The position numbers and the translations under genes are program-made. The notes beneath the pieces are model-generated. The model ran no database searches, had not been told where the DNA came from, and saw nothing but the letters and a program-made list of their open reading frames with translations. Shown in pieces: positions 1-64,000 of a stretch of 64,000 nt of DNA; the first letter of the stretch is position 1, and every line of letters starts with the position of its first letter. Source of the DNA: Chloroflexota bacterium (GTDB lineage: Bacteria > Chloroflexota > Anaerolineae > Anaerolineales > Villigracilaceae); the NCBI GenBank assembly GCA_016234495.1, contig JACRBI010000007.1, positions 62,001 through 126,000 on the forward strand, read 5' to 3'.

Positions 1-81
1 CCGCATCGCTGAAATTTTAAAATGGCAGGGCATCCCGTAGTAAAATCCGAGGGATGACACTCAGAATCAAAGGAGCGCGAG

Positions 82-1155
82 ATGAATAGAAAAGAGAGCA
101 AGGGTTTTGTTCAACTTGAATGGATCTGCCCGAGTTGCGATGGGCGCAACCCCGGGCCGGTGAAGACCTGTTCGCAATGCGGCGCACCGCAGCCGGACAA
201 TGTGCAATTCCATCGCGCGGCCGATGAAAAGTTAGTGACTGATGAAAAGTCAGTTGCGGCGGCGAAGGCTGGCGCAGACATCCACTGCGGATTTTGCGGG
301 ACGCGCAACCCGGGCAATGCGGCGACCTGCTCGCAATGCGGCGCGGATTTGAAGGAAGGCAAGGCGCGCGCGGCGGGACAGGTTTTGCAGGCGGCTCCCT
401 CTGCGCCGAAAGTTGTGACCTGCACGAATTGCGGGGCTGAAAACCCGGGCACAGAGCGCATGTGCGCAAAGTGCGGTTCGCCATTACCAAAAGCAGCCGC
501 GCCTGTTCAAGCGGCGGCTCCGCGGCCGGTGCAAACTCAACAAGCCCCGGCAGCATCTGCGAATGCACCAACGAAAAAAGTTAACTGGCTGATGTTCGGC
601 GGCATTGCCGCGTTATTGTTAGTCTGCTGTGTCGCGGCCATATTCATCTTTGCTGTTCCATCAAAATCTGTGACCGGGACCGTGACCGACGTGCAATGGC
701 AGACATCCGTGCCGGTGCAGGAGATTCAGGCGGTCAACCATACGAACGAAAGCGGCAACCCGCCTTCGGATGCTTACAACGTGTCCTGCCACGATGAATC
801 AAAGGAAGTATGCGAAGAGAAGACCATCGACAAAGGCAACGGCTTCGCGGAAGTGGTACAGGAATGTCACACAGAGACCACTCAATATTGCGATTACACC
901 GTGGATGAATGGAACACGATCCAGACCTACACGTTGAGCGGCAATGACCTCTTCCCTGTTTATGAAAGCCCGAACCTTTCAAGCGACCAGCGCACAGGCA
1001 CATCCTCGGAGACTTTCCACGTCTTCTTCAGCACTGACGATGGGCAGGTGACCTACGAGCCGGGTTCAGTATCTGACTTTCAGCAGTTTGAAATTGGAAG
1101 CCAGTGGACGATCAAGTTAAATGCGGTGGGCGGGGTGGTGAGTGTGGAAAGGTAA
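82..1155 (+). CDS. Triple zinc-ribbon, single-pass membrane protein
   Basis: 357 aa protein of unknown function. The N-terminal third carries three zinc-ribbon modules, each with two CxxC pairs (first at C16/C19 and C30/C33, the others near residues 72-87 and 114-131), joined by Ala/Pro-rich linkers. One membrane segment lies near residues 170-193. The C-terminal 160 residues should then face outward; they contain four Cys in a Glu/Thr-rich stretch that could form disulfides. A strong Shine-Dalgarno (AAAGGAG, 69-75) sets the start. The layout (cytoplasmic ribbons, one helix, outer domain) is seen in many uncharacterised proteins of Gram-positives and Chloroflexota. The membrane topology is inferred and no function is claimed. 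Confidence 0.8.
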   Translation: MNRKESKGFVQLEWICPSCDGRNPGPVKTCSQCGAPQPDNVQFHRAADEKLVTDEKSVAAAKAGADIHCGFCGTRNPGNAATCSQCGADLKEGKARAAGQVLQAAPSAPKVVTCTNCGAENPGTERMCAKCGSPLPKAAAPVQAAAPRPVQTQQAPAASANAPTKKVNWLMFGGIAALLLVCCVAAIFIFAVPSKSVTGTVTDVQWQTSVPVQEIQAVNHTNESGNPPSDAYNVSCHDESKEVCEEKTIDKGNGFAEVVQECHTETTQYCDYTVDEWNTIQTYTLSGNDLFPVYESPNLSSDQRTGTSSETFHVFFSTDDGQVTYEPGSVSDFQQFEIGSQWTIKLNAVGGVVSVER

Positions 1156-1185
1156 CAAGTTGAAAGTTTGAAGGTTTGAAGGTTG

Positions 1186-1213
1186 AAAACTCCTGAGCAA
1201 TCGGGAGTTTTTT
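1186..1213 (+). terminator. Rho-independent terminator after zinc-ribbon gene
   Basis: An 8-bp stem (AAAACTCC / GGGAGTTTT) with a short loop, followed by a T-rich run, 30 nt after the stop codon. Confidence 0.8.
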
Positions 1214-1225
1214 ATTTGGTTCTCT

Positions 1226-1362
1226 GGGAATTGCTGTGACGCTTCGCGTTGTACACGGACGCTTCGCGCACGGACGACACGGAAAAACCTTTAAAATCTG
1301 CTTTTTTTCTCCGTGCTTTCCGTGAATTCCGTGTACCCAGAAGGGTTAATCACGGCAATTCC
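1226..1362. repeat. Intergenic fold-back element (ACGGA type)
   Basis: The outer arms GGAATTGC..GTGA (from 1227) and TCACGGCAATTCC (to 1362) are near-perfect complements. Inside them, repeated CACGGA units on the left face repeated TCCGTG units on the right. No coding potential was seen. The same style of element recurs at 5651-5717, 47790-47851, 57343-57431 and 58937-59086. Confidence 0.65.
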
Positions 1363-1406
1363 TAATGATCCTTTTATTTACGGAGTCGAAAGTCTCCACA
1401 TCCATT

Positions 1407-1412
1407 TATAAT
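1407..1412 (+). promoter_or_regulatory. -10 box for a probably leaderless mRNA
   Basis: Perfect TATAAT ending 6 nt before the ATG at 1419, which places the expected transcription start on or next to the start codon. No Shine-Dalgarno is visible between them. Confidence 0.5.
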
Positions 1413-1418
1413 CAATTT

Positions 1419-2645
1419 ATGAATCATTCAATTGCAATTATCGGCGGTGGACCTGCGGGGTTGATGGCGGCGGAGGTGTTGAGCCTGCGCGGCGTGAGGG
1501 TGGGCGTGTACGATTCCATGCCTTCACTTGGGCGGAAGTTTTTACTGGCGGGCAAGAGCGGGTTGAACTTGACTCACTCTGAGCCATTTGAGAAGTTTAT
1601 CTCGCGATATGGGAATCGAAAAGCAGAAGTTGAAACGTGGCTGAAAGATTTCACACCTGACAACCTGCGCGAGTGGGCGCGCGGACTTGGCGTGGAAACC
1701 TTTGTTGGGACGTCCGGGCGGGTGTTTCCAATGGAGATGAAAGCCAGTCCGCTGTTGAGGGAGTGGTTGAAGAGATTGGCTGAGTCAGGAGTCAATTTTC
1801 AGTTGCGGCATAAATGGAACGGATCTATCGCTACCGAGGGCGGGAGATTGAGCATGGAACTTGAAACGCCGGAAGGAATCAAAACCATCAACGCGGATGC
1901 TGTGGTTTTGGCGCTCGGCGGCGGCAGTTGGGCAAGACTCGGCTCGGACGGCGCATGGGTCTATTGGCTGAATCAGGCCGGGGTTAAGGTCGAGCCGTTG
2001 AAGCCGTCCAATTGCGGATTCGATGCGGCGTGGAGTCCAGTCTTCAAGGAAAAATTTGACGGGCATCCGATCAAGTCAGTGGTGTTGTCGTTTGGAGAGT
2101 TTCGTCAGCAGGGCGAGTTTATCGTCACGAAGGAGGGTGTGGAGGGGAGTTTGATCTACGCGGCTTCGGCGTTGATGCGTGATGAAATTCTTGCCAATGG
2201 AAAAGCAGTGATGCACCTTGACCTCGCGCCCGACAAAACGGAAGCGCAGTTGATCGAGAAGTTAAACAAACCGCGTGGGTCGCGTTCGATGGCGAGTCAT
2301 TTGGAGAAGACGGTTGGGATGAAGGGCGTGAAGGCCGGACTGTTGCGCGAGTTTGTGCCGAAGACTGAATTTGAAAACATGGAGCGGCTTGCTTTTTACA
2401 TCAAGCAGTTGCCTGTGCCATTGATCGCAACACGTCCGCTGGATGAAGCGATCAGTTCCGCGGGCGGTGTGATGTTTGAGTCACTGGATCAAAACTTGAT
2501 GTTGAAGGCATTGCCCGGAGTTTTCTGTGCCGGCGAAATGCTGGATTGGGAAGCGCCAACAGGCGGGTATTTATTGACAGCGTGTTTTGCGAGCGGAAGA
2601 ATGGCAGGGGCTGGCGTGATGAAGTGGCTGGAAAGAAAACCATAG
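1419..2645 (+). CDS. NAD(P)/FAD-dependent flavoprotein, HI0933/BaiN-like (TIGR03862 type)
   Basis: 408 aa. The N-terminus has the dinucleotide-binding fingerprint GGGPAGLMAAE right after the start, then the LLAGKSGLNLT motif typical of HI0933/BaiN-like flavoproteins. The C-terminus GEMLDWEAPTGGYLL is the second FAD contact of the TIGR03862 subgroup. The substrate is not known for this subgroup. The start at 1419 is preferred over an in-frame ATG at 1365, because homologous proteins begin just before the Rossmann motif and a TATAAT sits 6 nt upstream. It is followed 14 nt later by the DUF1801 gene. Confidence 0.85.
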   Translation: MNHSIAIIGGGPAGLMAAEVLSLRGVRVGVYDSMPSLGRKFLLAGKSGLNLTHSEPFEKFISRYGNRKAEVETWLKDFTPDNLREWARGLGVETFVGTSGRVFPMEMKASPLLREWLKRLAESGVNFQLRHKWNGSIATEGGRLSMELETPEGIKTINADAVVLALGGGSWARLGSDGAWVYWLNQAGVKVEPLKPSNCGFDAAWSPVFKEKFDGHPIKSVVLSFGEFRQQGEFIVTKEGVEGSLIYAASALMRDEILANGKAVMHLDLAPDKTEAQLIEKLNKPRGSRSMASHLEKTVGMKGVKAGLLREFVPKTEFENMERLAFYIKQLPVPLIATRPLDEAISSAGGVMFESLDQNLMLKALPGVFCAGEMLDWEAPTGGYLLTACFASGRMAGAGVMKWLERKP

Positions 2646-2659
2646 AAAAGGAGAAATTC

Positions 2660-3046
2660 ATGGACAGCAACAAAAGCGGTATCAGCTTGATTGATGAATA
2701 CATTGCAGGCTTTCCGAAAGAGATGCAAAAAATATTGAATGATGTTCGAGCGACCATCAAGGCGGCTGCGCCAAACGCGGAGGAAAAAATCAGTTATCAA
2801 ATGCCGACGTTTTTCATGAACGGGAATTTAGTCCATTTTGCCGCCTTTAAAAACCATATCGGGTTTTACCCCACCCCGAGCGGAATTGAGGCTTTCAAAA
2901 AGGAGTTGTCCATTTACAAAGGCGCGAAAGGATCGGTTCAATTTCCGCTGGACAAACCCATGCCGTTGAAGTTGATCGCCAAAATTACGAAGTTCAGGGT
3001 TGCTGAAAATTCAAAGAAAGCCAAATCAATAACGGGCGGGAAATAA
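2660..3046 (+). CDS. DUF1801 / YdhG-like protein
   Basis: 128 aa. The pattern IDEYIAGFPKEMQKIL..IR followed by EKISYQMPTF and HIGFYP is the DUF1801 fold, also called YdhG-like and distantly similar to frataxin-type iron chaperones. The start is fixed by AAAGGAG at 2646-2652. It is probably co-transcribed with the preceding flavoprotein. The biochemical role is unproven for this family. Confidence 0.85.
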   Translation: MDSNKSGISLIDEYIAGFPKEMQKILNDVRATIKAAAPNAEEKISYQMPTFFMNGNLVHFAAFKNHIGFYPTPSGIEAFKKELSIYKGAKGSVQFPLDKPMPLKLIAKITKFRVAENSKKAKSITGGK

Positions 3047-3115
3047 TAAAGGTTGCAAGAGAAGTCAAACATAACTAACCCAGAATTAAATCTGGGACGC
3101 AGACGAACGCTGATT

Positions 3116-3150
3116 GACGCTGATAAAAGCGAATAATCAGCGTCCTTTTT
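3116..3150. terminator. Bidirectional terminator between convergent genes
   Basis: 9-bp stem GACGCTGAT / ATCAGCGTC followed by T5 on the plus strand, between the ends of the DUF1801 gene and the oppositely oriented oxidoreductase gene. The GACGCTGAT unit is shared with the fold-back at 57343-57431, so a repeat may have been recruited as a terminator. Confidence 0.6.
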
Positions 3151-3209
3151 GTTCTTAAAAACAAACTCACCCCGAAACCTTAATTTCGGCGCGAGTCATA
3201 TTTTTGAAC

Positions 3210-5360
3210 CTAAACCTTTTGTTTCGCCTGTTCCACGACCTCAACCACGTCGGGCAGGTCAATGCCCAGTTCGCGCAATTTCTCGAGGGTGGGAATGCTG
3301 TTCGCATCCCAGCCGCGGCGTTGATAGACAGCATCCATCAACTGCTCGTATTGATTCTCGCGGTACTTGCGTAAATGCCTCATCTTTTCTTCGGTGGATA
3401 ATCCCGCAGGGTCAAGTTCGATCAGGCGTTTGAGCTGCTCATCGTAGCGGCCCTGGCGTGATTCATACTCCGCCACGGTGACAGGCCCCATCGCGCGGTA
3501 CGGCGGATAATCATGCTGGCGGCCGACTCGCCCCATGCGCAGGGCAAAAACTTTTTGGAAGTTATAAACGCGCTCAGATTGATTCAGCAAATCTGCGGTA
3601 GTGGTCGGTTTGCCGGTCACGCCTTGATGGATCCACGTGTAGTTCTCGACATGCTCTTCCACTTTGGCAGGCTCCTTGGTCTGCTTGTTATTCTCAGGCG
3701 AGATGTCATTCCACGGAAGTTTGCACAATCCATGCAGGCTGAACCATGTGCGCCACATTGGGAAATAATGCAAGGCTTCGGCTTTGTCCTTGAACGACGG
3801 CAAAAGATTCTGCACCTGATCCATGAAGATCAGCCAGGCTTCGTCATGCTGCGGACCCTTGGTGGCCATGCCGTAGCCGCCTTGTTGGGCAAGAGACTCT
3901 TTGGTGAGGTATTCCGAAATCTCCATGCCCTTCATTTCCATGCCAATGTCATGTAGGAACTTCGCATCCGCGCCGTATTCACGCACGAACAATTCCTTCA
4001 TGTAACGGATACCCTGACCGACGATCACGCCAAAGCCATCACCGCGCGCCATTTGATGCAGAAGCTCCAATGCGGCAGAGCCATTGCCAAAATTCAATTC
4101 AAGTCCGCCAGTGTGTTCTTTCGTAATAAATCCTTCTTCATAACATTCCATCGCGAATGCGACACAGTTAGCGAATGAAATACTGTCTACGCCATAGGTA
4201 TCGCAATAGAAATTGAGTTCCAAAACTTTTTGCGGATCGAAGTTGCCGATGTTCGAGCCAAGCCCCGCCGCGCCTTCATACTCAGGCCCATCTACCAGAA
4301 CGCAATCCCCGGCATACGGTCCAGTTTTAAGCGGGAAGTGATCCACGCCATGCGAGCAGCTCATGGTGCATCCCAGCCAACAGCCATCGGGCAATCCCTG
4401 AGTGAAGGATTCCTTCCAGACTTTCGAATCAATCAAATGCGTGTCAGGATGCGAGCCGTAGCGATAGTTATGAGTCGGCAGCAGATCGAAATGATCCATC
4501 ACTTCAACGATGTTGGCCGTGCCGATCTTGCGCATCTGATTCTGCTTGTCGTCCAGATCCGCAATTTCCTTGTTGATGCGCTGCCCCGCCTTGCGGATGA
4601 GCGCCATATCGGCCACGTTATTTTTATCGCCGCCCATGTCGGTGTAACGCACCACAATCGCCTTGATCTTCTTGTCACGGAAGACACGCCCCGCGCCGCC
4701 GCGCCCCGCCTGCTTGAACCGCGCTTCCTTTCGGCGCACATCGTACCAGGTGGAATTGATCAACGCATAGCGGATATGCTCCGCCGCCTGACCAGCCGAC
4801 AGCACAGAGATTCCGCGCCGACCTTTTTCATCGCCTCCGTACCGCGCCGTGAGCTGGTTGCCGATCTCATGCGAATCCAGCGCTTCGAGAGAATCCTGCT
4901 CGATCGTCACCTTGCCAGTATCCCCGTCTATGAAGATGACCACATCCCCGGCAGCCTTTCCTTGAATCTCAATCGCATCGAAGCCAGAGAATTTCAGGAA
5001 GGGCGCGAAGTATCCGCCGACGTTGCTGTCAATCACATTCTCGGTCAACGGACTCAATGTCACCACCGTGGATTTGCCGCTGCCCGGGTAGGCAGTGATG
5101 CCGCAAATGGGGCCGTTCGCAATCACGAGTGCATTCTGCGGGTCGTTCCATTTTGTTTCAGGTGTGACCGCATCCCAGAGCAGCTTGAGTGCAAATCCGC
5201 GCCCGCCGGTGAACAAATCCTTCATCTGCTGTGTGACAGGTTTCTCGCGGAAGGTATTATTTTCCAAATTGATGTACAACGTCCGCCCGGCATAGCCGCG
5301 TTCGACGGGACGTTTTTCGTAGGTGTATTCGCCCAAAAGGGTGGATATTGCAATGGTCAT
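3210..5360 (-). CDS. Aldehyde:ferredoxin oxidoreductase family protein (tungsten/molybdo-bispterin)
   Basis: 716 aa, a little longer than archaeal AOR (about 605-620). The N-terminal domain YINLENNTFREKP..GGRGFALKLL..ANGPICG..PGSGKS matches the bis-pterin cofactor domain of the AOR family. These enzymes oxidise aldehydes to acids and reduce ferredoxin. Candidate [4Fe-4S] ligands are C327, C331, C335 and a late Cys at 546 (GLCKLPW). The first three are spaced CX3CX3C, not the usual CX2CX3C. The start follows AAGGAG. A possible TTGACA -35 lies at 5448-5453. It is a lone gene with no cofactor or ferredoxin genes beside it. The family is clear; the substrate is not. Confidence 0.85.
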   Translation of the reverse strand: MTIAISTLLGEYTYEKRPVERGYAGRTLYINLENNTFREKPVTQQMKDLFTGGRGFALKLLWDAVTPETKWNDPQNALVIANGPICGITAYPGSGKSTVVTLSPLTENVIDSNVGGYFAPFLKFSGFDAIEIQGKAAGDVVIFIDGDTGKVTIEQDSLEALDSHEIGNQLTARYGGDEKGRRGISVLSAGQAAEHIRYALINSTWYDVRRKEARFKQAGRGGAGRVFRDKKIKAIVVRYTDMGGDKNNVADMALIRKAGQRINKEIADLDDKQNQMRKIGTANIVEVMDHFDLLPTHNYRYGSHPDTHLIDSKVWKESFTQGLPDGCWLGCTMSCSHGVDHFPLKTGPYAGDCVLVDGPEYEGAAGLGSNIGNFDPQKVLELNFYCDTYGVDSISFANCVAFAMECYEEGFITKEHTGGLELNFGNGSAALELLHQMARGDGFGVIVGQGIRYMKELFVREYGADAKFLHDIGMEMKGMEISEYLTKESLAQQGGYGMATKGPQHDEAWLIFMDQVQNLLPSFKDKAEALHYFPMWRTWFSLHGLCKLPWNDISPENNKQTKEPAKVEEHVENYTWIHQGVTGKPTTTADLLNQSERVYNFQKVFALRMGRVGRQHDYPPYRAMGPVTVAEYESRQGRYDEQLKRLIELDPAGLSTEEKMRHLRKYRENQYEQLMDAVYQRRGWDANSIPTLEKLRELGIDLPDVVEVVEQAKQKV

Positions 5361-5553
5361 GTAATTCTCCTTGTTAACTAAAGACGCCGCACTCATTATC
5401 ACGGAAAGGACATGGAATGCCAACTGATAATCCTCCCCTTCTTGGAGTGTCAAGAGGCAGGGTGGATTTATAATTGAAACTCTCTCCCTTCTGGCAGGAA
5501 GACCTTAACCACAAAGGAACAACACTTGCCCTGGCGGGCAGTGCCAGGGAGGG

Positions 5554-5588
5554 TCACGACACTTGCGCCGTACGCCAGTGCGGTGAGG
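5554..5588 (-). repeat. Short dispersed repeat, copy 1 (inverted relative to 22927)
   Basis: Its reverse complement matches 22927-22958 over 32 bases with two adjacent mismatches. The core is CTCACCGCACTGGCG followed by CGGCGCAAGTGTCGT. A degenerate relative lies near 58985-59033. Confidence 0.7.
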
Positions 5589-5650
5589 GAAAAAGCTAAA
5601 TAACGTGAATAATAGATAAGCCAAGATCGTGTCAAAATCACGAGGTTCTG

Positions 5651-5717
5651 ACCGCAGAGGCGCGGAGAACGCTGAGAAAACCACTTGAAAACTCCGTGAA
5701 CTCTGCGTCTCTGCGGT
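5651..5717. repeat. Fold-back element (ACCGCAGAG type)
   Basis: The left arm ACCGCAGAGGCGCGGAG pairs with the right arm CTCTGCGTCTCTGCGGT at 15 of 17 positions, with a roughly 33-nt loop. It is non-coding. Confidence 0.75.
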
Positions 5718-5796
5718 AAAAATTCCTTATCCATTATTGACGTTAAATAAACTTTATGCACCTTTGTAGTTGAGAAATAGATGAAAAGAGGCGAAA

Positions 5797-6309
5797 ATGA
5801 ACGTATCCGATGCCATTCGATTAAAGCGCGCGGTAAGAAAGTTTCAAGACACTCCCCTGCCCGATGATGTAGTCCACGCCATCCTCAACGCGGGACGCAG
5901 ATCGCAATCCTCGAAGAATACTCAAGCGTGGCAGTTCATCGCCATTCGGGAGAAGTCCATTTTGAAGGAGCTTTCCACCTGCGGCGAGTGGGCGGGGCAC
6001 ATTGCCGGCGCGGACTTGTGCATCGCCATCCTCACGCCTGACCCGGCCGGGAAATTTCAGATCATGTTTGACGCAGGTCAGGCCGCGGCATTCATGCAGC
6101 TCGCCGCTTGGGAGTTGGGAGTTGGCTCGGTGCCCGCATCAATCTATGAACCTGAGAAGGCGCGCCAGATTTTAGGCTTTCCCGCCGAATGGCATTTGCG
6201 GGTCGCGCTGTCTTTTGGGTATCCGCTTGAAGCGGAGAAGTTATCCGCGCCGCCAAAGAAGGGCGGGCGAATGCATTTGGATGAAGTGGTTCATTGGGAG
6301 AAATGGTGA
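5797..6309 (+). CDS. Nitroreductase family protein
   Basis: 170 aa FMN-dependent NAD(P)H oxidoreductase fold. The N-terminal RRAVRKF-like motif (here LKRAVRKFQDTPLP), AGRRSQSSKNTQAW and the late ALSFGYP segment are nitroreductase landmarks. It is compact compared with NfsB (about 217 aa), as in many environmental members. The purine-rich leader GAAAAGAGGCGAAAA precedes the ATG. Substrate unknown. It is not evidently in an operon. Confidence 0.85.
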   Translation: MNVSDAIRLKRAVRKFQDTPLPDDVVHAILNAGRRSQSSKNTQAWQFIAIREKSILKELSTCGEWAGHIAGADLCIAILTPDPAGKFQIMFDAGQAAAFMQLAAWELGVGSVPASIYEPEKARQILGFPAEWHLRVALSFGYPLEAEKLSAPPKKGGRMHLDEVVHWEKW

Positions 6310-6441
6310 TTCCAAAAATAATTGGATATTTTCGCTCATAATTCAAGCAGACAGGATTACAATGGGGTTGTCGGTAAATTCGAGTATTTTTTCTGGAAAA
6401 GTTTCAACGCATTAATTTACAAGTAGAGGAAAGGTATTCAA

Positions 6442-7029
6442 ATGGCTAAAAAGAAAACAGCGGAAGAAGGCGCAAAACCAAAGATCGAACAAAACGTGAT
6501 CATCGCGATCATCAGCGCAATTACAACTGTCGCAGTTGCAATGATTCCATTCTTAATGAACAGAGCCAACTCTGAGCCTGCGCCAACCCTTGCGCCGCTG
6601 GTTGTCACCACTACATCAGCGGCGACCCTGCCAACGGAGACAGTATCAGCCGTCCCGTCTGAAACGGAAGCGGCGGCATTAACTTCCACGCCAGTCCCGC
6701 AAATCGGAATCTTCAACGGGTTTCTGGCCGCTGACATTGAGGGGCTTCTTCCCAAATCAAGTTTCAAGCCGGACGAGGCGATCTATCTGCTCTTTGAAAT
6801 TAATGACCCGACAGGCAAAAATGTCGTCAGGGTCGTATGGTCGGTGGTGGAGGCAAAAGGCTTCAAGGCTGGCGCCGTGTTATCCGATACGCCATACATC
6901 ATCAACGAGAAAAAATATGTAATATTTTCGGACCATGGAGTCAATCCGTGGGCGGTCGGGAAATATCAAGTTGACCTGTATTTAAATAACACGCTGTTCC
7001 AGACAATTCCATTCGATATTGCGCGTTGA
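6442..7029 (+). CDS. Membrane-anchored hypothetical protein with Thr/Pro-rich linker
   Basis: 195 aa, not recognised as a known family. It has a short Lys-rich N-terminus, one hydrophobic segment (about residues 19-38), a Thr/Ala/Pro-rich linker (about 45-85), and a C-terminal beta-rich domain of about 100 residues. That domain (YLLFEINDPTGKN..WAVGKYQVDLYLN) resembles extracellular Ig-like modules. An AGAGGAAAGG leader supports the start. A strong terminator follows directly. Probably a surface protein. Confidence 0.7.
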   Translation: MAKKKTAEEGAKPKIEQNVIIAIISAITTVAVAMIPFLMNRANSEPAPTLAPLVVTTTSAATLPTETVSAVPSETEAAALTSTPVPQIGIFNGFLAADIEGLLPKSSFKPDEAIYLLFEINDPTGKNVVRVVWSVVEAKGFKAGAVLSDTPYIINEKKYVIFSDHGVNPWAVGKYQVDLYLNNTLFQTIPFDIAR

Positions 7030-7030
7030 T

Positions 7031-7062
7031 AAAAAAGCCTGCCGGGTCCGGCAGGCTTTTTT
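7031..7062 (+). terminator. Rho-independent terminator
   Basis: 12-bp stem (AAAGCCTGCCGG / CCGGCAGGCTTT) with a 2-nt apex and a T6 run, just after the stop codon at 7029. Its T-tract abuts the phoB Pho boxes. Confidence 0.9.
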
Positions 7063-7064
7063 CT

Positions 7065-7081
7065 TTAACTTTCCATTAACA
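7065..7081 (+). promoter_or_regulatory. Pho box pair upstream of phoB
   Basis: TTAACT-N5-TTAACA, hexamers at 7065 and 7076. This is the 11-bp direct-repeat pattern of Bacillus-type PhoP boxes. A -10-like TATATT follows at 7101-7106, 7 nt before the phoB ATG. Autoregulation of the two-component system is inferred. Confidence 0.65.
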
Positions 7082-7113
7082 GACAAAAATTCCTTTATGG
7101 TATATTCCCATCA

Positions 7114-7824
7114 ATGCCTGAAATAATATTGATCGTTGAAGATGAACTCTCTTTACAAGAGACCCTTGCCTATAACCTGAAAAAAGAAGGGTACACCGTT
7201 GAAACCGTCGACGATGGCCGCTCTGCGCTCGAATCTGCGCGGCGGTTGAAGCCCGACCTGATCGTGCTGGATATCATGCTGCCCGAAATGGACGGCTTCG
7301 AAGTGGCGCGCATTCTGCGCAAGGAAATGTCGGCTGCCATCTTGATGCTCACCGCGCGCGATGATGAAATTGACCGCGTCGTTGGCCTTGAAGTCGGCGC
7401 GGATGATTACCTGACCAAACCCTTTTCGATGCGTGAGTTGCTGGCGCGGGTCAAATCACAGCTGCGGCGCGCGCGCCTGCTGCGCGAGGAAATGGGCAAA
7501 AGCAAAGACTCAATCACACCGCACGAAAAACTGACCTTCGACAACCTCACCATTGACCTCACCCGCCGCGAAGTCACTTTGAACGGTGAGCCGATTCAGA
7601 TCAAGCCAAAGGAATATGAACTGCTGCTCTTCCTGGCCGAACATCGCCGACAGATGCTTTCACGCGAATTCATACTTGAGCGCGTTTGGGGCTGGGATTT
7701 CATCGGCGACAGCCGCACCGTGGATGTGCATGTCCGCTGGCTGAGGCAGAAGATTGAAGCAGATGCATCCAACCCAGCGCGCATTGTCACCGTGAGAGGC
7801 GGGGGGTATCGGTTTGAAGGATGA
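7114..7824 (+). CDS. phoB: OmpR/PhoB-family response regulator
   Basis: 236 aa. The receiver domain (about residues 1-118) has the acidic pair ED near the N-terminus, phospho-acceptor D53 in [11 protein letters not shown], and conserved T/K (LTARDDE, TKPF). The C-terminal winged helix (about 140-236) ends with the [17 protein letters not shown] signature. It would bind the TTAACA-type boxes found at five sites in this island. It is followed 33 nt later by the histidine kinase gene. No Shine-Dalgarno is visible and a -10-like box lies 7 nt upstream, so a leaderless mRNA is possible. Naming it phoB rests on the kinase partner and the phosphate-gene neighbourhood. Confidence 0.85.
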
Positions 7825-7857
7825 AAAACAGTTGAAGGTCAAAGGTCAAAAGTCGGG

Positions 7858-9087
7858 ATGAATTCATTTCTTTTGGGGTTGGTTATTACTTTATTAATTG
7901 TCGCCGCGTGGTTTGCGTGGCGATATTACGATCTAAAACGGCGCATCGAAAGATACTCAAACGAAATTCGCAAACTCGAAAAGAATCTCCCCACCGATGT
8001 AAGTCATATTGAAAATTTATCCAATGCCATCGCATCACTGCAAACAGCTTTCAACCTGCAACTTTCAACTTTAAACTCGAATAACGCCCGCCTCTCCACC
8101 GTACTCGAACAACTGATCGACGGCGTACTCATCGCAGACGCAGACGGGTTCATTCAGCTTGCGAACCCCGCGGCGCAAAAACTTTTCGACGCATCAGGTG
8201 TAGTTGGGCGAAGCATCACAGAAGTTGTCCGCAATCATCAACTCGTGGATGCGTGGCGGCGCTGTCAACAGACGCGCGAAGTGCAAAGTGAATCTGTCGA
8301 GTTGCCGGCGCGCCGTCAATTTTTACAGCTCATCGCCATCCCCGATACCCACGCAAGTGGAAGCTTGCTGCTCGTGCAGGATTTGACCCGCGTGCGCCGA
8401 CTCGAAACCGTGCGGCGGGATTTCATCTCCAACGTCTCGCATGAACTGCGGACTCCGCTTGCTTCGCTCAAGGCATTAACCGAGACGCTGCAAAGCGGCG
8501 CTCTTTCGGACCCGGAAGCTGGTCCACGTTTCCTGGGCAGGATCAGCACCGAAGTAGACGCGCTGACGCAGATGGCGCAGGAATTGCTCGACCTCTCGCG
8601 TATTGAGTCCGGCCAGGTGGAATTGATCCTCGCGCCGCTCGTGCCGAAGAATTTGGTCACATCTGCCGCTGATCGTATGAGAATGCAATCCGAGCGGGCT
8701 GGGTTGAAGTTGTCGATCAAGTGTGAGGATGGTCTGCAAAATATCCGCGCGGATAAATCACGGCTGGAGCAGGTGCTCGTGAATCTGATTCACAACGCGG
8801 TCAAGTTTACAAAGCCGGGGGGCGAAATTTCTGTCGAAACGGAATCAGCCACCGGCGGGATTCGATTCGCTGTGCGGGATTCGGGAGTTGGGATCCCGGC
8901 GGAGAGTCTGTCCCGCATCTTTGAAAGATTCTATCGAGTCGACAAGTCCCGCACAGGTTCAGGCACGGGACTTGGGCTTTCAATTTCGAAGCACATCATC
9001 GAAGCACACGGCGGAAAAATTTGGGCGGAAAGCAATGAAGGCCGTGGAAGTGTTTTTTATTTCGTCATTCCGCTGGCTAATTCATAA
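7858..9087 (+). CDS. phoR: Sensor histidine kinase, PhoR-like
   Basis: 409 aa. One N-terminal membrane segment (residues 3-22), a coiled coil (about 25-70), a PAS-like domain (about 78-180), a HisKA domain with phospho-acceptor H195 in NVSHELRTPL, and an ATPase domain with N box (NLIHNAVKFT), G1 (DSGVGIP) and G2 (GTGLGLS). There is no sizeable outer sensor domain. This matches PhoR kinases that read Pst/PhoU status inside the cell. Its 3' end overlaps the convergent ppk gene by 11 bp with no terminator between them. Confidence 0.85.
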   Translation: MNSFLLGLVITLLIVAAWFAWRYYDLKRRIERYSNEIRKLEKNLPTDVSHIENLSNAIASLQTAFNLQLSTLNSNNARLSTVLEQLIDGVLIADADGFIQLANPAAQKLFDASGVVGRSITEVVRNHQLVDAWRRCQQTREVQSESVELPARRQFLQLIAIPDTHASGSLLLVQDLTRVRRLETVRRDFISNVSHELRTPLASLKALTETLQSGALSDPEAGPRFLGRISTEVDALTQMAQELLDLSRIESGQVELILAPLVPKNLVTSAADRMRMQSERAGLKLSIKCEDGLQNIRADKSRLEQVLVNLIHNAVKFTKPGGEISVETESATGGIRFAVRDSGVGIPAESLSRIFERFYRVDKSRTGSGTGLGLSISKHIIEAHGGKIWAESNEGRGSVFYFVIPLANS

Positions 9088-11164
9088 ACGTTTCCTGAAC
9101 ATCAACCACATCCTTGCCCGCCTCAGGAATGGTGCGTGTGTATTTGCCGTCTGATTGAAGGATGCGCGCGCGGGTATTGTCTTTCAAATAGGTTTCCAGA
9201 ATGCGGTTTCGCAAAAAATGGATTTGGTCCTTGTTTTCAACAGGGAAGACAACTTCAACGCGATGGTTAAGGTTTCGCGGCATAAGGTCGGCGCTGCCAA
9301 GATAAATATTCTCTTTGCCGTCGTTTAGGAAATAAAATAAACGGCTGTGCTCAAGATACCGCCCGACGATGCTGACGACGCGGATATTTTCGCTGACGCC
9401 TTTTATGCCCGGCCGCAAACAGCACATGCCGCGCACGAGCAGGTCAACTTGTACGCCGGCTTGCGATGCCTGATATAAAAGCTGGATCATGTGCGGGTCA
9501 ACCAGTGAATTTAGCTTGAAGATCAAATGCGCTTTGCGTCCCTGCCTGGCATGTTCGGTCTCACGCGCGATCATCTTTTCAAGTTTCTTGCGCAAGCTTA
9601 CGGGGGCGACTAATAATTTGCGATATTCCTGTTTAGTGGAATAACCCGTCAGGTAATTAAACAGATCGGTGGCATCTGCGCCCATGTCATTGTCGGAGGT
9701 GAAGATGCCGAAGTCTTCGTAGATGCGCGAGGTGTTCGCGTTGTAATTGCCGGTTGCGAGGTGTAAATATCGGCGGATGCCCTCCCCTTCCTGGCGCACC
9801 ACCATGGTCACTTTGCAATGGGTCTTCAAGCCGACAAGCCCATAGACCACATGCACGCCGACTTCTTCCAGCGCGCGCGCCCAGCCGATATTTGACTCTT
9901 CGTCAAAACGCGCCTTTAATTCAACGAGCACCGCTACCTGCTTGCCGCGCTCGGCAGCTTCGAGCAGGGCTTCTACAACAGGCGCATTCGGGCCGACGCG
10001 GTACAGGGTCTGTTTGATCGCCAGCACATGCGGGTCGCGCGCGGCGGCGTTGATGAAATCGACGACAGGCTTGAACGAATCATAGGGGTGATGGAAGAGG
10101 ATGTTGTCGTTTCGGATGGCTTCGAATATATCCGCTGCGCTTTCGGCATATTTCAAGGCTTTGGGAATCCGCGGCTTGTAGGGAGTATCTTTCAAGTCGT
10201 GTCGCTCCACGTTGCCGTAAAGCTGCCACAAGCCGCTCAAGCCGAGCGGACTGTCTAAAACATAGACGTCATTGCGAGTCACTTCGAGGTTATCCACCAG
10301 CAGTTCGCGGATGTTCTCTGGCATGGATTCATAAATCGCCACCTGCACCACCGAGCCGAACTTGCGTTTGCGGATATTCTGCTGCATGGTCTCCAGCAGG
10401 TCATCGGCTTCGAGTTCCTGAATTTCGATATCGGCGTCGCGCACAATGCGGAAGGGATGCGCGGCGGTCACTTCCATGCCGGGGAAGAGGTCGTCGAGAT
10501 TGGCGGCGATCACCTGCTCGAGCCAGACGAAATAATGCTGGTGGGGAATCGTCCCATCTTTGCGGACTCCGCCCGAAGAACGTTTGATCGGAAGCAGGCG
10601 CGGCAATGTATCTGGCACTTTGAGGCGCGCAAATTTTTCGTTCCCTTTTTTATCGCGGATCACGATGGCAAGATTCAAACTGAGGTTGGAAATATGGGGG
10701 AAGGGATGCCCGGGGTCCAGCGCCAGCGGCGTTAGGACAGGGTAAACCACTTCCTTGAAATACGAGTCGGCACGCTCTTTTTGCGTCTTGGTTAATTTAT
10801 GATAATCAATGATGTGAATACCCATTTTATCAAGCTTGGGTAACAGCTTGCGTTGATAACAGCGCTGCGCTTCGCTCAACAGTTCGAGCGACAATTTACG
10901 AATCGCGGCAAGCTGATCGGGCGGAGTCATGCCGTCGGGTGAGATTTCCATGATACGCGCTTCCACCTGCTTGCGGATGCCTGAGACGCGTACCATGAAG
11001 AACTCGTCCATGTTGGAGCCGAAGATGGCCAGGAATTTTGCGCGTTCGAGCAGCGGCTTGGATTCATCCCAGGCTTCCTCCAGCACGCGGCGCTGAAATT
11101 CGAGCATGCTCAGCTCACGGTTAAGATAAAGAGCGGGAGAGGCGAGGTCAACAATTTCGGTCAT
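9077..11164 (-). CDS. ppk1: Polyphosphate kinase 1
   Basis: 695 aa, the usual PPK1 length. It makes polyphosphate reversibly from ATP. The N-terminal domain YLNRELSMLEFQRRVLEEA, the NMDEFFMVRVSG motif, HHPYDSF, the catalytic-His segment GLKTHCK and C-terminal NRRVEVVFP-like NLNHRVEVVFP are all PPK1 hallmarks. The ATG at 11164 lies one nucleotide after the sixA stop codon; a TTG at 11185 is possible but less likely. It is the last gene of the leftward phoU-ppx-CHAD-sixA-ppk1 operon and overlaps phoR tail to tail. Confidence 0.95.
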   Translation of the reverse strand: MTEIVDLASPALYLNRELSMLEFQRRVLEEAWDESKPLLERAKFLAIFGSNMDEFFMVRVSGIRKQVEARIMEISPDGMTPPDQLAAIRKLSLELLSEAQRCYQRKLLPKLDKMGIHIIDYHKLTKTQKERADSYFKEVVYPVLTPLALDPGHPFPHISNLSLNLAIVIRDKKGNEKFARLKVPDTLPRLLPIKRSSGGVRKDGTIPHQHYFVWLEQVIAANLDDLFPGMEVTAAHPFRIVRDADIEIQELEADDLLETMQQNIRKRKFGSVVQVAIYESMPENIRELLVDNLEVTRNDVYVLDSPLGLSGLWQLYGNVERHDLKDTPYKPRIPKALKYAESAADIFEAIRNDNILFHHPYDSFKPVVDFINAAARDPHVLAIKQTLYRVGPNAPVVEALLEAAERGKQVAVLVELKARFDEESNIGWARALEEVGVHVVYGLVGLKTHCKVTMVVRQEGEGIRRYLHLATGNYNANTSRIYEDFGIFTSDNDMGADATDLFNYLTGYSTKQEYRKLLVAPVSLRKKLEKMIARETEHARQGRKAHLIFKLNSLVDPHMIQLLYQASQAGVQVDLLVRGMCCLRPGIKGVSENIRVVSIVGRYLEHSRLFYFLNDGKENIYLGSADLMPRNLNHRVEVVFPVENKDQIHFLRNRILETYLKDNTRARILQSDGKYTRTIPEAGKDVVDVQETFMN

Positions 11165-11165
11165 A

Positions 11166-11669
11166 CTATTTTTCGCCGATCTCAACTAGAATGCCCGGCG
11201 TTAATAGCCATTCCAGCGTAGCCCTGCGGGTGTGATGCAGGTCATCAGTGGAGAAGCTGCATACGCCGCCCTTCTTGAGGGTCATATCCATGTTTGAGTT
11301 TTCTGAAACAAGCAGTCCGATCAGGGCTGTCAATTGCGGTTCATGCCCAATCAACGCAAGGCTGTTCACGCTGTATTTCTCGTTCAGTTCGGCGATCAAA
11401 AGATCGGGGTCGCCCATGGGGACGAGGTTTTCGCTGAACCCAACATCCTTCTTCATTTTGAAAACATCCGCGAGGATTTCAGCGGTCTCTTGCGCGCGGA
11501 TGTACGGGCTGGACAGGATCAGGTCAAAGTCTGCGCCGAGGGTGCGCAAGCCTTTTGCGATCTGTCGCATTTTCTTTTTACCCTTATCTGTCAGCGGGCG
11601 CTCGTTATCCTGAAATTCCGGCGTGCCTTCATCAACTGCAATGGCGTGGCGAATAATGTACAAGTTCAT
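11166..11669 (-). CDS. sixA: SixA-type phosphohistidine phosphatase
   Basis: 167 aa, histidine phosphatase superfamily. The RHAIAVD motif at residues 7-13 holds the catalytic His; ERPLTDKGKKKM, SSPYIRAQETAEIL and GHEPQLT supply the other pocket residues. SixA removes phosphate from histidines of phosphotransfer proteins in E. coli. In polyphosphate operons of Actinobacteria and Chloroflexota the true substrate is unsettled. It overlaps the CHAD gene by 4 bp, which suggests translational coupling. Confidence 0.85.
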   Translation of the reverse strand: MNLYIIRHAIAVDEGTPEFQDNERPLTDKGKKKMRQIAKGLRTLGADFDLILSSPYIRAQETAEILADVFKMKKDVGFSENLVPMGDPDLLIAELNEKYSVNSLALIGHEPQLTALIGLLVSENSNMDMTLKKGGVCSFSTDDLHHTRRATLEWLLTPGILVEIGEK

Positions 11670-12520
11670 GATCTATTCTCCTGTGGAAAGGGTTGGTCTG
11701 GCGCAGAGCGCCAAAAAGTGACCACCTCGCCTTTGTCTTCGATAAAATGCGACAGGGCAAGGGCATGGCGTACTTGATAATAGCGGCGGGCAGGTTCGGG
11801 GTCATGAGAAGCGGGAGCGAGTTCGTCAAAATCTGCAAGCTCATGTAATGTCACTTCCATATCCTGAATATCACCCATCGCGGTTTGATAATCATGCAGC
11901 CTTTTTAGATACTCTGCCGGTGAGTTGCGAAGGATGGGATGGATGATCTCGATCATGTAGCGGAATTTCTTAAACGCCACCCGCAGGCGGTGGATCGTAG
12001 CTGGCTGGCCTGCGTCCACCAGTTCATAGCGTTGATTGACGACCGCATAGGCTTCGTCAACGACTGAAAACAAGGTGATCTCCAGATCCGTGAGTTCTGC
12101 GGACGCCAGCGTTTTACCCAGTTTTTGGATCCGCCTGGAAAGTCCGGCAATCTTTACAGACATGATCTCTTTGCGAGCCTTGCGCAGTAGTTTCTTTTCC
12201 TTCTTCTGCAAAAATTCCAGAAATGGCTGGAGCACAGGCACACTGTGAATATTCTCGGAGGCATCCGCAAGCATGACCTGCACATCGCGCAGGTCATCAA
12301 GATTATCCAACTGATCTTTCAAGGCGCGCCGCATTTTTTTAATTCTGGGGTCACGCATCACAACCCGCAGCAAAATGAGAAGGGAGAGCAGGCGGCGCAC
12401 CGCCACCCGCAAATCATGTACCGCTTCTTCAGAAAATTTCGATTGGCAGGCCTTAAGCTGGGTTTTGTATTTCTCCCAGCGCGCATCCAGCGATTCTATT
12501 AACAGGGTTTTCGTTTCCAT
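11666..12520 (-). CDS. CHAD-domain polyphosphate-binding protein
   Basis: 284 aa. It carries the two conserved histidine/arginine helices that define CHAD: VHDLRVAVRRL near residue 34 and IHRLRVAFKKFRYMIE in the second half. The surface is rich in Lys/Arg. CHAD proteins bind polyphosphate and go to polyphosphate granules. It lies between ppx and sixA with gaps of 3 bp and an overlap of 4 bp. It probably organises or protects granules. No CYTH domain is fused, so it is unlikely to be an enzyme itself. Confidence 0.9.
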   Translation of the reverse strand: METKTLLIESLDARWEKYKTQLKACQSKFSEEAVHDLRVAVRRLLSLLILLRVVMRDPRIKKMRRALKDQLDNLDDLRDVQVMLADASENIHSVPVLQPFLEFLQKKEKKLLRKARKEIMSVKIAGLSRRIQKLGKTLASAELTDLEITLFSVVDEAYAVVNQRYELVDAGQPATIHRLRVAFKKFRYMIEIIHPILRNSPAEYLKRLHDYQTAMGDIQDMEVTLHELADFDELAPASHDPEPARRYYQVRHALALSHFIEDKGEVVTFWRSAPDQPFPQENRS

Positions 12521-12523
12521 ATT

Positions 12524-14035
12524 TTATTCCACGATCTCGAGCTTCATACCGAACACATCCTGAAAAAGCCTTTGCCGCTTTTCGAGCGTCCATCTTTCAA
12601 GCATCAGATCGCCTTCCCCTTCAAGATTCAACTTCCAGGTGTTCTTATGCTGGCTGAGCCGAATATCCTTCACGCGCCCTGTGTGGCTCACATCCAATGC
12701 ATCCGCGAGGCGCATCAAGGCGGAAAGTTTAATCACCGTCAAGCGGTCTTTTGGCGTCAAGGCTTTGAAATTCTCATCTTCAAGGGACGGTGTTGATTTG
12801 CGGTGATACAGCATGATGTTGGCAACAATATTTTGCTGGTCTTCAGACAACCCGATCAGGGGGCTGGCTTTCAGGATGTAATAACCATGTTTGTTATGAT
12901 CCACCGTGTTGATGAAATGACCGATATCATGCAGCAACGCGCCGATCTCCAGCAGCAGCCTACTTTCTTCACCCAGGTTATGCAAAGCATAAGACTGGTC
13001 AAATAATTTTCCTGCAAGGCGCGCAACCAATCGCGCATGTTCCACGTCAAATTGATATTTCCCGCCGAGGCTCAAAGCAGAAGTCCACACCTGCTCACGC
13101 GGTGAAACCCGCACGCTTTCCTGCAAGCGATAAGCCATATCCCAAAGAACGCCATCCTTCAACCCAACATTCGGGATAACCACTTCCTTGATCTTCGCCT
13201 CATGCGTGATCATTTGCAAAACAATGGATGCCGGCAGGATGACATCTGCGCGGTCAGGTTTCAATTTGAATTTACGCGCTCTTTCTTCGACCTTCATCCT
13301 GCTCAATGTTTCGACGAGTTTATCCAGCTCTTCAAGCGTGATCGCATGGTCGCTGTCGCGCTTGAAAAGCTTCTGGCGCAAATTACCCATCTCCTCGATG
13401 TTCCCGCCTGTCCCGACGCAAATATCAATTTTTTTCGAACCAATCTCACGGTCAATGCGGTGACGCGCTGCTTCAGCATATTCACGAACCAGTTTATGAA
13501 AAGGCATCACAGCATTCTTGGCGCCGGTCAACTTATTAAGCAGGCGCACAGTACCCATGTTATAGCTTTCAGTGGAAAGGATGTTTCCGTTTTGTGAAAT
13601 TGTCACTTCCACGCTGCCGCCCCCAATATCGATCAGCAAGGCGTGTTTGTCATTCAAGTTGACCGACTGAGCCACAGCCAGGTGTATGAGCCGCGCCTCC
13701 TCCTCCCCGCTGATGATCTCGATCTCAATGCCGGTGGAGCGCGCAATGCGGTCAACGAGGAGGTCGCTGTTGGTCAACTCGCGCATGGCGCTGGTGGCAA
13801 CCGCGCGGGCTTTTTCCACTTTATGATCATCCATGATCTTACGAAAGCGGGTGAACGCATCCACAGCCTGTTGCGCTGTTTCTTCGCGGACGATCCCGCT
13901 AGTGAAAGCGTCCTGCCCCAATCGAACAGGCAGGCGCAGGTTTTCGACTACTTCGATCTTCCCATCGTAGACGATCCGTCCGAGCATGATACGCATGGCA
14001 TTGGAGCCAACATCAATTGCAGCAATCGTTTGCAT
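12524..14035 (-). CDS. ppx: Exopolyphosphatase / pppGpp phosphohydrolase with HD domain
   Basis: 503 aa. The N-terminal ASKHA ATPase fold shows AAIDVGSNAMRIML, the second phosphate loop LLIDIGGGSVE and VGTGGN. The C-terminal third holds an HD domain (GALLHDIGHFINTV) as in long Ppx/GppA proteins. It removes terminal phosphate from polyphosphate and may also act on pppGpp. The phoU stop lies 11 nt upstream, so it is in the same operon as the polyphosphate kinase that makes its substrate. Confidence 0.92.
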   Translation of the reverse strand: MQTIAAIDVGSNAMRIMLGRIVYDGKIEVVENLRLPVRLGQDAFTSGIVREETAQQAVDAFTRFRKIMDDHKVEKARAVATSAMRELTNSDLLVDRIARSTGIEIEIISGEEEARLIHLAVAQSVNLNDKHALLIDIGGGSVEVTISQNGNILSTESYNMGTVRLLNKLTGAKNAVMPFHKLVREYAEAARHRIDREIGSKKIDICVGTGGNIEEMGNLRQKLFKRDSDHAITLEELDKLVETLSRMKVEERARKFKLKPDRADVILPASIVLQMITHEAKIKEVVIPNVGLKDGVLWDMAYRLQESVRVSPREQVWTSALSLGGKYQFDVEHARLVARLAGKLFDQSYALHNLGEESRLLLEIGALLHDIGHFINTVDHNKHGYYILKASPLIGLSEDQQNIVANIMLYHRKSTPSLEDENFKALTPKDRLTVIKLSALMRLADALDVSHTGRVKDIRLSQHKNTWKLNLEGEGDLMLERWTLEKRQRLFQDVFGMKLEIVE

Positions 14036-14046
14036 CTATCCGTTCT

Positions 14047-14724
14047 TTATCTTGGAATGCGGAGGTTGGAAAACGACATGTCAAGAAGTTCACCCGTCTC
14101 AACGTAGATCGTCCGCTCGCAAATATTTGTCACACGGTCGGCGGCGCGTTCCAGGTTGTGTGCCACCCAAAGCAGGTAATTGGCGCGGTCCGTGTTATTT
14201 GCATCGCGAATGACCGAGTTGATCAACTCGGAATAAACCTTCCGATACATTTCGTCAATAATATCATCATCGGCGATAATGCGGGCTGCGAGGGGCGAAT
14301 TCCGTTGAATGAACGCAGTCATCGCGCGGTGCAGCATATCCGCAGCGCTGACGCCCATATCATAAGTGGAGCTCAATAAGCGTTGAATATTATTGCCTTC
14401 CGAAATCAGGTTAATGCGGGCAATTGTTTTGGCGTAATCGCCGATCCGCTCCAATTCGGTGCAAATATTCAACGCGGAAGCCAGAAACCGCAGGTCAAAC
14501 AATACCGGTGCCTGTGTCGCAATCGTAACGATGATCTGCCCTTCCAAGTCAAATCGTTTTGCATTGATCTGCGCATCGTTGTCGTAAATACTGCGGGATT
14601 TTTCCAGGTCGTGGTCTTTTAGCGCGGCCACAGATTCGATCAGGGCGGTTTCCACCAGGCTGCTTAATATCAGCAGGCCGTCGCGAATTAATTGGAGGTC
14701 ATGGTCAAGGCTTTTACGTGGCAT
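14047..14724 (-). CDS. phoU: PhoU phosphate-signalling protein, copy 1
   Basis: 225 aa with two PhoU repeats. Each has the E/D-x3-RIGDYAK / E/D-x3-RAADR signature: LERIGDYAKTIA and LERAADRVTNIC, the metal-binding three-helix units. PhoU links Pst activity to PhoR. The ATG at 14724 with AAGAG upstream is preferred over a TTG at 14757. It is the first gene of the polyphosphate operon and sits below a Pho-box array shared with the divergent gene at 14949. A second phoU is at 23002. Confidence 0.9.
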   Translation of the reverse strand: MPRKSLDHDLQLIRDGLLILSSLVETALIESVAALKDHDLEKSRSIYDNDAQINAKRFDLEGQIIVTIATQAPVLFDLRFLASALNICTELERIGDYAKTIARINLISEGNNIQRLLSSTYDMGVSAADMLHRAMTAFIQRNSPLAARIIADDDIIDEMYRKVYSELINSVIRDANNTDRANYLLWVAHNLERAADRVTNICERTIYVETGELLDMSFSNLRIPR

Positions 14725-14770
14725 ATCACATCTCTTGAAAGGAACGGGTCTTTGCAAGATAGTCTATTGA

Positions 14771-14811
14771 AGTTAACACTCCCAAAAGATATTGTTAACA
14801 AGAGGTAAAGA
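14771..14811. promoter_or_regulatory. Pho-box array between phoU and the divergent transferase gene
   Basis: TTAACA at 14773 and 14795, exactly 22 bp (two periods of 11) apart, with a weak AAAAGA at the middle register and TAAAGA at 14806. Because GTTAAC is palindromic, the array can be read on both strands: TTAACA and TTAACT, also 22 bp apart, on the minus strand. It may control both flanking transcripts. Confidence 0.6.
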
Positions 14812-14948
14812 AATGCGGGGGCGGAAAATATTCACTTTACGAACTTCAGCCGCGAAGACAATGGGTGGTTAAACAAAACCTTAATGCGCTGTTCCCAGTG
14901 ACTTAATACACGGTTGCTACACTTGGAGGAAAAGTTTTGGAGCAGCGG

Positions 14949-15977
14949 ATGGGAAACATTCTGTTTATATGCGGGTCGCTTAATCAGACGACTCAAATGC
15001 ACAAGATCGCAAGCCATTTGATGAAGGATCATGATTGTTATTTCACTCCCTATTATGGAGACGGCATCGTAAGGCTGGCAGCCAGGCAAGGCTGGCTGAA
15101 CTTCACAGTTTTAGGCGGGCGGCACAAGCGCGAGACAGAAGAATATCTTTCCCGCCACAACTTGAAAGTTGACCTGCGCGGCGAGGCTCGTTCCTACGAT
15201 CTGGTGGTCACCTGCTCCGACCTGATAATCCAGAATAATATCCGCAACAAACGGGTGATCCTTGTCCAGGAAGGAATCACTGAACCAGAGAGCATCATGT
15301 TCCACCTGGTAAAATGGCTGAAACTCCCCCGCTACTTAGCCAATACCTCCACCAATGGGCTATCCAACGAGTACGATATATTTTGCGTGGCGTCTGAGGC
15401 ATATGCGGAACTGTTCGCGGACAAAGGCGTGCGGGAGGATAAAATCGCCGTGACGGGCATCCCCAATTTCGACAACCTGGGAGCTACACAAAACAATACC
15501 TTCCCATTTCATGGATACGTGCTGGCGGCCACCTCTCCCCTGCGCGAAACTTTTCGGTTCGATGATCGCCGCGCATTCATTCGAAAATGCAGCTCAATAG
15601 CAGGCAGCCGAAAATTGATTTTCAAACTGCATCCGTTGGAAAATACCCAGCGGGCCATCCGCGAGATATACGAACATGCGCCGGGCGCGATCGTCTTTGC
15701 CTACGGTGAGATCAATAAAATGATCGCGAACGCCGAAGTGGTCATCACCCAGCAATCCACCTGCACCTTTGTCGCGCTCGCGCTTGAAAAGGAAGTTTAC
15801 ACAAATTTGAAGGTTGAAAAATTAACCCAGTTAATGCCCCTCCAGAACAACGGAATTTCTGCCAGGCATATTGCCCAGATCTCCGAGCGCGTACTGCACA
15901 CCTCAATGGACGTATTGCTGGCAAAACGCAGGCAGCCTCAAACCCGCCTAAAACGCCGTCAGCCCGCCGCCTATTGA
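14949..15977 (+). CDS. GT-B-fold glycosyl- or glycerophosphotransferase-like protein
   Basis: About 342 aa, family not firmly recognised. The N-terminus NILFICGSLNQTTQMHKIASHL looks like the first Rossmann half of a GT-B enzyme. The second half has KLIFKLHPLENTQRA, resembling the KxHP motif of CDP-glycerol glycerophosphotransferases and UDP-GlcNAc epimerase-like enzymes, then an EVVITQQSTCTFVALAL nucleotide-sugar-type segment. GGAGGA (14925-14930) would also suit a TTG start at 14937. It shares a Pho-box region with phoU, so a role in remodelling a phosphate-containing surface polymer or lipid is plausible but unproven. Confidence 0.55.
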   Translation: MGNILFICGSLNQTTQMHKIASHLMKDHDCYFTPYYGDGIVRLAARQGWLNFTVLGGRHKRETEEYLSRHNLKVDLRGEARSYDLVVTCSDLIIQNNIRNKRVILVQEGITEPESIMFHLVKWLKLPRYLANTSTNGLSNEYDIFCVASEAYAELFADKGVREDKIAVTGIPNFDNLGATQNNTFPFHGYVLAATSPLRETFRFDDRRAFIRKCSSIAGSRKLIFKLHPLENTQRAIREIYEHAPGAIVFAYGEINKMIANAEVVITQQSTCTFVALALEKEVYTNLKVEKLTQLMPLQNNGISARHIAQISERVLHTSMDVLLAKRRQPQTRLKRRQPAAY

Positions 15978-15990
15978 CCCTGCAATTTTG

Positions 15991-16029
15991 TTCACAAATT
16001 GTTAACTGTTTCTTAGGTCGTTATTAAAG
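15991..16029 (+). promoter_or_regulatory. Four-hexamer Pho-box array
   Basis: TTCACA-N5-TTAACT-N5-TTAGGT-N5-TTAAAG with hexamers at 15991, 16002, 16013 and 16024, an exact 11-bp phase. It ends 38 nt before the miniprotein start codon. Confidence 0.7.
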
Positions 16030-16067
16030 AGAATGAAGTATGATCTCGATATAGAAATGGAGAGTAT

Positions 16068-16175
16068 ATGGAAACGATCTTCCCATCTGTAATTTTCCTA
16101 TCCATGGTCGTAGTCTTCAGCGTGGACGCGACACGCAAACGCCGCGAATTCCTGAGGAAACAAAAATCCTCGTAA
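16068..16175 (+). CDS. 35-aa single-pass membrane miniprotein, putative Pho-regulon member
   Basis: The protein begins METIFPSVIFLSMVVVF: residues 4-18 form one hydrophobic helix, followed by a basic tail (TRKRREFLRKQKSS). Positive charges at the C-terminal end predict an outside N-terminus and a cytoplasmic tail. ATGGAGAG (16057-16064) acts as Shine-Dalgarno. A four-hexamer Pho-box array precedes it and a strong terminator follows 22 nt after the stop, so it looks like a complete monocistronic unit. The family is not recognised. A small regulator of Pst, PhoR or another membrane protein is one guess. Confidence 0.6.
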   Translation: METIFPSVIFLSMVVVFSVDATRKRREFLRKQKSS

Positions 16176-16197
16176 TTCATTTTTTCCCTCCCCAGCT

Positions 16198-16226
16198 GCT
16201 ACCCGCCCAAAAAGCGGGTAGCTTTT
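16198..16226 (+). terminator. Rho-independent terminator after miniprotein
   Basis: Perfect 9-bp stem GCTACCCGC / GCGGGTAGC with a 7-nt loop and T4. Confidence 0.9.
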
Positions 16227-16227
16227 G

Positions 16228-16277
16228 TTAACGGAACATGTACAATCCCTTAAAACATCCTTCACAAGCCATTAATA
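16228..16277 (+). promoter_or_regulatory. Five-hexamer Pho-box array upstream of the PHP gene
   Basis: TTAACG, TGTACA, TTAAAA, TTCACA and TTAATA at 16228, 16239, 16250, 16261 and 16272, all in exact 11-bp phase with 5-nt spacers. TGTACA is the weakest match. Confidence 0.65.
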
Positions 16278-16315
16278 GCCCGTGTGTAAACTTGTCGCTG
16301 TACAAGGAGAAAACA

Positions 16316-17026
16316 ATGGGACTTGCAGATTTGCATTTACACACAATTTACAGTTACGACGGTACAGCGTCACTCGCTGCCGTCTTAAGCAGCGCAAAAA
16401 AAACGGGTCTGGATGTGATCGCGATCACCGACCATGATGAAGTTTCAGGAGCCGTCAAAGCCATGGAACTCGCATCAGCCTACGGCGTGGAGGTGATCCC
16501 CGGAAGCGAGATCACAACCGCTGACGGCGACCTGCTGGCGTTATTCATCACCGAAAAAGTGAAGGCTGGTCTGTCGCTGATTGAATCAGTTTTACGAGTT
16601 CGCGAACTCGGCGGCATTTGCATCGCTCCGCACCCGATGGCTGGCGGCATGGGAATGAAGAGCCTGAGTGCCGGAACAATTTTGAAGGCACTGCGCATTC
16701 CGCAAGTGGCTGAAACGCTAATTGGAATTGAAGTTTACAACGCCACCGCCCTTGACCGCATCAGCAATCATTACGCCCGCCTGCTCGCAAATGGTTTGGA
16801 TATTGCCCACGTGGGAAACAGCGATGCGCATGTCGTGGACGCGATCGGTCTGGGCGCAACTGAATTTGAAGGAAACACAGCGGCTGACTTTTTGATTGCT
16901 TTGAAAAACAAAAACACCAAGGTCCGCAAGCAGAAAGAATGGAGCGCATTTAGGATTGTGAGCAGCTGGGGAATGAGTTACATGGGCAGCGCGTTTGTCC
17001 GCTTAAGTGGTGTGGCTCGCGCATAA
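16316..17026 (+). CDS. PHP-domain metal-dependent phosphoesterase
   Basis: 236 aa. The PHP metal ligands are all visible: DLHLHT at residues 5-10, AITDHDE, a Glu in PGSEIT, IAPHP and GNSDAH. The family hydrolyses phosphoesters such as histidinol phosphate, nucleotides or pAp-like molecules. The start is set by AAGGAGAA (16304-16311); an upstream in-frame ATG at 16238 lies inside the Pho-box array and is rejected. With the boxes upstream and surE downstream, phosphate scavenging from a small ester is the likely role. Confidence 0.85.
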   Translation: MGLADLHLHTIYSYDGTASLAAVLSSAKKTGLDVIAITDHDEVSGAVKAMELASAYGVEVIPGSEITTADGDLLALFITEKVKAGLSLIESVLRVRELGGICIAPHPMAGGMGMKSLSAGTILKALRIPQVAETLIGIEVYNATALDRISNHYARLLANGLDIAHVGNSDAHVVDAIGLGATEFEGNTAADFLIALKNKNTKVRKQKEWSAFRIVSSWGMSYMGSAFVRLSGVARA

Positions 17027-17032
17027 TATTCC

Positions 17033-17099
17033 GTAGGGCGGGTTTTCAACCCGCCAAAATAGTTTTTTTAAATATCGTCAGGCTGAAAGCCTGATCTAC
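17033..17099. repeat. 67-bp double-hairpin repeat, copy A
   Basis: Begins GTAGGGCGGGTT and ends CTAC. It contains two perfect hairpins (GGCGGGTT/AACCCGCC and TCAGGCT/AGCCTGA) joined by an AT-rich spacer. Copy B at 18040-18106 has identical length and architecture on the other side of surE. Confidence 0.85.
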
Positions 17100-17126
17100 A
17101 AGATATAAAAGGAAAAAGTTAAAACA

Positions 17127-17951
17127 ATGAAAAATATTTTGGTAACAAACGATGATGGTGTGCTGGCGCCCGGGCTTCTGGCTCTGGCACAGGAAATGCG
17201 AACACTCGGCAAAGTGACCATCCTCGCGCCGGACCGCAACTGGTCTGGCGGCGGACACGTAAAAACCCTGGACCGCGCCCTGCGCCTGCGCGAATTCCAT
17301 CTTGAAGACGGCTCGCAGGCATTCGCAAGCGACGGCGCGCCTTCAGATTGTGTGGCTCTGGCAATGCTCGGTTATTTCAAAGAGAAATTTGATCTGGTAG
17401 TCTCCGGCATTAATGTCGGCGCAAACCTCGGGCATGATGTGACCTACTCCGGCACAGTCACCGCCGCGATGGAAGCCGTGATCGCAGGCGTTCCCGGAGT
17501 TGCAATTTCACTCGAAGTGCCGGAAGGGCACGTTGGCGCAATCGATTTTCAGCCCGCCGCACATGCCGCGGGCATCGCCGTCCGCAATGTGATCGCCAAC
17601 AGTCTGCCCGCAGACACCCTCTTGAATGTAAATGTCCCTTTCCTCAAATCCGAAGACATCCATGGCTTTCGCATCACCCGCCAGGGGCTGCGCGTGTATC
17701 ACAGCCGGCTGGATGAGCGCATCGATCCGCGCGGGCGCCCCTATTACTGGATCGGCGGTGACGCGCCGACGGGCGTATCAGAAGCAGGATCAGATGTCGG
17801 GGCGCTGGCTGCGGGCTTTGTCTCAGTCACGCCTCTGCAACTGGACCTGACAGCCTATCGCGCCATTTCAGATCTCAACACCTGGAACTGGCACTCCCAT
17901 CCTTTTGAATTGTCGTTGCTTACTAATTCTGTCGTGGCGGCAGAAAAATAA
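17127..17951 (+). CDS. surE: 5'/3'-nucleotidase SurE
   Basis: 274 aa. The N-terminal NILVTNDDGVLAPGL motif supplies the metal-binding Asp pair, ILAPDRNWSGGG is the SurE phosphate loop, and VVSGINVGANLGHDVTYSGTVTAAMEA is the diagnostic central block. SurE releases phosphate from nucleoside monophosphates and cleaves short polyphosphate in E. coli, which suits this phosphate island. AAGGAAAAAG precedes the ATG. It lies 100 nt after the PHP gene with a palindromic repeat between, so co-transcription is likely but not certain. Confidence 0.95.
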   Translation: MKNILVTNDDGVLAPGLLALAQEMRTLGKVTILAPDRNWSGGGHVKTLDRALRLREFHLEDGSQAFASDGAPSDCVALAMLGYFKEKFDLVVSGINVGANLGHDVTYSGTVTAAMEAVIAGVPGVAISLEVPEGHVGAIDFQPAAHAAGIAVRNVIANSLPADTLLNVNVPFLKSEDIHGFRITRQGLRVYHSRLDERIDPRGRPYYWIGGDAPTGVSEAGSDVGALAAGFVSVTPLQLDLTAYRAISDLNTWNWHSHPFELSLLTNSVVAAEK

Positions 17952-17997
17952 GCAGCGTTCATTCTTCTCCTCCTTAGCAGTCTCTGTTTTCAGAGAC

Positions 17998-18029
17998 ACT
18001 GCCCGTCAGAAATGTCGGGCAGTTTTTTT
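17998..18029 (+). terminator. Rho-independent terminator after surE
   Basis: 8-bp stem ACTGCCCG / CGGGCAGT with a 10-nt loop and a T7 run. Confidence 0.85.
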
Positions 18030-18039
18030 AATCGTATTT

Positions 18040-18106
18040 GTAGGGCGGGTTTGCAACCCGCCACATTGTTATTCTCAAAAAATGTCAGGCTGAAAGCCTG
18101 ACCTAC
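18040..18106. repeat. 67-bp double-hairpin repeat, copy B
   Basis: Same outer GTAG..CTAC ends and the same two hairpins as 17033-17099. The spacer between hairpins differs, while the stems are conserved. It ends 11 bp before the pstS Pho boxes. Confidence 0.85.
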
Positions 18107-18117
18107 CACCCCCACTC

Positions 18118-18156
18118 TTAACAAGATGTTAACCCATTCTTCCATTGCCCTTAAGA
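18118..18156 (+). promoter_or_regulatory. Four-hexamer Pho-box array upstream of pstS
   Basis: TTAACA-N5-TTAACC-N5-TTCCAT-N5-TTAAGA at 18118, 18129, 18140 and 18151, an exact 11-bp phase, 49 nt before the pstS ATG. This is the clearest array in the window. Confidence 0.75.
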
Positions 18157-18205
18157 GCGGCTGGTTATCATCCCAGCGTTGTATAAAACCTAAAGGAGAA
18201 AAGAA

Positions 18206-19270
18206 ATGTCCAAAACTGTTCGTTCATTATTGTTTGTAGTAGTGGCCATGAGCCTCTTGCTCGCCGCCTGCGGCGCCCCGGCTACTAAAGCCCCCACAGA
18301 GGCTCCTGCCGCAGCGACTGAAGCGCCCGTAGTTGCAGAACCAACCGTCGCCCCGATAGAAGACCCGATGGCGATGTACGCCCCTGACGCCGTTTCAGGC
18401 GATATCATCACCGCAGGTTCATCCACCGTCTTCCCGCTTTCAGAACGCATGGCCGAACTCTTCCAACAGGAAGGTTACACCGGCAACATCACTGTAGACA
18501 GCATCGGCACAGGCGCTGGTTTCGAACGCTTCTGCACCGCCGGCGAATCTGACATCTCAAACGCTTCGCGCGGAATCAAAGACAGCGAGAAGGAAGCCTG
18601 CGCCGCCATCAGCCGCGAGCCGATCGAGTTCCGCGTTGGCACCGATGCCCTCGCCGTGGTTATGAGCGCTGAAAATGATTTCGTGACCAACCTCACCAAA
18701 GACCAGCTTGCACAGATATTCTCCGGCGAAGTCACAACTTGGGATCAGGTTGACTCCGCCTTCCCCGCCGAAGCGATTTCCGTCTACAGCCCCGGCGCAG
18801 ACAGCGGCACCTTCGATTATTTCGTCGAAGCCATCCTCGGACCGCACTTCAAGAATGCTGAAGGCAAAGCCGACAACGCCAAGGGCGAAGAAGCCCTGCT
18901 CGCAGTGGCAGGCGCCCAGTTCTCTGAAGATGACAACGTCCTCGTTCAGGGCGTGGAAGGCTCCAAGTTCGCCATCGGCTACTTCGGTTATGCCTACTTC
19001 GCTGAAAACTCCAGCGCTTTGAAAGCCATTGCCGTTGAAGGCATTGAACCCACACAAGCGACAGTGGATGCCGGCGAATATCCGCTCGCCCGCCCGCTCT
19101 TCATCTACTCCGATGCGACCATCCTCGCTGAGAAGCCGCAAGTCGCCGCGTTCATTTACTTCTACCTGAGCAACGTCAACGATAACATCATCGATGTCGG
19201 TTACTTCCCCGCTCCCGCCGCCGACCTTCAGGCTTCAATGGATGCCTGGACATCCGCGACTGGCAAGTAA
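18206..19270 (+). CDS. pstS: Phosphate-binding lipoprotein PstS, copy 1
   Basis: 354 aa. Signal peptide with lipobox LLAAC (C21 region), then a Thr/Pro/Ala-rich linker typical of lipoproteins in cells with one membrane. The binding domain has the PstS phosphate-contact motifs GSSTVFPLSERMAE, SRGIKDSEK and PGADSGTFDYFVE. It captures phosphate outside the cell for the PstCAB importer. AAAGGAGAAAAG precedes the ATG. It lies directly under the four-hexamer Pho-box array and is followed by pstC, pstA, pstB, arsC and phoU. Confidence 0.95.
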   Translation: MSKTVRSLLFVVVAMSLLLAACGAPATKAPTEAPAAATEAPVVAEPTVAPIEDPMAMYAPDAVSGDIITAGSSTVFPLSERMAELFQQEGYTGNITVDSIGTGAGFERFCTAGESDISNASRGIKDSEKEACAAISREPIEFRVGTDALAVVMSAENDFVTNLTKDQLAQIFSGEVTTWDQVDSAFPAEAISVYSPGADSGTFDYFVEAILGPHFKNAEGKADNAKGEEALLAVAGAQFSEDDNVLVQGVEGSKFAIGYFGYAYFAENSSALKAIAVEGIEPTQATVDAGEYPLARPLFIYSDATILAEKPQVAAFIYFYLSNVNDNIIDVGYFPAPAADLQASMDAWTSATGK

Positions 19271-19290
19271 TAACGAACCTGAGGTACACC

Positions 19291-19319
19291 GGGCTGGTCT
19301 CTGAAAATGGGGCCAGCCC
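19291..19319 (+). promoter_or_regulatory. Hairpin between pstS and pstC
   Basis: 7-bp stem GGGCTGG / CCAGCCC without a T-run. Such a hairpin after a binding-protein gene usually protects its mRNA or partly stops transcription, so that more PstS than permease is made. Confidence 0.55.
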
Positions 19320-19351
19320 ATTTATGCTGTAAGAGGCAAAACAAAACGAAC

Positions 19352-20272
19352 ATGGAAAAAGAAAATTTCCGTCCGCTTGATTTAAGAAAGAAACTGCGCC
19401 CCGGCGAAAGCATCATACAAGCCCTGCTTTTCATCGCAGGGATTTTGTCCATATTCATCACAGTAGCCATCGTCTATGAACTGGGCAAGGAAGCCTGGCT
19501 TTTCTTCGGAAATCCTGATGTGACCTTCGCAAAATTTTTCGGCACAACCACCTGGCAGCCCGGCATTGGACGATTCGGGATATGGCCGCTGGTGACCTCG
19601 ACTCTCGTCACCAGCTTCATTGCGATCCTTGTCTCGCTTCCGCTCGGACTGGCGGCTGCCCTGTTTCTAAGTGAATACGCCTCCCCGAAAGCACGGTCAG
19701 CGTTAAAACCCATCCTCGAAATTCTCGCAGGCATCCCAACTGTCGTGTACGGATATTTTGCCCTGCTCTTTATGACTCCCCTTTTGCAAAAGATCTTCGG
19801 CGAAGGCGTGGAAGTGTACAACATGGCCTCCGCCGGCATCGTGATGGGCATCATGATCCTGCCGCTGATCTCATCCATGAGCGAAGATGCGCTGAGCGCG
19901 GTTCCGCGCGCACTGCGTGAAGGCGCATACGCCATGGGCGCGACAAAATTTGAAACCAGCCTGCAGGTTGTATTACCTGCCGCACTGTCGGGCATCGGCG
20001 CGGCAGTCATCATCGGCATCTCACGCGCTGTCGGCGAGACCATGATCGTAGCCGTCGCGGCGGGCGCAGGCCCAAACTTCACCTTCAATCCATTTCAAGC
20101 CGCAGAGACCATGACCGGGCACATTGCCCGCATCAGCGGCGGCGACTTGAGCTACAACACCATCGACTACACCAGTCTCTTCGCCATCGCGTTGATGCTG
20201 TTCCTTGTGACATTGGTATTGAATCTGGTCAGCCAGACGATCATCAATAAATTCCGCCAGAGGTATGAATGA
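19352..20272 (+). CDS. pstC: Phosphate ABC transporter permease PstC, copy 1
   Basis: 306 aa, about six membrane helices. The inner-membrane permease motif EGAYAMGATKFETSLQVVLPAALSG is the ATPase-coupling loop. An upstream GIPTVVYGYFAL matches the PstC/PstA core. Start at 19352 chosen because the protein then begins with a normal short basic N-terminus. It overlaps pstA by 4 bp (ATGA). Confidence 0.93.
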   Translation: MEKENFRPLDLRKKLRPGESIIQALLFIAGILSIFITVAIVYELGKEAWLFFGNPDVTFAKFFGTTTWQPGIGRFGIWPLVTSTLVTSFIAILVSLPLGLAAALFLSEYASPKARSALKPILEILAGIPTVVYGYFALLFMTPLLQKIFGEGVEVYNMASAGIVMGIMILPLISSMSEDALSAVPRALREGAYAMGATKFETSLQVVLPAALSGIGAAVIIGISRAVGETMIVAVAAGAGPNFTFNPFQAAETMTGHIARISGGDLSYNTIDYTSLFAIALMLFLVTLVLNLVSQTIINKFRQRYE

Positions 20273-21507
20273 ATCCAAGCCGTGACCATTACCCCAAAGG
20301 CGAAGAATTACAGCGCTCCCTCAGCGCCCGTTATCGTAATGCTTCCATCTGGCAAATATTATTCCTCTCCGCGCTGGTCATTGCCATCCTCAGTCTCGCC
20401 GCCCTGCTTTACAACGTTGTTGACGGCGCATTCGGTTACGTGGCATTCGAATACAAGAATGACCCATCCGAATTCACCGCAAAGCCATTGGATGACCTGA
20501 ATCAACAGGAACTACTGGACATTCTCACAGCCAATTTGTCTTCTGGCGCATTCAAAAAACTGGACAATGAAAAGGCGATGGAGAAACGCTCCAGGTCAGA
20601 CCTGCACACGCTGGTATTGGAACGTCTCATCCAAATTGACACAAAACAGACCTGGTCGATGACCGATTCGATATTTCGTTCAAGCGAAATAAAAGCTGAA
20701 GTTGCAGAAAAATATCCAGATGCAAAATTGGAATTCCGCTCGTGGCTGACGCCGGTATTCCTGACCACGCCCATGTCATCCAAGGCGGAGTTTGCCGGGG
20801 TGCGCACGGCCATCCTCGGCTCACTGTGGATGGTGGGAATTGCGATCCTGTTTGCCCTGCCCATCGGCACAGGCGCGGCAATCTACCTTCAGGAATACGC
20901 GAGTAAAAATCTCCTCAACCGCATTATTCAAACCAATATCAACAACCTCGCGGGCGTACCAAGTATCGTCTACGGCATGTTGGGGCTGGCGATCTTCGTC
21001 CGCGCGCTGGAGCCGCTTACAAGCGGAAGCATGTTCGGGGTCACGGATGCGAACGGGCGCACCATCCTCTCCGCCGGGCTGACGATGGGCACGCTCGTCC
21101 TGCCGCTGATCATCATCAACGCGCAGGAAGCCATCAAGGCTGTGCCTGATTCGCTGCGGCAGGCAGCTTTCGGCGTCGGCGCGACCCGCTGGCAAACCGT
21201 CTGGCATCACGTATTGCCCAACGCCCTGCCGGGGATTCTGACCGGCAGCATCCTCGCAGTCTCCCGCGCAATCGGTGAGACTGCGCCGCTGATCGTTGTG
21301 GGCGCATCCACCTTTATCAGCATTGACCCTGATGGACCGTTCTCAAAATTCACAGCGCTGCCGATTCAGATCTATCAATGGACAACACGCGCCCAATCTG
21401 AATTTCACGCCATCGCCGCAAGTGCAATCATCGTCCTGCTGGTGCTGTTGTTGTCGCTCAATGCCGCCGCCATCCTGTTACGAAACCGATTCCAGAAGAA
21501 ATATTAG
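20269..21507 (+). CDS. pstA: Phosphate ABC transporter permease PstA, long form, copy 1
   Basis: 412 aa, clearly longer than the usual 280-300 aa. After the first membrane helix (about residues 29-52) there is an extra charged segment of about 110 residues (about 58-165) before the normal five-helix core. The core shows GVPSIVYGMLGLAIF and the coupling loop RQAAFGVGATRWQTVWHHVLP. With TM1 in place, the insert should face outward, where it may touch PstS. Start codon overlaps the pstC stop. Confidence 0.9.
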   Translation: MNPSRDHYPKGEELQRSLSARYRNASIWQILFLSALVIAILSLAALLYNVVDGAFGYVAFEYKNDPSEFTAKPLDDLNQQELLDILTANLSSGAFKKLDNEKAMEKRSRSDLHTLVLERLIQIDTKQTWSMTDSIFRSSEIKAEVAEKYPDAKLEFRSWLTPVFLTTPMSSKAEFAGVRTAILGSLWMVGIAILFALPIGTGAAIYLQEYASKNLLNRIIQTNINNLAGVPSIVYGMLGLAIFVRALEPLTSGSMFGVTDANGRTILSAGLTMGTLVLPLIIINAQEAIKAVPDSLRQAAFGVGATRWQTVWHHVLPNALPGILTGSILAVSRAIGETAPLIVVGASTFISIDPDGPFSKFTALPIQIYQWTTRAQSEFHAIAASAIIVLLVLLLSLNAAAILLRNRFQKKY

Positions 21508-21512
21508 TTCTT

Positions 21513-21570
21513 GACGATAGACCACAGACGGTGGACGATGAAAATGGTCTACGGTCTGCCGTCCATCGTC
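21513..21570. repeat. Palindromic repeat (GACGATGGACGG type) between pstA and pstB
   Basis: 27-nt arms (21513-21539 and 21544-21570) are complementary at 20 positions. The motif GACGATAGACC also occurs in the ligA insert at 48370-48435, and GGACGATGGAC occurs at 37343-37391. Confidence 0.7.
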
Positions 21571-21586
21571 TGCAAAGGAAGTAAAC

Positions 21587-22372
21587 ATGCAAAACAACCA
21601 ACCAGAAATCGCAATCGAAACTAAGAATCTTTTCATCTTCTACGGCAGTTTCGCCGCAGTCAGCGAAGTGAACATGAAGATCGAAAAGCAAAAGATCACC
21701 GCCATCATTGGTCCTTCCGGGTGCGGCAAATCCACGCTGCTGCGCGCCTTCAATCGCATGAACGATTTCGTGCCCAGCAGCTACGTCACAGGCGAAATCC
21801 TTTTGCACGGACAAAACCTCTACGGCAAAGATATTGACCCGGTGGAAGTGCGGCGCAAGATCGGCATGGTCTTCCAGAAGCCGAATCCATTCCCCAAATC
21901 CATTTACGAGAACATCACCTGGGGTGCAAAGATCAATGGCTTCAAGGGAAACATGGATGAACTCGTGGAACAATCCCTGCGCGGCGCGGCGCTTTGGGAT
22001 GAAGTGAAGGACAAACTCAAGAAGAGCGCCTACGAACTCTCAGGCGGACAGCAGCAGCGCCTGTGCATTGCGCGCACCATCGCCATTCAGCCTGACATTA
22101 TTTTGATGGACGAACCCGCTTCCGCGCTTGACCCGATCTCCACGCTTCGCATCGAAGAATTGATGCAGGAACTCAAGCAAAACTATACCATCATCATCGT
22201 CACGCATAATATGCAGCAGGCCGCGCGCGTTTCAGACTACACAGCCATGATGATGCTGGAGAAGGACGGTTCGCGCTCCGGCACGGTGATCGAATTTTCG
22301 GAAACAAAACGGATTTTCACCAACCCCAAAGATAAACGCACCGAAGATTATGTGACGGGCAGGTTCGGGTAA
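21587..22372 (+). CDS. pstB: Phosphate ABC transporter ATPase PstB, copy 1
   Basis: 261 aa. Walker [10 protein letters not shown], signature LSGGQQQR, Walker B ILMDEP followed by ASALDP, and switch His in IVTHNMQQA are all intact. The [10 protein letters not shown]-terminus is typical of PstB. AAGGAAG precedes the ATG. Drives phosphate import through PstC/PstA. Confidence 0.96.
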
Positions 22373-22395
22373 GATCCGTCATATTGGAGAATATC

Positions 22396-22845
22396 ATGTC
22401 TAAACCCAAAGTTCTTTTTCTTTGCACGGGCAACTCGGCGCGCAGCCAGATGGCGGAAGGACTCCTGCGCGCGCTGGCCGGGGAGCAGTTCGAAGTTTTC
22501 AGCGCAGGCACAGAGCCAAAGGGCAGCATCCTGCCCGAGGTTAAGGAAGTGATGCGCGAGATCGGGATCGACATTTCGAGTCAGAGGTCAAAATCTGTCA
22601 TGGAATACATGGGCAGGGTCAACTTCGGATATGTCATCACTGTCTGCGCCGATGCCGAGGAGAATTGCCCCGCTGTATTTCTCAACATGGGGACGCATGA
22701 ACACTGGCCGTTTGATGACCCTGCAAAATTTGATGAAGAGCAGCGGATCGAATCCACCCGGCGCGTGCGCGACCAAATCGAGCAGCGTCTGCGCCTTTGG
22801 CTGACTCAACAAGGCACTCCCCCGCGTGAGTATCGTCAGATGTAA
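22396..22845 (+). CDS. arsC: Arsenate reductase, LMW-PTPase fold (thioredoxin-coupled ArsC type)
   Basis: 149 aa. Catalytic loop FLCTGNSARSQMAEG (first Cys near residue 11) and the redox pair in VCADAEENCP are those of ArsC enzymes that reduce arsenate with a Cys relay and thioredoxin. GGAGA precedes the ATG, 23 nt after pstB. Arsenate enters through Pst as a phosphate mimic, so placing the reductase in the pst operon makes sense. No ArsB/Acr3 exporter is present here. A protein tyrosine phosphatase role is the alternative. Confidence 0.85.
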   Translation: MSKPKVLFLCTGNSARSQMAEGLLRALAGEQFEVFSAGTEPKGSILPEVKEVMREIGIDISSQRSKSVMEYMGRVNFGYVITVCADAEENCPAVFLNMGTHEHWPFDDPAKFDEEQRIESTRRVRDQIEQRLRLWLTQQGTPPREYRQM

Positions 22846-22872
22846 TTGTCGGTAGTAAAATCATTGAATATT

Positions 22873-22987
22873 ATGTCGTTGCGAGGGCGTTAGCCCGAAG
22901 CAATCTCCTCGTTAATAATGGGATTGCTCACCGCACTGGCGCGCGGCGCAAGTGTCGTCGGAAAGAACGCCCTCCTCGCAATGACAT
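22873..22987. repeat. 115-bp palindromic repeat (ATGTC[A/G]TTGCGAG type)
   Basis: The ends ATGTCGTTGCGAG and CTCGCAATGACAT are inverted copies, and AGCAATCTC / GGGATTGCT form an inner pair. The right half contains the 32-bp unit shared with 5554-5588. Similar CATTGCGAG..GCAATC repeats are known between genes in many bacteria. An in-frame ATG at 22918 inside it is not a real gene start. Confidence 0.75.
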
Positions 22988-23001
22988 TTACAAGAGGTAT
23001 C

Positions 23002-23682
23002 ATGATAAGAAAAACTTTTGAACACGAAATACAACAGGTAAAGGATGAAGTGCTTCTGCTGGGCAGCATGGTGGAACATGCCATCATCACCTCGGTGGAA
23101 GTTTTGAAGAAACGCGATATCAAAGGCGCGGAAAAACTTATCGCCGACGATAAAGAGATCAATAAAAAACGGTTCGAGATCGAGAATCAATTAATGATCC
23201 TGATCGCCACTCAGCAGCCCATGGCGCACGACCTGCGCCTGCTGGCATCCACGATGGAGATCATCTCGGAGCTGGAGCGCATGGGTGATTATGCCAAAGG
23301 CATCGCGAACATCAACATCCGCATGGGCGAAGAGAAACTGCTTAAGCCGCTGATCGACATTCCGCGCATGGCACAGATCGGCGCGGACATGCTCCACCGC
23401 GCGTTGACCGCTTTCATAAAGGAAGATGTGGAAGCCTCAAAAGCAATCCCCGCCGAAGATGATGAAGTGGACGCGCTCTACAATCAGATCTACCGTGAGT
23501 TGATGATGATCATCATCCAGGACCCGAAATCGATTGAGCGCGCCAACTGGCTTTTATGGGTGGCGCACAATCTTGAGCGCGTCGCCGACCGCGTGACCAA
23601 TATCTGCGAACGCACGGTCTTCATTGCCACAGGCGAAATGGGCGAGATCAAATCCAGTGACGATGAATTTTGGAAGAAGTAA
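23002..23682 (+). CDS. phoU: PhoU phosphate-signalling protein, copy 2
   Basis: 226 aa, two PhoU repeats with LERMGDYAKGIA and LERVADRVTNIC. It differs clearly from copy 1 at 14047 but shares the three-helix bundle layout. The start at 23002 follows AGAGGT; the frame is open upstream only because it runs through the palindromic repeat. It closes the pstSCAB-arsC cluster and is the natural partner of this Pst set. Confidence 0.92.
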   Translation: MIRKTFEHEIQQVKDEVLLLGSMVEHAIITSVEVLKKRDIKGAEKLIADDKEINKKRFEIENQLMILIATQQPMAHDLRLLASTMEIISELERMGDYAKGIANINIRMGEEKLLKPLIDIPRMAQIGADMLHRALTAFIKEDVEASKAIPAEDDEVDALYNQIYRELMMIIIQDPKSIERANWLLWVAHNLERVADRVTNICERTVFIATGEMGEIKSSDDEFWKK

Positions 23683-23778
23683 GCGGCGGGTAAAAGTGAG
23701 AAGTAAAAGTGGATGCAAAAATCGCATCCACTTTTTGTTTCCATATTTACTATTCATCTAATCACTATTTCACTGGTC

Positions 23779-24537
23779 TTATCCCATTCTGCCTGTGATG
23801 TATGCCTCGGTCAATTCCTCTTTCGGCCTTGTGAACATTTGATTTGTGGGGGCAAATTCCACCAGTTCGCCCAGCCAGAACAAACCTGTGAAATCTGAAA
23901 CACGGGCAGCCTGCTGCATGTTATGTGTGACGATGACAATCGTGTAATCCTGTTTGAGTTCTGCGATCAACTCTTCCACGCGCAGGGTGGCGATGGGGTC
24001 GAGCGCAGAGGTGGATTCGTCCATGAGGATGACCTCCGGCTGGACAGCCACAACGCGCGCAATGCATAATCTTTGCTGCTGGCCGAGGGATAGCCCGAGC
24101 GCGTCAGATTTCAAATCGTCCTTGACTTCATCCCACAAGGCGGCGCGCTCCAAACTGCGCTGCACAACCTCATCGAGATTGACATCCATGCCCATCACAC
24201 GCGGACCGAAAGCCACGTTGTCATAAATGGTTTGCGGAAATGGATTCGGTTTCTGAAACACCATCCCCACCCGCTGACGCAGATTCACCACGTCCATTTT
24301 TTCGCCATAAATATCCTCACCTTTGAGCAATATCTTTCCTTCCACGCGCGTGCCGGTGATGGTATCGTTCATGCGATTCAAACAGCGCAGGAATGTGGAC
24401 TTGCCGCATCCTGACGGCCCGATCAACGCGGTCACTTTTTGCGGCTGGATTTCGAGGTTAATATTCGAAAGCGCTTTGGATTTACCGTAATAAAAATCAA
24501 GCTGTTCGACGGAAAAGGCGGGTTGGTCGGTGGTCAT
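23779..24537 (-). CDS. pstB: PstB-like ATPase, orphan copy 2 with altered signature
   Basis: 252 aa. Walker A (GPSGCGKST) and the switch His (IVTHNMQQA) are normal. The ABC signature reads LSLGQQQR instead of LSGGQQQR, and the residues after Walker B read [10 protein letters not shown] instead of MDEP. It stands alone, convergent with phoU copy 2 and divergent from pstS copy 2, with no permease of its own. It may serve either PstCA pair, possibly with changed ATPase kinetics. Confidence 0.9.
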
Positions 24538-24543
24538 GGAGCG

Positions 24544-24572
24544 ATTGTATCAAAGAAAGGATGAAGGGTGAA
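24544..24572 (-). promoter_or_regulatory. Promoter of orphan pstB, probably leaderless
   Basis: On the minus strand: TTCACC (24572-24567), 17-nt spacer, TACAAT (24549-24544), then 6 nt to the ATG. No Shine-Dalgarno is possible in that gap. No TTAACA-type hexamers were found. Confidence 0.55.
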
Positions 24573-24632
24573 AGATAAAGGATGAATATTTCGTGTTCCG
24601 CTGTCCGCGTGTCTACCTGTTTCCTTGTCTAC

Positions 24633-24661
24633 TTGTTTACTTGTTCCCCTCCGACTATAAT
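24633..24661 (+). promoter_or_regulatory. Promoter of pstS copy 2
   Basis: TTGTTT (24633-24638), 17-nt spacer, perfect TATAAT (24656-24661), ATG 8 nt further. The -35 lies in a TTGTCTAC/TTGTTTAC short-period repeat. No Pho-box phase is apparent. Confidence 0.55.
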
Positions 24662-24669
24662 CCCGTTCA

Positions 24670-25542
24670 ATGAAACGCTTTCTCATCCTCTTTCTTCTAT
24701 CTTCTTTCATCCTTACCTCCTGCGGCACATCCAATAACTCATCCGATTCAAATTCCCCTGCAAATTACATCGAGAACAAAGGCTCGGATACCATCGTCAA
24801 CCTGGCGCTGGCATGGGCGGAGAAATACCAAGGCGACCACTCAGACGTCCGCATATCAGTGACAGGCGGCGGGTCCGGGACGGGGATCGCGGCGCTGATC
24901 AATGGCACGGTGGATTTGGCCAACGCGTCGCGCAAAATCAAGGATGAAGAAATCTCCGAAGCGCTATCCAACGGCGTGACTCCTGTTGAACATATCATCG
25001 CGCGCGATGCGATTGCAGTCATTGTCAACCCGAACAACCCGGTTAATGAATTAACCCTGCAACAGATCTCGGATATTTACAGCGGCAAATATACAAACTG
25101 GACTGAGGTCGGCGGGGAAGACCGCCCCATTGTGCGGCTTTCACGCGAAACCAATTCAGGCACGCACGTTTATTTTTTGGAAACCGTTTTGCGCTTGGGG
25201 AACAAGGAAGACAAAACTCTTTTTTCAACGAACACATTATTACTGCCGTCGTCGGAAGGCATCATTTCAGAAGTGCGCGACAACCCGAATGCCATCGGAT
25301 ACGACGGGCTTGGTTACGTGCCAAAAGATCTAAAGATGATCGCCATTGCAAAAGAGGAAGGCGGCGCGTACGTCCTGCCTTCCATCGAAACTGTGAACGA
25401 CAAATCCTATGCCATCGCGCGCGACCTTTACATGTATACCAACGGCGAACCTGCGGGCATCATCAACGAATATCTCGATTGGATTCTTTCCGATGAAGCG
25501 CAGAAGATCGTCGCGGACTTGGGCTTTGTGCCGGTCAAGTAA
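24670..25542 (+). CDS. pstS: Phosphate-binding lipoprotein PstS, copy 2
   Basis: 290 aa. Signal peptide with lipobox ILTSC, short Ser/Asn linker, then the PstS fold with GSDTIVNLALAWAE, a GGGSGTGIAALI phosphate loop, ANASRKIKDEE and RETNSGTHVYFLE. It is shorter and in a different subfamily from copy 1, closer to the single-domain PstS seen beside 290-aa permeases. It starts the second pstSCAB set. Probably a separate affinity or separate induction. Confidence 0.92.
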   Translation: MKRFLILFLLSSFILTSCGTSNNSSDSNSPANYIENKGSDTIVNLALAWAEKYQGDHSDVRISVTGGGSGTGIAALINGTVDLANASRKIKDEEISEALSNGVTPVEHIIARDAIAVIVNPNNPVNELTLQQISDIYSGKYTNWTEVGGEDRPIVRLSRETNSGTHVYFLETVLRLGNKEDKTLFSTNTLLLPSSEGIISEVRDNPNAIGYDGLGYVPKDLKMIAIAKEEGGAYVLPSIETVNDKSYAIARDLYMYTNGEPAGIINEYLDWILSDEAQKIVADLGFVPVK

Positions 25543-25563
25543 GGGCACGGCAGCGCCGTGCCC
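25543..25563 (+). promoter_or_regulatory. Hairpin between pstS and pstC of the second set
   Basis: Perfect 9-bp stem GGGCACGGC / GCCGTGCCC with a 3-nt loop right after the stop codon and no T-run. Position parallels the hairpin at 19291-19319. Confidence 0.55.
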
Positions 25564-25576
25564 CAACAGGAGCATT

Positions 25577-26473
25577 ATGGAAAAATCTTTATCATGGCGT
25601 GAATTCATCATCACCAGATTGATTCAATCCTCTGGTTATTCAGCCATCATATTTGTTGCGCTCATTTTTTTCTTCCTCCTACGCGAAGGGCTGCCCACGC
25701 TCGGCGAAGTTGAAACCTCCTCCCTGCTCAACATTCGCTGGTATCCCATCGAAGAATATTTCGGCATCCTGCCGCTCATCAGCGGCTCGTTGATCGTCAC
25801 CCTCGGCGCAACGCTCATCGCAGTTCCATTCGGCATCGGCACAGCCGTTTACATCTCAGAGATCGCTCCGCGCTGGATGCGTGAAATTTTGAAGCCGTTG
25901 GTGGAATTGCTCGGCGGACTTCCCTCCGTTGTGTTGGGATTTCTTGGAATACTCGTGCTCTCCCCATTTCTACGCGTCTTTCTGGACCTGCCAACTGGTC
26001 TGACCGCCTTTACAGGTTCCCTGCTTTTGGGAGGGATCGCAGTGCCGACAGTCGTGTCCGTGGCCGAGGATGCGCTGGACTCAGTTCCACGTGCCTACCG
26101 CGAAGGCTCATGGGCATTGGGCGCAACCAAATGGCAGACCATCTGGCGCGTGACATTGCCTGCCGCGAAGTCCGGCGTGCTGACCGCCATCATGCTCGGC
26201 GTGGGACGTGCCATCGGCGAGACCATGACCGTGATGATGGTCACCGGCAACGCGCCAGTTCTGGCAACAAAACTCGGCAGCCTGTTCTCCCCCGTCCGCA
26301 CCATGACCGCCACCATCGCCGCAGAAATGGGCGAGGTTGCAAATGGCAGCACACATTATCACGTGCTGTTCTTTATCGGCATGGTCTTGTTCATCATCTC
26401 GCTGATCGTGAACGTGATCGCATCATCTGTTGTTTTCCGCGCCAAGAAACGCGCCGAGAGAATTCTGTCATGA
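25577..26473 (+). CDS. pstC: Phosphate ABC transporter permease PstC, copy 2
   Basis: 298 aa, six predicted helices. Core motifs GGLPSVVLGFLGI and coupling loop REGSWALGATKWQTIWRVTLPAAKSG. CAGGAG sets the start at 25577. The ATGATGA junction couples it to pstA. An arsenate or phosphonate role cannot be excluded from sequence alone. Confidence 0.92.
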   Translation: MEKSLSWREFIITRLIQSSGYSAIIFVALIFFFLLREGLPTLGEVETSSLLNIRWYPIEEYFGILPLISGSLIVTLGATLIAVPFGIGTAVYISEIAPRWMREILKPLVELLGGLPSVVLGFLGILVLSPFLRVFLDLPTGLTAFTGSLLLGGIAVPTVVSVAEDALDSVPRAYREGSWALGATKWQTIWRVTLPAAKSGVLTAIMLGVGRAIGETMTVMMVTGNAPVLATKLGSLFSPVRTMTATIAAEMGEVANGSTHYHVLFFIGMVLFIISLIVNVIASSVVFRAKKRAERILS

Positions 26474-27336
26474 TGACCAGATTCCTCTCCCGTAACCGCC
26501 ACACCGTTCAGCGACTTGGATTCAGCGCCATCACACTGGTGGCGGTCGTGACCGTCATACCCATTGTTGGCACGATTATTTTTATCCTCTTCAAAGGCGG
26601 CTCCGCCATTTCGCTGGAATTCCTCTCAGGCTTCCCGCATGATGGGATGCGCGCAGGCGGGATTCTTCCCGCCATCATCGGCACGCTTTACCTGACACTT
26701 GGTACGGCGGTCTTTTCAGTTCCGCTGGGAATTGCCGCCGCGATCTATCTTTCAGAATATGCCAAAGACAACCAGTGGACGAGGCTCATCCGCATTGCGA
26801 TCATCAACCTTGCAGGCATTCCTTCGGTCGTTTATGGTTTGTTCGGGCTGGGACTGTTCGTGTTGTTCCTGCAATTCGGCACGTCCATTCTGGCGGCATC
26901 GCTCACGCTTTCGATCATGACCCTGCCAGTCATTATCAGCACATCCGAAGAAGCGCTGCGGGCTGTGCCACAATCCTTCCGCACGGTGAGCATCTCCCTC
27001 GGCGCGACCCGTTGGCAGACCATCAGCCGCATTATTTTGAAGGAAGCCCTGCCAGGAATTTTAACGGGCGTCATTCTCGGCCTGGAACGCGCGGCCGGTG
27101 AGACGGCTCCCATCCTGTTCACAGGCGCGGCATTCTTCCTTCCACGACTTCCCCAATCACCCTTTGACGCGACCATGGCTTTGCCATATCACCTGTTCGT
27201 CATATCCACACAAGTGCCTGAGATGCCGATCCAAATCCAATACGGAACGGCATTGGTGCTGCTGGTCTTTGTGCTGACCATGAATGTGATCGCCACTGTG
27301 ATTCGTTCGCGAGCGCGTGCCAAACGTCAATGGTAA
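26470..27336 (+). CDS. pstA: Phosphate ABC transporter permease PstA, copy 2
   Basis: 288 aa, normal length, unlike copy 1. Core motifs GIPSVVYGLFGLGLF and SISLGATRWQTISRIILKEALPG. Start codon overlaps the pstC stop by 4 bp; the next codon is also ATG. It pairs with PstC copy 2. Confidence 0.92.
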   Translation: MMTRFLSRNRHTVQRLGFSAITLVAVVTVIPIVGTIIFILFKGGSAISLEFLSGFPHDGMRAGGILPAIIGTLYLTLGTAVFSVPLGIAAAIYLSEYAKDNQWTRLIRIAIINLAGIPSVVYGLFGLGLFVLFLQFGTSILAASLTLSIMTLPVIISTSEEALRAVPQSFRTVSISLGATRWQTISRIILKEALPGILTGVILGLERAAGETAPILFTGAAFFLPRLPQSPFDATMALPYHLFVISTQVPEMPIQIQYGTALVLLVFVLTMNVIATVIRSRARAKRQW

Positions 27337-27369
27337 AAAAAATCGTAAATCGTTAATTGAAAATCATAA

Positions 27370-28125
27370 ATGAACAAAATCATCATCGAAAACTTATCAT
27401 TACAATACTCCGACGGCACCGAGTCGCTGCGTGACGTCAGCATGGGAATCCGTCAGAACGCTGTGACAGTTTTATTCGGCCCGGCCGGAGGCGGAAAATC
27501 CACTTTGCTGCGCTGTCTTAATCGTCTCAATGATCTGACGGAAGTCAAAGCCAGCACAGGACGAATCATGATCGACGGCGAAAACATCCTCGACCCAAAA
27601 ACTGACGTGATCGCACTGCGCCGAAAAGTGGGCATGGTCTTTGCGCGCCCTGTTCCCCTGCCGTTGAGCATCCGCGAAAATATTATTTATGGGCTGGAAC
27701 TTGCCGGGGAAAAACGAAAATCAAAATTGGATGAAGCCGTTGAACGCAGCTTGAAACTCTCCGCTATTTGGGATGAAGTCAAAGACCGTCTCGAGGAGCC
27801 TGCCATTGCATTATCCGGCGGACAGCAGCAGCGCATTTGCCTGGCACGCGTGCTTGCGCTTCAACCTGAGATCGTCCTGCTTGATGAACCCACCTCCGGG
27901 CTGGACCCGATCTCAACCGGCAAAGTGGAAGCCGCGCTCGCTGAATTGAAAAAAGAATACACGGTCATTCTCGTGCCGCATTCCGTTCAACAAGCCGCGC
28001 GGACAGCCGACCATGCCGCGTTCTTTTTGACAGGCGAACTCATCGAATACGGCGATGGAAAAACTTTATTCACGAATCCCAAACAAAAAAGAACCGAAGA
28101 TTACATCATGGGAAGGTTTGGATAA
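27370..28125 (+). CDS. pstB: Phosphate ABC transporter ATPase PstB, copy 3
   Basis: 251 aa. Walker A GPAGGGKST, signature LSGGQQQR, Walker B VLLDEPTSGLDP, switch His in VPHSVQQA. More diverged from copy 1 than a typical paralogue (MVFARPVPLPLSI in place of [13 protein letters not shown] at the Q loop). The Q-loop glutamine is therefore replaced by alanine, which is unusual and may alter coupling. Last gene of the second pst operon. Confidence 0.92.
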   Translation: MNKIIIENLSLQYSDGTESLRDVSMGIRQNAVTVLFGPAGGGKSTLLRCLNRLNDLTEVKASTGRIMIDGENILDPKTDVIALRRKVGMVFARPVPLPLSIRENIIYGLELAGEKRKSKLDEAVERSLKLSAIWDEVKDRLEEPAIALSGGQQQRICLARVLALQPEIVLLDEPTSGLDPISTGKVEAALAELKKEYTVILVPHSVQQAARTADHAAFFLTGELIEYGDGKTLFTNPKQKRTEDYIMGRFG

Positions 28126-28136
28126 GCAACCTGCTG

Positions 28137-28142
28137 TATAAT
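28137..28142 (+). promoter_or_regulatory. -10 box of the toxin-antitoxin pair
   Basis: Perfect TATAAT 21 nt before the antitoxin ATG, with GGAG at 28152-28155 as ribosome binding site, so this transcript has a normal leader. Confidence 0.45.
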
Positions 28143-28163
28143 CACAATACAGGAGTATTTGCG

Positions 28164-28487
28164 ATGAAAACCGTTTACAAGAAAAAGTCTGGCGTCAAAA
28201 AACCGAGAACAGTTAAAGATACGCACGGATTATATTCTGCAAAAGCCAGTGCAAAAACACAGGTGATTGAAGCGGTATATGACGGTAGAGTCTTCCTTCC
28301 CCAGCAATCTCCCATGCTCAAGGCAAATACGCGCGTGCGAATCACAGTGGAACAAGTGAAGGCGAAACGCACGAGAAAGAAATCATTTCTTGAAACCGCA
28401 AGAACCATAAAGATCAACGCCCCGGCTGATTTCTCGACGAACGTTGACGAATATCTTTATCAGGGGAAATCCTTTGATGCAGGATAA
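28164..28487 (+). CDS. AF2212/DUF104-like antitoxin
   Basis: 107 aa. The central segment IEAVYDGRVFLPQQSPMLK followed by RVRITVE matches the short AF2212-like (DUF104) antitoxins that partner PIN toxins. The N-terminal 33 residues are Lys-rich and not part of the core. Its last 11 bp overlap the PIN gene. The C-terminal YLYQGKSFDAG probably wraps the toxin. Confidence 0.75.
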   Translation: MKTVYKKKSGVKKPRTVKDTHGLYSAKASAKTQVIEAVYDGRVFLPQQSPMLKANTRVRITVEQVKAKRTRKKSFLETARTIKINAPADFSTNVDEYLYQGKSFDAG

Positions 28488-28890
28488 CCTCTTCCTGGAC
28501 ACTGCCTTCGCCATCGCCCTGATCTCTCCAAGGGATTTCTTTCACGACAAAGCATTGGAACTGGCAAAACAGATTGAAGCGGCCAGTGCGCAGATTGTGA
28601 CAACTCGGGCGGTGGTCATTGAAATCGGCAATGCTTTATCAAAAGAAGGGATGCGAAAAAGCGCGGTTGAATTACTCAATTCGCTGGATGCAGACGAAAC
28701 AGTCACCATCGTCTCAATCACTGATGAAATTTACAAAGCCGCCTTCAAGTTGTATCGCTCCCGCCTCGATAAGGAATGGGGGCTGACAGATTGCATTTCT
28801 TTCATTGTCATGGAACAGCGGGGCATCACAAAAGCACTGACAACCGACCTGCATTTTCAGCAGGCAGGTTTCACTGTCTTGATGAAGTAA
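28477..28890 (+). CDS. PIN-domain ribonuclease toxin (VapC-like)
   Basis: 137 aa. Acidic PIN residues are visible at D8 (FLDTAFAIAL), a Glu in VVIEIGNAL, D in LTDCISF and D in TTDLHFQQAGF. The last segment is the usual PIN C-terminus. PIN toxins cut tRNA or mRNA. It overlaps the antitoxin gene by 11 bp. The start is set by this overlap and by CAGGGGAAA upstream. An in-frame ATG at 28444 would add residues that do not fit the family. Confidence 0.8.
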   Translation: MQDNLFLDTAFAIALISPRDFFHDKALELAKQIEAASAQIVTTRAVVIEIGNALSKEGMRKSAVELLNSLDADETVTIVSITDEIYKAAFKLYRSRLDKEWGLTDCISFIVMEQRGITKALTTDLHFQQAGFTVLMK

Positions 28891-30237
28891 CTACCAAACC
28901 CTCTCCATATTCGAATTATCGCGCGGCCTGCGCCCCACCTTCGGCATATCGAGCCACTCACCGTGGATCTTCACGCGCACCACATCAGCCGTAAAATCGG
29001 AAGCAGTGACGCCGTTGTTGCTGAACAAGTAAGAACCGACTGCGTAAATATCTGCGGGAACACCCAACCTTTCAAATTTACGAATCTTATCCGGGTTGAA
29101 TCCACCTGACACAACGATCTTCACATTGCGACAAAATTCCTGCGCCGCATCCTTCCAGACTTCGGGCAGGCTCCAGTTTTCGAAAGCAGAATCCAGCGCC
29201 TGGCGGATGTTGAACACCAGCCGCGGATTCACCCCAAGGTCCAGCCCCGGGTCGCCCAGCGGCAGGACAGACACATCGCGCAGAGTTCCGCTTGTATCCA
29301 ACCGCACGCCATACAATTTATATTTTTCGGCTTCCTCTTTATTCCCGGCATCCATCAACTCGCGGTATTTGGCGAACATGGCATTCAATACCCGCAGCGC
29401 ATCGCGGACAGAGTCATTGTTGAAATCCACCAGCGCAATGCGCGGAATCTTTGCCGGCAAAATGCGCGAGAACTCCATCATCGCTTCGGCTGTGTCGCCG
29501 AGGAAGGATGCAATCGCGGCATGAGCCACCGTCCCGCCACCAGCGCCGCCCCACCAGTCTCCCTGCGCATCCGTCGAAACGAACGGTCCCAGCTTTTGCG
29601 AGTAATCCATGTTGAACCGTTGCACGGCGATGTTGTAGGCATATCCATCTGAAGCTTGAACTTCGTGCAGGTCAAACCGCGCGGGGAAAAATAAAACGGG
29701 CTTGCCGCGCGCGGCTGTCAGCGTTTCATAAACATTAGTCGATACACGACTCGAGCGCGTCAGAATTCCCAGCGTGGGAGTTTCGAGCAATGCAAAGTCA
29801 CGGTAGCGCCCACGCACACGGATGACAGGCTGGACGTTCATCGGGTTGCCGTCCGACGACTCGGTCACGTCGCCATCCTGCACAGCCCACACTTCCAATT
29901 TATCGGCAGTTTCGACAAAGCGGTCACCATCCCAATAGCCTGTGCAATGTCGGAGCATTTCCAGCGCCTTATCCACACCGACCACTACCGTTGTTCCCAT
30001 GCGGCGGGTGAACCATTGCATTTCCACTTCGATGTCGCCCACGGAAATATTTTCAGGTGAAATGCCCGCGGGCAGATTATGATGTTCACCCGAATAGGCA
30101 TATCCCTCTTTGGAGAGCGCGATCAACATGCGGTTGATGTTCTCGAAATATTTATCCGAGTACCAGCCGCGGCGCATTCGTTCGATATCAAGTTTAAATG
30201 TTTCGTTGGTTAGGCGTTTGCCGTTAAAAATGGACAT
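28891..30237 (-). CDS. pncB: Nicotinate phosphoribosyltransferase
   Basis: 448 aa. N-terminal FKLDIERMRRGWYSDKYFENI, central FDLHEVQASDGYAYN, and the phosphate-binding C-terminal part IVVSGGFNPDKIRKFERLGVP with YAVGSYL support a type II PRTase of the NAPRTase group. It makes nicotinate mononucleotide. Its gene follows pncA after 63 nt on the same strand, so the two steps from nicotinamide to NaMN are together. The ATG at 30237 has AAGG upstream. Confidence 0.88.
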   Translation of the reverse strand: MSIFNGKRLTNETFKLDIERMRRGWYSDKYFENINRMLIALSKEGYAYSGEHHNLPAGISPENISVGDIEVEMQWFTRRMGTTVVVGVDKALEMLRHCTGYWDGDRFVETADKLEVWAVQDGDVTESSDGNPMNVQPVIRVRGRYRDFALLETPTLGILTRSSRVSTNVYETLTAARGKPVLFFPARFDLHEVQASDGYAYNIAVQRFNMDYSQKLGPFVSTDAQGDWWGGAGGGTVAHAAIASFLGDTAEAMMEFSRILPAKIPRIALVDFNNDSVRDALRVLNAMFAKYRELMDAGNKEEAEKYKLYGVRLDTSGTLRDVSVLPLGDPGLDLGVNPRLVFNIRQALDSAFENWSLPEVWKDAAQEFCRNVKIVVSGGFNPDKIRKFERLGVPADIYAVGSYLFSNNGVTASDFTADVVRVKIHGEWLDMPKVGRRPRDNSNMERVW

Positions 30238-30300
30238 GGGGTAACCTTGTATTCTTGTCTGCGTGTGTACCTGTAAACAGGTATACACGTGATGTGAAAA

Positions 30301-31290
30301 TCAAATAACATCTGTGGATTTGACAACCTGCATCCCCGCCTGTGCAAAACGGGTATACGCTTCATTCGCCGCTGCGGTATGGTCCACCACCCCGGGCACG
30401 ATCACTGGCGAGGAGCAGTCTTCGAGCAGGTAAACTTTTTCTGCGAGCGCAGGGTCTGCGGCTTGAATATCAACCAGCAGGTCGGAAACCGTCCACGCCA
30501 CGCAATGACTCTTTGCCTGGCCTGCGATGTACAGCCTGTCGGTGTTTTGCAATTGCTCGATAAACTTCATATCGTGCGCGCCGAGCGTCTCGCCCATTGG
30601 GCCTGTCAACACTTCGGGTCCAACCACGGAATAATGTTCGGTGAACGGCCTGTCGCCTTTAATCTCGAACTCAGGCTGGGACATCCGCGCAATGGAATGG
30701 AAGAAGACAGCCTCTTCAACCGCCGGCACAAGCGCGTGACCGATGCCGCCGAGCATGGCGTGATACGGCCAGATGGTCAGCGCATATTTTCCCTTGCGCG
30801 AGAGTTCTTCGGCATAGTGAATCATCATCTGCTGGCCGTATTCCGGCGCGATCTGATAATTTGGCGCGAGCGCCGGGTTGAAGACCCACTTGTTTTCTTT
30901 TAAATCCCCGGCATGAATGTCGGTGTACGGCGCGGGGTGATTGCCGTCTTTATCCACAAAAAATATCGGGTGAAAAATTTGCTGTGAAAGATGCGTGTCC
31001 ATTGTGGCAGTGATGTGCGTGATGTTGCCAAGATTGCGGTAGATGAATTCGCACAGGCGGATGTTATCGTCCACCGCGCCGCCGACATAGAGTTCAAAGT
31101 TGGGCAGGCAGAATGTATTTTGCGCGTCGATCAGCAAAAGGGAGATTCTGTCTTTCGAAGCAGAGGCAGGCGTCAGGTTGTGTTGATGCGCCCAGTCGCG
31201 TGCCTGATCTGCGCGGGCGGCGTAATCCACTTTCCAGATTTCGCCGGTGCGCGAGGCATCAAAAAAAGATGGGATTGGAAAAGTATTCAT
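30301..31290 (-). CDS. pncA: Nicotinamidase / isochorismatase-family cysteine hydrolase, large form
   Basis: 329 aa, longer than E. coli PncA (213 aa). The catalytic triad can be placed: Asp in LLLIDAQNTF, a Lys in the middle, and the nucleophile in AGQAKSHCVAWT. Beside pncB, nicotinamide deamidation is the obvious job. The long form with WPYHAMLGG is common in environmental bacteria. A strong promoter with no leader lies directly upstream. Confidence 0.82.
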   Translation of the reverse strand: MNTFPIPSFFDASRTGEIWKVDYAARADQARDWAHQHNLTPASASKDRISLLLIDAQNTFCLPNFELYVGGAVDDNIRLCEFIYRNLGNITHITATMDTHLSQQIFHPIFFVDKDGNHPAPYTDIHAGDLKENKWVFNPALAPNYQIAPEYGQQMMIHYAEELSRKGKYALTIWPYHAMLGGIGHALVPAVEEAVFFHSIARMSQPEFEIKGDRPFTEHYSVVGPEVLTGPMGETLGAHDMKFIEQLQNTDRLYIAGQAKSHCVAWTVSDLLVDIQAADPALAEKVYLLEDCSSPVIVPGVVDHTAAANEAYTRFAQAGMQVVKSTDVI

Positions 31291-31296
31291 AACCCT

Positions 31297-31325
31297 AGTA
31301 TACCCTTGCGGACGCTTTGCATCAA
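31297..31325 (-). promoter_or_regulatory. Strong promoter of pncA, probably leaderless
   Basis: Minus strand: TTGATG (31325-31320), 17-nt spacer, TATACT (31302-31297), then 6 nt to the ATG. The predicted start of transcription coincides with the start codon. Confidence 0.65.
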
Positions 31326-31383
31326 AAAACAGGTTCCGCGTCATACCTGACCCGAAACCTGTTACTGTTTCCATTTATTTTTT

Positions 31384-32241
31384 CTACGCTTGAGGCTGAA
31401 CCGCAGCGACTTCGCGTTTGGAAGAGCTGATGCCAAAGAAAATTCCAACGGTGATCAAATAGCCGATGTAGCCGATCATTTCCGTGAGCGACGGGTTGCC
31501 GTTGTAACCAAAGAGAGTTTTGAGCAATTCGCCGAAGACGGATTTTTCATCGATGAAGAAATTCACATCCCAGACGTGTTCAACAACTGAGGGTATCCAG
31601 TTGATCTCGTTAAATTCGTGGATGCCATGCGCAACCAGCCCGGCCGCAAAGAGAATCAGCAACAAGCCTGTTACTTGAAAGAAGCGGCGCAGGTCAAGCC
31701 GAACGGTGCTGGCAAGCAGTGACCAGCCAAGCAGGACGGCTGTCCCCAAACCAAGCACAACGCCAGCCAGAGTTTGGATGGTGTTTGCGCCGACCTGTTC
31801 GTTGTTGCCGGCGAAGAATGCGGCGGTGATGAACAGAGCCAGTTCCACGCCTTCGCGCACCACTGCCACAAACGCCAGCCAAAAGATGGAATTTTTTCCA
31901 GCTGCGTAGCCTGTGGCGGCCTTGTTCACGCCGTCTTCAAGTTCGCCCTTCAGGTTGCGCGCCTGCCCGCTCATCCAGAAGATCATCCATGTCAAAATGC
32001 CCGCTGCGAGAAACATGGTAATGCCCTCGTAAATTTTTTCGGCGGGGCCTTCAAGACTCAAGCCAAAAAGGGTCAGCAAAACAGCCGCCAGCACGCTGAC
32101 GCCAGTAGCGGCCAGAGTACCGAGCCAAAGTGCGGGGGCAAGGTCTGTGCGGCGGACCTTGCGCAGGGCGCCGAGGACAATTCCGATAATGAGCGCGGCT
32201 TCCAAGCCTTCGCGCAGGGACAGTAAATAGGAGGAGACCAT
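31384..32241 (-). CDS. FTR1-family high-affinity iron permease
   Basis: 285 aa, about seven membrane helices. Two REGxE iron-translocation motifs are present: LREGLEAALI near residue 9 and VREGVELALF in the middle. FTR1/EfeU imports ferric iron after oxidation at the surface. No EfeO or EfeB partner gene is beside it, so the oxidant is unknown. Ends before the pncA promoter region. Confidence 0.9.
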   Translation of the reverse strand: MVSSYLLSLREGLEAALIIGIVLGALRKVRRTDLAPALWLGTLAATGVSVLAAVLLTLFGLSLEGPAEKIYEGITMFLAAGILTWMIFWMSGQARNLKGELEDGVNKAATGYAAGKNSIFWLAFVAVVREGVELALFITAAFFAGNNEQVGANTIQTLAGVVLGLGTAVLLGWSLLASTVRLDLRRFFQVTGLLLILFAAGLVAHGIHEFNEINWIPSVVEHVWDVNFFIDEKSVFGELLKTLFGYNGNPSLTEMIGYIGYLITVGIFFGISSSKREVAAVQPQA

Positions 32242-32272
32242 GTATTTTCAACCTCGTGTCAATTGGGAATGA

Positions 32273-32299
32273 AAAACAGCCTATTAAATAGGCTGTTTT
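32273..32299 (-). terminator. Perfect 13-bp hairpin in the FTR1 leader
   Basis: AAAACAGCCTATT / AATAGGCTGTTTT around a single A, with T-rich flanks. It could stop transcripts of the upstream dnaB operon on the minus strand. It also lies at the 5' end of the predicted FTR1 mRNA, so it may act as an attenuator or a mRNA cap structure. Confidence 0.6.
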
Positions 32300-32308
32300 G
32301 TTAAAAAA

Positions 32309-32338
32309 ATTTTATCATGCAGGTCTAGATATTGACAA
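32309..32338 (-). promoter_or_regulatory. Promoter of FTR1 gene
   Basis: Minus strand: TTGTCA (32338-32333), 18-nt spacer, TAAAAT (32314-32309). Start of transcription predicted near 32302. Confidence 0.45.
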
Positions 32339-32339
32339 G

Positions 32340-32365
32340 ATATTTATCACATTTTTGATAAATAT
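32340..32365. promoter_or_regulatory. Palindromic operator candidate upstream of FTR1
   Basis: Perfect 10-bp inverted repeat ATATTTATCA / TGATAAATAT with a 6-nt centre, touching the FTR1 -35 box. The spacing suits a dimeric regulator; a Fur- or DtxR-type metal sensor is the natural guess, though it does not match either consensus well. Confidence 0.5.
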
Positions 32366-32398
32366 TCGTCATCACAAATAAGGTATAGCCTGTCCAAA

Positions 32399-33919
32399 TT
32401 ACTTCTTTTTGTGCAAAGCCGGCTTACCCGCTTTCGACACCCGTCGATAGGGCGGCATATCGACCACAAGAATTTGCGCCATGGTCGGGTCGAGCAGTTT
32501 ATTCCACAAATTTGGGTAACTCAGCGCAAATGACTCACCCCGCATGGTGGATGTGATCACAGTCGGCAAGTGCGCGTTGTAGCGATAATTCAAAACACTG
32601 TATAACTTGTCCTCAGCCCAGACGGAACTCGCGCCGCTTTCCTTGAGGTCATCGAGGATCAATAATGGCGTGGTGCGGATCTCATGGAAGCGGCGGTCAA
32701 ACGGGACCTCTGAGCTGGGGCGAAAAGTCTGACGCAGATAATCGAGCAAAGCAGAGACTTCCACCAGCAGCGCCTGTCCGCCAAGGCCGATGCGGTAATT
32801 GCCGATCGCAGATGCGAGATGAGTCTTGCCGCAGAAGGATTGTCCCAAAAGCACAAGCCAGCCATGCGGCTCCTCTGCAAACCGCGCCGCCGCGCCGAAG
32901 GTATCGTGCAAAGTCTTTATGTCTTCCTTGGTTACCTTTACACGCGTGATCTCTTTGTCTTTATATTTATTTCCAAACTTATCCTGCTTCTCGGTGATGG
33001 TGGTGGTGATGGCTTCCTTGCCGGCCTCATCTTCGCGCATCTGAAATGTCTTGAAGGTCATAGTCTTCATTTCAGGCAGCGACAACATGGATATGCCCGG
33101 GTTGCTCGTCTCTTCGGGACGGCGATAATCGGGTGCAGTGATCTTGACATACTTTACGAATTCATCATCCTGCAAGCGCGAGCGGATGCGCCCCTCGATC
33201 TCGTCCAGCATCAAATTGGTCGTGATGACTGTCGCGCGTTTATTGATGTAACGGTAATTGATGATCTGGAATAATTTTTCCTGCGCCCAGGCTGTCGCAT
33301 TCTGCGTGCCGAAGTCATCGAGGATCAACAGTTCCACGCCGCGGATCTCTTCAAAACGCTGTTCAAAAGTCGTTTCAGGGTCGGCATACGCAAAGCGCAA
33401 TGAATCCAGCAAATCGGGCACGGTGATGAAAAGCGTCGGCACTCCCTTTTCCACGGCGTCATTTGCGATTGCCGCCGCGAGATGGGTTTTTCCGCAGCCA
33501 TATCCGCCTTCCAGCAATACCCAGCCCTGATGCAAGCGTGAAAACTCTTCGCAGGTCTCAAAGGCTTTAAATAAATTTTCCTTTTCCTGCGGAGTCATGA
33601 ACTTGGCTTTTTCATTTCCCGAAGACTTAAAGTTTTCAAAACGCAAATGACTTAAACGGTCGAGATTGCTCAAAGCGAACAAGCGACTGCGCGCGCCATC
33701 CGCCACATCCTTTGCGCGGCAAACACAAGATTCAAGTTTGCCGAACTTCTCATGCCCGAGCGGCACGTCATAGCGCACGTACCCCGCCCCCCCGCAGTGC
33801 GGGCAGTTCGGGTCACCCAGCGGTTTTATGATGTGACTCTCACTTGAAGAATTCAGAGAATTCGCTGTCGGTGTATCGGTCTGCATCTTTGACAGGGTTC
33901 TGTTGATCTTTTCTTTCAT
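32399..33919 (-). CDS. DnaC/IstB-like protein with two tandem AAA+ domains
   Basis: 506 aa, about twice the size of DnaC/DnaI. The N-terminus has a small Cys cluster (CPHCGGAG, then CVC). Domain 1: Walker A near residue 138 (GGYGCGKTH), Walker B near 196 (LLILDDFG), NYRYINKRATVITTN sensor segment. Domain 2: Walker A near 357 (GQSFCGKTH), Walker B near 418 (LLILDDL), matching NYRYNAHLPTVITS. The two halves look like an internal duplication. It overlaps the upstream DnaD-like gene by 80 bp if ATG 33919 (with AAGG upstream) is used; ATG 33886 is an alternative. Loads DnaB by analogy. Confidence 0.8.
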   Translation of the reverse strand: MKEKINRTLSKMQTDTPTANSLNSSSESHIIKPLGDPNCPHCGGAGYVRYDVPLGHEKFGKLESCVCRAKDVADGARSRLFALSNLDRLSHLRFENFKSSGNEKAKFMTPQEKENLFKAFETCEEFSRLHQGWVLLEGGYGCGKTHLAAAIANDAVEKGVPTLFITVPDLLDSLRFAYADPETTFEQRFEEIRGVELLILDDFGTQNATAWAQEKLFQIINYRYINKRATVITTNLMLDEIEGRIRSRLQDDEFVKYVKITAPDYRRPEETSNPGISMLSLPEMKTMTFKTFQMREDEAGKEAITTTITEKQDKFGNKYKDKEITRVKVTKEDIKTLHDTFGAAARFAEEPHGWLVLLGQSFCGKTHLASAIGNYRIGLGGQALLVEVSALLDYLRQTFRPSSEVPFDRRFHEIRTTPLLILDDLKESGASSVWAEDKLYSVLNYRYNAHLPTVITSTMRGESFALSYPNLWNKLLDPTMAQILVVDMPPYRRVSKAGKPALHKKK

Positions 33920-34493
33920 CTTTCCCTTTTTCCTTCCAGCGCGTCAAAATCGCTTCCACATATTTCCAATTGCGAACGTTTCTGCTGACGGCAATTTCAA
34001 ACGCCTCTTCAAACCATTCGCCCGGATAATTTTTTTCCGCCTCACGCAGCATGTCTGACAGTAAAGGCGTGAGCGCGCCAATGTTCTCTTCATACAACTT
34101 AAAGATATTCGACTTCATTCTCGGCACAGACATGACCCTTGCGGATTCGCGCCAGTTGCCTTTTGCGAACGCCTCAGCCGCCAGCCTCCCGCGCGGAGAG
34201 TTGAGGAAGTAAAACACATCCGCTTCATGCGCCGACTTGAGCAGGGTGCCGCGCGCGACAGATTTTTCAAGCCCGGTCTGAATCTCCGCCAGGCTCAGCC
34301 CCAGAGACTCAGCCTCGAAATCAGTCTCGCACAACGCGCGGAAATATCCCTCGATGTGCTCGATGCGCCAAATGGCGTACAACGTCACCTTCAATTCCGC
34401 AATGTCGTCAATCTCGCCCATCAGAGCAAGCAGAGAATCAGGAATCTGCGTGAATGTTTCAGAGGAGGTAAAACCTAGGAAATTAAGCATCAT
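33840..34493 (-). CDS. DnaD-domain replication protein
   Basis: 217 aa. The C-terminal part NIFKLYEENIGALTPLLSD..WFEEAFEIAVSRNVRNWKYVEAILTRWKEKG is the DnaD domain of Firmicute DnaD and phage replication proteins, ending with the NWxY..IL..W signature. The N-terminal half is helical and resembles the winged-helix part. It probably bridges origin DNA and the helicase loader. It lies between dnaB and the DnaC-like gene, a complete loading module in one operon. Confidence 0.78.
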   Translation of the reverse strand: MMLNFLGFTSSETFTQIPDSLLALMGEIDDIAELKVTLYAIWRIEHIEGYFRALCETDFEAESLGLSLAEIQTGLEKSVARGTLLKSAHEADVFYFLNSPRGRLAAEAFAKGNWRESARVMSVPRMKSNIFKLYEENIGALTPLLSDMLREAEKNYPGEWFEEAFEIAVSRNVRNWKYVEAILTRWKEKGKDERKDQQNPVKDADRYTDSEFSEFFK

Positions 34494-34499
34494 GTTTCC

Positions 34500-34527
34500 G
34501 TAGGGGCGGGATTACCCCGCCCTTACA
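34500..34527. repeat. Short palindrome (GTAGGGGCGGG type) between dnaB and DnaD gene
   Basis: Perfect 8-bp stem GGGGCGGG / CCCCGCCC with loop ATTA, bounded by GTA and TTAC. It resembles the first hairpin of the 67-bp repeats at 17033 and 18040. Confidence 0.6.
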
Positions 34528-34532
34528 TAGAA

Positions 34533-35933
34533 TTATTCATTGGGCCTGAATATCTTGGTCGCCGCATTCTCGAAGCGGGTTAACTCTCCGCGGAAGATCA
34601 GGTCGATCTCGCCCACGGGACCGTTTCGATGCTTGGCAACCAGAATCTTCGTCACGTTATTCTTGTCGTTATCCTTTTCATAGTCATCCGGGCGATAGAT
34701 GAACATGACGATATCCGTATCCTGTTCCAGCGACCCGGACTCCCTTAGGTCGGAGAGCATGGGTTTTTTATCGGTGCGCTGTTCAACCGCACGGCTCAAT
34801 TGTGCGGCGGCAAGGACGGGCACGTTCAACTCGCGCGCCAGCACCTTCAAGCTGCGCGAGATATGCGAGACCTCCTGCACGCGGTTGTCGTTGCGCGTGT
34901 CACCGCCCATGAGCTGCAAATAATCAATGATGACAAGGTCAATGCCAAACTCCATGTGCAGGCGGCGGCATTTTGTCCGCAACTGCAAAGGGGTCAGAGC
35001 AGGGGTGTCGTCAAGATACATGTGCGTATCCGAAAAAACCTCGATGGCGTGGTTGAATAATTCCCATTCATTCCCCGCCAATTTTCCAGTGCGAAGGTGC
35101 TGAGACGAAATTCCTGTCTCCTGTGCGATCAAACGCTGCACCACCTGTTCGTTGGACATTTCCAGCGAAAAGATGGCGACATGCTTTTTGTGGATGAGTG
35201 CCGCATTCTTGGCAATGGTCAGCAAGAAGCCCGTTTTACCCTGACCGGGACGGCCGGCAATAATCAAAAAGTCTGATGGCTGCAAGCCGTTGAGAATTCT
35301 ATCGAGGTCAGTGAAACCAGTCGGCACGCCATGAAAATCATCAGGGCGTTTGGCAAGATCGTCGATACGATCATAATAATCAGAGAGCACCGCGCGGATC
35401 GGTTGAACTTCGTGCTTGGTTCTTCTCTCGCTAACCCCGAAAATGGTTTTCTCTGCTTCTCCCATCACGTTATCGATGGAGTCGTCGCTTTTGTATGCAA
35501 GCGATGCGATCTTGTTCGCGGCGGTGATCATCTTGCGGCGGATGGAATGCCCCTCAACAATGCGTCCATAAGATTCCGCGTTGAGCGAGGACGGCACCTG
35601 ATTGATCAGCGAGGTGATATATGCCGAGCCGCCGACATCAGCCAGCAGGTTGGAACGCTCCAATTCATCGGAGAGCGTCAGCAGGTCAACCGGCATACGC
35701 TGCTCATGCAGGCGCGTAAACGCCTCCCAGATCCACTTGTTGCGATGGATGTAAAAATCCTCCGCTGAAAGGAATTGGGCAACGTCATAATAGACTTCGG
35801 GGTTGATCAGCACCGCGCCAACGACAGCTTCTTCAGCTTCACGGCTGTGTGGGACAGTTGAAGCTGTTGAGCCGGCAGGGGCGTCAAACTTATCATCCCC
35901 ATACGGGGCTGTTTCGGGAGAAAATTCTGTCAT
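34533..35933 (-). CDS. dnaB: Replicative DNA helicase DnaB
   Basis: 466 aa. N-terminal domain VPHSREAEEAVVGAVLINPE is the DnaB protomer-interaction domain. The RecA-like half has Walker A GRPGQGKT, the IDYLQLMG Walker B block and the EQDTDIVMFIYR arginine-finger region. It unwinds DNA at the fork. It follows the bifunctional nuclease gene by 15 nt and precedes the DnaD/DnaC-like genes. No Shine-Dalgarno is visible at its ATG, so re-initiation from the upstream gene is likely. Confidence 0.96.
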   Translation of the reverse strand: MTEFSPETAPYGDDKFDAPAGSTASTVPHSREAEEAVVGAVLINPEVYYDVAQFLSAEDFYIHRNKWIWEAFTRLHEQRMPVDLLTLSDELERSNLLADVGGSAYITSLINQVPSSLNAESYGRIVEGHSIRRKMITAANKIASLAYKSDDSIDNVMGEAEKTIFGVSERRTKHEVQPIRAVLSDYYDRIDDLAKRPDDFHGVPTGFTDLDRILNGLQPSDFLIIAGRPGQGKTGFLLTIAKNAALIHKKHVAIFSLEMSNEQVVQRLIAQETGISSQHLRTGKLAGNEWELFNHAIEVFSDTHMYLDDTPALTPLQLRTKCRRLHMEFGIDLVIIDYLQLMGGDTRNDNRVQEVSHISRSLKVLARELNVPVLAAAQLSRAVEQRTDKKPMLSDLRESGSLEQDTDIVMFIYRPDDYEKDNDKNNVTKILVAKHRNGPVGEIDLIFRGELTRFENAATKIFRPNE

Positions 35934-35948
35934 TGAAATGGATCAGCT

Positions 35949-36512
35949 TTAGGGTGAGGATGAATCGGGTTTGTCATCAGGATTGTCAATGTCGAGCTTT
36001 TCTATGAAATCCTTGAATATGGACAGCCTGTCGTTTCCTTCATCAGTCAAGGGAGCCGGCGGGGTCTTTTTTGCAGGAGACGCGCTCGCCTCAGGCATGT
36101 CTTGATCGGGCAGCTGCCCTGCCACCTCCATGACATCCGAATCGACAAAGATGGGCACATGTGCGCGGACAGCGATCGCGATGGCATCAGACGGACGGGA
36201 ATCAATATTGATCTCCGTTCCATCCACTTCGGCCACAATGTTTCCGTAGAAGGTAGTATCTTGAAGGCTGGTGATCTCCACCCGCGCAACGCGCGCATTA
36301 AATGCATCGAAAACATTTTTGAGCAGGTCATGCGTGAGCGGGCGAGCCTTTTCAACTTCTTGAAGTGCGATGGTAATGGCTTCTGCCTCGTAGGGGCCAA
36401 CCCAGACTGTAAGATAGCGCTCCGTGTTTACTTGCTTAAGAACGACAATACGGTTCGGCGTCATCAGGTGTACGCGGATGCTGTCAATAATCACTTCAAT
36501 CATATCTGACAT
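35949..36512 (-). CDS. Bifunctional nuclease (DUF151) family protein
   Basis: 187 aa. IEVIIDSIRVHL, YLTVWVGPYEAEAITIAL, FYGNIVAEVDG and IDSRPSDAIAIAVRAHVPIFV are the DUF151/BFN landmarks. A plant member has RNase and DNase activity; the bacterial role is unclear. The C-terminal 60 residues are acidic, Pro-rich and probably disordered. GGAG precedes the ATG. It heads the operon that continues with dnaB. Confidence 0.88.
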   Translation of the reverse strand: MSDMIEVIIDSIRVHLMTPNRIVVLKQVNTERYLTVWVGPYEAEAITIALQEVEKARPLTHDLLKNVFDAFNARVARVEITSLQDTTFYGNIVAEVDGTEINIDSRPSDAIAIAVRAHVPIFVDSDVMEVAGQLPDQDMPEASASPAKKTPPAPLTDEGNDRLSIFKDFIEKLDIDNPDDKPDSSSP

Positions 36513-36661
36513 GGGAACTCCAATGTTTCTATTTTACCGCTTGTTGCATAAATTGCTAAACTTTCTGAAAGGAATTTCAGGTGAATATCATATCCTGATT
36601 TTTCCATTTGTGCGGCACTTCCCAGCATAATGGCTGGCGAATGAGTTAATAAAAACTCCAT

Positions 36662-36690
36662 TTGCCAGAATGACAAAACACGGCTATAAT
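36662..36690 (+). promoter_or_regulatory. Promoter of tRNA-Pro
   Basis: TTGCCA (36662-36667), 17-nt spacer, perfect TATAAT (36685-36690), 14 nt before the mature tRNA end. Confidence 0.7.
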
Positions 36691-36704
36691 CCGCTTCGCT
36701 CAAT

Positions 36705-36779
<75 letters not shown>

Positions 36780-36788
36780 CAGCCAAAA

Positions 36789-36822
36789 TAAAACCGTCCT
36801 TCAGCAGGGCGGTTTTATTTTT
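36789..36822 (+). terminator. Terminator of tRNA-Pro
   Basis: 12-bp stem with one G.T pair (TAAAACCGTCCT / AGGGCGGTTTTA) and a T-run, 10 nt after the tRNA. Confidence 0.85.
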
Positions 36823-36829
36823 ATTTCTC

Positions 36830-37192
36830 ATGGAGTCAATTGTGGAAACCACCCATTCTTCCACCAACAAGCAATCCATCTTAAGCCTGGTCTTTGGGGT
36901 CTTGACCATCGCGTTTTTGTGCGCGAGCATGATTCCCTTTCCATTCACCGGATTCATTTGCTTTCCATTGAGCTTCCTGTTCGGGGTTCTCGCGCTGACC
37001 TTTGGGCTGGTCTCCTTAAACCAGATCCGCCAGCGGAATGAAACAGGCCGCCCCATGGCATGGATCGGAATCATGGCCGGCGGATTCATTTTGATGTGCG
37101 TCCTCTGCATGGTCATCGCAATTGCCGCGCTTTTTATATTTTCGCCAAACTCCATTCACCTGCCGCCTTACATACAAAATTTTCAGGTTTAG
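36830..37192 (+). CDS. DUF4190-like small membrane protein
   Basis: 120 aa with a short polar N-terminus and three hydrophobic stretches. The pair of helices separated by RQRNETGRPMAWIGIMAGG is typical of DUF4190 proteins, whose role is unknown. The ATG at 36830 lies just inside the tRNA-Pro terminator; an open frame extends upstream through the tRNA but cannot be coding. No clear Shine-Dalgarno; GTG at 36842 is an alternative start. Confidence 0.65.
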   Translation: MESIVETTHSSTNKQSILSLVFGVLTIAFLCASMIPFPFTGFICFPLSFLFGVLALTFGLVSLNQIRQRNETGRPMAWIGIMAGGFILMCVLCMVIAIAALFIFSPNSIHLPPYIQNFQV

Positions 37193-37240
37193 CCAGCGTA
37201 AAACTTGCGAATCTAACTTCTCTCGGTTATCCTTGCGCGT

Positions 37241-37334
37241 GGGAGTGGTTAGGTCCCGGTGGGCTTCCTGGTCTTCAACACCTGTGGCGGGTCGCGTTGC
37301 GGGCCGCGGTGGGTTCGACTCCCATCCACTCCCG
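37241..37334 (+). tRNA. selC: tRNA-Sec (selenocysteine, anticodon TCA)
   Basis: 94 nt. Diagnostic points: 8-bp acceptor stem GGGAGTGG / CCACTCCC, extended 6-bp D-stem AGGTCC / GGGCTT with a tiny loop, anticodon loop CTTCAAC with TCA, long variable arm with GCGG/CCGC and CGC/GCG pairs, T-arm around TTCGACT, discriminator G. One T-T mismatch lies in the anticodon stem. CCA is not encoded (the genome reads CCT). This implies UGA decoding as selenocysteine; selA, selB and selD are not in the window. Confidence 0.88.
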
Positions 37335-37342
37335 CCTATTGC

Positions 37343-37391
37343 TGGACGATGGACGACAAACCATTGACCGTTTTGTTGTCCATCGTCCATT
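37343..37391. repeat. Palindrome (GGACGATGGAC type) after tRNA-Sec
   Basis: 17-nt arms (37343-37359 and 37375-37391) pair at all but one position. It may act as terminator of tRNA-Sec. Related to the repeat between pstA and pstB and to the insert in ligA. Confidence 0.65.
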
Positions 37392-37412
37392 GTCCATAGT
37401 CAAAAGGTATCC

Positions 37413-38597
37413 ATGTCAATTCCTGAAACTGAAGTACTAACCAACCTTGTGGCGCGGATTTTCCGCATAGAAGATGTCACCAGCGAAGACCCGCGCAAGG
37501 GATATTTTCTACGCTATCGTGGACAACTGCTCGATGAAGATTCCGCATCACTCTACGACCGTCTGGCTGATTCGCTCACCCCATATAGCATCATCCCTTT
37601 GTTCAAGATCGAAGACAACCGGCAGGTGATCTACCTCGCGCCGAAACCGCCAGAGCCAAAAGCAGACAAGATATCCACGAACATCATCCTTTTTGTGTTG
37701 ACGGTGCTCAGCGTCATGCTGGCCGGCGCACAGCCCGAAGGGGAATTCCCTGCCGACTTTGGCGGGCAAATGCTGATGCTCTTCAAAAGCATTTTATCGG
37801 GCTGGCCTTTCGCAGTCAGTCTGCTTGGCATTTTACTGGCGCATGAACTGGGACATTATTTCATGAGCCGTTATCACAAAACTCCCGCAAGCCTGCCTTA
37901 CTTTATCCCGCTGCCGCCGCCGCTTGGTTTGCTTGGGACAATGGGCGCGGCAATCATCATGCGTGGAATTCCAAAGAACAAACGTGTCCTTTTTGACATT
38001 GGTGTGGCGGGACCTATCGCCGGGCTGATCGTCGCCATCCCTGTTTTATTTTTGGGGCTGTCCCTTTCAACAACTGGCACAATCGAGCCAAATCCAAACA
38101 GCTTCCTCGAAGGCAATTCGCTGATCTACCTCTTTGCAAAATATGTGACATTCGGAAAACTTCTGCCTGCCCCCATTGAGCCGCAAGGGATTGGTTATTG
38201 GCTGCGATACTTCTTCACCGGCCAGCCTGTGCCGTTCGGCGGCCTGGACGTGTTCATTCATCCCGTGGCGTTTGCGGCGTGGGCCGGGCTGCTCGTGACA
38301 GCGTTGAACCTCATCCCCGCCGGCACCTTGGACGGCGGTCATGTGATCTACGCCCTGTTCGGAAGCAAGGCAAGAAAAGCCTTCCCTTTTATTTTCGGCC
38401 TGCTCATCGTCGGCGGATATTTTTGGAACGGCTGGTGGCTGTGGGCGATCATCCTCTACTGGCTGGGACGAGTCAATGCCGAACCGCTGGATCAGATCAC
38501 CACGCTCGACCCGCCCCGACGACTGCTCGGGTTTGCAATGATCATCGTCTTCTTTTTGGTTTTGATGCCAGTCCCTTTCATGACGCTTGCAAAATGA
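37413..38597 (+). CDS. Site-2 protease family (M50) membrane metalloprotease
   Basis: 394 aa. The first 110 residues are a soluble N-terminal domain. HELGH (near residue 149) with the late Asp in PAGTLDGGHVIYALFG give the intramembrane zinc site. At least six membrane helices surround them. Site-2 proteases cut membrane-bound regulators such as anti-sigma factors. The target is not evident, though an anti-sigma gene lies 3.3 kb downstream. AAAGG precedes the ATG. Stop codon overlaps the next start (ATGA). Confidence 0.88.
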   Translation: MSIPETEVLTNLVARIFRIEDVTSEDPRKGYFLRYRGQLLDEDSASLYDRLADSLTPYSIIPLFKIEDNRQVIYLAPKPPEPKADKISTNIILFVLTVLSVMLAGAQPEGEFPADFGGQMLMLFKSILSGWPFAVSLLGILLAHELGHYFMSRYHKTPASLPYFIPLPPPLGLLGTMGAAIIMRGIPKNKRVLFDIGVAGPIAGLIVAIPVLFLGLSLSTTGTIEPNPNSFLEGNSLIYLFAKYVTFGKLLPAPIEPQGIGYWLRYFFTGQPVPFGGLDVFIHPVAFAAWAGLLVTALNLIPAGTLDGGHVIYALFGSKARKAFPFIFGLLIVGGYFWNGWWLWAIILYWLGRVNAEPLDQITTLDPPRRLLGFAMIIVFFLVLMPVPFMTLAK

Positions 38598-39967
38598 AGA
38601 AGTTTTTTTCGATACTATTAATTACATCCTTCATCCTGGCTGGATGCGCCGCAGTTGACACAACATCCGCCACAGAATCACCAGCCGCGCAGGATGCCAC
38701 GAAAACGCCAGAGGTGGAATCCACACTCGAAGCAGGCAGCAGGCTCAAGGTCAATGAAGATGCGTTGAAAGGATTGGAGATCACAGTCTGGACTCCGTGG
38801 TTCGGAATCGAATCCAGTCTGTTTGATTCATTCGTCGAAAAATTTAATTCGACAAATCAGTGGGACATAAAAGTAACAGCGCAGAGTCAGGTCAACTTCG
38901 CAAATTTATATGAAACCGCGACGGCGTCATTGGGCACCGCAGAAAAACCTGATCTCGTGATTGCCCTGCCTGAGCACGCGCTCGAATGGAATGCCGAGGG
39001 CGTGGTGACCGACCTGACGCCTTATGTGAATGACCCAATCTATGGAATCGACTCGAGCGATATTCCATCTGTGTTTTGGGAGCAGGATATTTCCGGAGAT
39101 GTGCGTATTGCGGTTCCCGCGCAACGGACGGCGCGCTTTTTATTGTGGAATAAAACCTGGGCCGGCGAATTGGGTTTTGATTCATCGCCTGACGCACCCG
39201 AAGATTTTCGCCAACAATCCTGCCGCGCACAGCAGACCATGTTGAAAGATGGCGACTCGCAAAACGATTTCATGGGCGGCTGGGTCGTGGACACGGAGCC
39301 AAACACCGCCTACGCCTGGCTGCTGGCTTTTGAGGGCGGAGTGCTGGAAGAAAATAATTATCGCTTTCTCACGCCGAACAACATTGACGCGTTTACATTC
39401 CTGCGTGAACTTTCTGAAAAAGGATGCGCATGGCAGGCTGTTGAAACCAATCCGATAGCCGCGTTTGCTGCGCGTGAAGCCTTGTTCATCACAGCCAGCA
39501 TGGAAACTCTGCCGACAGTCACGCGCGCATTTGCTGGCGCAGGCAGCACAGACACGTGGAATGTGATCCCGTTCCCCGGCGAAAAACGGGATGCCCTCCC
39601 GGTGTACGGGTCATCGTATGTCATTTTGGAATCCACCGATGAGGAACAACTGGCGGCGTGGTTGTTTGCGCGCTGGCTATTGGACAACAAACAGGATGCG
39701 CGCTGGGTGGAGACGACTCACCTCTTCCCGCTTCGCACTTCGACCGTTGACCTGCTCGCCGACTACGAGAAGACTCATCCGCAATGGGCAGAGGCAGTGA
39801 CTCTCCTGCCGCAGGGTGAGATTCAGCCGCAGCTTGCTTCGTGGCGCAAAGTCAAGATCATGCTCGGTGACGGATTTGCTCACATGTATCGAGTCAACCT
39901 GCCAAGCGGACAGGTGGCTTTGACCCTGGCGCAAATGCAATCCACGGCAAGTGAGTTGAGCCGGTAG
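38594..39967 (+). CDS. Extracellular solute-binding lipoprotein (ABC sugar-binding type)
   Basis: 457 aa. Signal peptide with lipobox ILAGC, Thr/Ala-rich linker, then a family-1 solute-binding fold (LEITVWTPWFG, LVIALPEHALEWNAEGVVTDL, WNVIPFPGEKRDALPVYGSSYVI). Such proteins carry sugars or oligosaccharides to an ABC permease. No permease or ATPase gene is nearby. It is translationally coupled to the M50 protease by an ATGA overlap, an unusual partner. Confidence 0.85.
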   Translation: MKKFFSILLITSFILAGCAAVDTTSATESPAAQDATKTPEVESTLEAGSRLKVNEDALKGLEITVWTPWFGIESSLFDSFVEKFNSTNQWDIKVTAQSQVNFANLYETATASLGTAEKPDLVIALPEHALEWNAEGVVTDLTPYVNDPIYGIDSSDIPSVFWEQDISGDVRIAVPAQRTARFLLWNKTWAGELGFDSSPDAPEDFRQQSCRAQQTMLKDGDSQNDFMGGWVVDTEPNTAYAWLLAFEGGVLEENNYRFLTPNNIDAFTFLRELSEKGCAWQAVETNPIAAFAAREALFITASMETLPTVTRAFAGAGSTDTWNVIPFPGEKRDALPVYGSSYVILESTDEEQLAAWLFARWLLDNKQDARWVETTHLFPLRTSTVDLLADYEKTHPQWAEAVTLLPQGEIQPQLASWRKVKIMLGDGFAHMYRVNLPSGQVALTLAQMQSTASELSR

Positions 39968-40011
39968 CTGTTTGCGATTAGCGGTTGGCGATTAGCATTC
40001 AAAGGAATTTA

Positions 40012-41193
40012 ATGAAACAATTCAAGTGGCAGATAATTCTTATCGTGGCGGCAGTTGTTTTCTTTTTTGCGTGGCCGTATTTCAATGCTGTCGAATTGCC
40101 CGGTGACGGGTTTTCCACCTTTGGCTCGGATACTGTCCGCGCGGAAGTGACCCAGATCATCGAAGAGGGTGAGGTCGACATGGGCGGCCGTATCCAAACC
40201 TACCAGATCGCGCGCGTGAATATTCTTGAAGGTGATTACGCAGGCATCATCATGGAGATTGACTACGGTAAGCGGCAAGTCCGCTCGGATGATTACCTGC
40301 TGGCGCCCGGCGACAGGATTGTAGTTTCGATCAGCAAAACACCTGAAAATGTGATCAACGCCTATTTTGTAGATTATGTCCGCACCACGCCGATTTTATG
40401 GCTGACGGGAATCTTTGCAGTCTCCATCATCCTCATCAGTCGTTGGAAGGGTGTGCGCGCACTGCTCAGTACGATGTTCAGTTTGTACATCATCATCGGC
40501 TATATCATCCCGCATATTCTGACTGGCGAAGACCCGCTGACCGTGAGCATCATCGGCTCGATCATTCTACTGGGCGTCACGCTTTATCTCACATACGGCT
40601 GGACTTTGAAAACCCACGCGGCAGTCATCAGCATGATTCTCATTTTGCTGCTGACAGGCGCTCTCTCTGCTTTATTTGTCACCTTCGCCAAATTAAATGG
40701 CACGGGTGATGAGAACGTGATGTTCCTGATGCAAATGATGCAAACGCCGATCAACCTGCGCGGATTGCTGCTCGGCGGAATGATCATCGGCGCGCTCGGC
40801 GTGCTGGACGATCTTGTTACCACGCAGGCTTCGGCGGTTTTTGAACTTCATCACGCAAATGCAAATTTTAAATTCCGCGACCTGTACAACTCAGCCATGC
40901 GAATCGGGCAGGACCATGTGGCGGCAACCGTGAACACCCTTGTGTTGGCTTATGCGGGCGCGTCGCTGCCCATGCTGTTGATGTTCTCGCTCGCGCATGG
41001 CGACTACGGTTATCTGGTCAATTTTTCTTTCATCGCCGAGGAAATCGTGCGGACGCTGGTCGGCTCGCTGGGGCTGATCGCCGCTGTGCCGCTCACAACC
41101 ACAATTGCCATCTTCCTCGCCACCAGAGCTGAGTCGCTTGGGAAGTGGGAGCAGTTTCTCGGTCCCGAAGGAAGCGGAGGACATAGTCACTGA
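40012..41193 (+). CDS. YibE/F-like multi-pass membrane protein
   Basis: 393 aa. N-terminal anchor (residues 5-21), an outer beta domain (about 30-125), then about seven helices. The stretch LLLGGMIIGALGVLDDLVTTQASAV and the conserved acidic pair DD resemble the YibE/F family. The function is unknown; a transporter role has been proposed. AAAGGA at 40001-40006 sets the start; an in-frame ATG at 39985 is less likely. Confidence 0.8.
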   Translation: MKQFKWQIILIVAAVVFFFAWPYFNAVELPGDGFSTFGSDTVRAEVTQIIEEGEVDMGGRIQTYQIARVNILEGDYAGIIMEIDYGKRQVRSDDYLLAPGDRIVVSISKTPENVINAYFVDYVRTTPILWLTGIFAVSIILISRWKGVRALLSTMFSLYIIIGYIIPHILTGEDPLTVSIIGSIILLGVTLYLTYGWTLKTHAAVISMILILLLTGALSALFVTFAKLNGTGDENVMFLMQMMQTPINLRGLLLGGMIIGALGVLDDLVTTQASAVFELHHANANFKFRDLYNSAMRIGQDHVAATVNTLVLAYAGASLPMLLMFSLAHGDYGYLVNFSFIAEEIVRTLVGSLGLIAAVPLTTTIAIFLATRAESLGKWEQFLGPEGSGGHSH

Positions 41194-41308
41194 CCCCTCC
41201 CATCCCTGCGAGACACCCTCCCCAAATCCTTTGAGGAAGGAAGGGCGAGGCTGCAACCATAATCCATCTCCTGCGTAAAAAAGGTAGCAAGTCGAACAAG
41301 GAGCATGC

Positions 41309-41911
41309 GTGAACGAAGAACAAGCCTGGGTTGCTCAGGCTCAACAAGGCAGCGACGAAGCGTTTACAAAACTCGTCGAAACCTATCAAACCCCTGTTTA
41401 CAACCTGTGTTATCGCATGTTGGGCGAGCCTGAACTGGCAGAAGATGCCGCGCAGGAAACTTTTTTGCGCGCCTACCAACATCTGCACCGATACGACCCT
41501 AAAAGGTCATTCGCCACGTGGCTGCTTTCCATTGCAGCTCACTATTGCATTGACAGGCTGCGCCGCCGAAAGTTTTCCATGTTTTCGATGGATGCGGAGG
41601 ATGATGAAGGCAACACCTTTGAATTACCCGACCCTGATTCTCCCGACCCCGAGGCTGAAACCGTCCAAGGACAGACTCGTGACCGAGTCCACGCGATGCT
41701 AAAAGACCTGGATAACACCGATCGCGCAGCAATCATCATGAGATATTGGTACGACTATTCCGAAGCCGAAATTGCCGAGTCATTAAGGTTGACAGTCAGC
41801 GCAGTAAAAAGCCGTCTGCACCGCGCCCGCAAGGAACTGGCTGGCTTGTGGCAGGAAGAAGAAACCCGTATCGAGACCGAAAGGAGGCCCTATGAATCAC
41901 CAGCCTTTTGA
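41309..41911 (+). CDS. ECF-type RNA polymerase sigma factor
   Basis: 200 aa from a GTG start behind AAGGAG. Region 2 (LVETYQTPVYNLCYRMLGEPELAEDAAQETFLRAY, then FATWLLSIAAHYCIDRLRRRK) and region 4 (IIMRYWYDYSEAEIAESLRLTVSAVKSRLHRARKEL) are complete. It directs a stress or envelope regulon. It overlaps its anti-sigma gene by 20 bp. Confidence 0.93.
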   Translation: MNEEQAWVAQAQQGSDEAFTKLVETYQTPVYNLCYRMLGEPELAEDAAQETFLRAYQHLHRYDPKRSFATWLLSIAAHYCIDRLRRRKFSMFSMDAEDDEGNTFELPDPDSPDPEAETVQGQTRDRVHAMLKDLDNTDRAAIIMRYWYDYSEAEIAESLRLTVSAVKSRLHRARKELAGLWQEEETRIETERRPYESPAF

Positions 41912-42425
41912 AGAATGGCTATTGAATGACAAAAATCTGACACCCACTGAGAAGCGGGATCTGAACTTGCACCTGCGGACATGCACCCACTGCACGGCTC
42001 TTTCTGCGACCGGGCTGGCTCTGCGGTCTGCAAATGTGGCCGCACCTGCGGCAGGATTCTCAATGCGCTTCCAGCAGCGGCTCGCCGCGCAAAAGATCGC
42101 TGAACGCCGCCGCAAACTCTGGGGCATGCTCGTGTTGATCCTTGGCGGAGCAGGCCTGCTCGGCTGGTTTGCCGCGCCCTATTTTTACACCTTCATCTCT
42201 GCCCCCGTGGAATGGATCACGGTGATCATCGGCTATTTTCTATTTGCCGTAACCTCCCTGCAAGCGCTGACAGAGGTTGTATCGGTAATGATCCGCATCG
42301 TGGCAGACTTTATGCCTCCATATGTTTGGATGGTACTCGTATCCGCGCTGGCTGGGTTTGGCCTTTTGTGGATCATTTCAATCTGGCGGTTTAGTAACCG
42401 CGCCCCGCAAGGAGTTTCTGCATGA
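41892..42425 (+). CDS. Anti-sigma factor with ZAS-type zinc motif
   Basis: 177 aa. N-terminal HLRTCTHC is the HxxxCxxC zinc motif of ZAS anti-sigma factors (residues about 27-34). Three hydrophobic segments follow (about 77-95, 102-125, 140-165), so it is a membrane protein. It would hold the ECF factor at the membrane until a signal. Overlaps both neighbours (20 bp and 4 bp), so all three are co-translated. Confidence 0.85.
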   Translation: MNHQPFEEWLLNDKNLTPTEKRDLNLHLRTCTHCTALSATGLALRSANVAAPAAGFSMRFQQRLAAQKIAERRRKLWGMLVLILGGAGLLGWFAAPYFYTFISAPVEWITVIIGYFLFAVTSLQALTEVVSVMIRIVADFMPPYVWMVLVSALAGFGLLWIISIWRFSNRAPQGVSA

Positions 42426-43468
42426 AAACAAAATTAGCCACCTTTTTACTATTACTGGCGCTGTTACTTGTGCCAACCAGCAACGCCTACGCACAAAGCC
42501 CCAATGGTGATGTGTTCCTGCTTGGACAAAATTACACACTCGAAAGCGGAGAAACGCTCGATGGAAGCCTGGCCGTGATCGGCGGAAATGTCACGATTGA
42601 AGAAGACTCAATCGTGAATGGCGATGTTGTACTTGTCGGGGGCAACCTCTCACTTGATGGAAAAATAAACGGCGAAGTGGTTCTGGTCGGCGGGAATCTG
42701 ACGGTCACCAGCAAAATAAAAGGCAATATTGTTGTAGTCGGAGGTCAGGTGCTTTTGACCGAGACAGCCGTTATCACTGGCGATGTGACCACCATTGGCG
42801 GTCAGGTTGAAAAGGAACCCGGCGCAGAAGTAGGCGGAAATATTGTCAACAATGCCCCGCCCATTGATATCCCTGAGGTCCCCGCTGTACCAAACATTCC
42901 CAATGTGCCCGACCAGCCCGCCATCAATGTGAACGTAAATCCGTTCTGGGAAGTGGCAAACATATTCGGGCGTGCGATTGCAATTGCCCTGATCGGCATG
43001 TTGCTGACACTTTTCCTCCAGCCTCAATTGGAACGCGTGGCAGACGCGATGTCGCAGCAGGCTTTGATGGCAGGCAGTTTTGGCCTGCTGACAGTTGTCG
43101 TCGCCCCGCTTGCGGTTGTCATCATGGTCATCACGCTCATCCTCATTCCAGTGGCGCTGATCGCGCTTCTGGTCCTCCCACTGGCATGGCTGTTCGGCAT
43201 GGTTGCCCTTGGGCAGGAAATAGGCGAGCGCTTCACGAAAGCGATCAATCAAACATGGGCGCCCGTGCTCACGACCGGTCTGGGGACATTCACGCTCGTG
43301 CTGATCGTCGGATTTGTCGGAATGATCCCCTGCTTCGGCTGGTTGTTATCCTTCCTGATCACGCTCATCGCCATCGGCGGCGTGACTATGACAGTGTTCG
43401 GGACGCGTACCCCGCCCGGTAAAATGGCAACCAACCCACAGGTAGAGATCGTTCCGCCTGCTTCATAA
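42422..43468 (+). CDS. Bactofilin-like beta-helix membrane protein
   Basis: 348 aa. Signal peptide (residues 1-25). Residues 30-140 are short repeats of G-x-V-x-V-x-GG-x-x type (LAVIGGNVTIEEDS, VVLVGGNLSLDGK and so on), giving a right-handed beta-helix like bactofilin/polymer-forming proteins. A Pro-rich segment and about four membrane helices follow. In this position it is the likely envelope effector or the sensor for the sigma/anti-sigma pair. Confidence 0.75.
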   Translation: MKTKLATFLLLLALLLVPTSNAYAQSPNGDVFLLGQNYTLESGETLDGSLAVIGGNVTIEEDSIVNGDVVLVGGNLSLDGKINGEVVLVGGNLTVTSKIKGNIVVVGGQVLLTETAVITGDVTTIGGQVEKEPGAEVGGNIVNNAPPIDIPEVPAVPNIPNVPDQPAINVNVNPFWEVANIFGRAIAIALIGMLLTLFLQPQLERVADAMSQQALMAGSFGLLTVVVAPLAVVIMVITLILIPVALIALLVLPLAWLFGMVALGQEIGERFTKAINQTWAPVLTTGLGTFTLVLIVGFVGMIPCFGWLLSFLITLIAIGGVTMTVFGTRTPPGKMATNPQVEIVPPAS

Positions 43469-43492
43469 AATCCGCGCTAAAAATCTGCGTGA

Positions 43493-43532
43493 TATAATCT
43501 GCCCGCCCCGAGGATAACCTCGGGGCGGTTTT
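43493..43532 (+). promoter_or_regulatory. -10 box and strong hairpin ahead of the C45 gene
   Basis: TATAAT (43493-43498) is followed at once by an 11-bp GC hairpin (CCGCCCCGAGG / CCTCGGGGCGG, loop ATAA) and T4. The hairpin can end the sigma-operon transcript or form the first part of the C45 mRNA. Confidence 0.55.
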
Positions 43533-43546
43533 CATTCGGAGAAAAA

Positions 43547-44656
43547 ATGTTCAAGCACGAAATCCCAAACACACCTGTTCATAATACCCCGCCGCCCCTG
43601 ATTGAAGTTTCCGGCACACACCGCGAAATGGGACGCCAGATCGGCGAAGCCATGCAGCATCAGATTCAAAATAGCATTGCCAACGCGCATGTTCTCATAG
43701 ATGCGGCTTATGGCGATCTCGAACTTACCTGGCAGGGCGCGCAGATTCAATCGCACAAATACCTGCCTTTCGCCGAAGAGCGTTATCCGCAATATGTGGA
43801 TGAATTGCGCGGCATGGCCGAAGGCGCAAACGTGGCGTTCGACGATATTGTTGTACTCAATGTCATGGAAGCCGTCACCACCGACGCCCTGCATCTGACG
43901 CGCTGCACCAGCATGGCGGTCAATGAAGAGCGCACCGCAGATGGTCACATCCTCGCCGCGCATAATGAGGATTGGATTCCCGAAGATGAGAATGACACCT
44001 TCGTCATTTCAGCCAGACCTGACAAGGAACCTCCGTTTCTAGCCATGACCTATGGCGGGCTGCTGCCCAATGTGGGATTCAACGCCTATGGCATTTGCCA
44101 ACTAATAGACTCAGTCTACCCCGCCGACTCGCGTGTGGGCATCCCGCGTCTTGTGGTGGCGCGTGCCGTATTATCCTCCCGCCGCATCTCCGGTGCGATC
44201 GGGCGCACACTTGTGCAACATCGTGCGGCTGGGTACAACCATTTGCTCGTCCATGAAAGCGGAGAAATCTACTCAATAGAAGTTTCAGCCCGCAAGTTTG
44301 AAATTTTGTATGCTCATGATGGATACATGGTGCATACCAATCATTATCTCGACCCAAAGATGAAAGAAGTGGAAAAAGACCCCGAAGAATTACTTTCGTC
44401 GCGCGTGCGTTACTTCCGCGCCTCGCGCCTGTTACGCCAGAATAATCAACATACCATCAAGAGCCTGCAAGCCATTCAGAAGGACCATGTCAATATTCCA
44501 AACTCGATCTGCAACCACAACATCGAAGGACTCGATCCGCTTGACCGCGAGAAGACCATCAACGCCATGGTGATCGACCTGACCATGCGCGAGATGCACA
44601 TCGCGTGGGGCAATCCGTGTGAAAATACCTATCACACATACCATTTGAATGCGTGA
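43547..44656 (+). CDS. C45-type peptidase / acyl-transferase (Ntn hydrolase)
   Basis: 369 aa. GTHREMGRQIGEAM near residue 27 and LTRCTSMAVN (candidate nucleophile Cys) with GHILAAHNEDW are marks of the C45 family, related to isopenicillin N acyltransferase. These Ntn hydrolases process themselves at the Cys and then act on amide bonds. The long N-terminal part before the Cys fits an autocleaved propeptide. GGAG precedes the ATG. Substrate unknown. Confidence 0.82.
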   Translation: MFKHEIPNTPVHNTPPPLIEVSGTHREMGRQIGEAMQHQIQNSIANAHVLIDAAYGDLELTWQGAQIQSHKYLPFAEERYPQYVDELRGMAEGANVAFDDIVVLNVMEAVTTDALHLTRCTSMAVNEERTADGHILAAHNEDWIPEDENDTFVISARPDKEPPFLAMTYGGLLPNVGFNAYGICQLIDSVYPADSRVGIPRLVVARAVLSSRRISGAIGRTLVQHRAAGYNHLLVHESGEIYSIEVSARKFEILYAHDGYMVHTNHYLDPKMKEVEKDPEELLSSRVRYFRASRLLRQNNQHTIKSLQAIQKDHVNIPNSICNHNIEGLDPLDREKTINAMVIDLTMREMHIAWGNPCENTYHTYHLNA

Positions 44657-44671
44657 GAGAAAAAAAAGATG

Positions 44672-44715
44672 AAAGAAGAAAGAGACCTCTCAAATGAGAG
44701 GTCTCTTTCTTCTTT
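44672..44715. terminator. Bidirectional terminator
   Basis: Perfect 20-bp stem with loop AAAT between convergent genes, A-rich on the left and T-rich on the right, so it serves both strands. Confidence 0.9.
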
Positions 44716-44724
44716 GTTTATCAG

Positions 44725-45879
44725 CTACCTGATGGAATTAACAGCAGGTTCTTTCAACAGCAACGCCAGCGGCGAAGCGACCAGCACCATGCCAGTCGTC
44801 ATGGTTAACACAAATGGAAATCCATACACTTCCGCCAGATGACCTGTGAATAGCAACCCCAGCGCGCCGGAAGAAAAGATGAATCCAAGCGCAAGCCCGG
44901 AAGCCAGCGCCATCCCGCCGGGAATAATCCGCTGGGAAAGCACAACCATGATGCTGTGTACTGCGCCGGTGAATGCCCCGGCCAGTGGAACCAGGATAAA
45001 CAGCCACCACGACCAGCCGATCACACTGGCAATATAGATCGGAATGGCGGCAAGGAACAAGACTCCCGCGGCCACAAATCGCTTCGGATAACGATCGCCA
45101 AAATATCCACCGAAGATATTCCCTAGAGCGGAGCCGCCCATGAACAATCCCGCCATGCTTCCATAGACCGTCGCACCCTGTCCCAAATCCTTGATGTACT
45201 TGGGGATGAGATTCACCATATTCGCCTGCGCCCAGGATTGCAAAGTAGCAACCAGCGCCAACACAACGATAAACATAACCCCTGCCTGCATTCGGTTGGA
45301 TTGTTGTCCATGAGTCGGTTTGGGGTGAGCATGATTGGCGCGTAATTGATACATCACAGAAAAACCAATGGGAATGGATACTACCGGGATGATGAACATG
45401 CCGGGCAATTTATATCGGGTAAGGAGAAGCCCGGTAATAATGGGTCCAATAAAATGCCCAAGCTGGCCTGCGGTAAAGAAGATGGATGTGGAGGTCGTCT
45501 CGCGTCCCTTTAGGAGGTCGCGTCCGCGCAGGGTGGCCTGCACTGCCCCAACTGGGTGAAATGCCGAGGAGCCTAATGCCGCAATGATCAGGCACGCCAG
45601 ACCAGCGTTGCCCGGAATGAGCAATGCCGCAGAGTAGAAAACTGTCATCCAAAGCACGCCACCAGCCGCAAGCCAGCGCGGACCGGTTCGGTCTGAGATC
45701 CAGCCGAAGAATGGCTGAGTCAGCGCGGAGGTCCAGATATAGATCGTCGAGAACAAGGCGATTTGTGATTCGCTCAGGCCCAGGTAGGTCAACAAGACGG
45801 GTCGGCTGGCATTGAACGTATCCACAACAAAATGACTGAGGGCAACTGATGAAAAAAGGGAATCAAGGATTAATGACAT
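44725..45879 (-). CDS. MFS transporter, fosmidomycin-resistance (Fsr)-like
   Basis: 384 aa, about 12 helices. The segment FFGWISDRTGPRW is the MFS loop 2-3 motif and GSSAFHPVGAVQATLRGRD matches the Fsr subfamily. Substrate unknown; these pumps export small drugs or metabolites. The start codon shares one base with the nadD stop (TAATG), so the two are co-translated. Confidence 0.88.
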   Translation of the reverse strand: MSLILDSLFSSVALSHFVVDTFNASRPVLLTYLGLSESQIALFSTIYIWTSALTQPFFGWISDRTGPRWLAAGGVLWMTVFYSAALLIPGNAGLACLIIAALGSSAFHPVGAVQATLRGRDLLKGRETTSTSIFFTAGQLGHFIGPIITGLLLTRYKLPGMFIIPVVSIPIGFSVMYQLRANHAHPKPTHGQQSNRMQAGVMFIVVLALVATLQSWAQANMVNLIPKYIKDLGQGATVYGSMAGLFMGGSALGNIFGGYFGDRYPKRFVAAGVLFLAAIPIYIASVIGWSWWLFILVPLAGAFTGAVHSIMVVLSQRIIPGGMALASGLALGFIFSSGALGLLFTGHLAEVYGFPFVLTMTTGMVLVASPLALLLKEPAVNSIR

Positions 45880-46490
45880 TATTTTCCACGATAGAGATGA
45901 TTTGATTGGATGTATTCGTACACGGCTGGATGGACATAGTAACGGAATTCATTTCCATCTGCAATTCGGCGGCGAATTTCGCGGGACGATAAATTTAACA
46001 AGAGCGCATCGATAAAGCTGACCTTATCGGTCAGGCCGCGGATTTGCAATTCCAACGCGGGCATGTCGAAGGAGTCGCCGGGGCGGCGCATCACGCTGAT
46101 TTTGGAAACAGCAGCTACCAGATCGGAAGCGAGCCGCCATGTCGGCAGATCCCGAAACGAATCTCCGCCGATCAAAAGGAAGATTTCCGCATCCGGTTCC
46201 TGTTGAGTCAAAGCCCGAATTGTGTTGATCGTGTAATGCGGGCCGGGGCTGTCAATTTCAAGGCGTGAGAGTTCAAACAACGGGTTATTGGAAATTGCGC
46301 GCTGTACCATTTCAATGCGATGCGAAAGCAGCGTAATATCCTGTTCCTGTTTGTGCGGCGGATCTGGGTTGAGTACCCAAAGCAGGCGCGATAGCTCAAA
46401 TTGATGCGCGGCTTCGCTGGCAAGAATCAAATGCCCAATATGGGGCGGGTCGAAAGTGCCGCCGAAGAATCCGATCTTTGTTTTTGGCAT
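45879..46490 (-). CDS. nadD: Nicotinate-nucleotide adenylyltransferase
   Basis: 203 aa. GFFGGTFDPPHIGHL holds the nucleotidyl-transferase HxGH motif near residues 17-20, and the C-terminal LSSREIRRRIADGNEFRYYVHPAVYEYI is the second ATP site. It converts NaMN to deamido-NAD, the step after PncB. The start at 46490 fits the family; an extra M 8 codons upstream lies inside the promoter. Confidence 0.95.
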   Translation of the reverse strand: MPKTKIGFFGGTFDPPHIGHLILASEAAHQFELSRLLWVLNPDPPHKQEQDITLLSHRIEMVQRAISNNPLFELSRLEIDSPGPHYTINTIRALTQQEPDAEIFLLIGGDSFRDLPTWRLASDLVAAVSKISVMRRPGDSFDMPALELQIRGLTDKVSFIDALLLNLSSREIRRRIADGNEFRYYVHPAVYEYIQSNHLYRGK

Positions 46491-46496
46491 TGGGTT

Positions 46497-46524
46497 AGTA
46501 TATCGCAAGTTCAATTCGACCCAA
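46497..46524 (-). promoter_or_regulatory. Promoter of nadD, probably leaderless
   Basis: Minus strand: TTGGGT (46524-46519), 16-nt spacer, TATACT (46502-46497), then 6 nt to the ATG. A plus-strand TATACT at 46528-46533 may serve the divergent FAD gene. Confidence 0.6.
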
Positions 46525-46594
46525 TGGTATACTCCCGAAAATCTTTAACGCGAATTTTGCGAATGAGCGAATTTCACAAAATCGAAGGAAAAAT

Positions 46595-47773
46595 ATGTCA
46601 CAAAATTTTGATGCAATAGTGATCGGCGCAGGCGTGATCGGAATCAGCACTGCATTTCACCTTGAAGAACGTGGATTGAAACCAGTCGTTTTGGAGCGCA
46701 AGGAAATCGGCTACGGGGCTACGGGTAAATCGAGCGGACTTGTGCGAATGCATTATGACCTCGAGGTTGAATCGCGGCTTGCGTGGGAAAGTTATCAATA
46801 CTTTCGTAATTGGGGTGAGCGCGTGGGCGGTGATTGTGGATTCCGTCGCTCGGGATTTTTGCATATCGAACCAGCAGATCACGAAATGCAGTTACGTAAA
46901 AATGTTCAAATGCATCAACGCATTGGAATTCCAACCAGTGTCATCTCTGGTTATGATGTAAAAAAGCTTGCCCCCTATCTAAAAACAGATGACATTGCTT
47001 TTGCAGCTTATGAACCCGAGTCAGGCTACGCCGACCCGATGCTGACAGCGAACTCGTTATTGACCGCAGCAAAAGAACGAGGCGCAGTTTATGTACAGGA
47101 TTGTGAGGTCATCGGCGCGCAAATCAATAACGGAAAAGTTACGGGCGTACACACATCACGCGGAGATTTTTCCGCGCCGATCATTATCAACACAGCTGGC
47201 GCATGGGCTGGCAAGGTGAGCGACTTGTTCGGCGTTTCCATTCCGCTTGGCACGTGGACTCATGATGTGGTTCACATCCGCCGCCCCGCCCATATTCCCG
47301 ACCACCTCACAGTCATTGACAGTTCGCTCAGTATGTACTTCCGCCCTGATTCGGGCAATCTTACTTTGGTCGCGCTCGAAGACGACAGCCGTCTCGATGA
47401 GCCCGCTGAAAAAGACCTCGGCTACGTTGCCAAAGATTTTGTTGAGCGCGCCATAGAACGCATTTGCCAACGCATCCCTGCGATGGAGGAAGGCTCTCTG
47501 CATTCCTCGCATGTTGGCCGCGACGGATTGACTCCCGACCAGCGCGCGATCATCGGTCAGGCGGGACCTGAGGGTTACTTCCTCGCCACAGGATTTAGCG
47601 GCACTGGTTTCAAACTCTCCCCCGCCGTCGGCCTGTGCATGAGCGAATTAATTCTCGATGGAAAATCCAAGACGGTTGACATTTCTGGCTTCGACCCCAT
47701 GCGCTTCGAACGCGGCGAACAACTCAAAGGCGAAAACGATTACGGATTTATCTGGCGCAAGGCATCTACGTAA
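46595..47773 (+). CDS. FAD-dependent oxidoreductase (DAO / sarcosine oxidase-like)
   Basis: 392 aa. VIGAGVIGISTAFHLEERG near the start is the FAD fingerprint, and the C-terminal RAIIGQAGPEGYFLATGFSGTGFKLSP is typical of D-amino-acid, glycine or sarcosine oxidase relatives. It oxidises a C-N bond of an amino-acid-like substrate. GAAGGA precedes the ATG. It is a single gene; no partner oxidase subunits are near. Confidence 0.88.
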   Translation: MSQNFDAIVIGAGVIGISTAFHLEERGLKPVVLERKEIGYGATGKSSGLVRMHYDLEVESRLAWESYQYFRNWGERVGGDCGFRRSGFLHIEPADHEMQLRKNVQMHQRIGIPTSVISGYDVKKLAPYLKTDDIAFAAYEPESGYADPMLTANSLLTAAKERGAVYVQDCEVIGAQINNGKVTGVHTSRGDFSAPIIINTAGAWAGKVSDLFGVSIPLGTWTHDVVHIRRPAHIPDHLTVIDSSLSMYFRPDSGNLTLVALEDDSRLDEPAEKDLGYVAKDFVERAIERICQRIPAMEEGSLHSSHVGRDGLTPDQRAIIGQAGPEGYFLATGFSGTGFKLSPAVGLCMSELILDGKSKTVDISGFDPMRFERGEQLKGENDYGFIWRKAST

Positions 47774-47789
47774 ACAACCCAAAGATTCA

Positions 47790-47851
47790 ACCACTGAAAA
47801 CACAGGGGTAAGCCCTATAAAAATCTCCGTAGCCTTTGTGTTCTCAGTGGT
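47790..47851. repeat. Fold-back element (ACCACTGA type) upstream of ligA
   Basis: Left arm ACCACTGAAAACACA and right arm TGTGTTCTCAGTGGT are complementary except one base. It lies just before the ligA promoter. Confidence 0.75.
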
Positions 47852-47853
47852 AA

Positions 47854-49947
<2,094 letters not shown>

Positions 49948-50025
49948 TTCCACCCTGTAGTTCCGGCAGTAGACAGAAAGCATCCCCTCGACTAAACTTA
50001 CGCCATTCTGTTTCGGAGGCATTCC

Positions 50026-51237
50026 ATGGATTTTAAGAACACGAACGATTCTGTCACCAATCGCATCAAGGCGATGAATGACCGTCTTTCAATGCTCAAG
50101 GAAAACGACCTTTATTTTTACAACCAGCCAGTGGAGGAAATGCTGCCCGGCGCGAAAGTCCGCGTGCGTGGACGCGAGATGGGGATGTACGCCTCTTACA
50201 GCTACCTGGGTCTGGTCGGCCACCCGCGCATTAACGAAGCTGCAAAAAGAGCCGTGGACAAATTTGGCACGGGCACGAACGGCGTGCGCACATTGGCTGG
50301 GACTCTCACTATTCACACCGAACTCGAAGAGACGATTGCGAACTTTAAACACACTGAAGCGGCCATCACATACACCTCTGGGTACGCGACAAATTTATCT
50401 GTGATCTCGACCATGATGGGACGCGGCGATTATGTCTTCTCGGACAAGATCAACCACGCGTCCATCGTGGATGGCTGTCTCATGTCTGGCGCGGAGTTCC
50501 GCCGTTTCCGTCACAATGACATGGAGCATCTCGAGGGCTTGCTCAAGAACGCCCCCGCTGATGTGGCGAAACTGGTCATCGCTGATTCAGTCTTCAGCAT
50601 GGATGGCGACATCATTGACCTGCCCACGACCATTGCATTGTGCAAAAAATATAACGCCTGGCTGATGATCGACGAAGCTCATTCAGTGGGCGTTCTCGGA
50701 AAGACAGGGCGCGGCATTGAGGAATACTTCGGCATCAAAGATGGGATTGACATCAAGATGGGCACGCTCAGTAAGACCATCCCATCCGTTGGCGGATACG
50801 TGGCCGCAAAGCAGGAGATCATTAATTATCTGCGTCACGCCAGCCGCGCGTACATTTTCTCCGCTGCGCTGCCGCCGGCTCAGGCCGCCGCCGCAAATGA
50901 AGCGTTCAAGGTCATTCTGGATGAGCCCGAACGGATCGAAAAACTCAACCTGAACACCAAACAATTCATCGGCGGACTCAAAGCCATGGGCTTTGACACG
51001 ATGTTAACCGAGACAGCCATTGTCCCTGTTTTATGCGTGGACGATAACACGGCCTTCGCCATGACCCGCGAAGCCCAGCACAATGATGTGTTCGTTCTGC
51101 CGGTCGTCTCCCCCGCCGTCCCTGAGGGATTGGCCCGCCTGCGTGCCACTGTCACCGCCGCGCATGATCCGAGCGAGATCGAGCGAGCAATGGATGTGAT
51201 CGGGGAAGCTGGAAAGAAATTGGGATTGATCAAGTAG
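50026..51237 (+). CDS. Alpha-oxoamine synthase (KBL/BioF/SPT-like aminotransferase)
   Basis: 403 aa PLP enzyme. SYLGLVGHPRINEAA, GTGTNGVRTLAGT, FSDKINHASIVDG, MIDEAHSVGVLGKTGRG and the cofactor lysine in MGTLSKTIPSVGGY are all present. Members condense an amino acid with an acyl-CoA (BioF, glycine C-acetyltransferase, serine palmitoyltransferase). Without neighbours in a pathway the substrate cannot be chosen. GGAGG precedes the ATG. Confidence 0.88.
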   Translation: MDFKNTNDSVTNRIKAMNDRLSMLKENDLYFYNQPVEEMLPGAKVRVRGREMGMYASYSYLGLVGHPRINEAAKRAVDKFGTGTNGVRTLAGTLTIHTELEETIANFKHTEAAITYTSGYATNLSVISTMMGRGDYVFSDKINHASIVDGCLMSGAEFRRFRHNDMEHLEGLLKNAPADVAKLVIADSVFSMDGDIIDLPTTIALCKKYNAWLMIDEAHSVGVLGKTGRGIEEYFGIKDGIDIKMGTLSKTIPSVGGYVAAKQEIINYLRHASRAYIFSAALPPAQAAAANEAFKVILDEPERIEKLNLNTKQFIGGLKAMGFDTMLTETAIVPVLCVDDNTAFAMTREAQHNDVFVLPVVSPAVPEGLARLRATVTAAHDPSEIERAMDVIGEAGKKLGLIK

Positions 51238-51268
51238 GAACGAGTAAAAAGTAATAAGCGAGAAGTAG

Positions 51269-51299
51269 ACAGCCCGTCAAATTGACGGGCTGTTTTTTT
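51269..51299. terminator. Bidirectional terminator
   Basis: Perfect 12-bp stem ACAGCCCGTCAA / TTGACGGGCTGT with T7, between convergent genes. Confidence 0.9.
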
Positions 51300-51763
51300 C
51301 ATCGCTTTATATTCCCCAAATCTCCCATAATCACCTGCTTATCTTCTTCATCCTCAACTTTTTCAGCCAACGCAAAGGCTTTCTCCAAATACTCCTGCAT
51401 CTTTGACGTATTCCCTGCGATCATTTCAGCGCGCGCAAGGGCTTCATAAGCATAGGCAATATAAAAAGGCTCGCCTGCTTCTGCATATTTCAAGGAGGCT
51501 TCGGCATACCTGCGGGCGTTATCAGCCTGCCCCAACAACGCAAACACCCGCGAGATCTGCCAATTCCCAATCGAAAAATTTCGAGGCGTGACATCCTCGC
51601 GCTGGGACCAATGCCAAAGGGAAGTCATTGCCGTTTGAAGCATGACCAGATCCTCGTCAGGGCTGCGATGCGGGTTGTCAATGTAGTCCCAGGTCTTGTT
51701 GAAACAGTCCGCTGAAAAATAGCGGTGGACAACGGCCAAGTCAAAATCAGGTTTTTCGGGCAT
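51299..51763 (-). CDS. TPR-like hypothetical protein
   Basis: 154 aa, soluble and acidic. Helical repeats in the second half (ISRVFALLGQADNARRYAEASLKYAE, AYAYEALARAEMIAGNTSKMQEYLEKAFALAEKV) look like two or three TPR units. The N-terminus is not recognised. It probably binds a protein partner. AAGGAGAAT lies upstream of the ATG. Confidence 0.7.
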   Translation of the reverse strand: MPEKPDFDLAVVHRYFSADCFNKTWDYIDNPHRSPDEDLVMLQTAMTSLWHWSQREDVTPRNFSIGNWQISRVFALLGQADNARRYAEASLKYAEAGEPFYIAYAYEALARAEMIAGNTSKMQEYLEKAFALAEKVEDEEDKQVIMGDLGNIKR

Positions 51764-51880
51764 GGGATTCTCCTTTTGGAAAAATTACCGATGAAGTTTC
51801 TTTGCCTGAATTTTAGCGTATGCAACGTCGAATCTGATTGCCTTTGCAAGCCGGGATGAGAAAATTCTTAACCTGTGGAA

Positions 51881-51910
51881 TTGACAACAAGCCCAACCAT
51901 TTTGTATACT
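51881..51910 (+). promoter_or_regulatory. Promoter of the Mn riboswitch / P-type ATPase unit
   Basis: Perfect TTGACA (51881-51886), 18-nt spacer, TATACT (51905-51910). Transcription should start near 51917, just before the first riboswitch helix. Confidence 0.75.
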
Positions 51911-51916
51911 GCGTTC

Positions 51917-52030
51917 ACTCCGATGGGGAGTAGCCGCCCAAAATTGGGATGCGCAGTCGTCAATACGGAACTTGTTCCCGGCTGTTCAGCAAAAGGCAAG
52001 ACCATCGCCATAAAATGGCGGTGGTTTTTT
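51917..52030 (+). ncRNA. yybP-ykoY manganese riboswitch with terminator
   Basis: Conserved parts are visible: GGGGAGTAGCC at 51925, GTCGTCAATACGG near 51957 and AAGGCAAGACC near 51993, in the order of yybP-ykoY riboswitches. The closing helix P1 is CGATGG (51921-51926) with CCATCG (52002-52007). The same CCATCG starts a 9-bp terminator stem (52002-52010 with 52016-52024) followed by T6. The two structures exclude each other, so Mn2+ binding should free transcription (an ON switch). The ATPase gene begins 40 nt downstream. Confidence 0.9.
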
Positions 52031-52069
52031 GTTTGTCACTGGTGTATCATCTAATCAACAGGAAAAATC

Positions 52070-54772
52070 ATGAACTGGCATCTCACACCAAATGAAACTG
52101 CGCTCGAAGAACTCAAGACAAATCAGAAACACGGATTGACTCAAGACGGGGTCGAATCGCGTCTTGCGCAATACGGGCGCAACGAACTAATCGAAAAAAG
52201 CGGGCGGACCCCGCTCAAGATTTTCTGGGAGCAGATCACTGCCACAATGGTGCTCATCCTCATCGGCGCGGCGGTTGTGGCAGGCTTGCTCGGTGACACA
52301 AAAAATACAATTGCCATCGGCGCGATCGTAATCCTGTATGCCCTGCTCGGATTTTTTCAGGAATACCGCGCGGAGCAGGCCATCGCCGCGCTCAAAAAAT
52401 TATCGGTGCCGAACGTGCGCGTGTTGCGCGATGGCGCACTCAAAGAACTCTCTGCGCGCGAACTCGTGCCCGGTGACATCATCCAGCTTGAAGCGGGGAA
52501 CGTCCTGCCTGCGGATGTGCGGCTGCTCGAAGCGGTGAACCTCCGCATTCAAGAAGCCGCATTGACCGGCGAATCAGAACCTGTCACAAAACAAACAGCC
52601 GCCCTTGCAAAAGAAGATTTACCGTTGGGTGACCGCCGCAACATGGGCTACATGGGAACCATCGTCACGCAGGGCCGCGGGCTGGCGCTGGTTGTTGCCA
52701 CAGGTATGCAAACCGAACTGGGCAAAATCGCCGACCTCATTCAACAAAGCGACGCCGGGCATACGCCATTACAAAAACGTCTTGATACTCTTGGAAAAAA
52801 TCTTGCCATCGCAGGAGTGGTTATCGCGGCCTTCATTGCAGTGCTCGGCCTGTTGCGCGGCGACGAACTTCGTCACATGCTGCTGACAGCCGTCAGCGTT
52901 GCCGTGGCAATCGTCCCCGAAGGTCTGCCCGCCGTAGTCACCATCACGCTCGCCATCGGCGCGCAACGCATGTTGAAACAAAACGCGCTCATCCGCAAAC
53001 TGCCCGCAGTCGAAACGCTCGGCTCGGTGACCGTGATCTGCTCCGATAAAACAGGCACGCTGACCGAAAACAGGATGACCGTGATTGTGCTGGATGTGGC
53101 CGAACATGCGCTGGATTTAACCGAAGAGGTCGGACGCGACGGCTCGCTTCATGCGACCCCGGGGCTGGGTGCGCCGGCCCAATCATCCCTGTCGCTGGCG
53201 GCGATTGGCGGCACGCTCTGCAACGACTCAGAATTAATTGATATCGGCGACGGGAATTTCCACACCATCGGCGACCCAACCGAAGGCGCGCTGGTCGCAG
53301 CCGCCGCGAAAATGGGATACTGGAAATCAACACTGGATTCATCCTTCCCGCGCGCGGCAGAACTTCCATTTGACTCGGAACGCAAGCGCATGACCACTGT
53401 TCATCATTTGGAAAAATATGACCCGTCCGTGCTCGCCGGTCTTGAAGTGGGCAATCATCGTTACATCGCCTTCACCAAAGGCAGCGTGGACGGACTGCTG
53501 GGTTTGTCGAATCAGGTCTGGGTGAACGGTCAAGCCCAAAAAATGGATGACAGTTTCAAGGTCAGGATTGAAGCGGCAAATGACCGGCTGGCAAAGAAAG
53601 GCATGAGAGTCCTCGGCGTCGCGTTCCGCTTGATCAACCAAATCCCAGAGATCATCCAAACAGATTTGGAACAGAATTTAACTTTCGTCGGTTTGTTCGG
53701 CATGATCGACCCGCCGCGCAGTGAAGTGCGCGACGCGGTTGCGCTGACCAAGTCTGCGGGCATTCGCACGGTGATGATTACGGGCGACCATCCGTTGACA
53801 GCAGTCGAGATCGCGCGGCAATTGGGCATTGCAGAAAATGGCCGCGTGTTGACCGGCGCAGAGATCGAAAGCCTGTCGTTCGACGAACTGAAAAATATTG
53901 TCGATGATGTTCAGGTATTCGCGCGTGTATCGCCCGAACATAAATTGAAGATCGTGAAAGCCTTGCAGGAACGCGGACATATTGTCTCGATGACCGGCGA
54001 CGGCGTGAACGACGCCCCAGCATTGAAACGCGCAGACATCGGCGTGGCGATGGGCATCACCGGCACGGATGTTTCGAAGGAAGCCGCCGACATGGTTCTG
54101 CTCGACGATAATTTTGCGACCATCGTCAGCGCGGTGAAGGAAGGCCGCACGATCTACGATAACATCCGCAAGTTTGTGAGGTTTAGCGTTGCTGGAAATA
54201 TAGGCAAAGTCTTGGTGATGCTGCTCGCGCCGTTTTTGGGGAAGCCGATTCCGCTTTTGCCGCTGCAATTGCTCTGGCTGAATCTACTCACTGATGGTTT
54301 GCTTGGCCTTGGCATCGGCGTGGAGAATCCCGAAGCAGATACGATGAAACGTCCGCCGTATTCGCCGAAGGAAGGCGTGTTCTCGCGCGGCGCGGGCACG
54401 CAGGTGATCTGGGTCGGCGCGTTGATCGGCGCGCTCGCACTCGGACTCGGCTCGTGGTATTACTTCACAGGCCGCGAGCAATGGCAGACGATGGTCTTCA
54501 CCTTCCTGGCATTTGCCCAGGTATTTCAGGCTTTGGCATCGCGTTCGGCAAAGGATTCAATTTTTAAGTTGGGCGTGATGAGCAATCCGCTGCTGGCGGG
54601 CATGTCTGCGCTGGTGGCTGGGCTGCAACTCGCAGTGATCTACATCCCCTTTTTGGCGGAGTTCTTCGGAGTGAAGGCGCTGAGTTTATGTGACTTGTCC
54701 ATTGCAGTCGCGGGCGGGGTTGTGGTGTTTGTGGCGATGGAAGTGGAGAAGAGAGTGATCAGTAAGCAGTGA
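52070..54772 (+). CDS. P2-type cation ATPase (Ca2+/Mn2+ class), Mn-riboswitch controlled
   Basis: 900 aa. Actuator loop [31 protein letters not shown] in helix M4 (the Ca/Mn-type PEGL), phosphorylated Asp in CSDKTGTLT (D326), TGDHPLTA and hinge [12 protein letters not shown] are all intact, with a C-terminal set of six helices. The family pumps Ca2+ or Mn2+ out of the cell. The manganese riboswitch directly upstream points to Mn2+ export as the main job. AGGAAAA precedes the ATG. Confidence 0.92.
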
Positions 54773-54780
54773 GCAGAAAG

Positions 54781-54813
54781 CAGAAGCCCGTCTCACACCG
54801 AGACGGGCTTCTG
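54781..54813. terminator. Hairpin after the ATPase gene
   Basis: Perfect 14-bp stem CAGAAGCCCGTCTC / GAGACGGGCTTCTG; only a weak T-rich tail. It separates two convergent genes. Confidence 0.7.
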
Positions 54814-54829
54814 TGTTAAGCGAAATTTT

Positions 54830-55555
54830 TTACGCTCTTGCTAAATTCATGTCTTTTGGCATTTGATCCCAGGTTCTACCATCCAGTAACCTGCCCGCTT
54901 TTTTCTTTTGAACGCCACCCCATTGTTTGAAGAAGAAAGGCACTTTTGCTTTGATGCAATGATCTCTTATTCCAACTACCCAATCTTTCTCAAGTGGACG
55001 TGCCCCAGGTCCCGACTCGCCGCCAACAATGACCCAATTAATTTCTTTTAAATTCATTTTTGGAATGGGACCTAAAAGCGGCTCAACAGAAAGAAACTTT
55101 ATCTTTGCACCAGTTTTTCGCAAGTGGTCAATTCTAAAGGTGTAATCTGCATTTTCCACGCTGACACCCATCCAGATATTGTCTGTCCATTCAAGTTTTG
55201 AACTGACCTCTGCCAGCCGTTCGGAGCGTTTTGTCAAAACCTGAAATTGATGCCAGTGTGCGCGTTTCATCACATCAAACACGCTCTGAATAAATTCCAA
55301 AGGCACATCCTTATGGAACAAATCACTCATTGAATTGACAAAGATTACCTGCGGAGTTTTCCAATCCAAAGGTTTTTCAAGCGCCTGCGGATGCATAGTT
55401 AATTTAAAGCCATTGGCATAATTGGGCTGTCCCATGGCATGTAAACGTTTCGCCATGCGCTCTGCATAGCAATGTTTACAACCGGGACTGATCTTGTTAC
55501 AACCTGTGAGCGGATTCCATGTTGATTCTGTCCACTCGATTCGAGACTGGGCCAT
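54830..55555 (-). CDS. DUF5131 (phage Gp37/Gp68-type) three-Cys-motif protein
   Basis: 241 aa. [24 protein letters not shown] gives Cys 19, 26 and 29 (CX6CX2C), a radical-SAM-like cluster motif. [29 protein letters not shown] and [11 protein letters not shown] are the family blocks. These proteins are found in phages and mobile islands beside the TcmP partner; the reaction is unknown. It follows tcmP on the same strand after 63 nt. Confidence 0.88.
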
Positions 55556-55618
55556 TTTTACTCCAAGAGAAAACTTGCCTTTTCAATTTTAGAACATTTA
55601 TTCTGTTTTGTCTAGTGA

Positions 55619-56740
55619 TTACTTCGCAAGGCGAAAAGCAACTCGTCTCTCTGAATTATATTCTATGTAATAACCCCTTACAGGCTTGTTGTCTAACCCA
55701 ACGACTTCAAATTTTGACTTGTTTTTCTTTAATACAGCATTTGTATGTTTAGGCAAGAAACCGTTTTCCAAACCAAAAAGGTGGAGTTCTGTATTTGTTC
55801 GATACTCGGTGCTTTCTAAAAACGACCAAAGCTTATCATGATAACCAGACAATTCAGTTTCATCAAAAAGCGATAGCGTCTTCTCAATAGTGTGTCCCTT
55901 CCCATGGCTTGGGTCAACACTCCACTTGGCTTCAAGTACTTTTTCGTAGCCTCTAATATTTCCCGTAAAGAAAAAGAGACAATATATATTACTCGCATCT
56001 CTTTCAATCGTGAAAGTGTCAACAAATATTCTCAAATCCTTCAAAGAAGCCCGAAATCTGCCTTTTAGCTGCTCAATAAAATCATACGCTGATTGAAAAC
56101 TTGGAATTGACTTTCCGAATAATTCATTCAAAAATAATTTAAGCGGTTCACTACCTGGAAAATCCGAACGCAATGCCGAATCTGCAAATCTATACATGTG
56201 CGCAATAGGTAACCAAAGGAAAACCTCAGTTTTTCCATTTTCAAGCATCCTACGAATATCATCAGGTTTAATCGCTTTATACCCAAACGGGTCAATGAAA
56301 AACAGCCCTTTAGCGTCCCTTGTTTGTGAAACTAAATCTATGGCTTTAGGATATATGTCCTCATAATTTTCTTTGTGATATTCGACCTTTACGTTACTTG
56401 GCTTAAAGATATTTTTTCCTACTTTCTCGACCCTGTCTACTTTATAAACTCCATCTTCGATCTCTGATATTCCATTGTCATTAAACCATACGGTCATATC
56501 TGGAATTGAATTGTTGTTTGAAAAGTAATGACGACTAATGCTTTCCAAAGCAATAATTGGACTTCCTTTGACATTATTTTCATACAATCCTTCCCCACAA
56601 AAAAGATCAAACACGAAAATTCTTTTTACGAATCCTGCTCGATGCAGGATGTTAAAGTAAACAGACAGATAACGACCATACAATGCTATTTTTGCTTCAG
56701 AGTGTTCTAACAAATTTGTTTTTGGGTTAATGCTTTTCAT
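55619..56740 (-). CDS. tcmP: Three-Cys-motif partner protein TcmP
   Basis: 373 aa. KTNLLEHSEAKIALYGRYLSVYFNIL at the start and RIFVFDLFCGEGLYEN match the TcmP family. FDLFCGEG resembles methyltransferase motif I and GLFFIDPFGYKAI resembles motif IV, so a methyltransferase-like fold is likely; activity is unproven. The gene is AT-rich compared with its neighbours, a sign of transfer. AAGGAGAGG precedes the ATG; a minus-strand TATAAT is at 56808-56803. Confidence 0.85.
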   Translation of the reverse strand: MKSINPKTNLLEHSEAKIALYGRYLSVYFNILHRAGFVKRIFVFDLFCGEGLYENNVKGSPIIALESISRHYFSNNNSIPDMTVWFNDNGISEIEDGVYKVDRVEKVGKNIFKPSNVKVEYHKENYEDIYPKAIDLVSQTRDAKGLFFIDPFGYKAIKPDDIRRMLENGKTEVFLWLPIAHMYRFADSALRSDFPGSEPLKLFLNELFGKSIPSFQSAYDFIEQLKGRFRASLKDLRIFVDTFTIERDASNIYCLFFFTGNIRGYEKVLEAKWSVDPSHGKGHTIEKTLSLFDETELSGYHDKLWSFLESTEYRTNTELHLFGLENGFLPKHTNAVLKKNKSKFEVVGLDNKPVRGYYIEYNSERRVAFRLAK

Positions 56741-57065
56741 ATCCTCTCCTTACTTACTCAAAATTTTTGACAAAACACGCCAATCACAAAACATCCTGTT
56801 ACATTATATTCACATTTCCCTAAAATTCTTTAATCTATCAATCCTATTTTCCTTCACATCGCTCTTTCCGGAATCTCCATCAACTCCCCTTCACTCAGCA
56901 CAATCGAAGTTCCCTTTATGCTTGCGTTCTCAAGTGCTAAACCATCACAATCTGCATTTTTGCTTCCTATTCATTGACGTACGAGGGTATGTTTTTTTTC
57001 ATAATAAAGTTTGTATAATGGTAGATGATAAATCCAAAGATCATTTTCATAAAGGAGAAAAATCC
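56741..57065. other. AT-rich gene-free spacer
   Basis: Holds the tcmP leader and promoter on the left and, on the right, a TATAAT (57014-57019) plus AAGGAG for the small membrane gene. Base use is as AT-rich as tcmP. No repeat or further frame was recognised. Confidence 0.6.
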
Positions 57066-57221
57066 ATGGACATGTCTGCGATCGCCGATTGGTTTACCAT
57101 TCTGTTCCTGTTGTGGTTTGGGTTGAAACATTTTATCCCCGCCCTCGATAAAGGATTTTTTTCAACCGCGGGCGCTGTGATTGCCATCGCGGCTGCGATA
57201 ACCACCTTCCTCAGCCCTTAG
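57066..57221 (+). CDS. 51-aa membrane protein
   Basis: Two hydrophobic helices (residues about 9-20 and 33-48) joined by KHFIPALDKGFFST. AAGGAG is placed ideally before the ATG and a terminator follows, so it is a likely gene. An open frame extends upstream to 56730 but reads through non-coding spacer. Family not recognised. Confidence 0.65.
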   Translation: MDMSAIADWFTILFLLWFGLKHFIPALDKGFFSTAGAVIAIAAAITTFLSP

Positions 57222-57258
57222 GTTTGCGGTTCTCGCACAAGATTCATGTTGCCAAATC

Positions 57259-57290
57259 ATCGGGCGAGACGCTTCGTAGTCTCGCCCGAT
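57259..57290 (+). terminator. Terminator of the small membrane gene
   Basis: Perfect 12-bp stem ATCGGGCGAGAC / GTCTCGCCCGAT with an 8-nt loop. Confidence 0.75.
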
Positions 57291-57342
57291 ACTTTATAAG
57301 GTGATCGAATTATTTTTCTAGTTACCGGACACTTTTATTTTA

Positions 57343-57431
57343 GGACGCAAATAAACGCTGAGAACGCTGATTCAAACTTTTTTACTCACGTTTTCTTCAA
57401 AAATCCACGTTTATCAGCGTTCTCAGCGTCC
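57343..57431. repeat. Fold-back element (GGACGCTGAGAACGCTGAT type)
   Basis: Left arm from 57343 contains ATAAACGCTGAGAACGCTGA; the right arm 57405-57431 is CGTTTATCAGCGTTCTCAG-like and ends AGCGTCC. The shared unit GACGCTGAT also appears at 3107-3144. Confidence 0.7.
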
Positions 57432-57457
57432 AATTTTTTAAACCGTCAGGTGGCTTG

Positions 57458-58885
57458 TTATTTTTCAACGATCGGGCTGGAGGGCGGCTCTGCCAAAAAC
57501 TCTGTGGAACTGAGAATCAACTGATCGAACCCAACTCCTTCCGCGCCAGCCTGCAAACGCACGGTGACTTCGCCGCCCTGAAAATAGATCAGTGAATCAG
57601 AGTCTGCGAAATCACAGCCCACCCATGACCAGCCAGTGGTTGATCCCCGCGCTGTCAGGTAACTTGACGAACCCGGTTTCAAAACCGTTTTGTTGTTTGC
57701 GTCCACTGCACCGCTGAATTGGACAAATATCAAGTTCGCCGTTGACCTACCCTTCGGCATGCCAACCTTCATGTGAATCCAGCAGCGATAGGGAATGCCG
57801 CTTTGGACTTGCACATCGAAAGTCAGGTGGGGATCATTCTCCGGCGGAGGGTCCAACTCATCGCCATTGTTGGGGAGACTGATGTATTTTTTCCCGGGCG
57901 AAGCTGCGTCATCGTAGAAATCAAGTTCAGACAAGGCGCTGTCCGGCAAATCAACAGCGTAGATAATGATCTCGGAAGCAGGAGCCTGCATCGGGTCGGG
58001 TTGAGGCGCTTTCGTAATCTCGACCGTGATCGCGGGCGTCCCCGCCGGATATTCCACCGGCGAGGTCTGCTGGTAAACGCCGCTGACTTCGTAGGCGTGC
58101 TTCTCCACTTCCAGCGCATCGGCGCGGGTCTGCTCCATTTGCTGCGAGCTGAGCATTGAGAAGTCAACGAGTTCCAGTTCTTCCTTCACTTCATCAGCGC
58201 CCCTCCAGCCGACTTTGATCTCGCCCACGCCGCGCGCGTAATGTTTGAGTTGGAAGGCATTCTCCTCGCCCAAACTGGACTCGGCCATCACCAGCACATC
58301 TTTGTAACAATCGACGGGGACGCAGGTTTCCTGCCCGACCTGATCCACCTGCCCGAAGTCAGACCACTCGACGGCTGGTCCCCAGCCCTGATAGACGATC
58401 GGCGCTGCGAGCTTCGGCTCTGCCCGCATCTTGATTCCCGCGCGCGCATCTTCCAGCCCGGTGATCCACGGTGATGCCTTTACGAACTGCCCGTTCTCGA
58501 ATTCTTCCGGGTACTCACCCAGATACCAGACATTGCCGTCGTTGTCCTGCGCATAAAAGGCGAGTTCCTTTTCGATCACCTCGCCGTCGGTATAGTCCAC
58601 GATCCAGGCTGTGACCGTGCGCACGCCGCCGATGACTTTGGTCAGGTCGGTGACGATGAAGTCAATGCGGCGGGAAATGGTTTCGCCGTCTTCGACGGCC
58701 TTGCCCTCCTGCACCCATTTCATGCCGGGCTTCATGGGCATCCATGCGTTGTCGATGTCGGTTGGGTTGTCAAAGTTCGCGGGGTCAAAGTCTGCGAACT
58801 GCGGCTCGGAATTGGGTACACATGCCGAAGCCAGAATCATTGCAATGGCTGCCATGATCGAAAAGAAAATGGGAAATCGCGGCAC
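57458..58885 (-). CDS. Large extracellular lipoprotein, function unknown
   Basis: 475 aa from a GTG start with an excellent Shine-Dalgarno (AAAAGGAGG). Signal peptide with lipobox LASAC (Cys near residue 21). The first 250 residues contain WMPMKPGMKWVQEGKAVEDGE..RRIDFIVTDLTKVIGGVRTVTAW, a pattern seen in uncharacterised secreted proteins. The C-terminal 170 residues look like a carbohydrate-binding beta-sandwich (IPYRCWIHMKVG, WSWVGCDFADSDSLIYFQGGEVTVRLQAG). No enzyme motif found. An upstream ATG at 59020 lies in repeat DNA. Confidence 0.75.
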   Translation of the reverse strand: MPRFPIFFSIMAAIAMILASACVPNSEPQFADFDPANFDNPTDIDNAWMPMKPGMKWVQEGKAVEDGETISRRIDFIVTDLTKVIGGVRTVTAWIVDYTDGEVIEKELAFYAQDNDGNVWYLGEYPEEFENGQFVKASPWITGLEDARAGIKMRAEPKLAAPIVYQGWGPAVEWSDFGQVDQVGQETCVPVDCYKDVLVMAESSLGEENAFQLKHYARGVGEIKVGWRGADEVKEELELVDFSMLSSQQMEQTRADALEVEKHAYEVSGVYQQTSPVEYPAGTPAITVEITKAPQPDPMQAPASEIIIYAVDLPDSALSELDFYDDAASPGKKYISLPNNGDELDPPPENDPHLTFDVQVQSGIPYRCWIHMKVGMPKGRSTANLIFVQFSGAVDANNKTVLKPGSSSYLTARGSTTGWSWVGCDFADSDSLIYFQGGEVTVRLQAGAEGVGFDQLILSSTEFLAEPPSSPIVEK

Positions 58886-58936
58886 ATCAACCTCCTTTTG
58901 GTTTCGGAGCGTCAAAAACAGTGGGGTAAAAAAAAC

Positions 58937-59086
58937 TCCACCACAGAGTTCACGGACGCTCACCTGCACTGCACCACACCTGCGCTGGCGGGTGATGCCA
59001 AGGAACGCAGCGCGGTGCAAGTGTCGCGCACAGAGTTTTAAAAGTTTTTCTCCGTGACCTCTGTGGCCTCTGTGGTTAAAGTCCTT
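58937..59086. repeat. Fold-back element (ACCACAGAG type)
   Basis: Left arm CCACCACAGAGTTCACGGA faces right arm TCCGTGACCTCTGTGG plus CCTCTGTGGTT. The centre has a GC-rich part related to the 5554 / 22927 unit. Confidence 0.65.
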
Positions 59087-59135
59087 TAAATCTTTACATT
59101 GAAAGAGCGAACGTCAAAAGACATGATCGTGAAAG

Positions 59136-62100
59136 TCAACTGATTGTTTGTGGAACGCTGACAGCATTATGGCGCGCCTTCCCAAACCGCAGATACAAGG
59201 TGGGCACAACCAGCAAATTGAGCAGGGTCGAAGTAACGAGTCCGCCCAGAATGACAATCGCCATCGGATATTCGATCTCCTGGCCGGGGATGTTGCCGGC
59301 AATCACCAGTGGCACGAGAGCCAGCCCGGTTGTAAGAGCCGTCATCATGATCGGGGCGATCCTTTCGCGCGCGCCGCGCATGACCAGTTGCGGGCCAAAA
59401 GGCTCGCCTTCCACTTCCTCAAGGTGCTGGAAGTGACTGATCATCATGATCCCGTTGCGGGTGGCGATTCCCAGAATCGTCAACAGGCCGACCAGCGAAC
59501 CAAGCGAGAGGACGCCGTTGCTAAAGAACGCCGCGAGGATTCCGCCCACCAGCGCCCAGGGCAGGGTGAAGAAGGTCAGCGTTGCGAGGCGCAGGTTTTC
59601 AAACGAAGTCACCAGCAGGAAGAAGATCGCGATCACCGCAACCGCCCCGGCAAGAAATAACTGTTGTTCGGCGGCTTCGCGCTCGGCATATTCACCGAAC
59701 AATTCTGCATGGTAGCCAAGCGGAAACTGTATCTTCTCGAGGGCATCTTCAACCTCCTCAGCCACAGAGCCGAGGTCGCGCCCGCTTACATTGGCTGAAA
59801 CATCGGTCTTGCGCGACTCGCCTTCACGCTCGATCACATTCGGGGCCGCCACAATGCTGACGCTGGCCACATCCGCAAGGCGCACGCGTCCGCCATCCGG
59901 GGTATCGATCAGCAGGTTTTCAATATCGTTTAGGCTGTCGCGCGAGGATGGCGTGCTCCACACGTTCACGTCATAGGTCTTTCCGCCCACAAAAAGGTCG
60001 CCGACTTCTTCGCCTTGCAGCAGAAAGGCTGCCGCGCGGCGGATATCGCCGGGCTTCAGTCCATGCTGCTGGGCAGCGGCGAGGTCAACTTCAATGTTGA
60101 CCTGCGGCACATCCACGTGAGCTTCCTTTTTCAAATCCACAATCCCGTCAATTCCTTCCAGAGCCGCCAGCACTACCTCTGACTTGGAACGCAAAACATC
60201 CAGTTCCGGGCCATAGATGCGCACAACGATGGTATCGCTCGAACCTGTCAGCACTTCCCTGATTCTCTCTTTCAGATAGGTCTGCACGTCGCGAATCAAG
60301 CCGGGGTAGCCGTCCACCACCTCCTGGACTTTTGCCAGAGTCTGGTCGTAGTCCACCTTTGGGTCGATGCTGATCCAGTTCTCGGTGAAGTAGATTCCGT
60401 ACGGTTCATCCGCCATCATGGCCTGCCCGATGTGCGATCCACAGTTTCTCACCCCGGGGATGGTCATCAGTTCGTTGCAAGCCTTGGCCGTGATGCGCCA
60501 CATCTCCGGCTGCGAAGTGCCGGGCTTGGTGATCCAGTGCATCAGAAAATCCCGTTCTTTGAACGAAGGCAGCAGTTCCTGCCCAAGGCTGGGAATCACG
60601 CCCAGACCAGCGACGACAATCACAGCGATCGTGGCATATGCCAAACGCGGAGCATGGAGGGTCTTTTCAAGAACCCGGTCGTAGATGCGATGCAGCCACG
60701 GAATGACCGGGGATTGGCGGTGCTCGATCGGCGCATTTGACAGCAGGATCAAGACCATGGCCGGCGTGACGGTCAACGCGATCAACGGCGACACCAGACC
60801 TGCCACTACATAAGCGGTGGCCAGCGGCTGGAAGAATGCGCCCGATAAGCCCTGCAGGAAAAAGACCGGCAGCAGCGCCGAGATTTCGATCAGCGAGGCG
60901 TAGACAATTGCTCCGCGCACTTCAAGCGATGCTTCGAGGATGATGCTCGCAGTAGACTGGGTGCTGCCTTCCTTGCGCAGGCGCCGCAAACGCCGCACGA
61001 TGTTTTCGACATCCACGATGGCGTCATCCACGACTGCGCCGATGGCAATGGCCAGCCCGGCCAGTGTCATGACGTTGATGGTGACACCGCGTAAGTTAAG
61101 CACAAGCAGGGAAGCCATCAAAGATAATGGGATGATGGTGGCGCTGATCAAGGCCACGCGCCACTCGTACAGGAAGAACAACAACACGATCACAACCAGC
61201 ACGCCGCCGAGGAGGAGTGATTCGGTTAGGTTGTCAATTGACTGCTCGATGAATGTTGCAGGGCGGAAGATGGTGGTATCAATATCAATTCCTTTGAGGC
61301 CGGGGCGCATCTCTGCGATGGCTTCTTCCACGCCCCTCGTCACATCGAGCGTGTTGGCCCACGGAAGTTTTTCAACGATCATCATCAGGCCTTCGCCGCC
61401 GTTGATGACTGCGTCGCCGAAAAGCGGCCACGTGTCCCAGGTCACGCTGCCGACATCCGCCAGCACCAGCGGCGACCCGTCCTGTTTCCTGCGATCCTCT
61501 ATGGGAACCTGAGCCAGGTCCTCGGGAGTCAGAATCGTCAACACGGAGCGAATCCCCAGCCGCTGATTGGGCGTCTCGATAAATCCGCCGGTGCCGATGG
61601 TTGCCCCTTCCGAATAAAATAACAATCCCACGTCGAGCGCGTCGGCGGTGGTGTCCATGACCTGCTCGAGGGTTACGTCGTGAGCCTGCATCTGCCCCAT
61701 GTCCACCTGCACCTGCGGCATCTTGATCCGCTCACCCCAAATGGGAGCATTGGCCACGCCCGGCACATCCATCAGGCGCGAGCGGATCTTCCAATAGGCG
61801 ATCATGGATAAATCCATCATGTCGATCTCGCTCGAGGAGATTCCGATCTTCATCACGCGGCTGGTGGACGACAGGGGCTGGATCATGACCGGCGGAGCAG
61901 CCCAAGTCGGCAGGGTGACAGTCGCCATGCGCTCAGCGACCAATTGCCGCGCAAAGATGAGGTCGGTGCCGGGTTTGAAGATCAGCACAATCTGCGAAAG
62001 ATCGGGCACCGACCTTGAGCGCATCACATCCAGCCCGGGCAGGCCGACCAATGCCTGTTCAAGCGGAACCGTGACCAGTTCCTCGACGGAGGCCGGGGAC

Positions 62101-62264
62101 AGCCCAAGCGACAGGGTTTGAATCTCTACTTTGGGCGGGGCAAATTCGGGGAAGACATCCACCGATGAATTGCTCAGCCGGGCAATGCCGAAGAACATCA
62201 ACACCACGGCGGCAAAGACGATCAGGAAACGGTAACGCAGGCTTGTTTTTACAATCCAGCGCAT
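59136..62264 (-). CDS. Heavy-metal-efflux-type RND pump (CusA/CzcA-like)
   Basis: 1042 aa, normal RND length. N-terminal helix then DVFPEFAPPKVEIQT, two large outer loops and 12 helices. TM4 has GLAIAIGAVVDDAIVDVENIVRR, where the DD pair resembles proton-relay acids, and the TM10-12 block GLLTILGIATRNGIMMISHF is the HME pattern. Metal or drug substrate unknown. It lies 19 nt after the short adaptor gene. There is no TolC-like outer-membrane gene. Confidence 0.88.
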   Translation of the reverse strand: MRWIVKTSLRYRFLIVFAAVVLMFFGIARLSNSSVDVFPEFAPPKVEIQTLSLGLSPASVEELVTVPLEQALVGLPGLDVMRSRSVPDLSQIVLIFKPGTDLIFARQLVAERMATVTLPTWAAPPVMIQPLSSTSRVMKIGISSSEIDMMDLSMIAYWKIRSRLMDVPGVANAPIWGERIKMPQVQVDMGQMQAHDVTLEQVMDTTADALDVGLLFYSEGATIGTGGFIETPNQRLGIRSVLTILTPEDLAQVPIEDRRKQDGSPLVLADVGSVTWDTWPLFGDAVINGGEGLMMIVEKLPWANTLDVTRGVEEAIAEMRPGLKGIDIDTTIFRPATFIEQSIDNLTESLLLGGVLVVIVLLFFLYEWRVALISATIIPLSLMASLLVLNLRGVTINVMTLAGLAIAIGAVVDDAIVDVENIVRRLRRLRKEGSTQSTASIILEASLEVRGAIVYASLIEISALLPVFFLQGLSGAFFQPLATAYVVAGLVSPLIALTVTPAMVLILLSNAPIEHRQSPVIPWLHRIYDRVLEKTLHAPRLAYATIAVIVVAGLGVIPSLGQELLPSFKERDFLMHWITKPGTSQPEMWRITAKACNELMTIPGVRNCGSHIGQAMMADEPYGIYFTENWISIDPKVDYDQTLAKVQEVVDGYPGLIRDVQTYLKERIREVLTGSSDTIVVRIYGPELDVLRSKSEVVLAALEGIDGIVDLKKEAHVDVPQVNIEVDLAAAQQHGLKPGDIRRAAAFLLQGEEVGDLFVGGKTYDVNVWSTPSSRDSLNDIENLLIDTPDGGRVRLADVASVSIVAAPNVIEREGESRKTDVSANVSGRDLGSVAEEVEDALEKIQFPLGYHAELFGEYAEREAAEQQLFLAGAVAVIAIFFLLVTSFENLRLATLTFFTLPWALVGGILAAFFSNGVLSLGSLVGLLTILGIATRNGIMMISHFQHLEEVEGEPFGPQLVMRGARERIAPIMMTALTTGLALVPLVIAGNIPGQEIEYPMAIVILGGLVTSTLLNLLVVPTLYLRFGKARHNAVSVPQTIS

Positions 62265-62283
62265 GGGGTACCTCCGGGCGCGC

Positions 62284-62724
62284 TTATTTTGAAACCCCGG
62301 TCTCGGCGCCGTATAACTCAGATAATCCGACCGTTACGACTTCGATTCCAGAGGAGGGACCGGCCTTCAGCACCGCCGTGTCATCTTCGATGTAATCAAC
62401 AGTGACAGACTCGCGGACATAGGTTAATGGCGCGGGGGATGTGTAGACCCAGGTTTGGCCTTGCAGGTCGTAGAGAATTGCAGCATACGGCACGACCTTT
62501 CTATTGCTGCCGTTGATCTGCTCCTCGCGGACCGCACTCATCTGAATATCGAGCCGTTCAACAGCCTTCTCGGTCAGGATGATGCGCTTGAGGTCGGTGC
62601 CGTCCACCGCTTCGAGTGTGAAAGGCTGAATTTTTTCGGCTTTGATCTCTTCCGCCGAACAAGACGAAAGCATTGTGCCGGCGATCATCAAAATCAAAAC
62701 GACCCAACGATTGATCCGATTCAT
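62284..62724 (-). CDS. Very short RND adaptor-like lipoprotein
   Basis: 146 aa. Lipobox MLSSC (Cys near 22), then a segment similar to the beta-barrel and membrane-proximal parts of CusB/CzcB (VPYAAILYDLQGQTWVYTSPAPLTYVRESVTVDYI, ending VVTVGLSELYGAETGVSK). The lipoyl and hairpin parts of a normal 350-450 aa adaptor are absent. It probably docks on the RND pump from the outer face of a single membrane. It is in the same operon. Confidence 0.75.
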   Translation of the reverse strand: MNRINRWVVLILMIAGTMLSSCSAEEIKAEKIQPFTLEAVDGTDLKRIILTEKAVERLDIQMSAVREEQINGSNRKVVPYAAILYDLQGQTWVYTSPAPLTYVRESVTVDYIEDDTAVLKAGPSSGIEVVTVGLSELYGAETGVSK

Positions 62725-62752
62725 TTTACGCCTCCATTAAAATTTTCCGCGC

Positions 62753-64000
62753 TCAACGCGAACCGCCCGCATCCACCTGCTGGTTTCGACGGCGGTAAAC
62801 AAAATACATCAGCACCACCAATGCGATCGGCACACCTATCACATAAGGAAGCACACCGCCCGGATTCAGCCGGGTAAACGGTGCGACCGTTAAATGAATT
62901 CCTGAACTGGCAATGGGATGGCTGGTGGCTTCCTGACCGTCCGGCTCCGGGATGAGAACGATGTACACCATATAGTCGCCTTCCAAAATGGTGTTGATGA
63001 TCCATGCCTGGCCGGCTGAATCGCCGGGCTTGAGGGATTCAACATATTGAGTTCGCTGCGGTGACCAGTCCTCCGGGTCCACCACATCGCCTTTGGCGTC
63101 AAGATTGATGACGTTCATCGCCACGATCAAAGAGGGTGAAGCCTCGGAACCGTTGTTGGTCACGACTGTATTGAATTCGACCTTATCGCCGGTCTTGCCC
63201 ACATCGTAGGTTTTATCAATGGAAATGGTCAGCCCCTCAGCCTGTTGGAGACTTCGCTGAAACGCACTTACCGGAGATGCGGCCAGTGAAAAACCCAGCA
63301 GGCCTGCAACCGTCAGCAAGCCCAATGCGCGGCTCACCCTTGCCCAAAACTTTCCACCCCTGCCAGCTTCCAGCCGAAGCGCAGGACCTGCGTAAAAGAA
63401 CAGCAATCCAATTGTCAGCATTGCAAACACGATGGACGATACAAGCCAGGTCGAGAATTCGGAGACGGGGCGGTAATTCACCAAGGTTTTCGAAAGGAAG
63501 TGATTGACCGCGCCCATCGGGTTGACCCATTGCAGAAACTGTCCCGCCGCCCCAGCCGACTTGCCGGGCAATTCCGCCGGCACAAGCAGGAGAACGAAAA
63601 TTCCCAGGCTTGTGAAGTAACTGACCTTGTTCGAACCTGACCAGAAACTGACCAGCATCCCAAGGGCGGTATATGCCAATACCAGCAATGTTCCGGTAAT
63701 GGCGCCCCAAAGAATTGCGGGAAGCAAAACCTCATCTCCCTGCGACAGCACATTGAGGAAGGGAATGACAATGAGGAAGGCCGCCGGCCAGGATGATATG
63801 CCGGCCAGAAACTTCCCGATCATGATCTGGCGGCGATTGGCAGGCGTGAGCAGGAGTGATTCGAGCGTGTTGCGTTCCCGCTCGCCGCTGACAGCGTCTG
63901 CTCCGATGATCAGACCCACGAACATGCTAAAGGCCATGGCGTTCTTTAGCATCTCATACACTGCTTCCTTTGGGGGGATTAAACTCAACTCGGTATTGAA
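62753..64000 (-). CDS. ABC-2 type permease with outer Ig-like domain (5' end cut by window)
   Basis: The frame is open to the right edge; about 415 aa are visible. N-terminal part has AFSMFVGLIIGADAVSGERERNTLESLLLTPANRRQIMIGKF, the coupling motif of ABC-2 permeases, then about five more helices. A C-terminal outer domain (about 150 residues, NTVVTNNGSEASPSL..) looks like an Ig/NEW3-type module, closed by a last helix near PYVIGVPIALVVLMYFVYRRR. The ATPase gene should lie beyond the edge. It leads the operon with the adaptor and RND genes. Confidence 0.8.
   Translation of the reverse strand, partial: FNTELSLIPPKEAVYEMLKNAMAFSMFVGLIIGADAVSGERERNTLESLLLTPANRRQIMIGKFLAGISSWPAAFLIVIPFLNVLSQGDEVLLPAILWGAITGTLLVLAYTALGMLVSFWSGSNKVSYFTSLGIFVLLLVPAELPGKSAGAAGQFLQWVNPMGAVNHFLSKTLVNYRPVSEFSTWLVSSIVFAMLTIGLLFFYAGPALRLEAGRGGKFWARVSRALGLLTVAGLLGFSLAASPVSAFQRSLQQAEGLTISIDKTYDVGKTGDKVEFNTVVTNNGSEASPSLIVAMNVINLDAKGDVVDPEDWSPQRTQYVESLKPGDSAGQAWIINTILEGDYMVYIVLIPEPDGQEATSHPIASSGIHLTVAPFTRLNPGGVLPYVIGVPIALVVLMYFVYRRRNQQVDAGGSR

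Follow-up and report, generated by a model that had tools for sequence, protein, structure and literature searches.

The window, by which we mean the whole 64,000-nucleotide stretch that was analysed, contains a Pho cluster in which a very small transcription unit precedes the genes for a PHP hydrolase and SurE. Direct reading of this unit (15990-16226) located every element claimed in the preliminary description, namely a four-hexamer array, a Shine-Dalgarno (SD) sequence, a one-helix protein with a basic tail and a perfect terminator, together with a -10 box (Table 1). The 35 codons specify METIFPSVIFLSMVVVFSVDATRKRREFLRKQKSS, and a search of the window's own genome returned a single copy of the gene. 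The usual gene order is phoR/ppk-ppx, the small gene, PHP, surE and pst, and the 35-aa frame is indeed conserved in relatives at this locus, between the ppk operons and PHP/surE, where the preliminary description had proposed to search for it.

Table 1. Elements of the small unit and of the region downstream of it (window coordinates)
Feature	Position	Strand	Basis
Pho-type array GTTCAC-5-GTTAAC-5-CTTAGG-5-ATTAAA	15990..16028	+	pstS-array model of relatives; array upstream of 42/43 same-genus copies
Hexamers GTTCAC, GTTAAC, CTTAGG, ATTAAA (period 11 nt)	15990-15995, 16001-16006, 16012-16017, 16023-16028	+	
-10 box TATGAT, 10 nt 3' of the array	16039..16044	+	spacing as in relatives and in the window pstS
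SD sequence GGAG within the leader	16059..16062	+	direct reading
ORF of the 35-aa microprotein, ATG (16068) to stop TAA (16173-16175)	16068..16175	+	conserved frame, purifying selection
CU tract TTTTTTCCCTCCCC, degenerate version of the TTCTTCTCCTCCTT module of relatives	16180..16193	+	comparison with relatives
Intrinsic terminator, stem of 9 perfect pairs (16198-16222), then TTTT	16198..16226	+	hairpins also in relatives
Pho-type array before the PHP hydrolase gene that follows (registers 16227, 16238)	16227..16276	+	hexamer model
Exact TTCTTCTCCTCCTT module 3' of the surE stop codon	17962..17975	+	sequence comparison
Hairpin resembling a terminator, 3' of surE: 7 pairs, loop of 10 nt, followed by a T-run	17999..18022	+	direct reading

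Conservation and spread of the microprotein

A single-sequence search (E<=1e-3) matched the microprotein in 43 of 101 genomes, the window's own included. With a profile built from these matches, and hence partly circular, 44 of the 101 genomes matched at E<=1e-10: 41 of the 57 genomes of the same genus, the window's own among them, plus three that belong to other genera within the family. In a 400-genome sample of the order, matches at E<=0.01 were obtained in 75 genomes; 34 of these are same-genus, 40 come from the family's other genera, and a single one, G066, falls in another family. The microprotein was found at 49 of 80 named surE loci (E<0.05); the surE loci of two named isolates, Thermanaerothrix and Bellilinea, had no match at that threshold. 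Nearly all of the named relatives, which are records of Anaerolineales and of other Chloroflexota, are metagenome assemblies. Chance matches (G087, G045b) were excluded, and G066, G060a and G060b were left out in parts of the conservation, promoter and 3'-module analyses. No strong match was obtained in 16 of the 57 same-genus genomes, and G021 and G015 retain phoR-surE-pstS without the small gene, which, judged by these genomes, is dispensable within the clade.

Most genomes of the same genus have one strong match, with two in G035 and G009. Two or three matches are present in 12 of the 40 matching genomes from other genera of the family; seven of these 12, together with G060, in which the second copy is weak, have one stand-alone copy and one copy ending at the start of surE, the two lying 0.25-1.1 kb apart. 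Directly before surE, overlapping or adjacent to it, 18 other-genera copies are found.

The substitutions are those of a protein under purifying selection. Between the window's copy and that of G051 pN is 0.039 and pS 0.485, pN/pS over all pairs is 0.37, and dN/dS is 0.30 across the 168 pairs with pS 0.05-0.6. Pairwise differences at the three codon positions amount to 0.35, 0.156 and 0.555 in 37 of the 46 sequences, nine rows with a one-codon gap being excluded; third positions vary most, as the preliminary description had expected of a genuine gene. The frame is open in 45 of 45 relatives, but 36 of these also have minus-frame 2 open and 26 have plus-frame 3 open, and the relatives came from a protein search, so that the open frame adds little. 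Invariant in a 30-row alignment are M1, D20, K24 and R25. Judged by this conservation, the ORF is almost certainly coding.

The single-sequence AF2 model is a helix over residues 4-34 (mean pLDDT 88.6), and a hydrophobic stretch of about 16 residues (mean hydropathy 2.51), short for a spanning helix, is followed by the basic tail. On these predictions the product is very probably a membrane protein. Pfam, NCBIfam (searched with the window protein only), PHROG and PDB offered no credible family, and none of 30 members matched DUF1127 in Pfam at E<=0.1; weak matches to phrog_13108, phrog_9201, PF11044 and PF13493, one member each, were discarded as not credible. On comparative grounds this is a real family of Pho-cluster microproteins, nameless in the libraries searched, and the window's copy is an ordinary member.

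The promoter and the start of the transcript

A pattern of four hexamers, repeated every 11 nt, and a -10 box about ten nt further on fits the pstS promoters of 38 of 40 relatives' genomes. A hexamer model was derived from the 35 distinct arrays of these relatives' pstS promoters; it is partly imposed, the arrays having been collected by the very pattern that the 38 promoters fitted. In the whole window, both strands included, the array of the small gene ranks second, with a score of 19.9 against 30.5 for pstS itself, and the next three matches also lie in the Pho cluster, at 14772 (minus strand) before phoU-ppx-ppk, at 16227 before PHP and at 14869 before a glycosyltransferase-like gene. At all five top sites TANNNT follows the array at a distance of 10 nt, for 16227 only in the lower-scoring register 16238 (9.3); the -10 box of the window's pstS promoter (18117) is TATCAT, at the same 10-nt spacing as in the small gene. 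In the reversed window, used as a control, one site scored 22.2, more than the 19.9 of the small gene, and another 15.7; both were without a -10 box at that spacing. Because of the 22.2 the array alone is not decisive; array, -10 box and conservation together are. A Pho-type promoter precedes 42 of the 43 same-genus copies, the exception being the first copy in G009. The suggestion in the preliminary description that the gene belongs to the Pho regulon is supported by these direct-repeat boxes with their 11-nt spacing and fixed -10 box, and Pho control of the gene, as read from its promoter, is highly probable.

A recognisable array was present at 60 of the 98 loci examined, and at these 60 the gap between the -10 box and the start codon is bimodal, being 6-7 nt at 30 loci and 19-30 nt at 30, with none between. 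An SD sequence was flagged at 0 of the 30 short-gap loci versus 29 of the 30 long-gap loci. As a rule, a 6-nt gap after the -10 box places the start codon at +1. Among the same-genus copies with a promoter 28 of 42 are short-gap, and the 27 with exactly 6 nt have, by this spacing, a leaderless mRNA. The window's gene, with 23 nt from -10 box to ATG and an SD sequence, is one of the 14 leadered copies and not leaderless. A further 16 other-genera copies have a weaker, diverged array (mostly of the type GTTTTG-GCAAAC-GTAAAG) and keep the 6-nt gap. In seven stand-alone copies from other genera (L193, L195, L197, L200, L214, L215 and L217) a gap of exactly 6 nt separates TATCCT from the start codon; the diverged repeat of these seven, GTTTTG or GTTGTG, GCAAAC, and GTAAAG or GCAAAG, is perhaps the site of another regulator.

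A module at the 3' end

Between the stop codon of the small gene and its terminator many relatives carry UUCUUCUCCUCCUU, which resembles the 16S rRNA tail; this tail, as read in G031, G025 and G020 of the same genus, is GGATCACCTCCTTTCT, and CCTCCTT is common to tail and module. The window's copy is degenerate (UUUUUUCCCUCCCC) and without CTCCTC, and the motif is also lost in G051. Exact CTCCTC stands at the 3' end of 30 of 43 same-genus copies, of 22 of the 37 other-genera copies not directly before surE and of 0 of the 18 directly before surE. For the 14-mer, the best match outscores base-shuffled controls at p<0.05 in 31/43, 11/37 and 0/18 of these copies, respectively; we prefer the exact counts and the before-surE control because best-match placing of the 14-mer favours conservation. 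The motif also occurs in a hairpin (CTCC in the loop, or CTCCTC) in 15 of the 37 other-genera copies and in none of the 43 same-genus copies. Over 41 loci the predicted mean unpaired probability of the CU tract is 0.72, the pattern having taken a neighbouring pyrimidine run in a few. CTCCTC is present in 7 of 14 leadered versus 23 of 28 leaderless copies (Fisher p=0.067, uncorrected for kinship), which is suggestive of an SD leader going together with loss of the motif.

A terminator scan of the window gave 3 sites versus 2.4 expected in shuffles; since the scan alone is not statistically special, it is the recurrence of hairpins in relatives that supports the terminator of the small gene. At the 80 named loci CTCCTC lies within 40 nt before 27 of 118 strict terminators, 18 of them at ends of the small gene and 9 at surE ends by position, and is missing from the other 91; these loci are centred on surE, and the fraction is no genome-wide rate. 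In the window 0 of 16 strict terminators are preceded by CTCCTC, because the tract of the small gene is degenerate and the loop of the surE hairpin is too long for the strict scan. Within 120 nt after surE the motif occurs in 8 of the 27 relatives' genomes from the same genus and in 7 of the other 22 (15/49, the window not counted); by this count a module after surE is a minority trait, which the window's species also has. The surE 3' end of the window (17962-18022) has a small GTCTC/GAGAC hairpin in addition to the exact module and the terminator-like hairpin. Neither the window's own assembly nor G022 yielded a match to the pattern GGATCACCTCCTT. Rfam gave no match in six loci of the small gene and, in the window, only two tRNAs at gathering threshold. 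A selenocysteine tRNA gene lies at 37241-37336, near a tRNA-Pro gene (36705).

A stand-alone element and candidate targets

Counts of the 11-mer TTCTCCTCCTT are 7 in G000, 8 in G025 and 8 in G022, versus 2, 3 and 3 for the reversed pattern. Its seven occurrences in the window's own genome fall in a stand-alone element (two), at the surE end (one), inside ORFs (three) and in the SD sequence of a gene (one). A 25-mer of this element (<=3 mismatches) is found in 56 of 101 genomes, namely 51/57 of the same genus, 4/4 family members of other genera and 1/40 other genomes; the reversed control gave 0. The order within the element is GCGTCAAG, a TGATAAA-like box, AAGGTGATTTCTCTTCTCCTCCTTT and a GC hairpin, and within the genus the 25-mer hardly varies; the upstream boxes and the hairpin are conserved in an alignment of 33 rows, in which at least one locus is present twice. 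The element commonly lies between a methyltransferase-like/ABC-ATPase-like gene and a dehydrogenase-like/deacetylase-like gene (names from N-termini only). In the own genome it is located outside the window, at G000:C23:202947-202971 and G000:C34:34037-34061, and it was also found at L232, L237, L239, L240, L245, L252 and most of L254-L282. Eight sRNA loci compared with Rfam gave five sub-threshold matches, none on the stand-alone element.

SD sequences that are perfect complements of the module are rare, with matches in 28 of 57 genomes at 34 places, of which at least 15 are the module itself read backwards. Among duplex energies calculated for 14 window genes, with no null model, those of PHP with the 3' UTR of the small gene (-16.1 kcal/mol), of pstS with the stand-alone RNA (-18.7 kcal/mol) and of the glycosyltransferase-like gene with the surE 3' UTR (-20.4 kcal/mol) make these three genes leads only as predicted targets. 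A lipoprotein-like gene with a GTG start and an LAACG lipobox is present at L233 (G000:C7) and L249 (G022:C14); in both genomes its SD sequence, AAGGAGGAGAA, is perfectly complementary to the core of the module, which makes the gene a possible target.

Discussion

Comparison among relatives establishes that the frame of the small gene is coding, that its promoter is of Pho type and that its neighbours are those of a Pho cluster, as well as how the 3' motif is distributed. The reading that we favour, by a little, adds to these a presumed membrane topology, partner and RNA function: a Pho-activated microprotein probably tunes PhoR/Pst, and the 3' end of its mRNA acts, or acted, as an anti-SD sRNA. 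Upon phosphate starvation phospho-PhoB/PhoP would bind the hexamer array and the microprotein would be made, its short helix (hydrophobic residues ~4-19) would insert N-out/C-in, and the basic tail KRREFLRKQK would contact PhoR, PhoU or the Pst transporter on the cytoplasmic side, serving as a feedback tuner. We infer the tuning of PhoR or Pst from position, predicted topology and precedent, and give an action on PhoR, PhoU or Pst an even chance. In many relatives the CU-rich stretch between stop codon and terminator, being like the 16S tail, would pair with SD sites and damp the translation of targets, and a leaderless mRNA of the small gene, which has no SD sequence, would escape its own RNA. 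The case for the module as an anti-SD sRNA is balanced in relatives and doubtful for the window's copy. Because the small gene of the window has an SD leader and a degenerate tract, the RNA role in this species may instead be played by the 3' UTR of surE and by the stand-alone sRNA-like genes. A broader and tentative proposal is that Anaerolineales have a two-output gene, in which a leaderless Pho-driven microprotein mRNA, not itself affected, has at its 3' end a 16S-tail mimic that represses SD-containing mRNAs, and that this gene would form, with the module at the surE end (in a minority of species) and the stand-alone sRNA, one anti-SD network tying phosphate starvation to translation; the window's species would have kept the protein half while the gene's own RNA half is fading.

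The absence of the module from copies before surE that nonetheless keep the protein, the degenerate tract of the window itself and the minority of relatives with CTCCTC at the surE end all agree with a plain microprotein gene that tunes PhoR/PhoU/Pst, the CU tract being only a terminator-side or RNA-processing feature. We consider this possible, if on balance unlikely, as CTCCTC is missing from the other strict terminators of the same surE-centred loci and recurs both in the stand-alone sRNA-like gene and in the hairpins of other-genera copies. A different partner, SurE or the PHP hydrolase, with the microprotein anchoring or tuning the phosphatase of the adjoining gene, would suit the 18 copies that overlap or adjoin surE, but most same-genus copies are separate units closed by a hairpin (G026 is without one), and the gene has phoR and a glycosyltransferase-like gene as neighbours in G026 and phoU after it in G386, G217 and G341; such a partner seems improbable.

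It is very improbable that the unit is mainly an sRNA or a leader-peptide RNA in which the ORF merely serves regulation. The recurrence of the 3' module and the compactness of the leaderless unit (-10 box, ATG, CU module, hairpin) would fit such an RNA, but residues are conserved across genera, with D20, K24 and R25 invariant, and the copies before surE are free of the module. That the CU tract is the SD sequence of an antisense gene (minus strand GGAGGAGAAGAATG in some relatives) is hardly conceivable, and an antisense ORF over the tract was rejected: a CAT lies beside the tract at many loci, the window included, but the frame varies from 0 to 100 codons, the set has no protein in common and a start codon is often missing.

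The favoured combination of a Pho-activated microprotein with an anti-SD RNA has parallels in known systems. In dual-function sRNAs such as SgrS/SgrT a peptide and a base-pairing RNA share one transcript; the families differ from those described here, and many relatives of the small gene have a leaderless start. The small DUF1127 proteins (SDPs of Agrobacterium, YjiS of E. coli), as portrayed in a passage of PMC12501420, bind and can regulate PhoR and are, like the product of the small gene, very small, positively charged and tied to the control of phosphate uptake. Unlike these proteins, the product described here has no Pfam match, has a hydrophobic helix and is encoded inside the Pho cluster, and its binding to PhoR is only proposed. 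At the CIN1 locus ccaF1 is co-transcribed with the CcsR sRNAs (cuckoo RNAs), according to a passage of PMC10253847, an order of small-protein gene and sRNA on one transcript like that proposed here; that system, as described there, has an RpoH promoter and four sRNAs, whereas the small gene belongs to another phylum and has an unrelated protein, a Pho-type promoter and one module. Rfam gave no cuckoo RNA/CcsR match in the window or in the six loci of the small gene, the protein is not DUF1127, and a cuckoo-like placement of the anti-SD motif in a hairpin is confined to the other-genera copies counted above. The ar14/NfeR1 sRNAs have anti-SD motifs in loops (passage of PMC7143759), and the ar14 motif described there resembles the module, which some genera here also carry in a hairpin loop. 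YoaI of E. coli (34 aa) is under PhoR-PhoB control and activates EnvZ-OmpR, and is thus comparable to our product in being tiny and in its control, with a link to another sensor-kinase system; the likeness considered here is one of size and control, and the passage of PMC11853020 concerned mentions no sRNA part. The DUF1127-PhoR, ccaF1-CcsR and ar14 parallels are analogies.

Among the matches listed from the open-licence PMC literature no paper dealt with a Chloroflexota Pho microprotein or anti-SD sRNA. The Chloroflexota gain a defined, conserved family of Pho-cluster microproteins, and a candidate sRNA seed common to three kinds of transcript. Should the favoured reading hold, a small phosphate-control protein and an anti-SD RNA were brought together here independently of the DUF1127/CcsR case in alphaproteobacteria, and the leaderless form points to a simple means by which such an mRNA could escape its own RNA. 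We regard the broader anti-SD module as a more surprising lead than the microprotein family.

The surrounding cluster contains two phoU-like and two pstB-like genes (14047-14757, 22918-23682, 21587-22372 and 23779-24537), named from sequence alone. The glycosyltransferase-like gene (14937-15977) is preceded by its Pho-type array at 14869-14907 and has a sub-threshold Pfam match to CDP-glycerol glycerophosphotransferase, which possibly points to a remodelling of the envelope at low phosphate.
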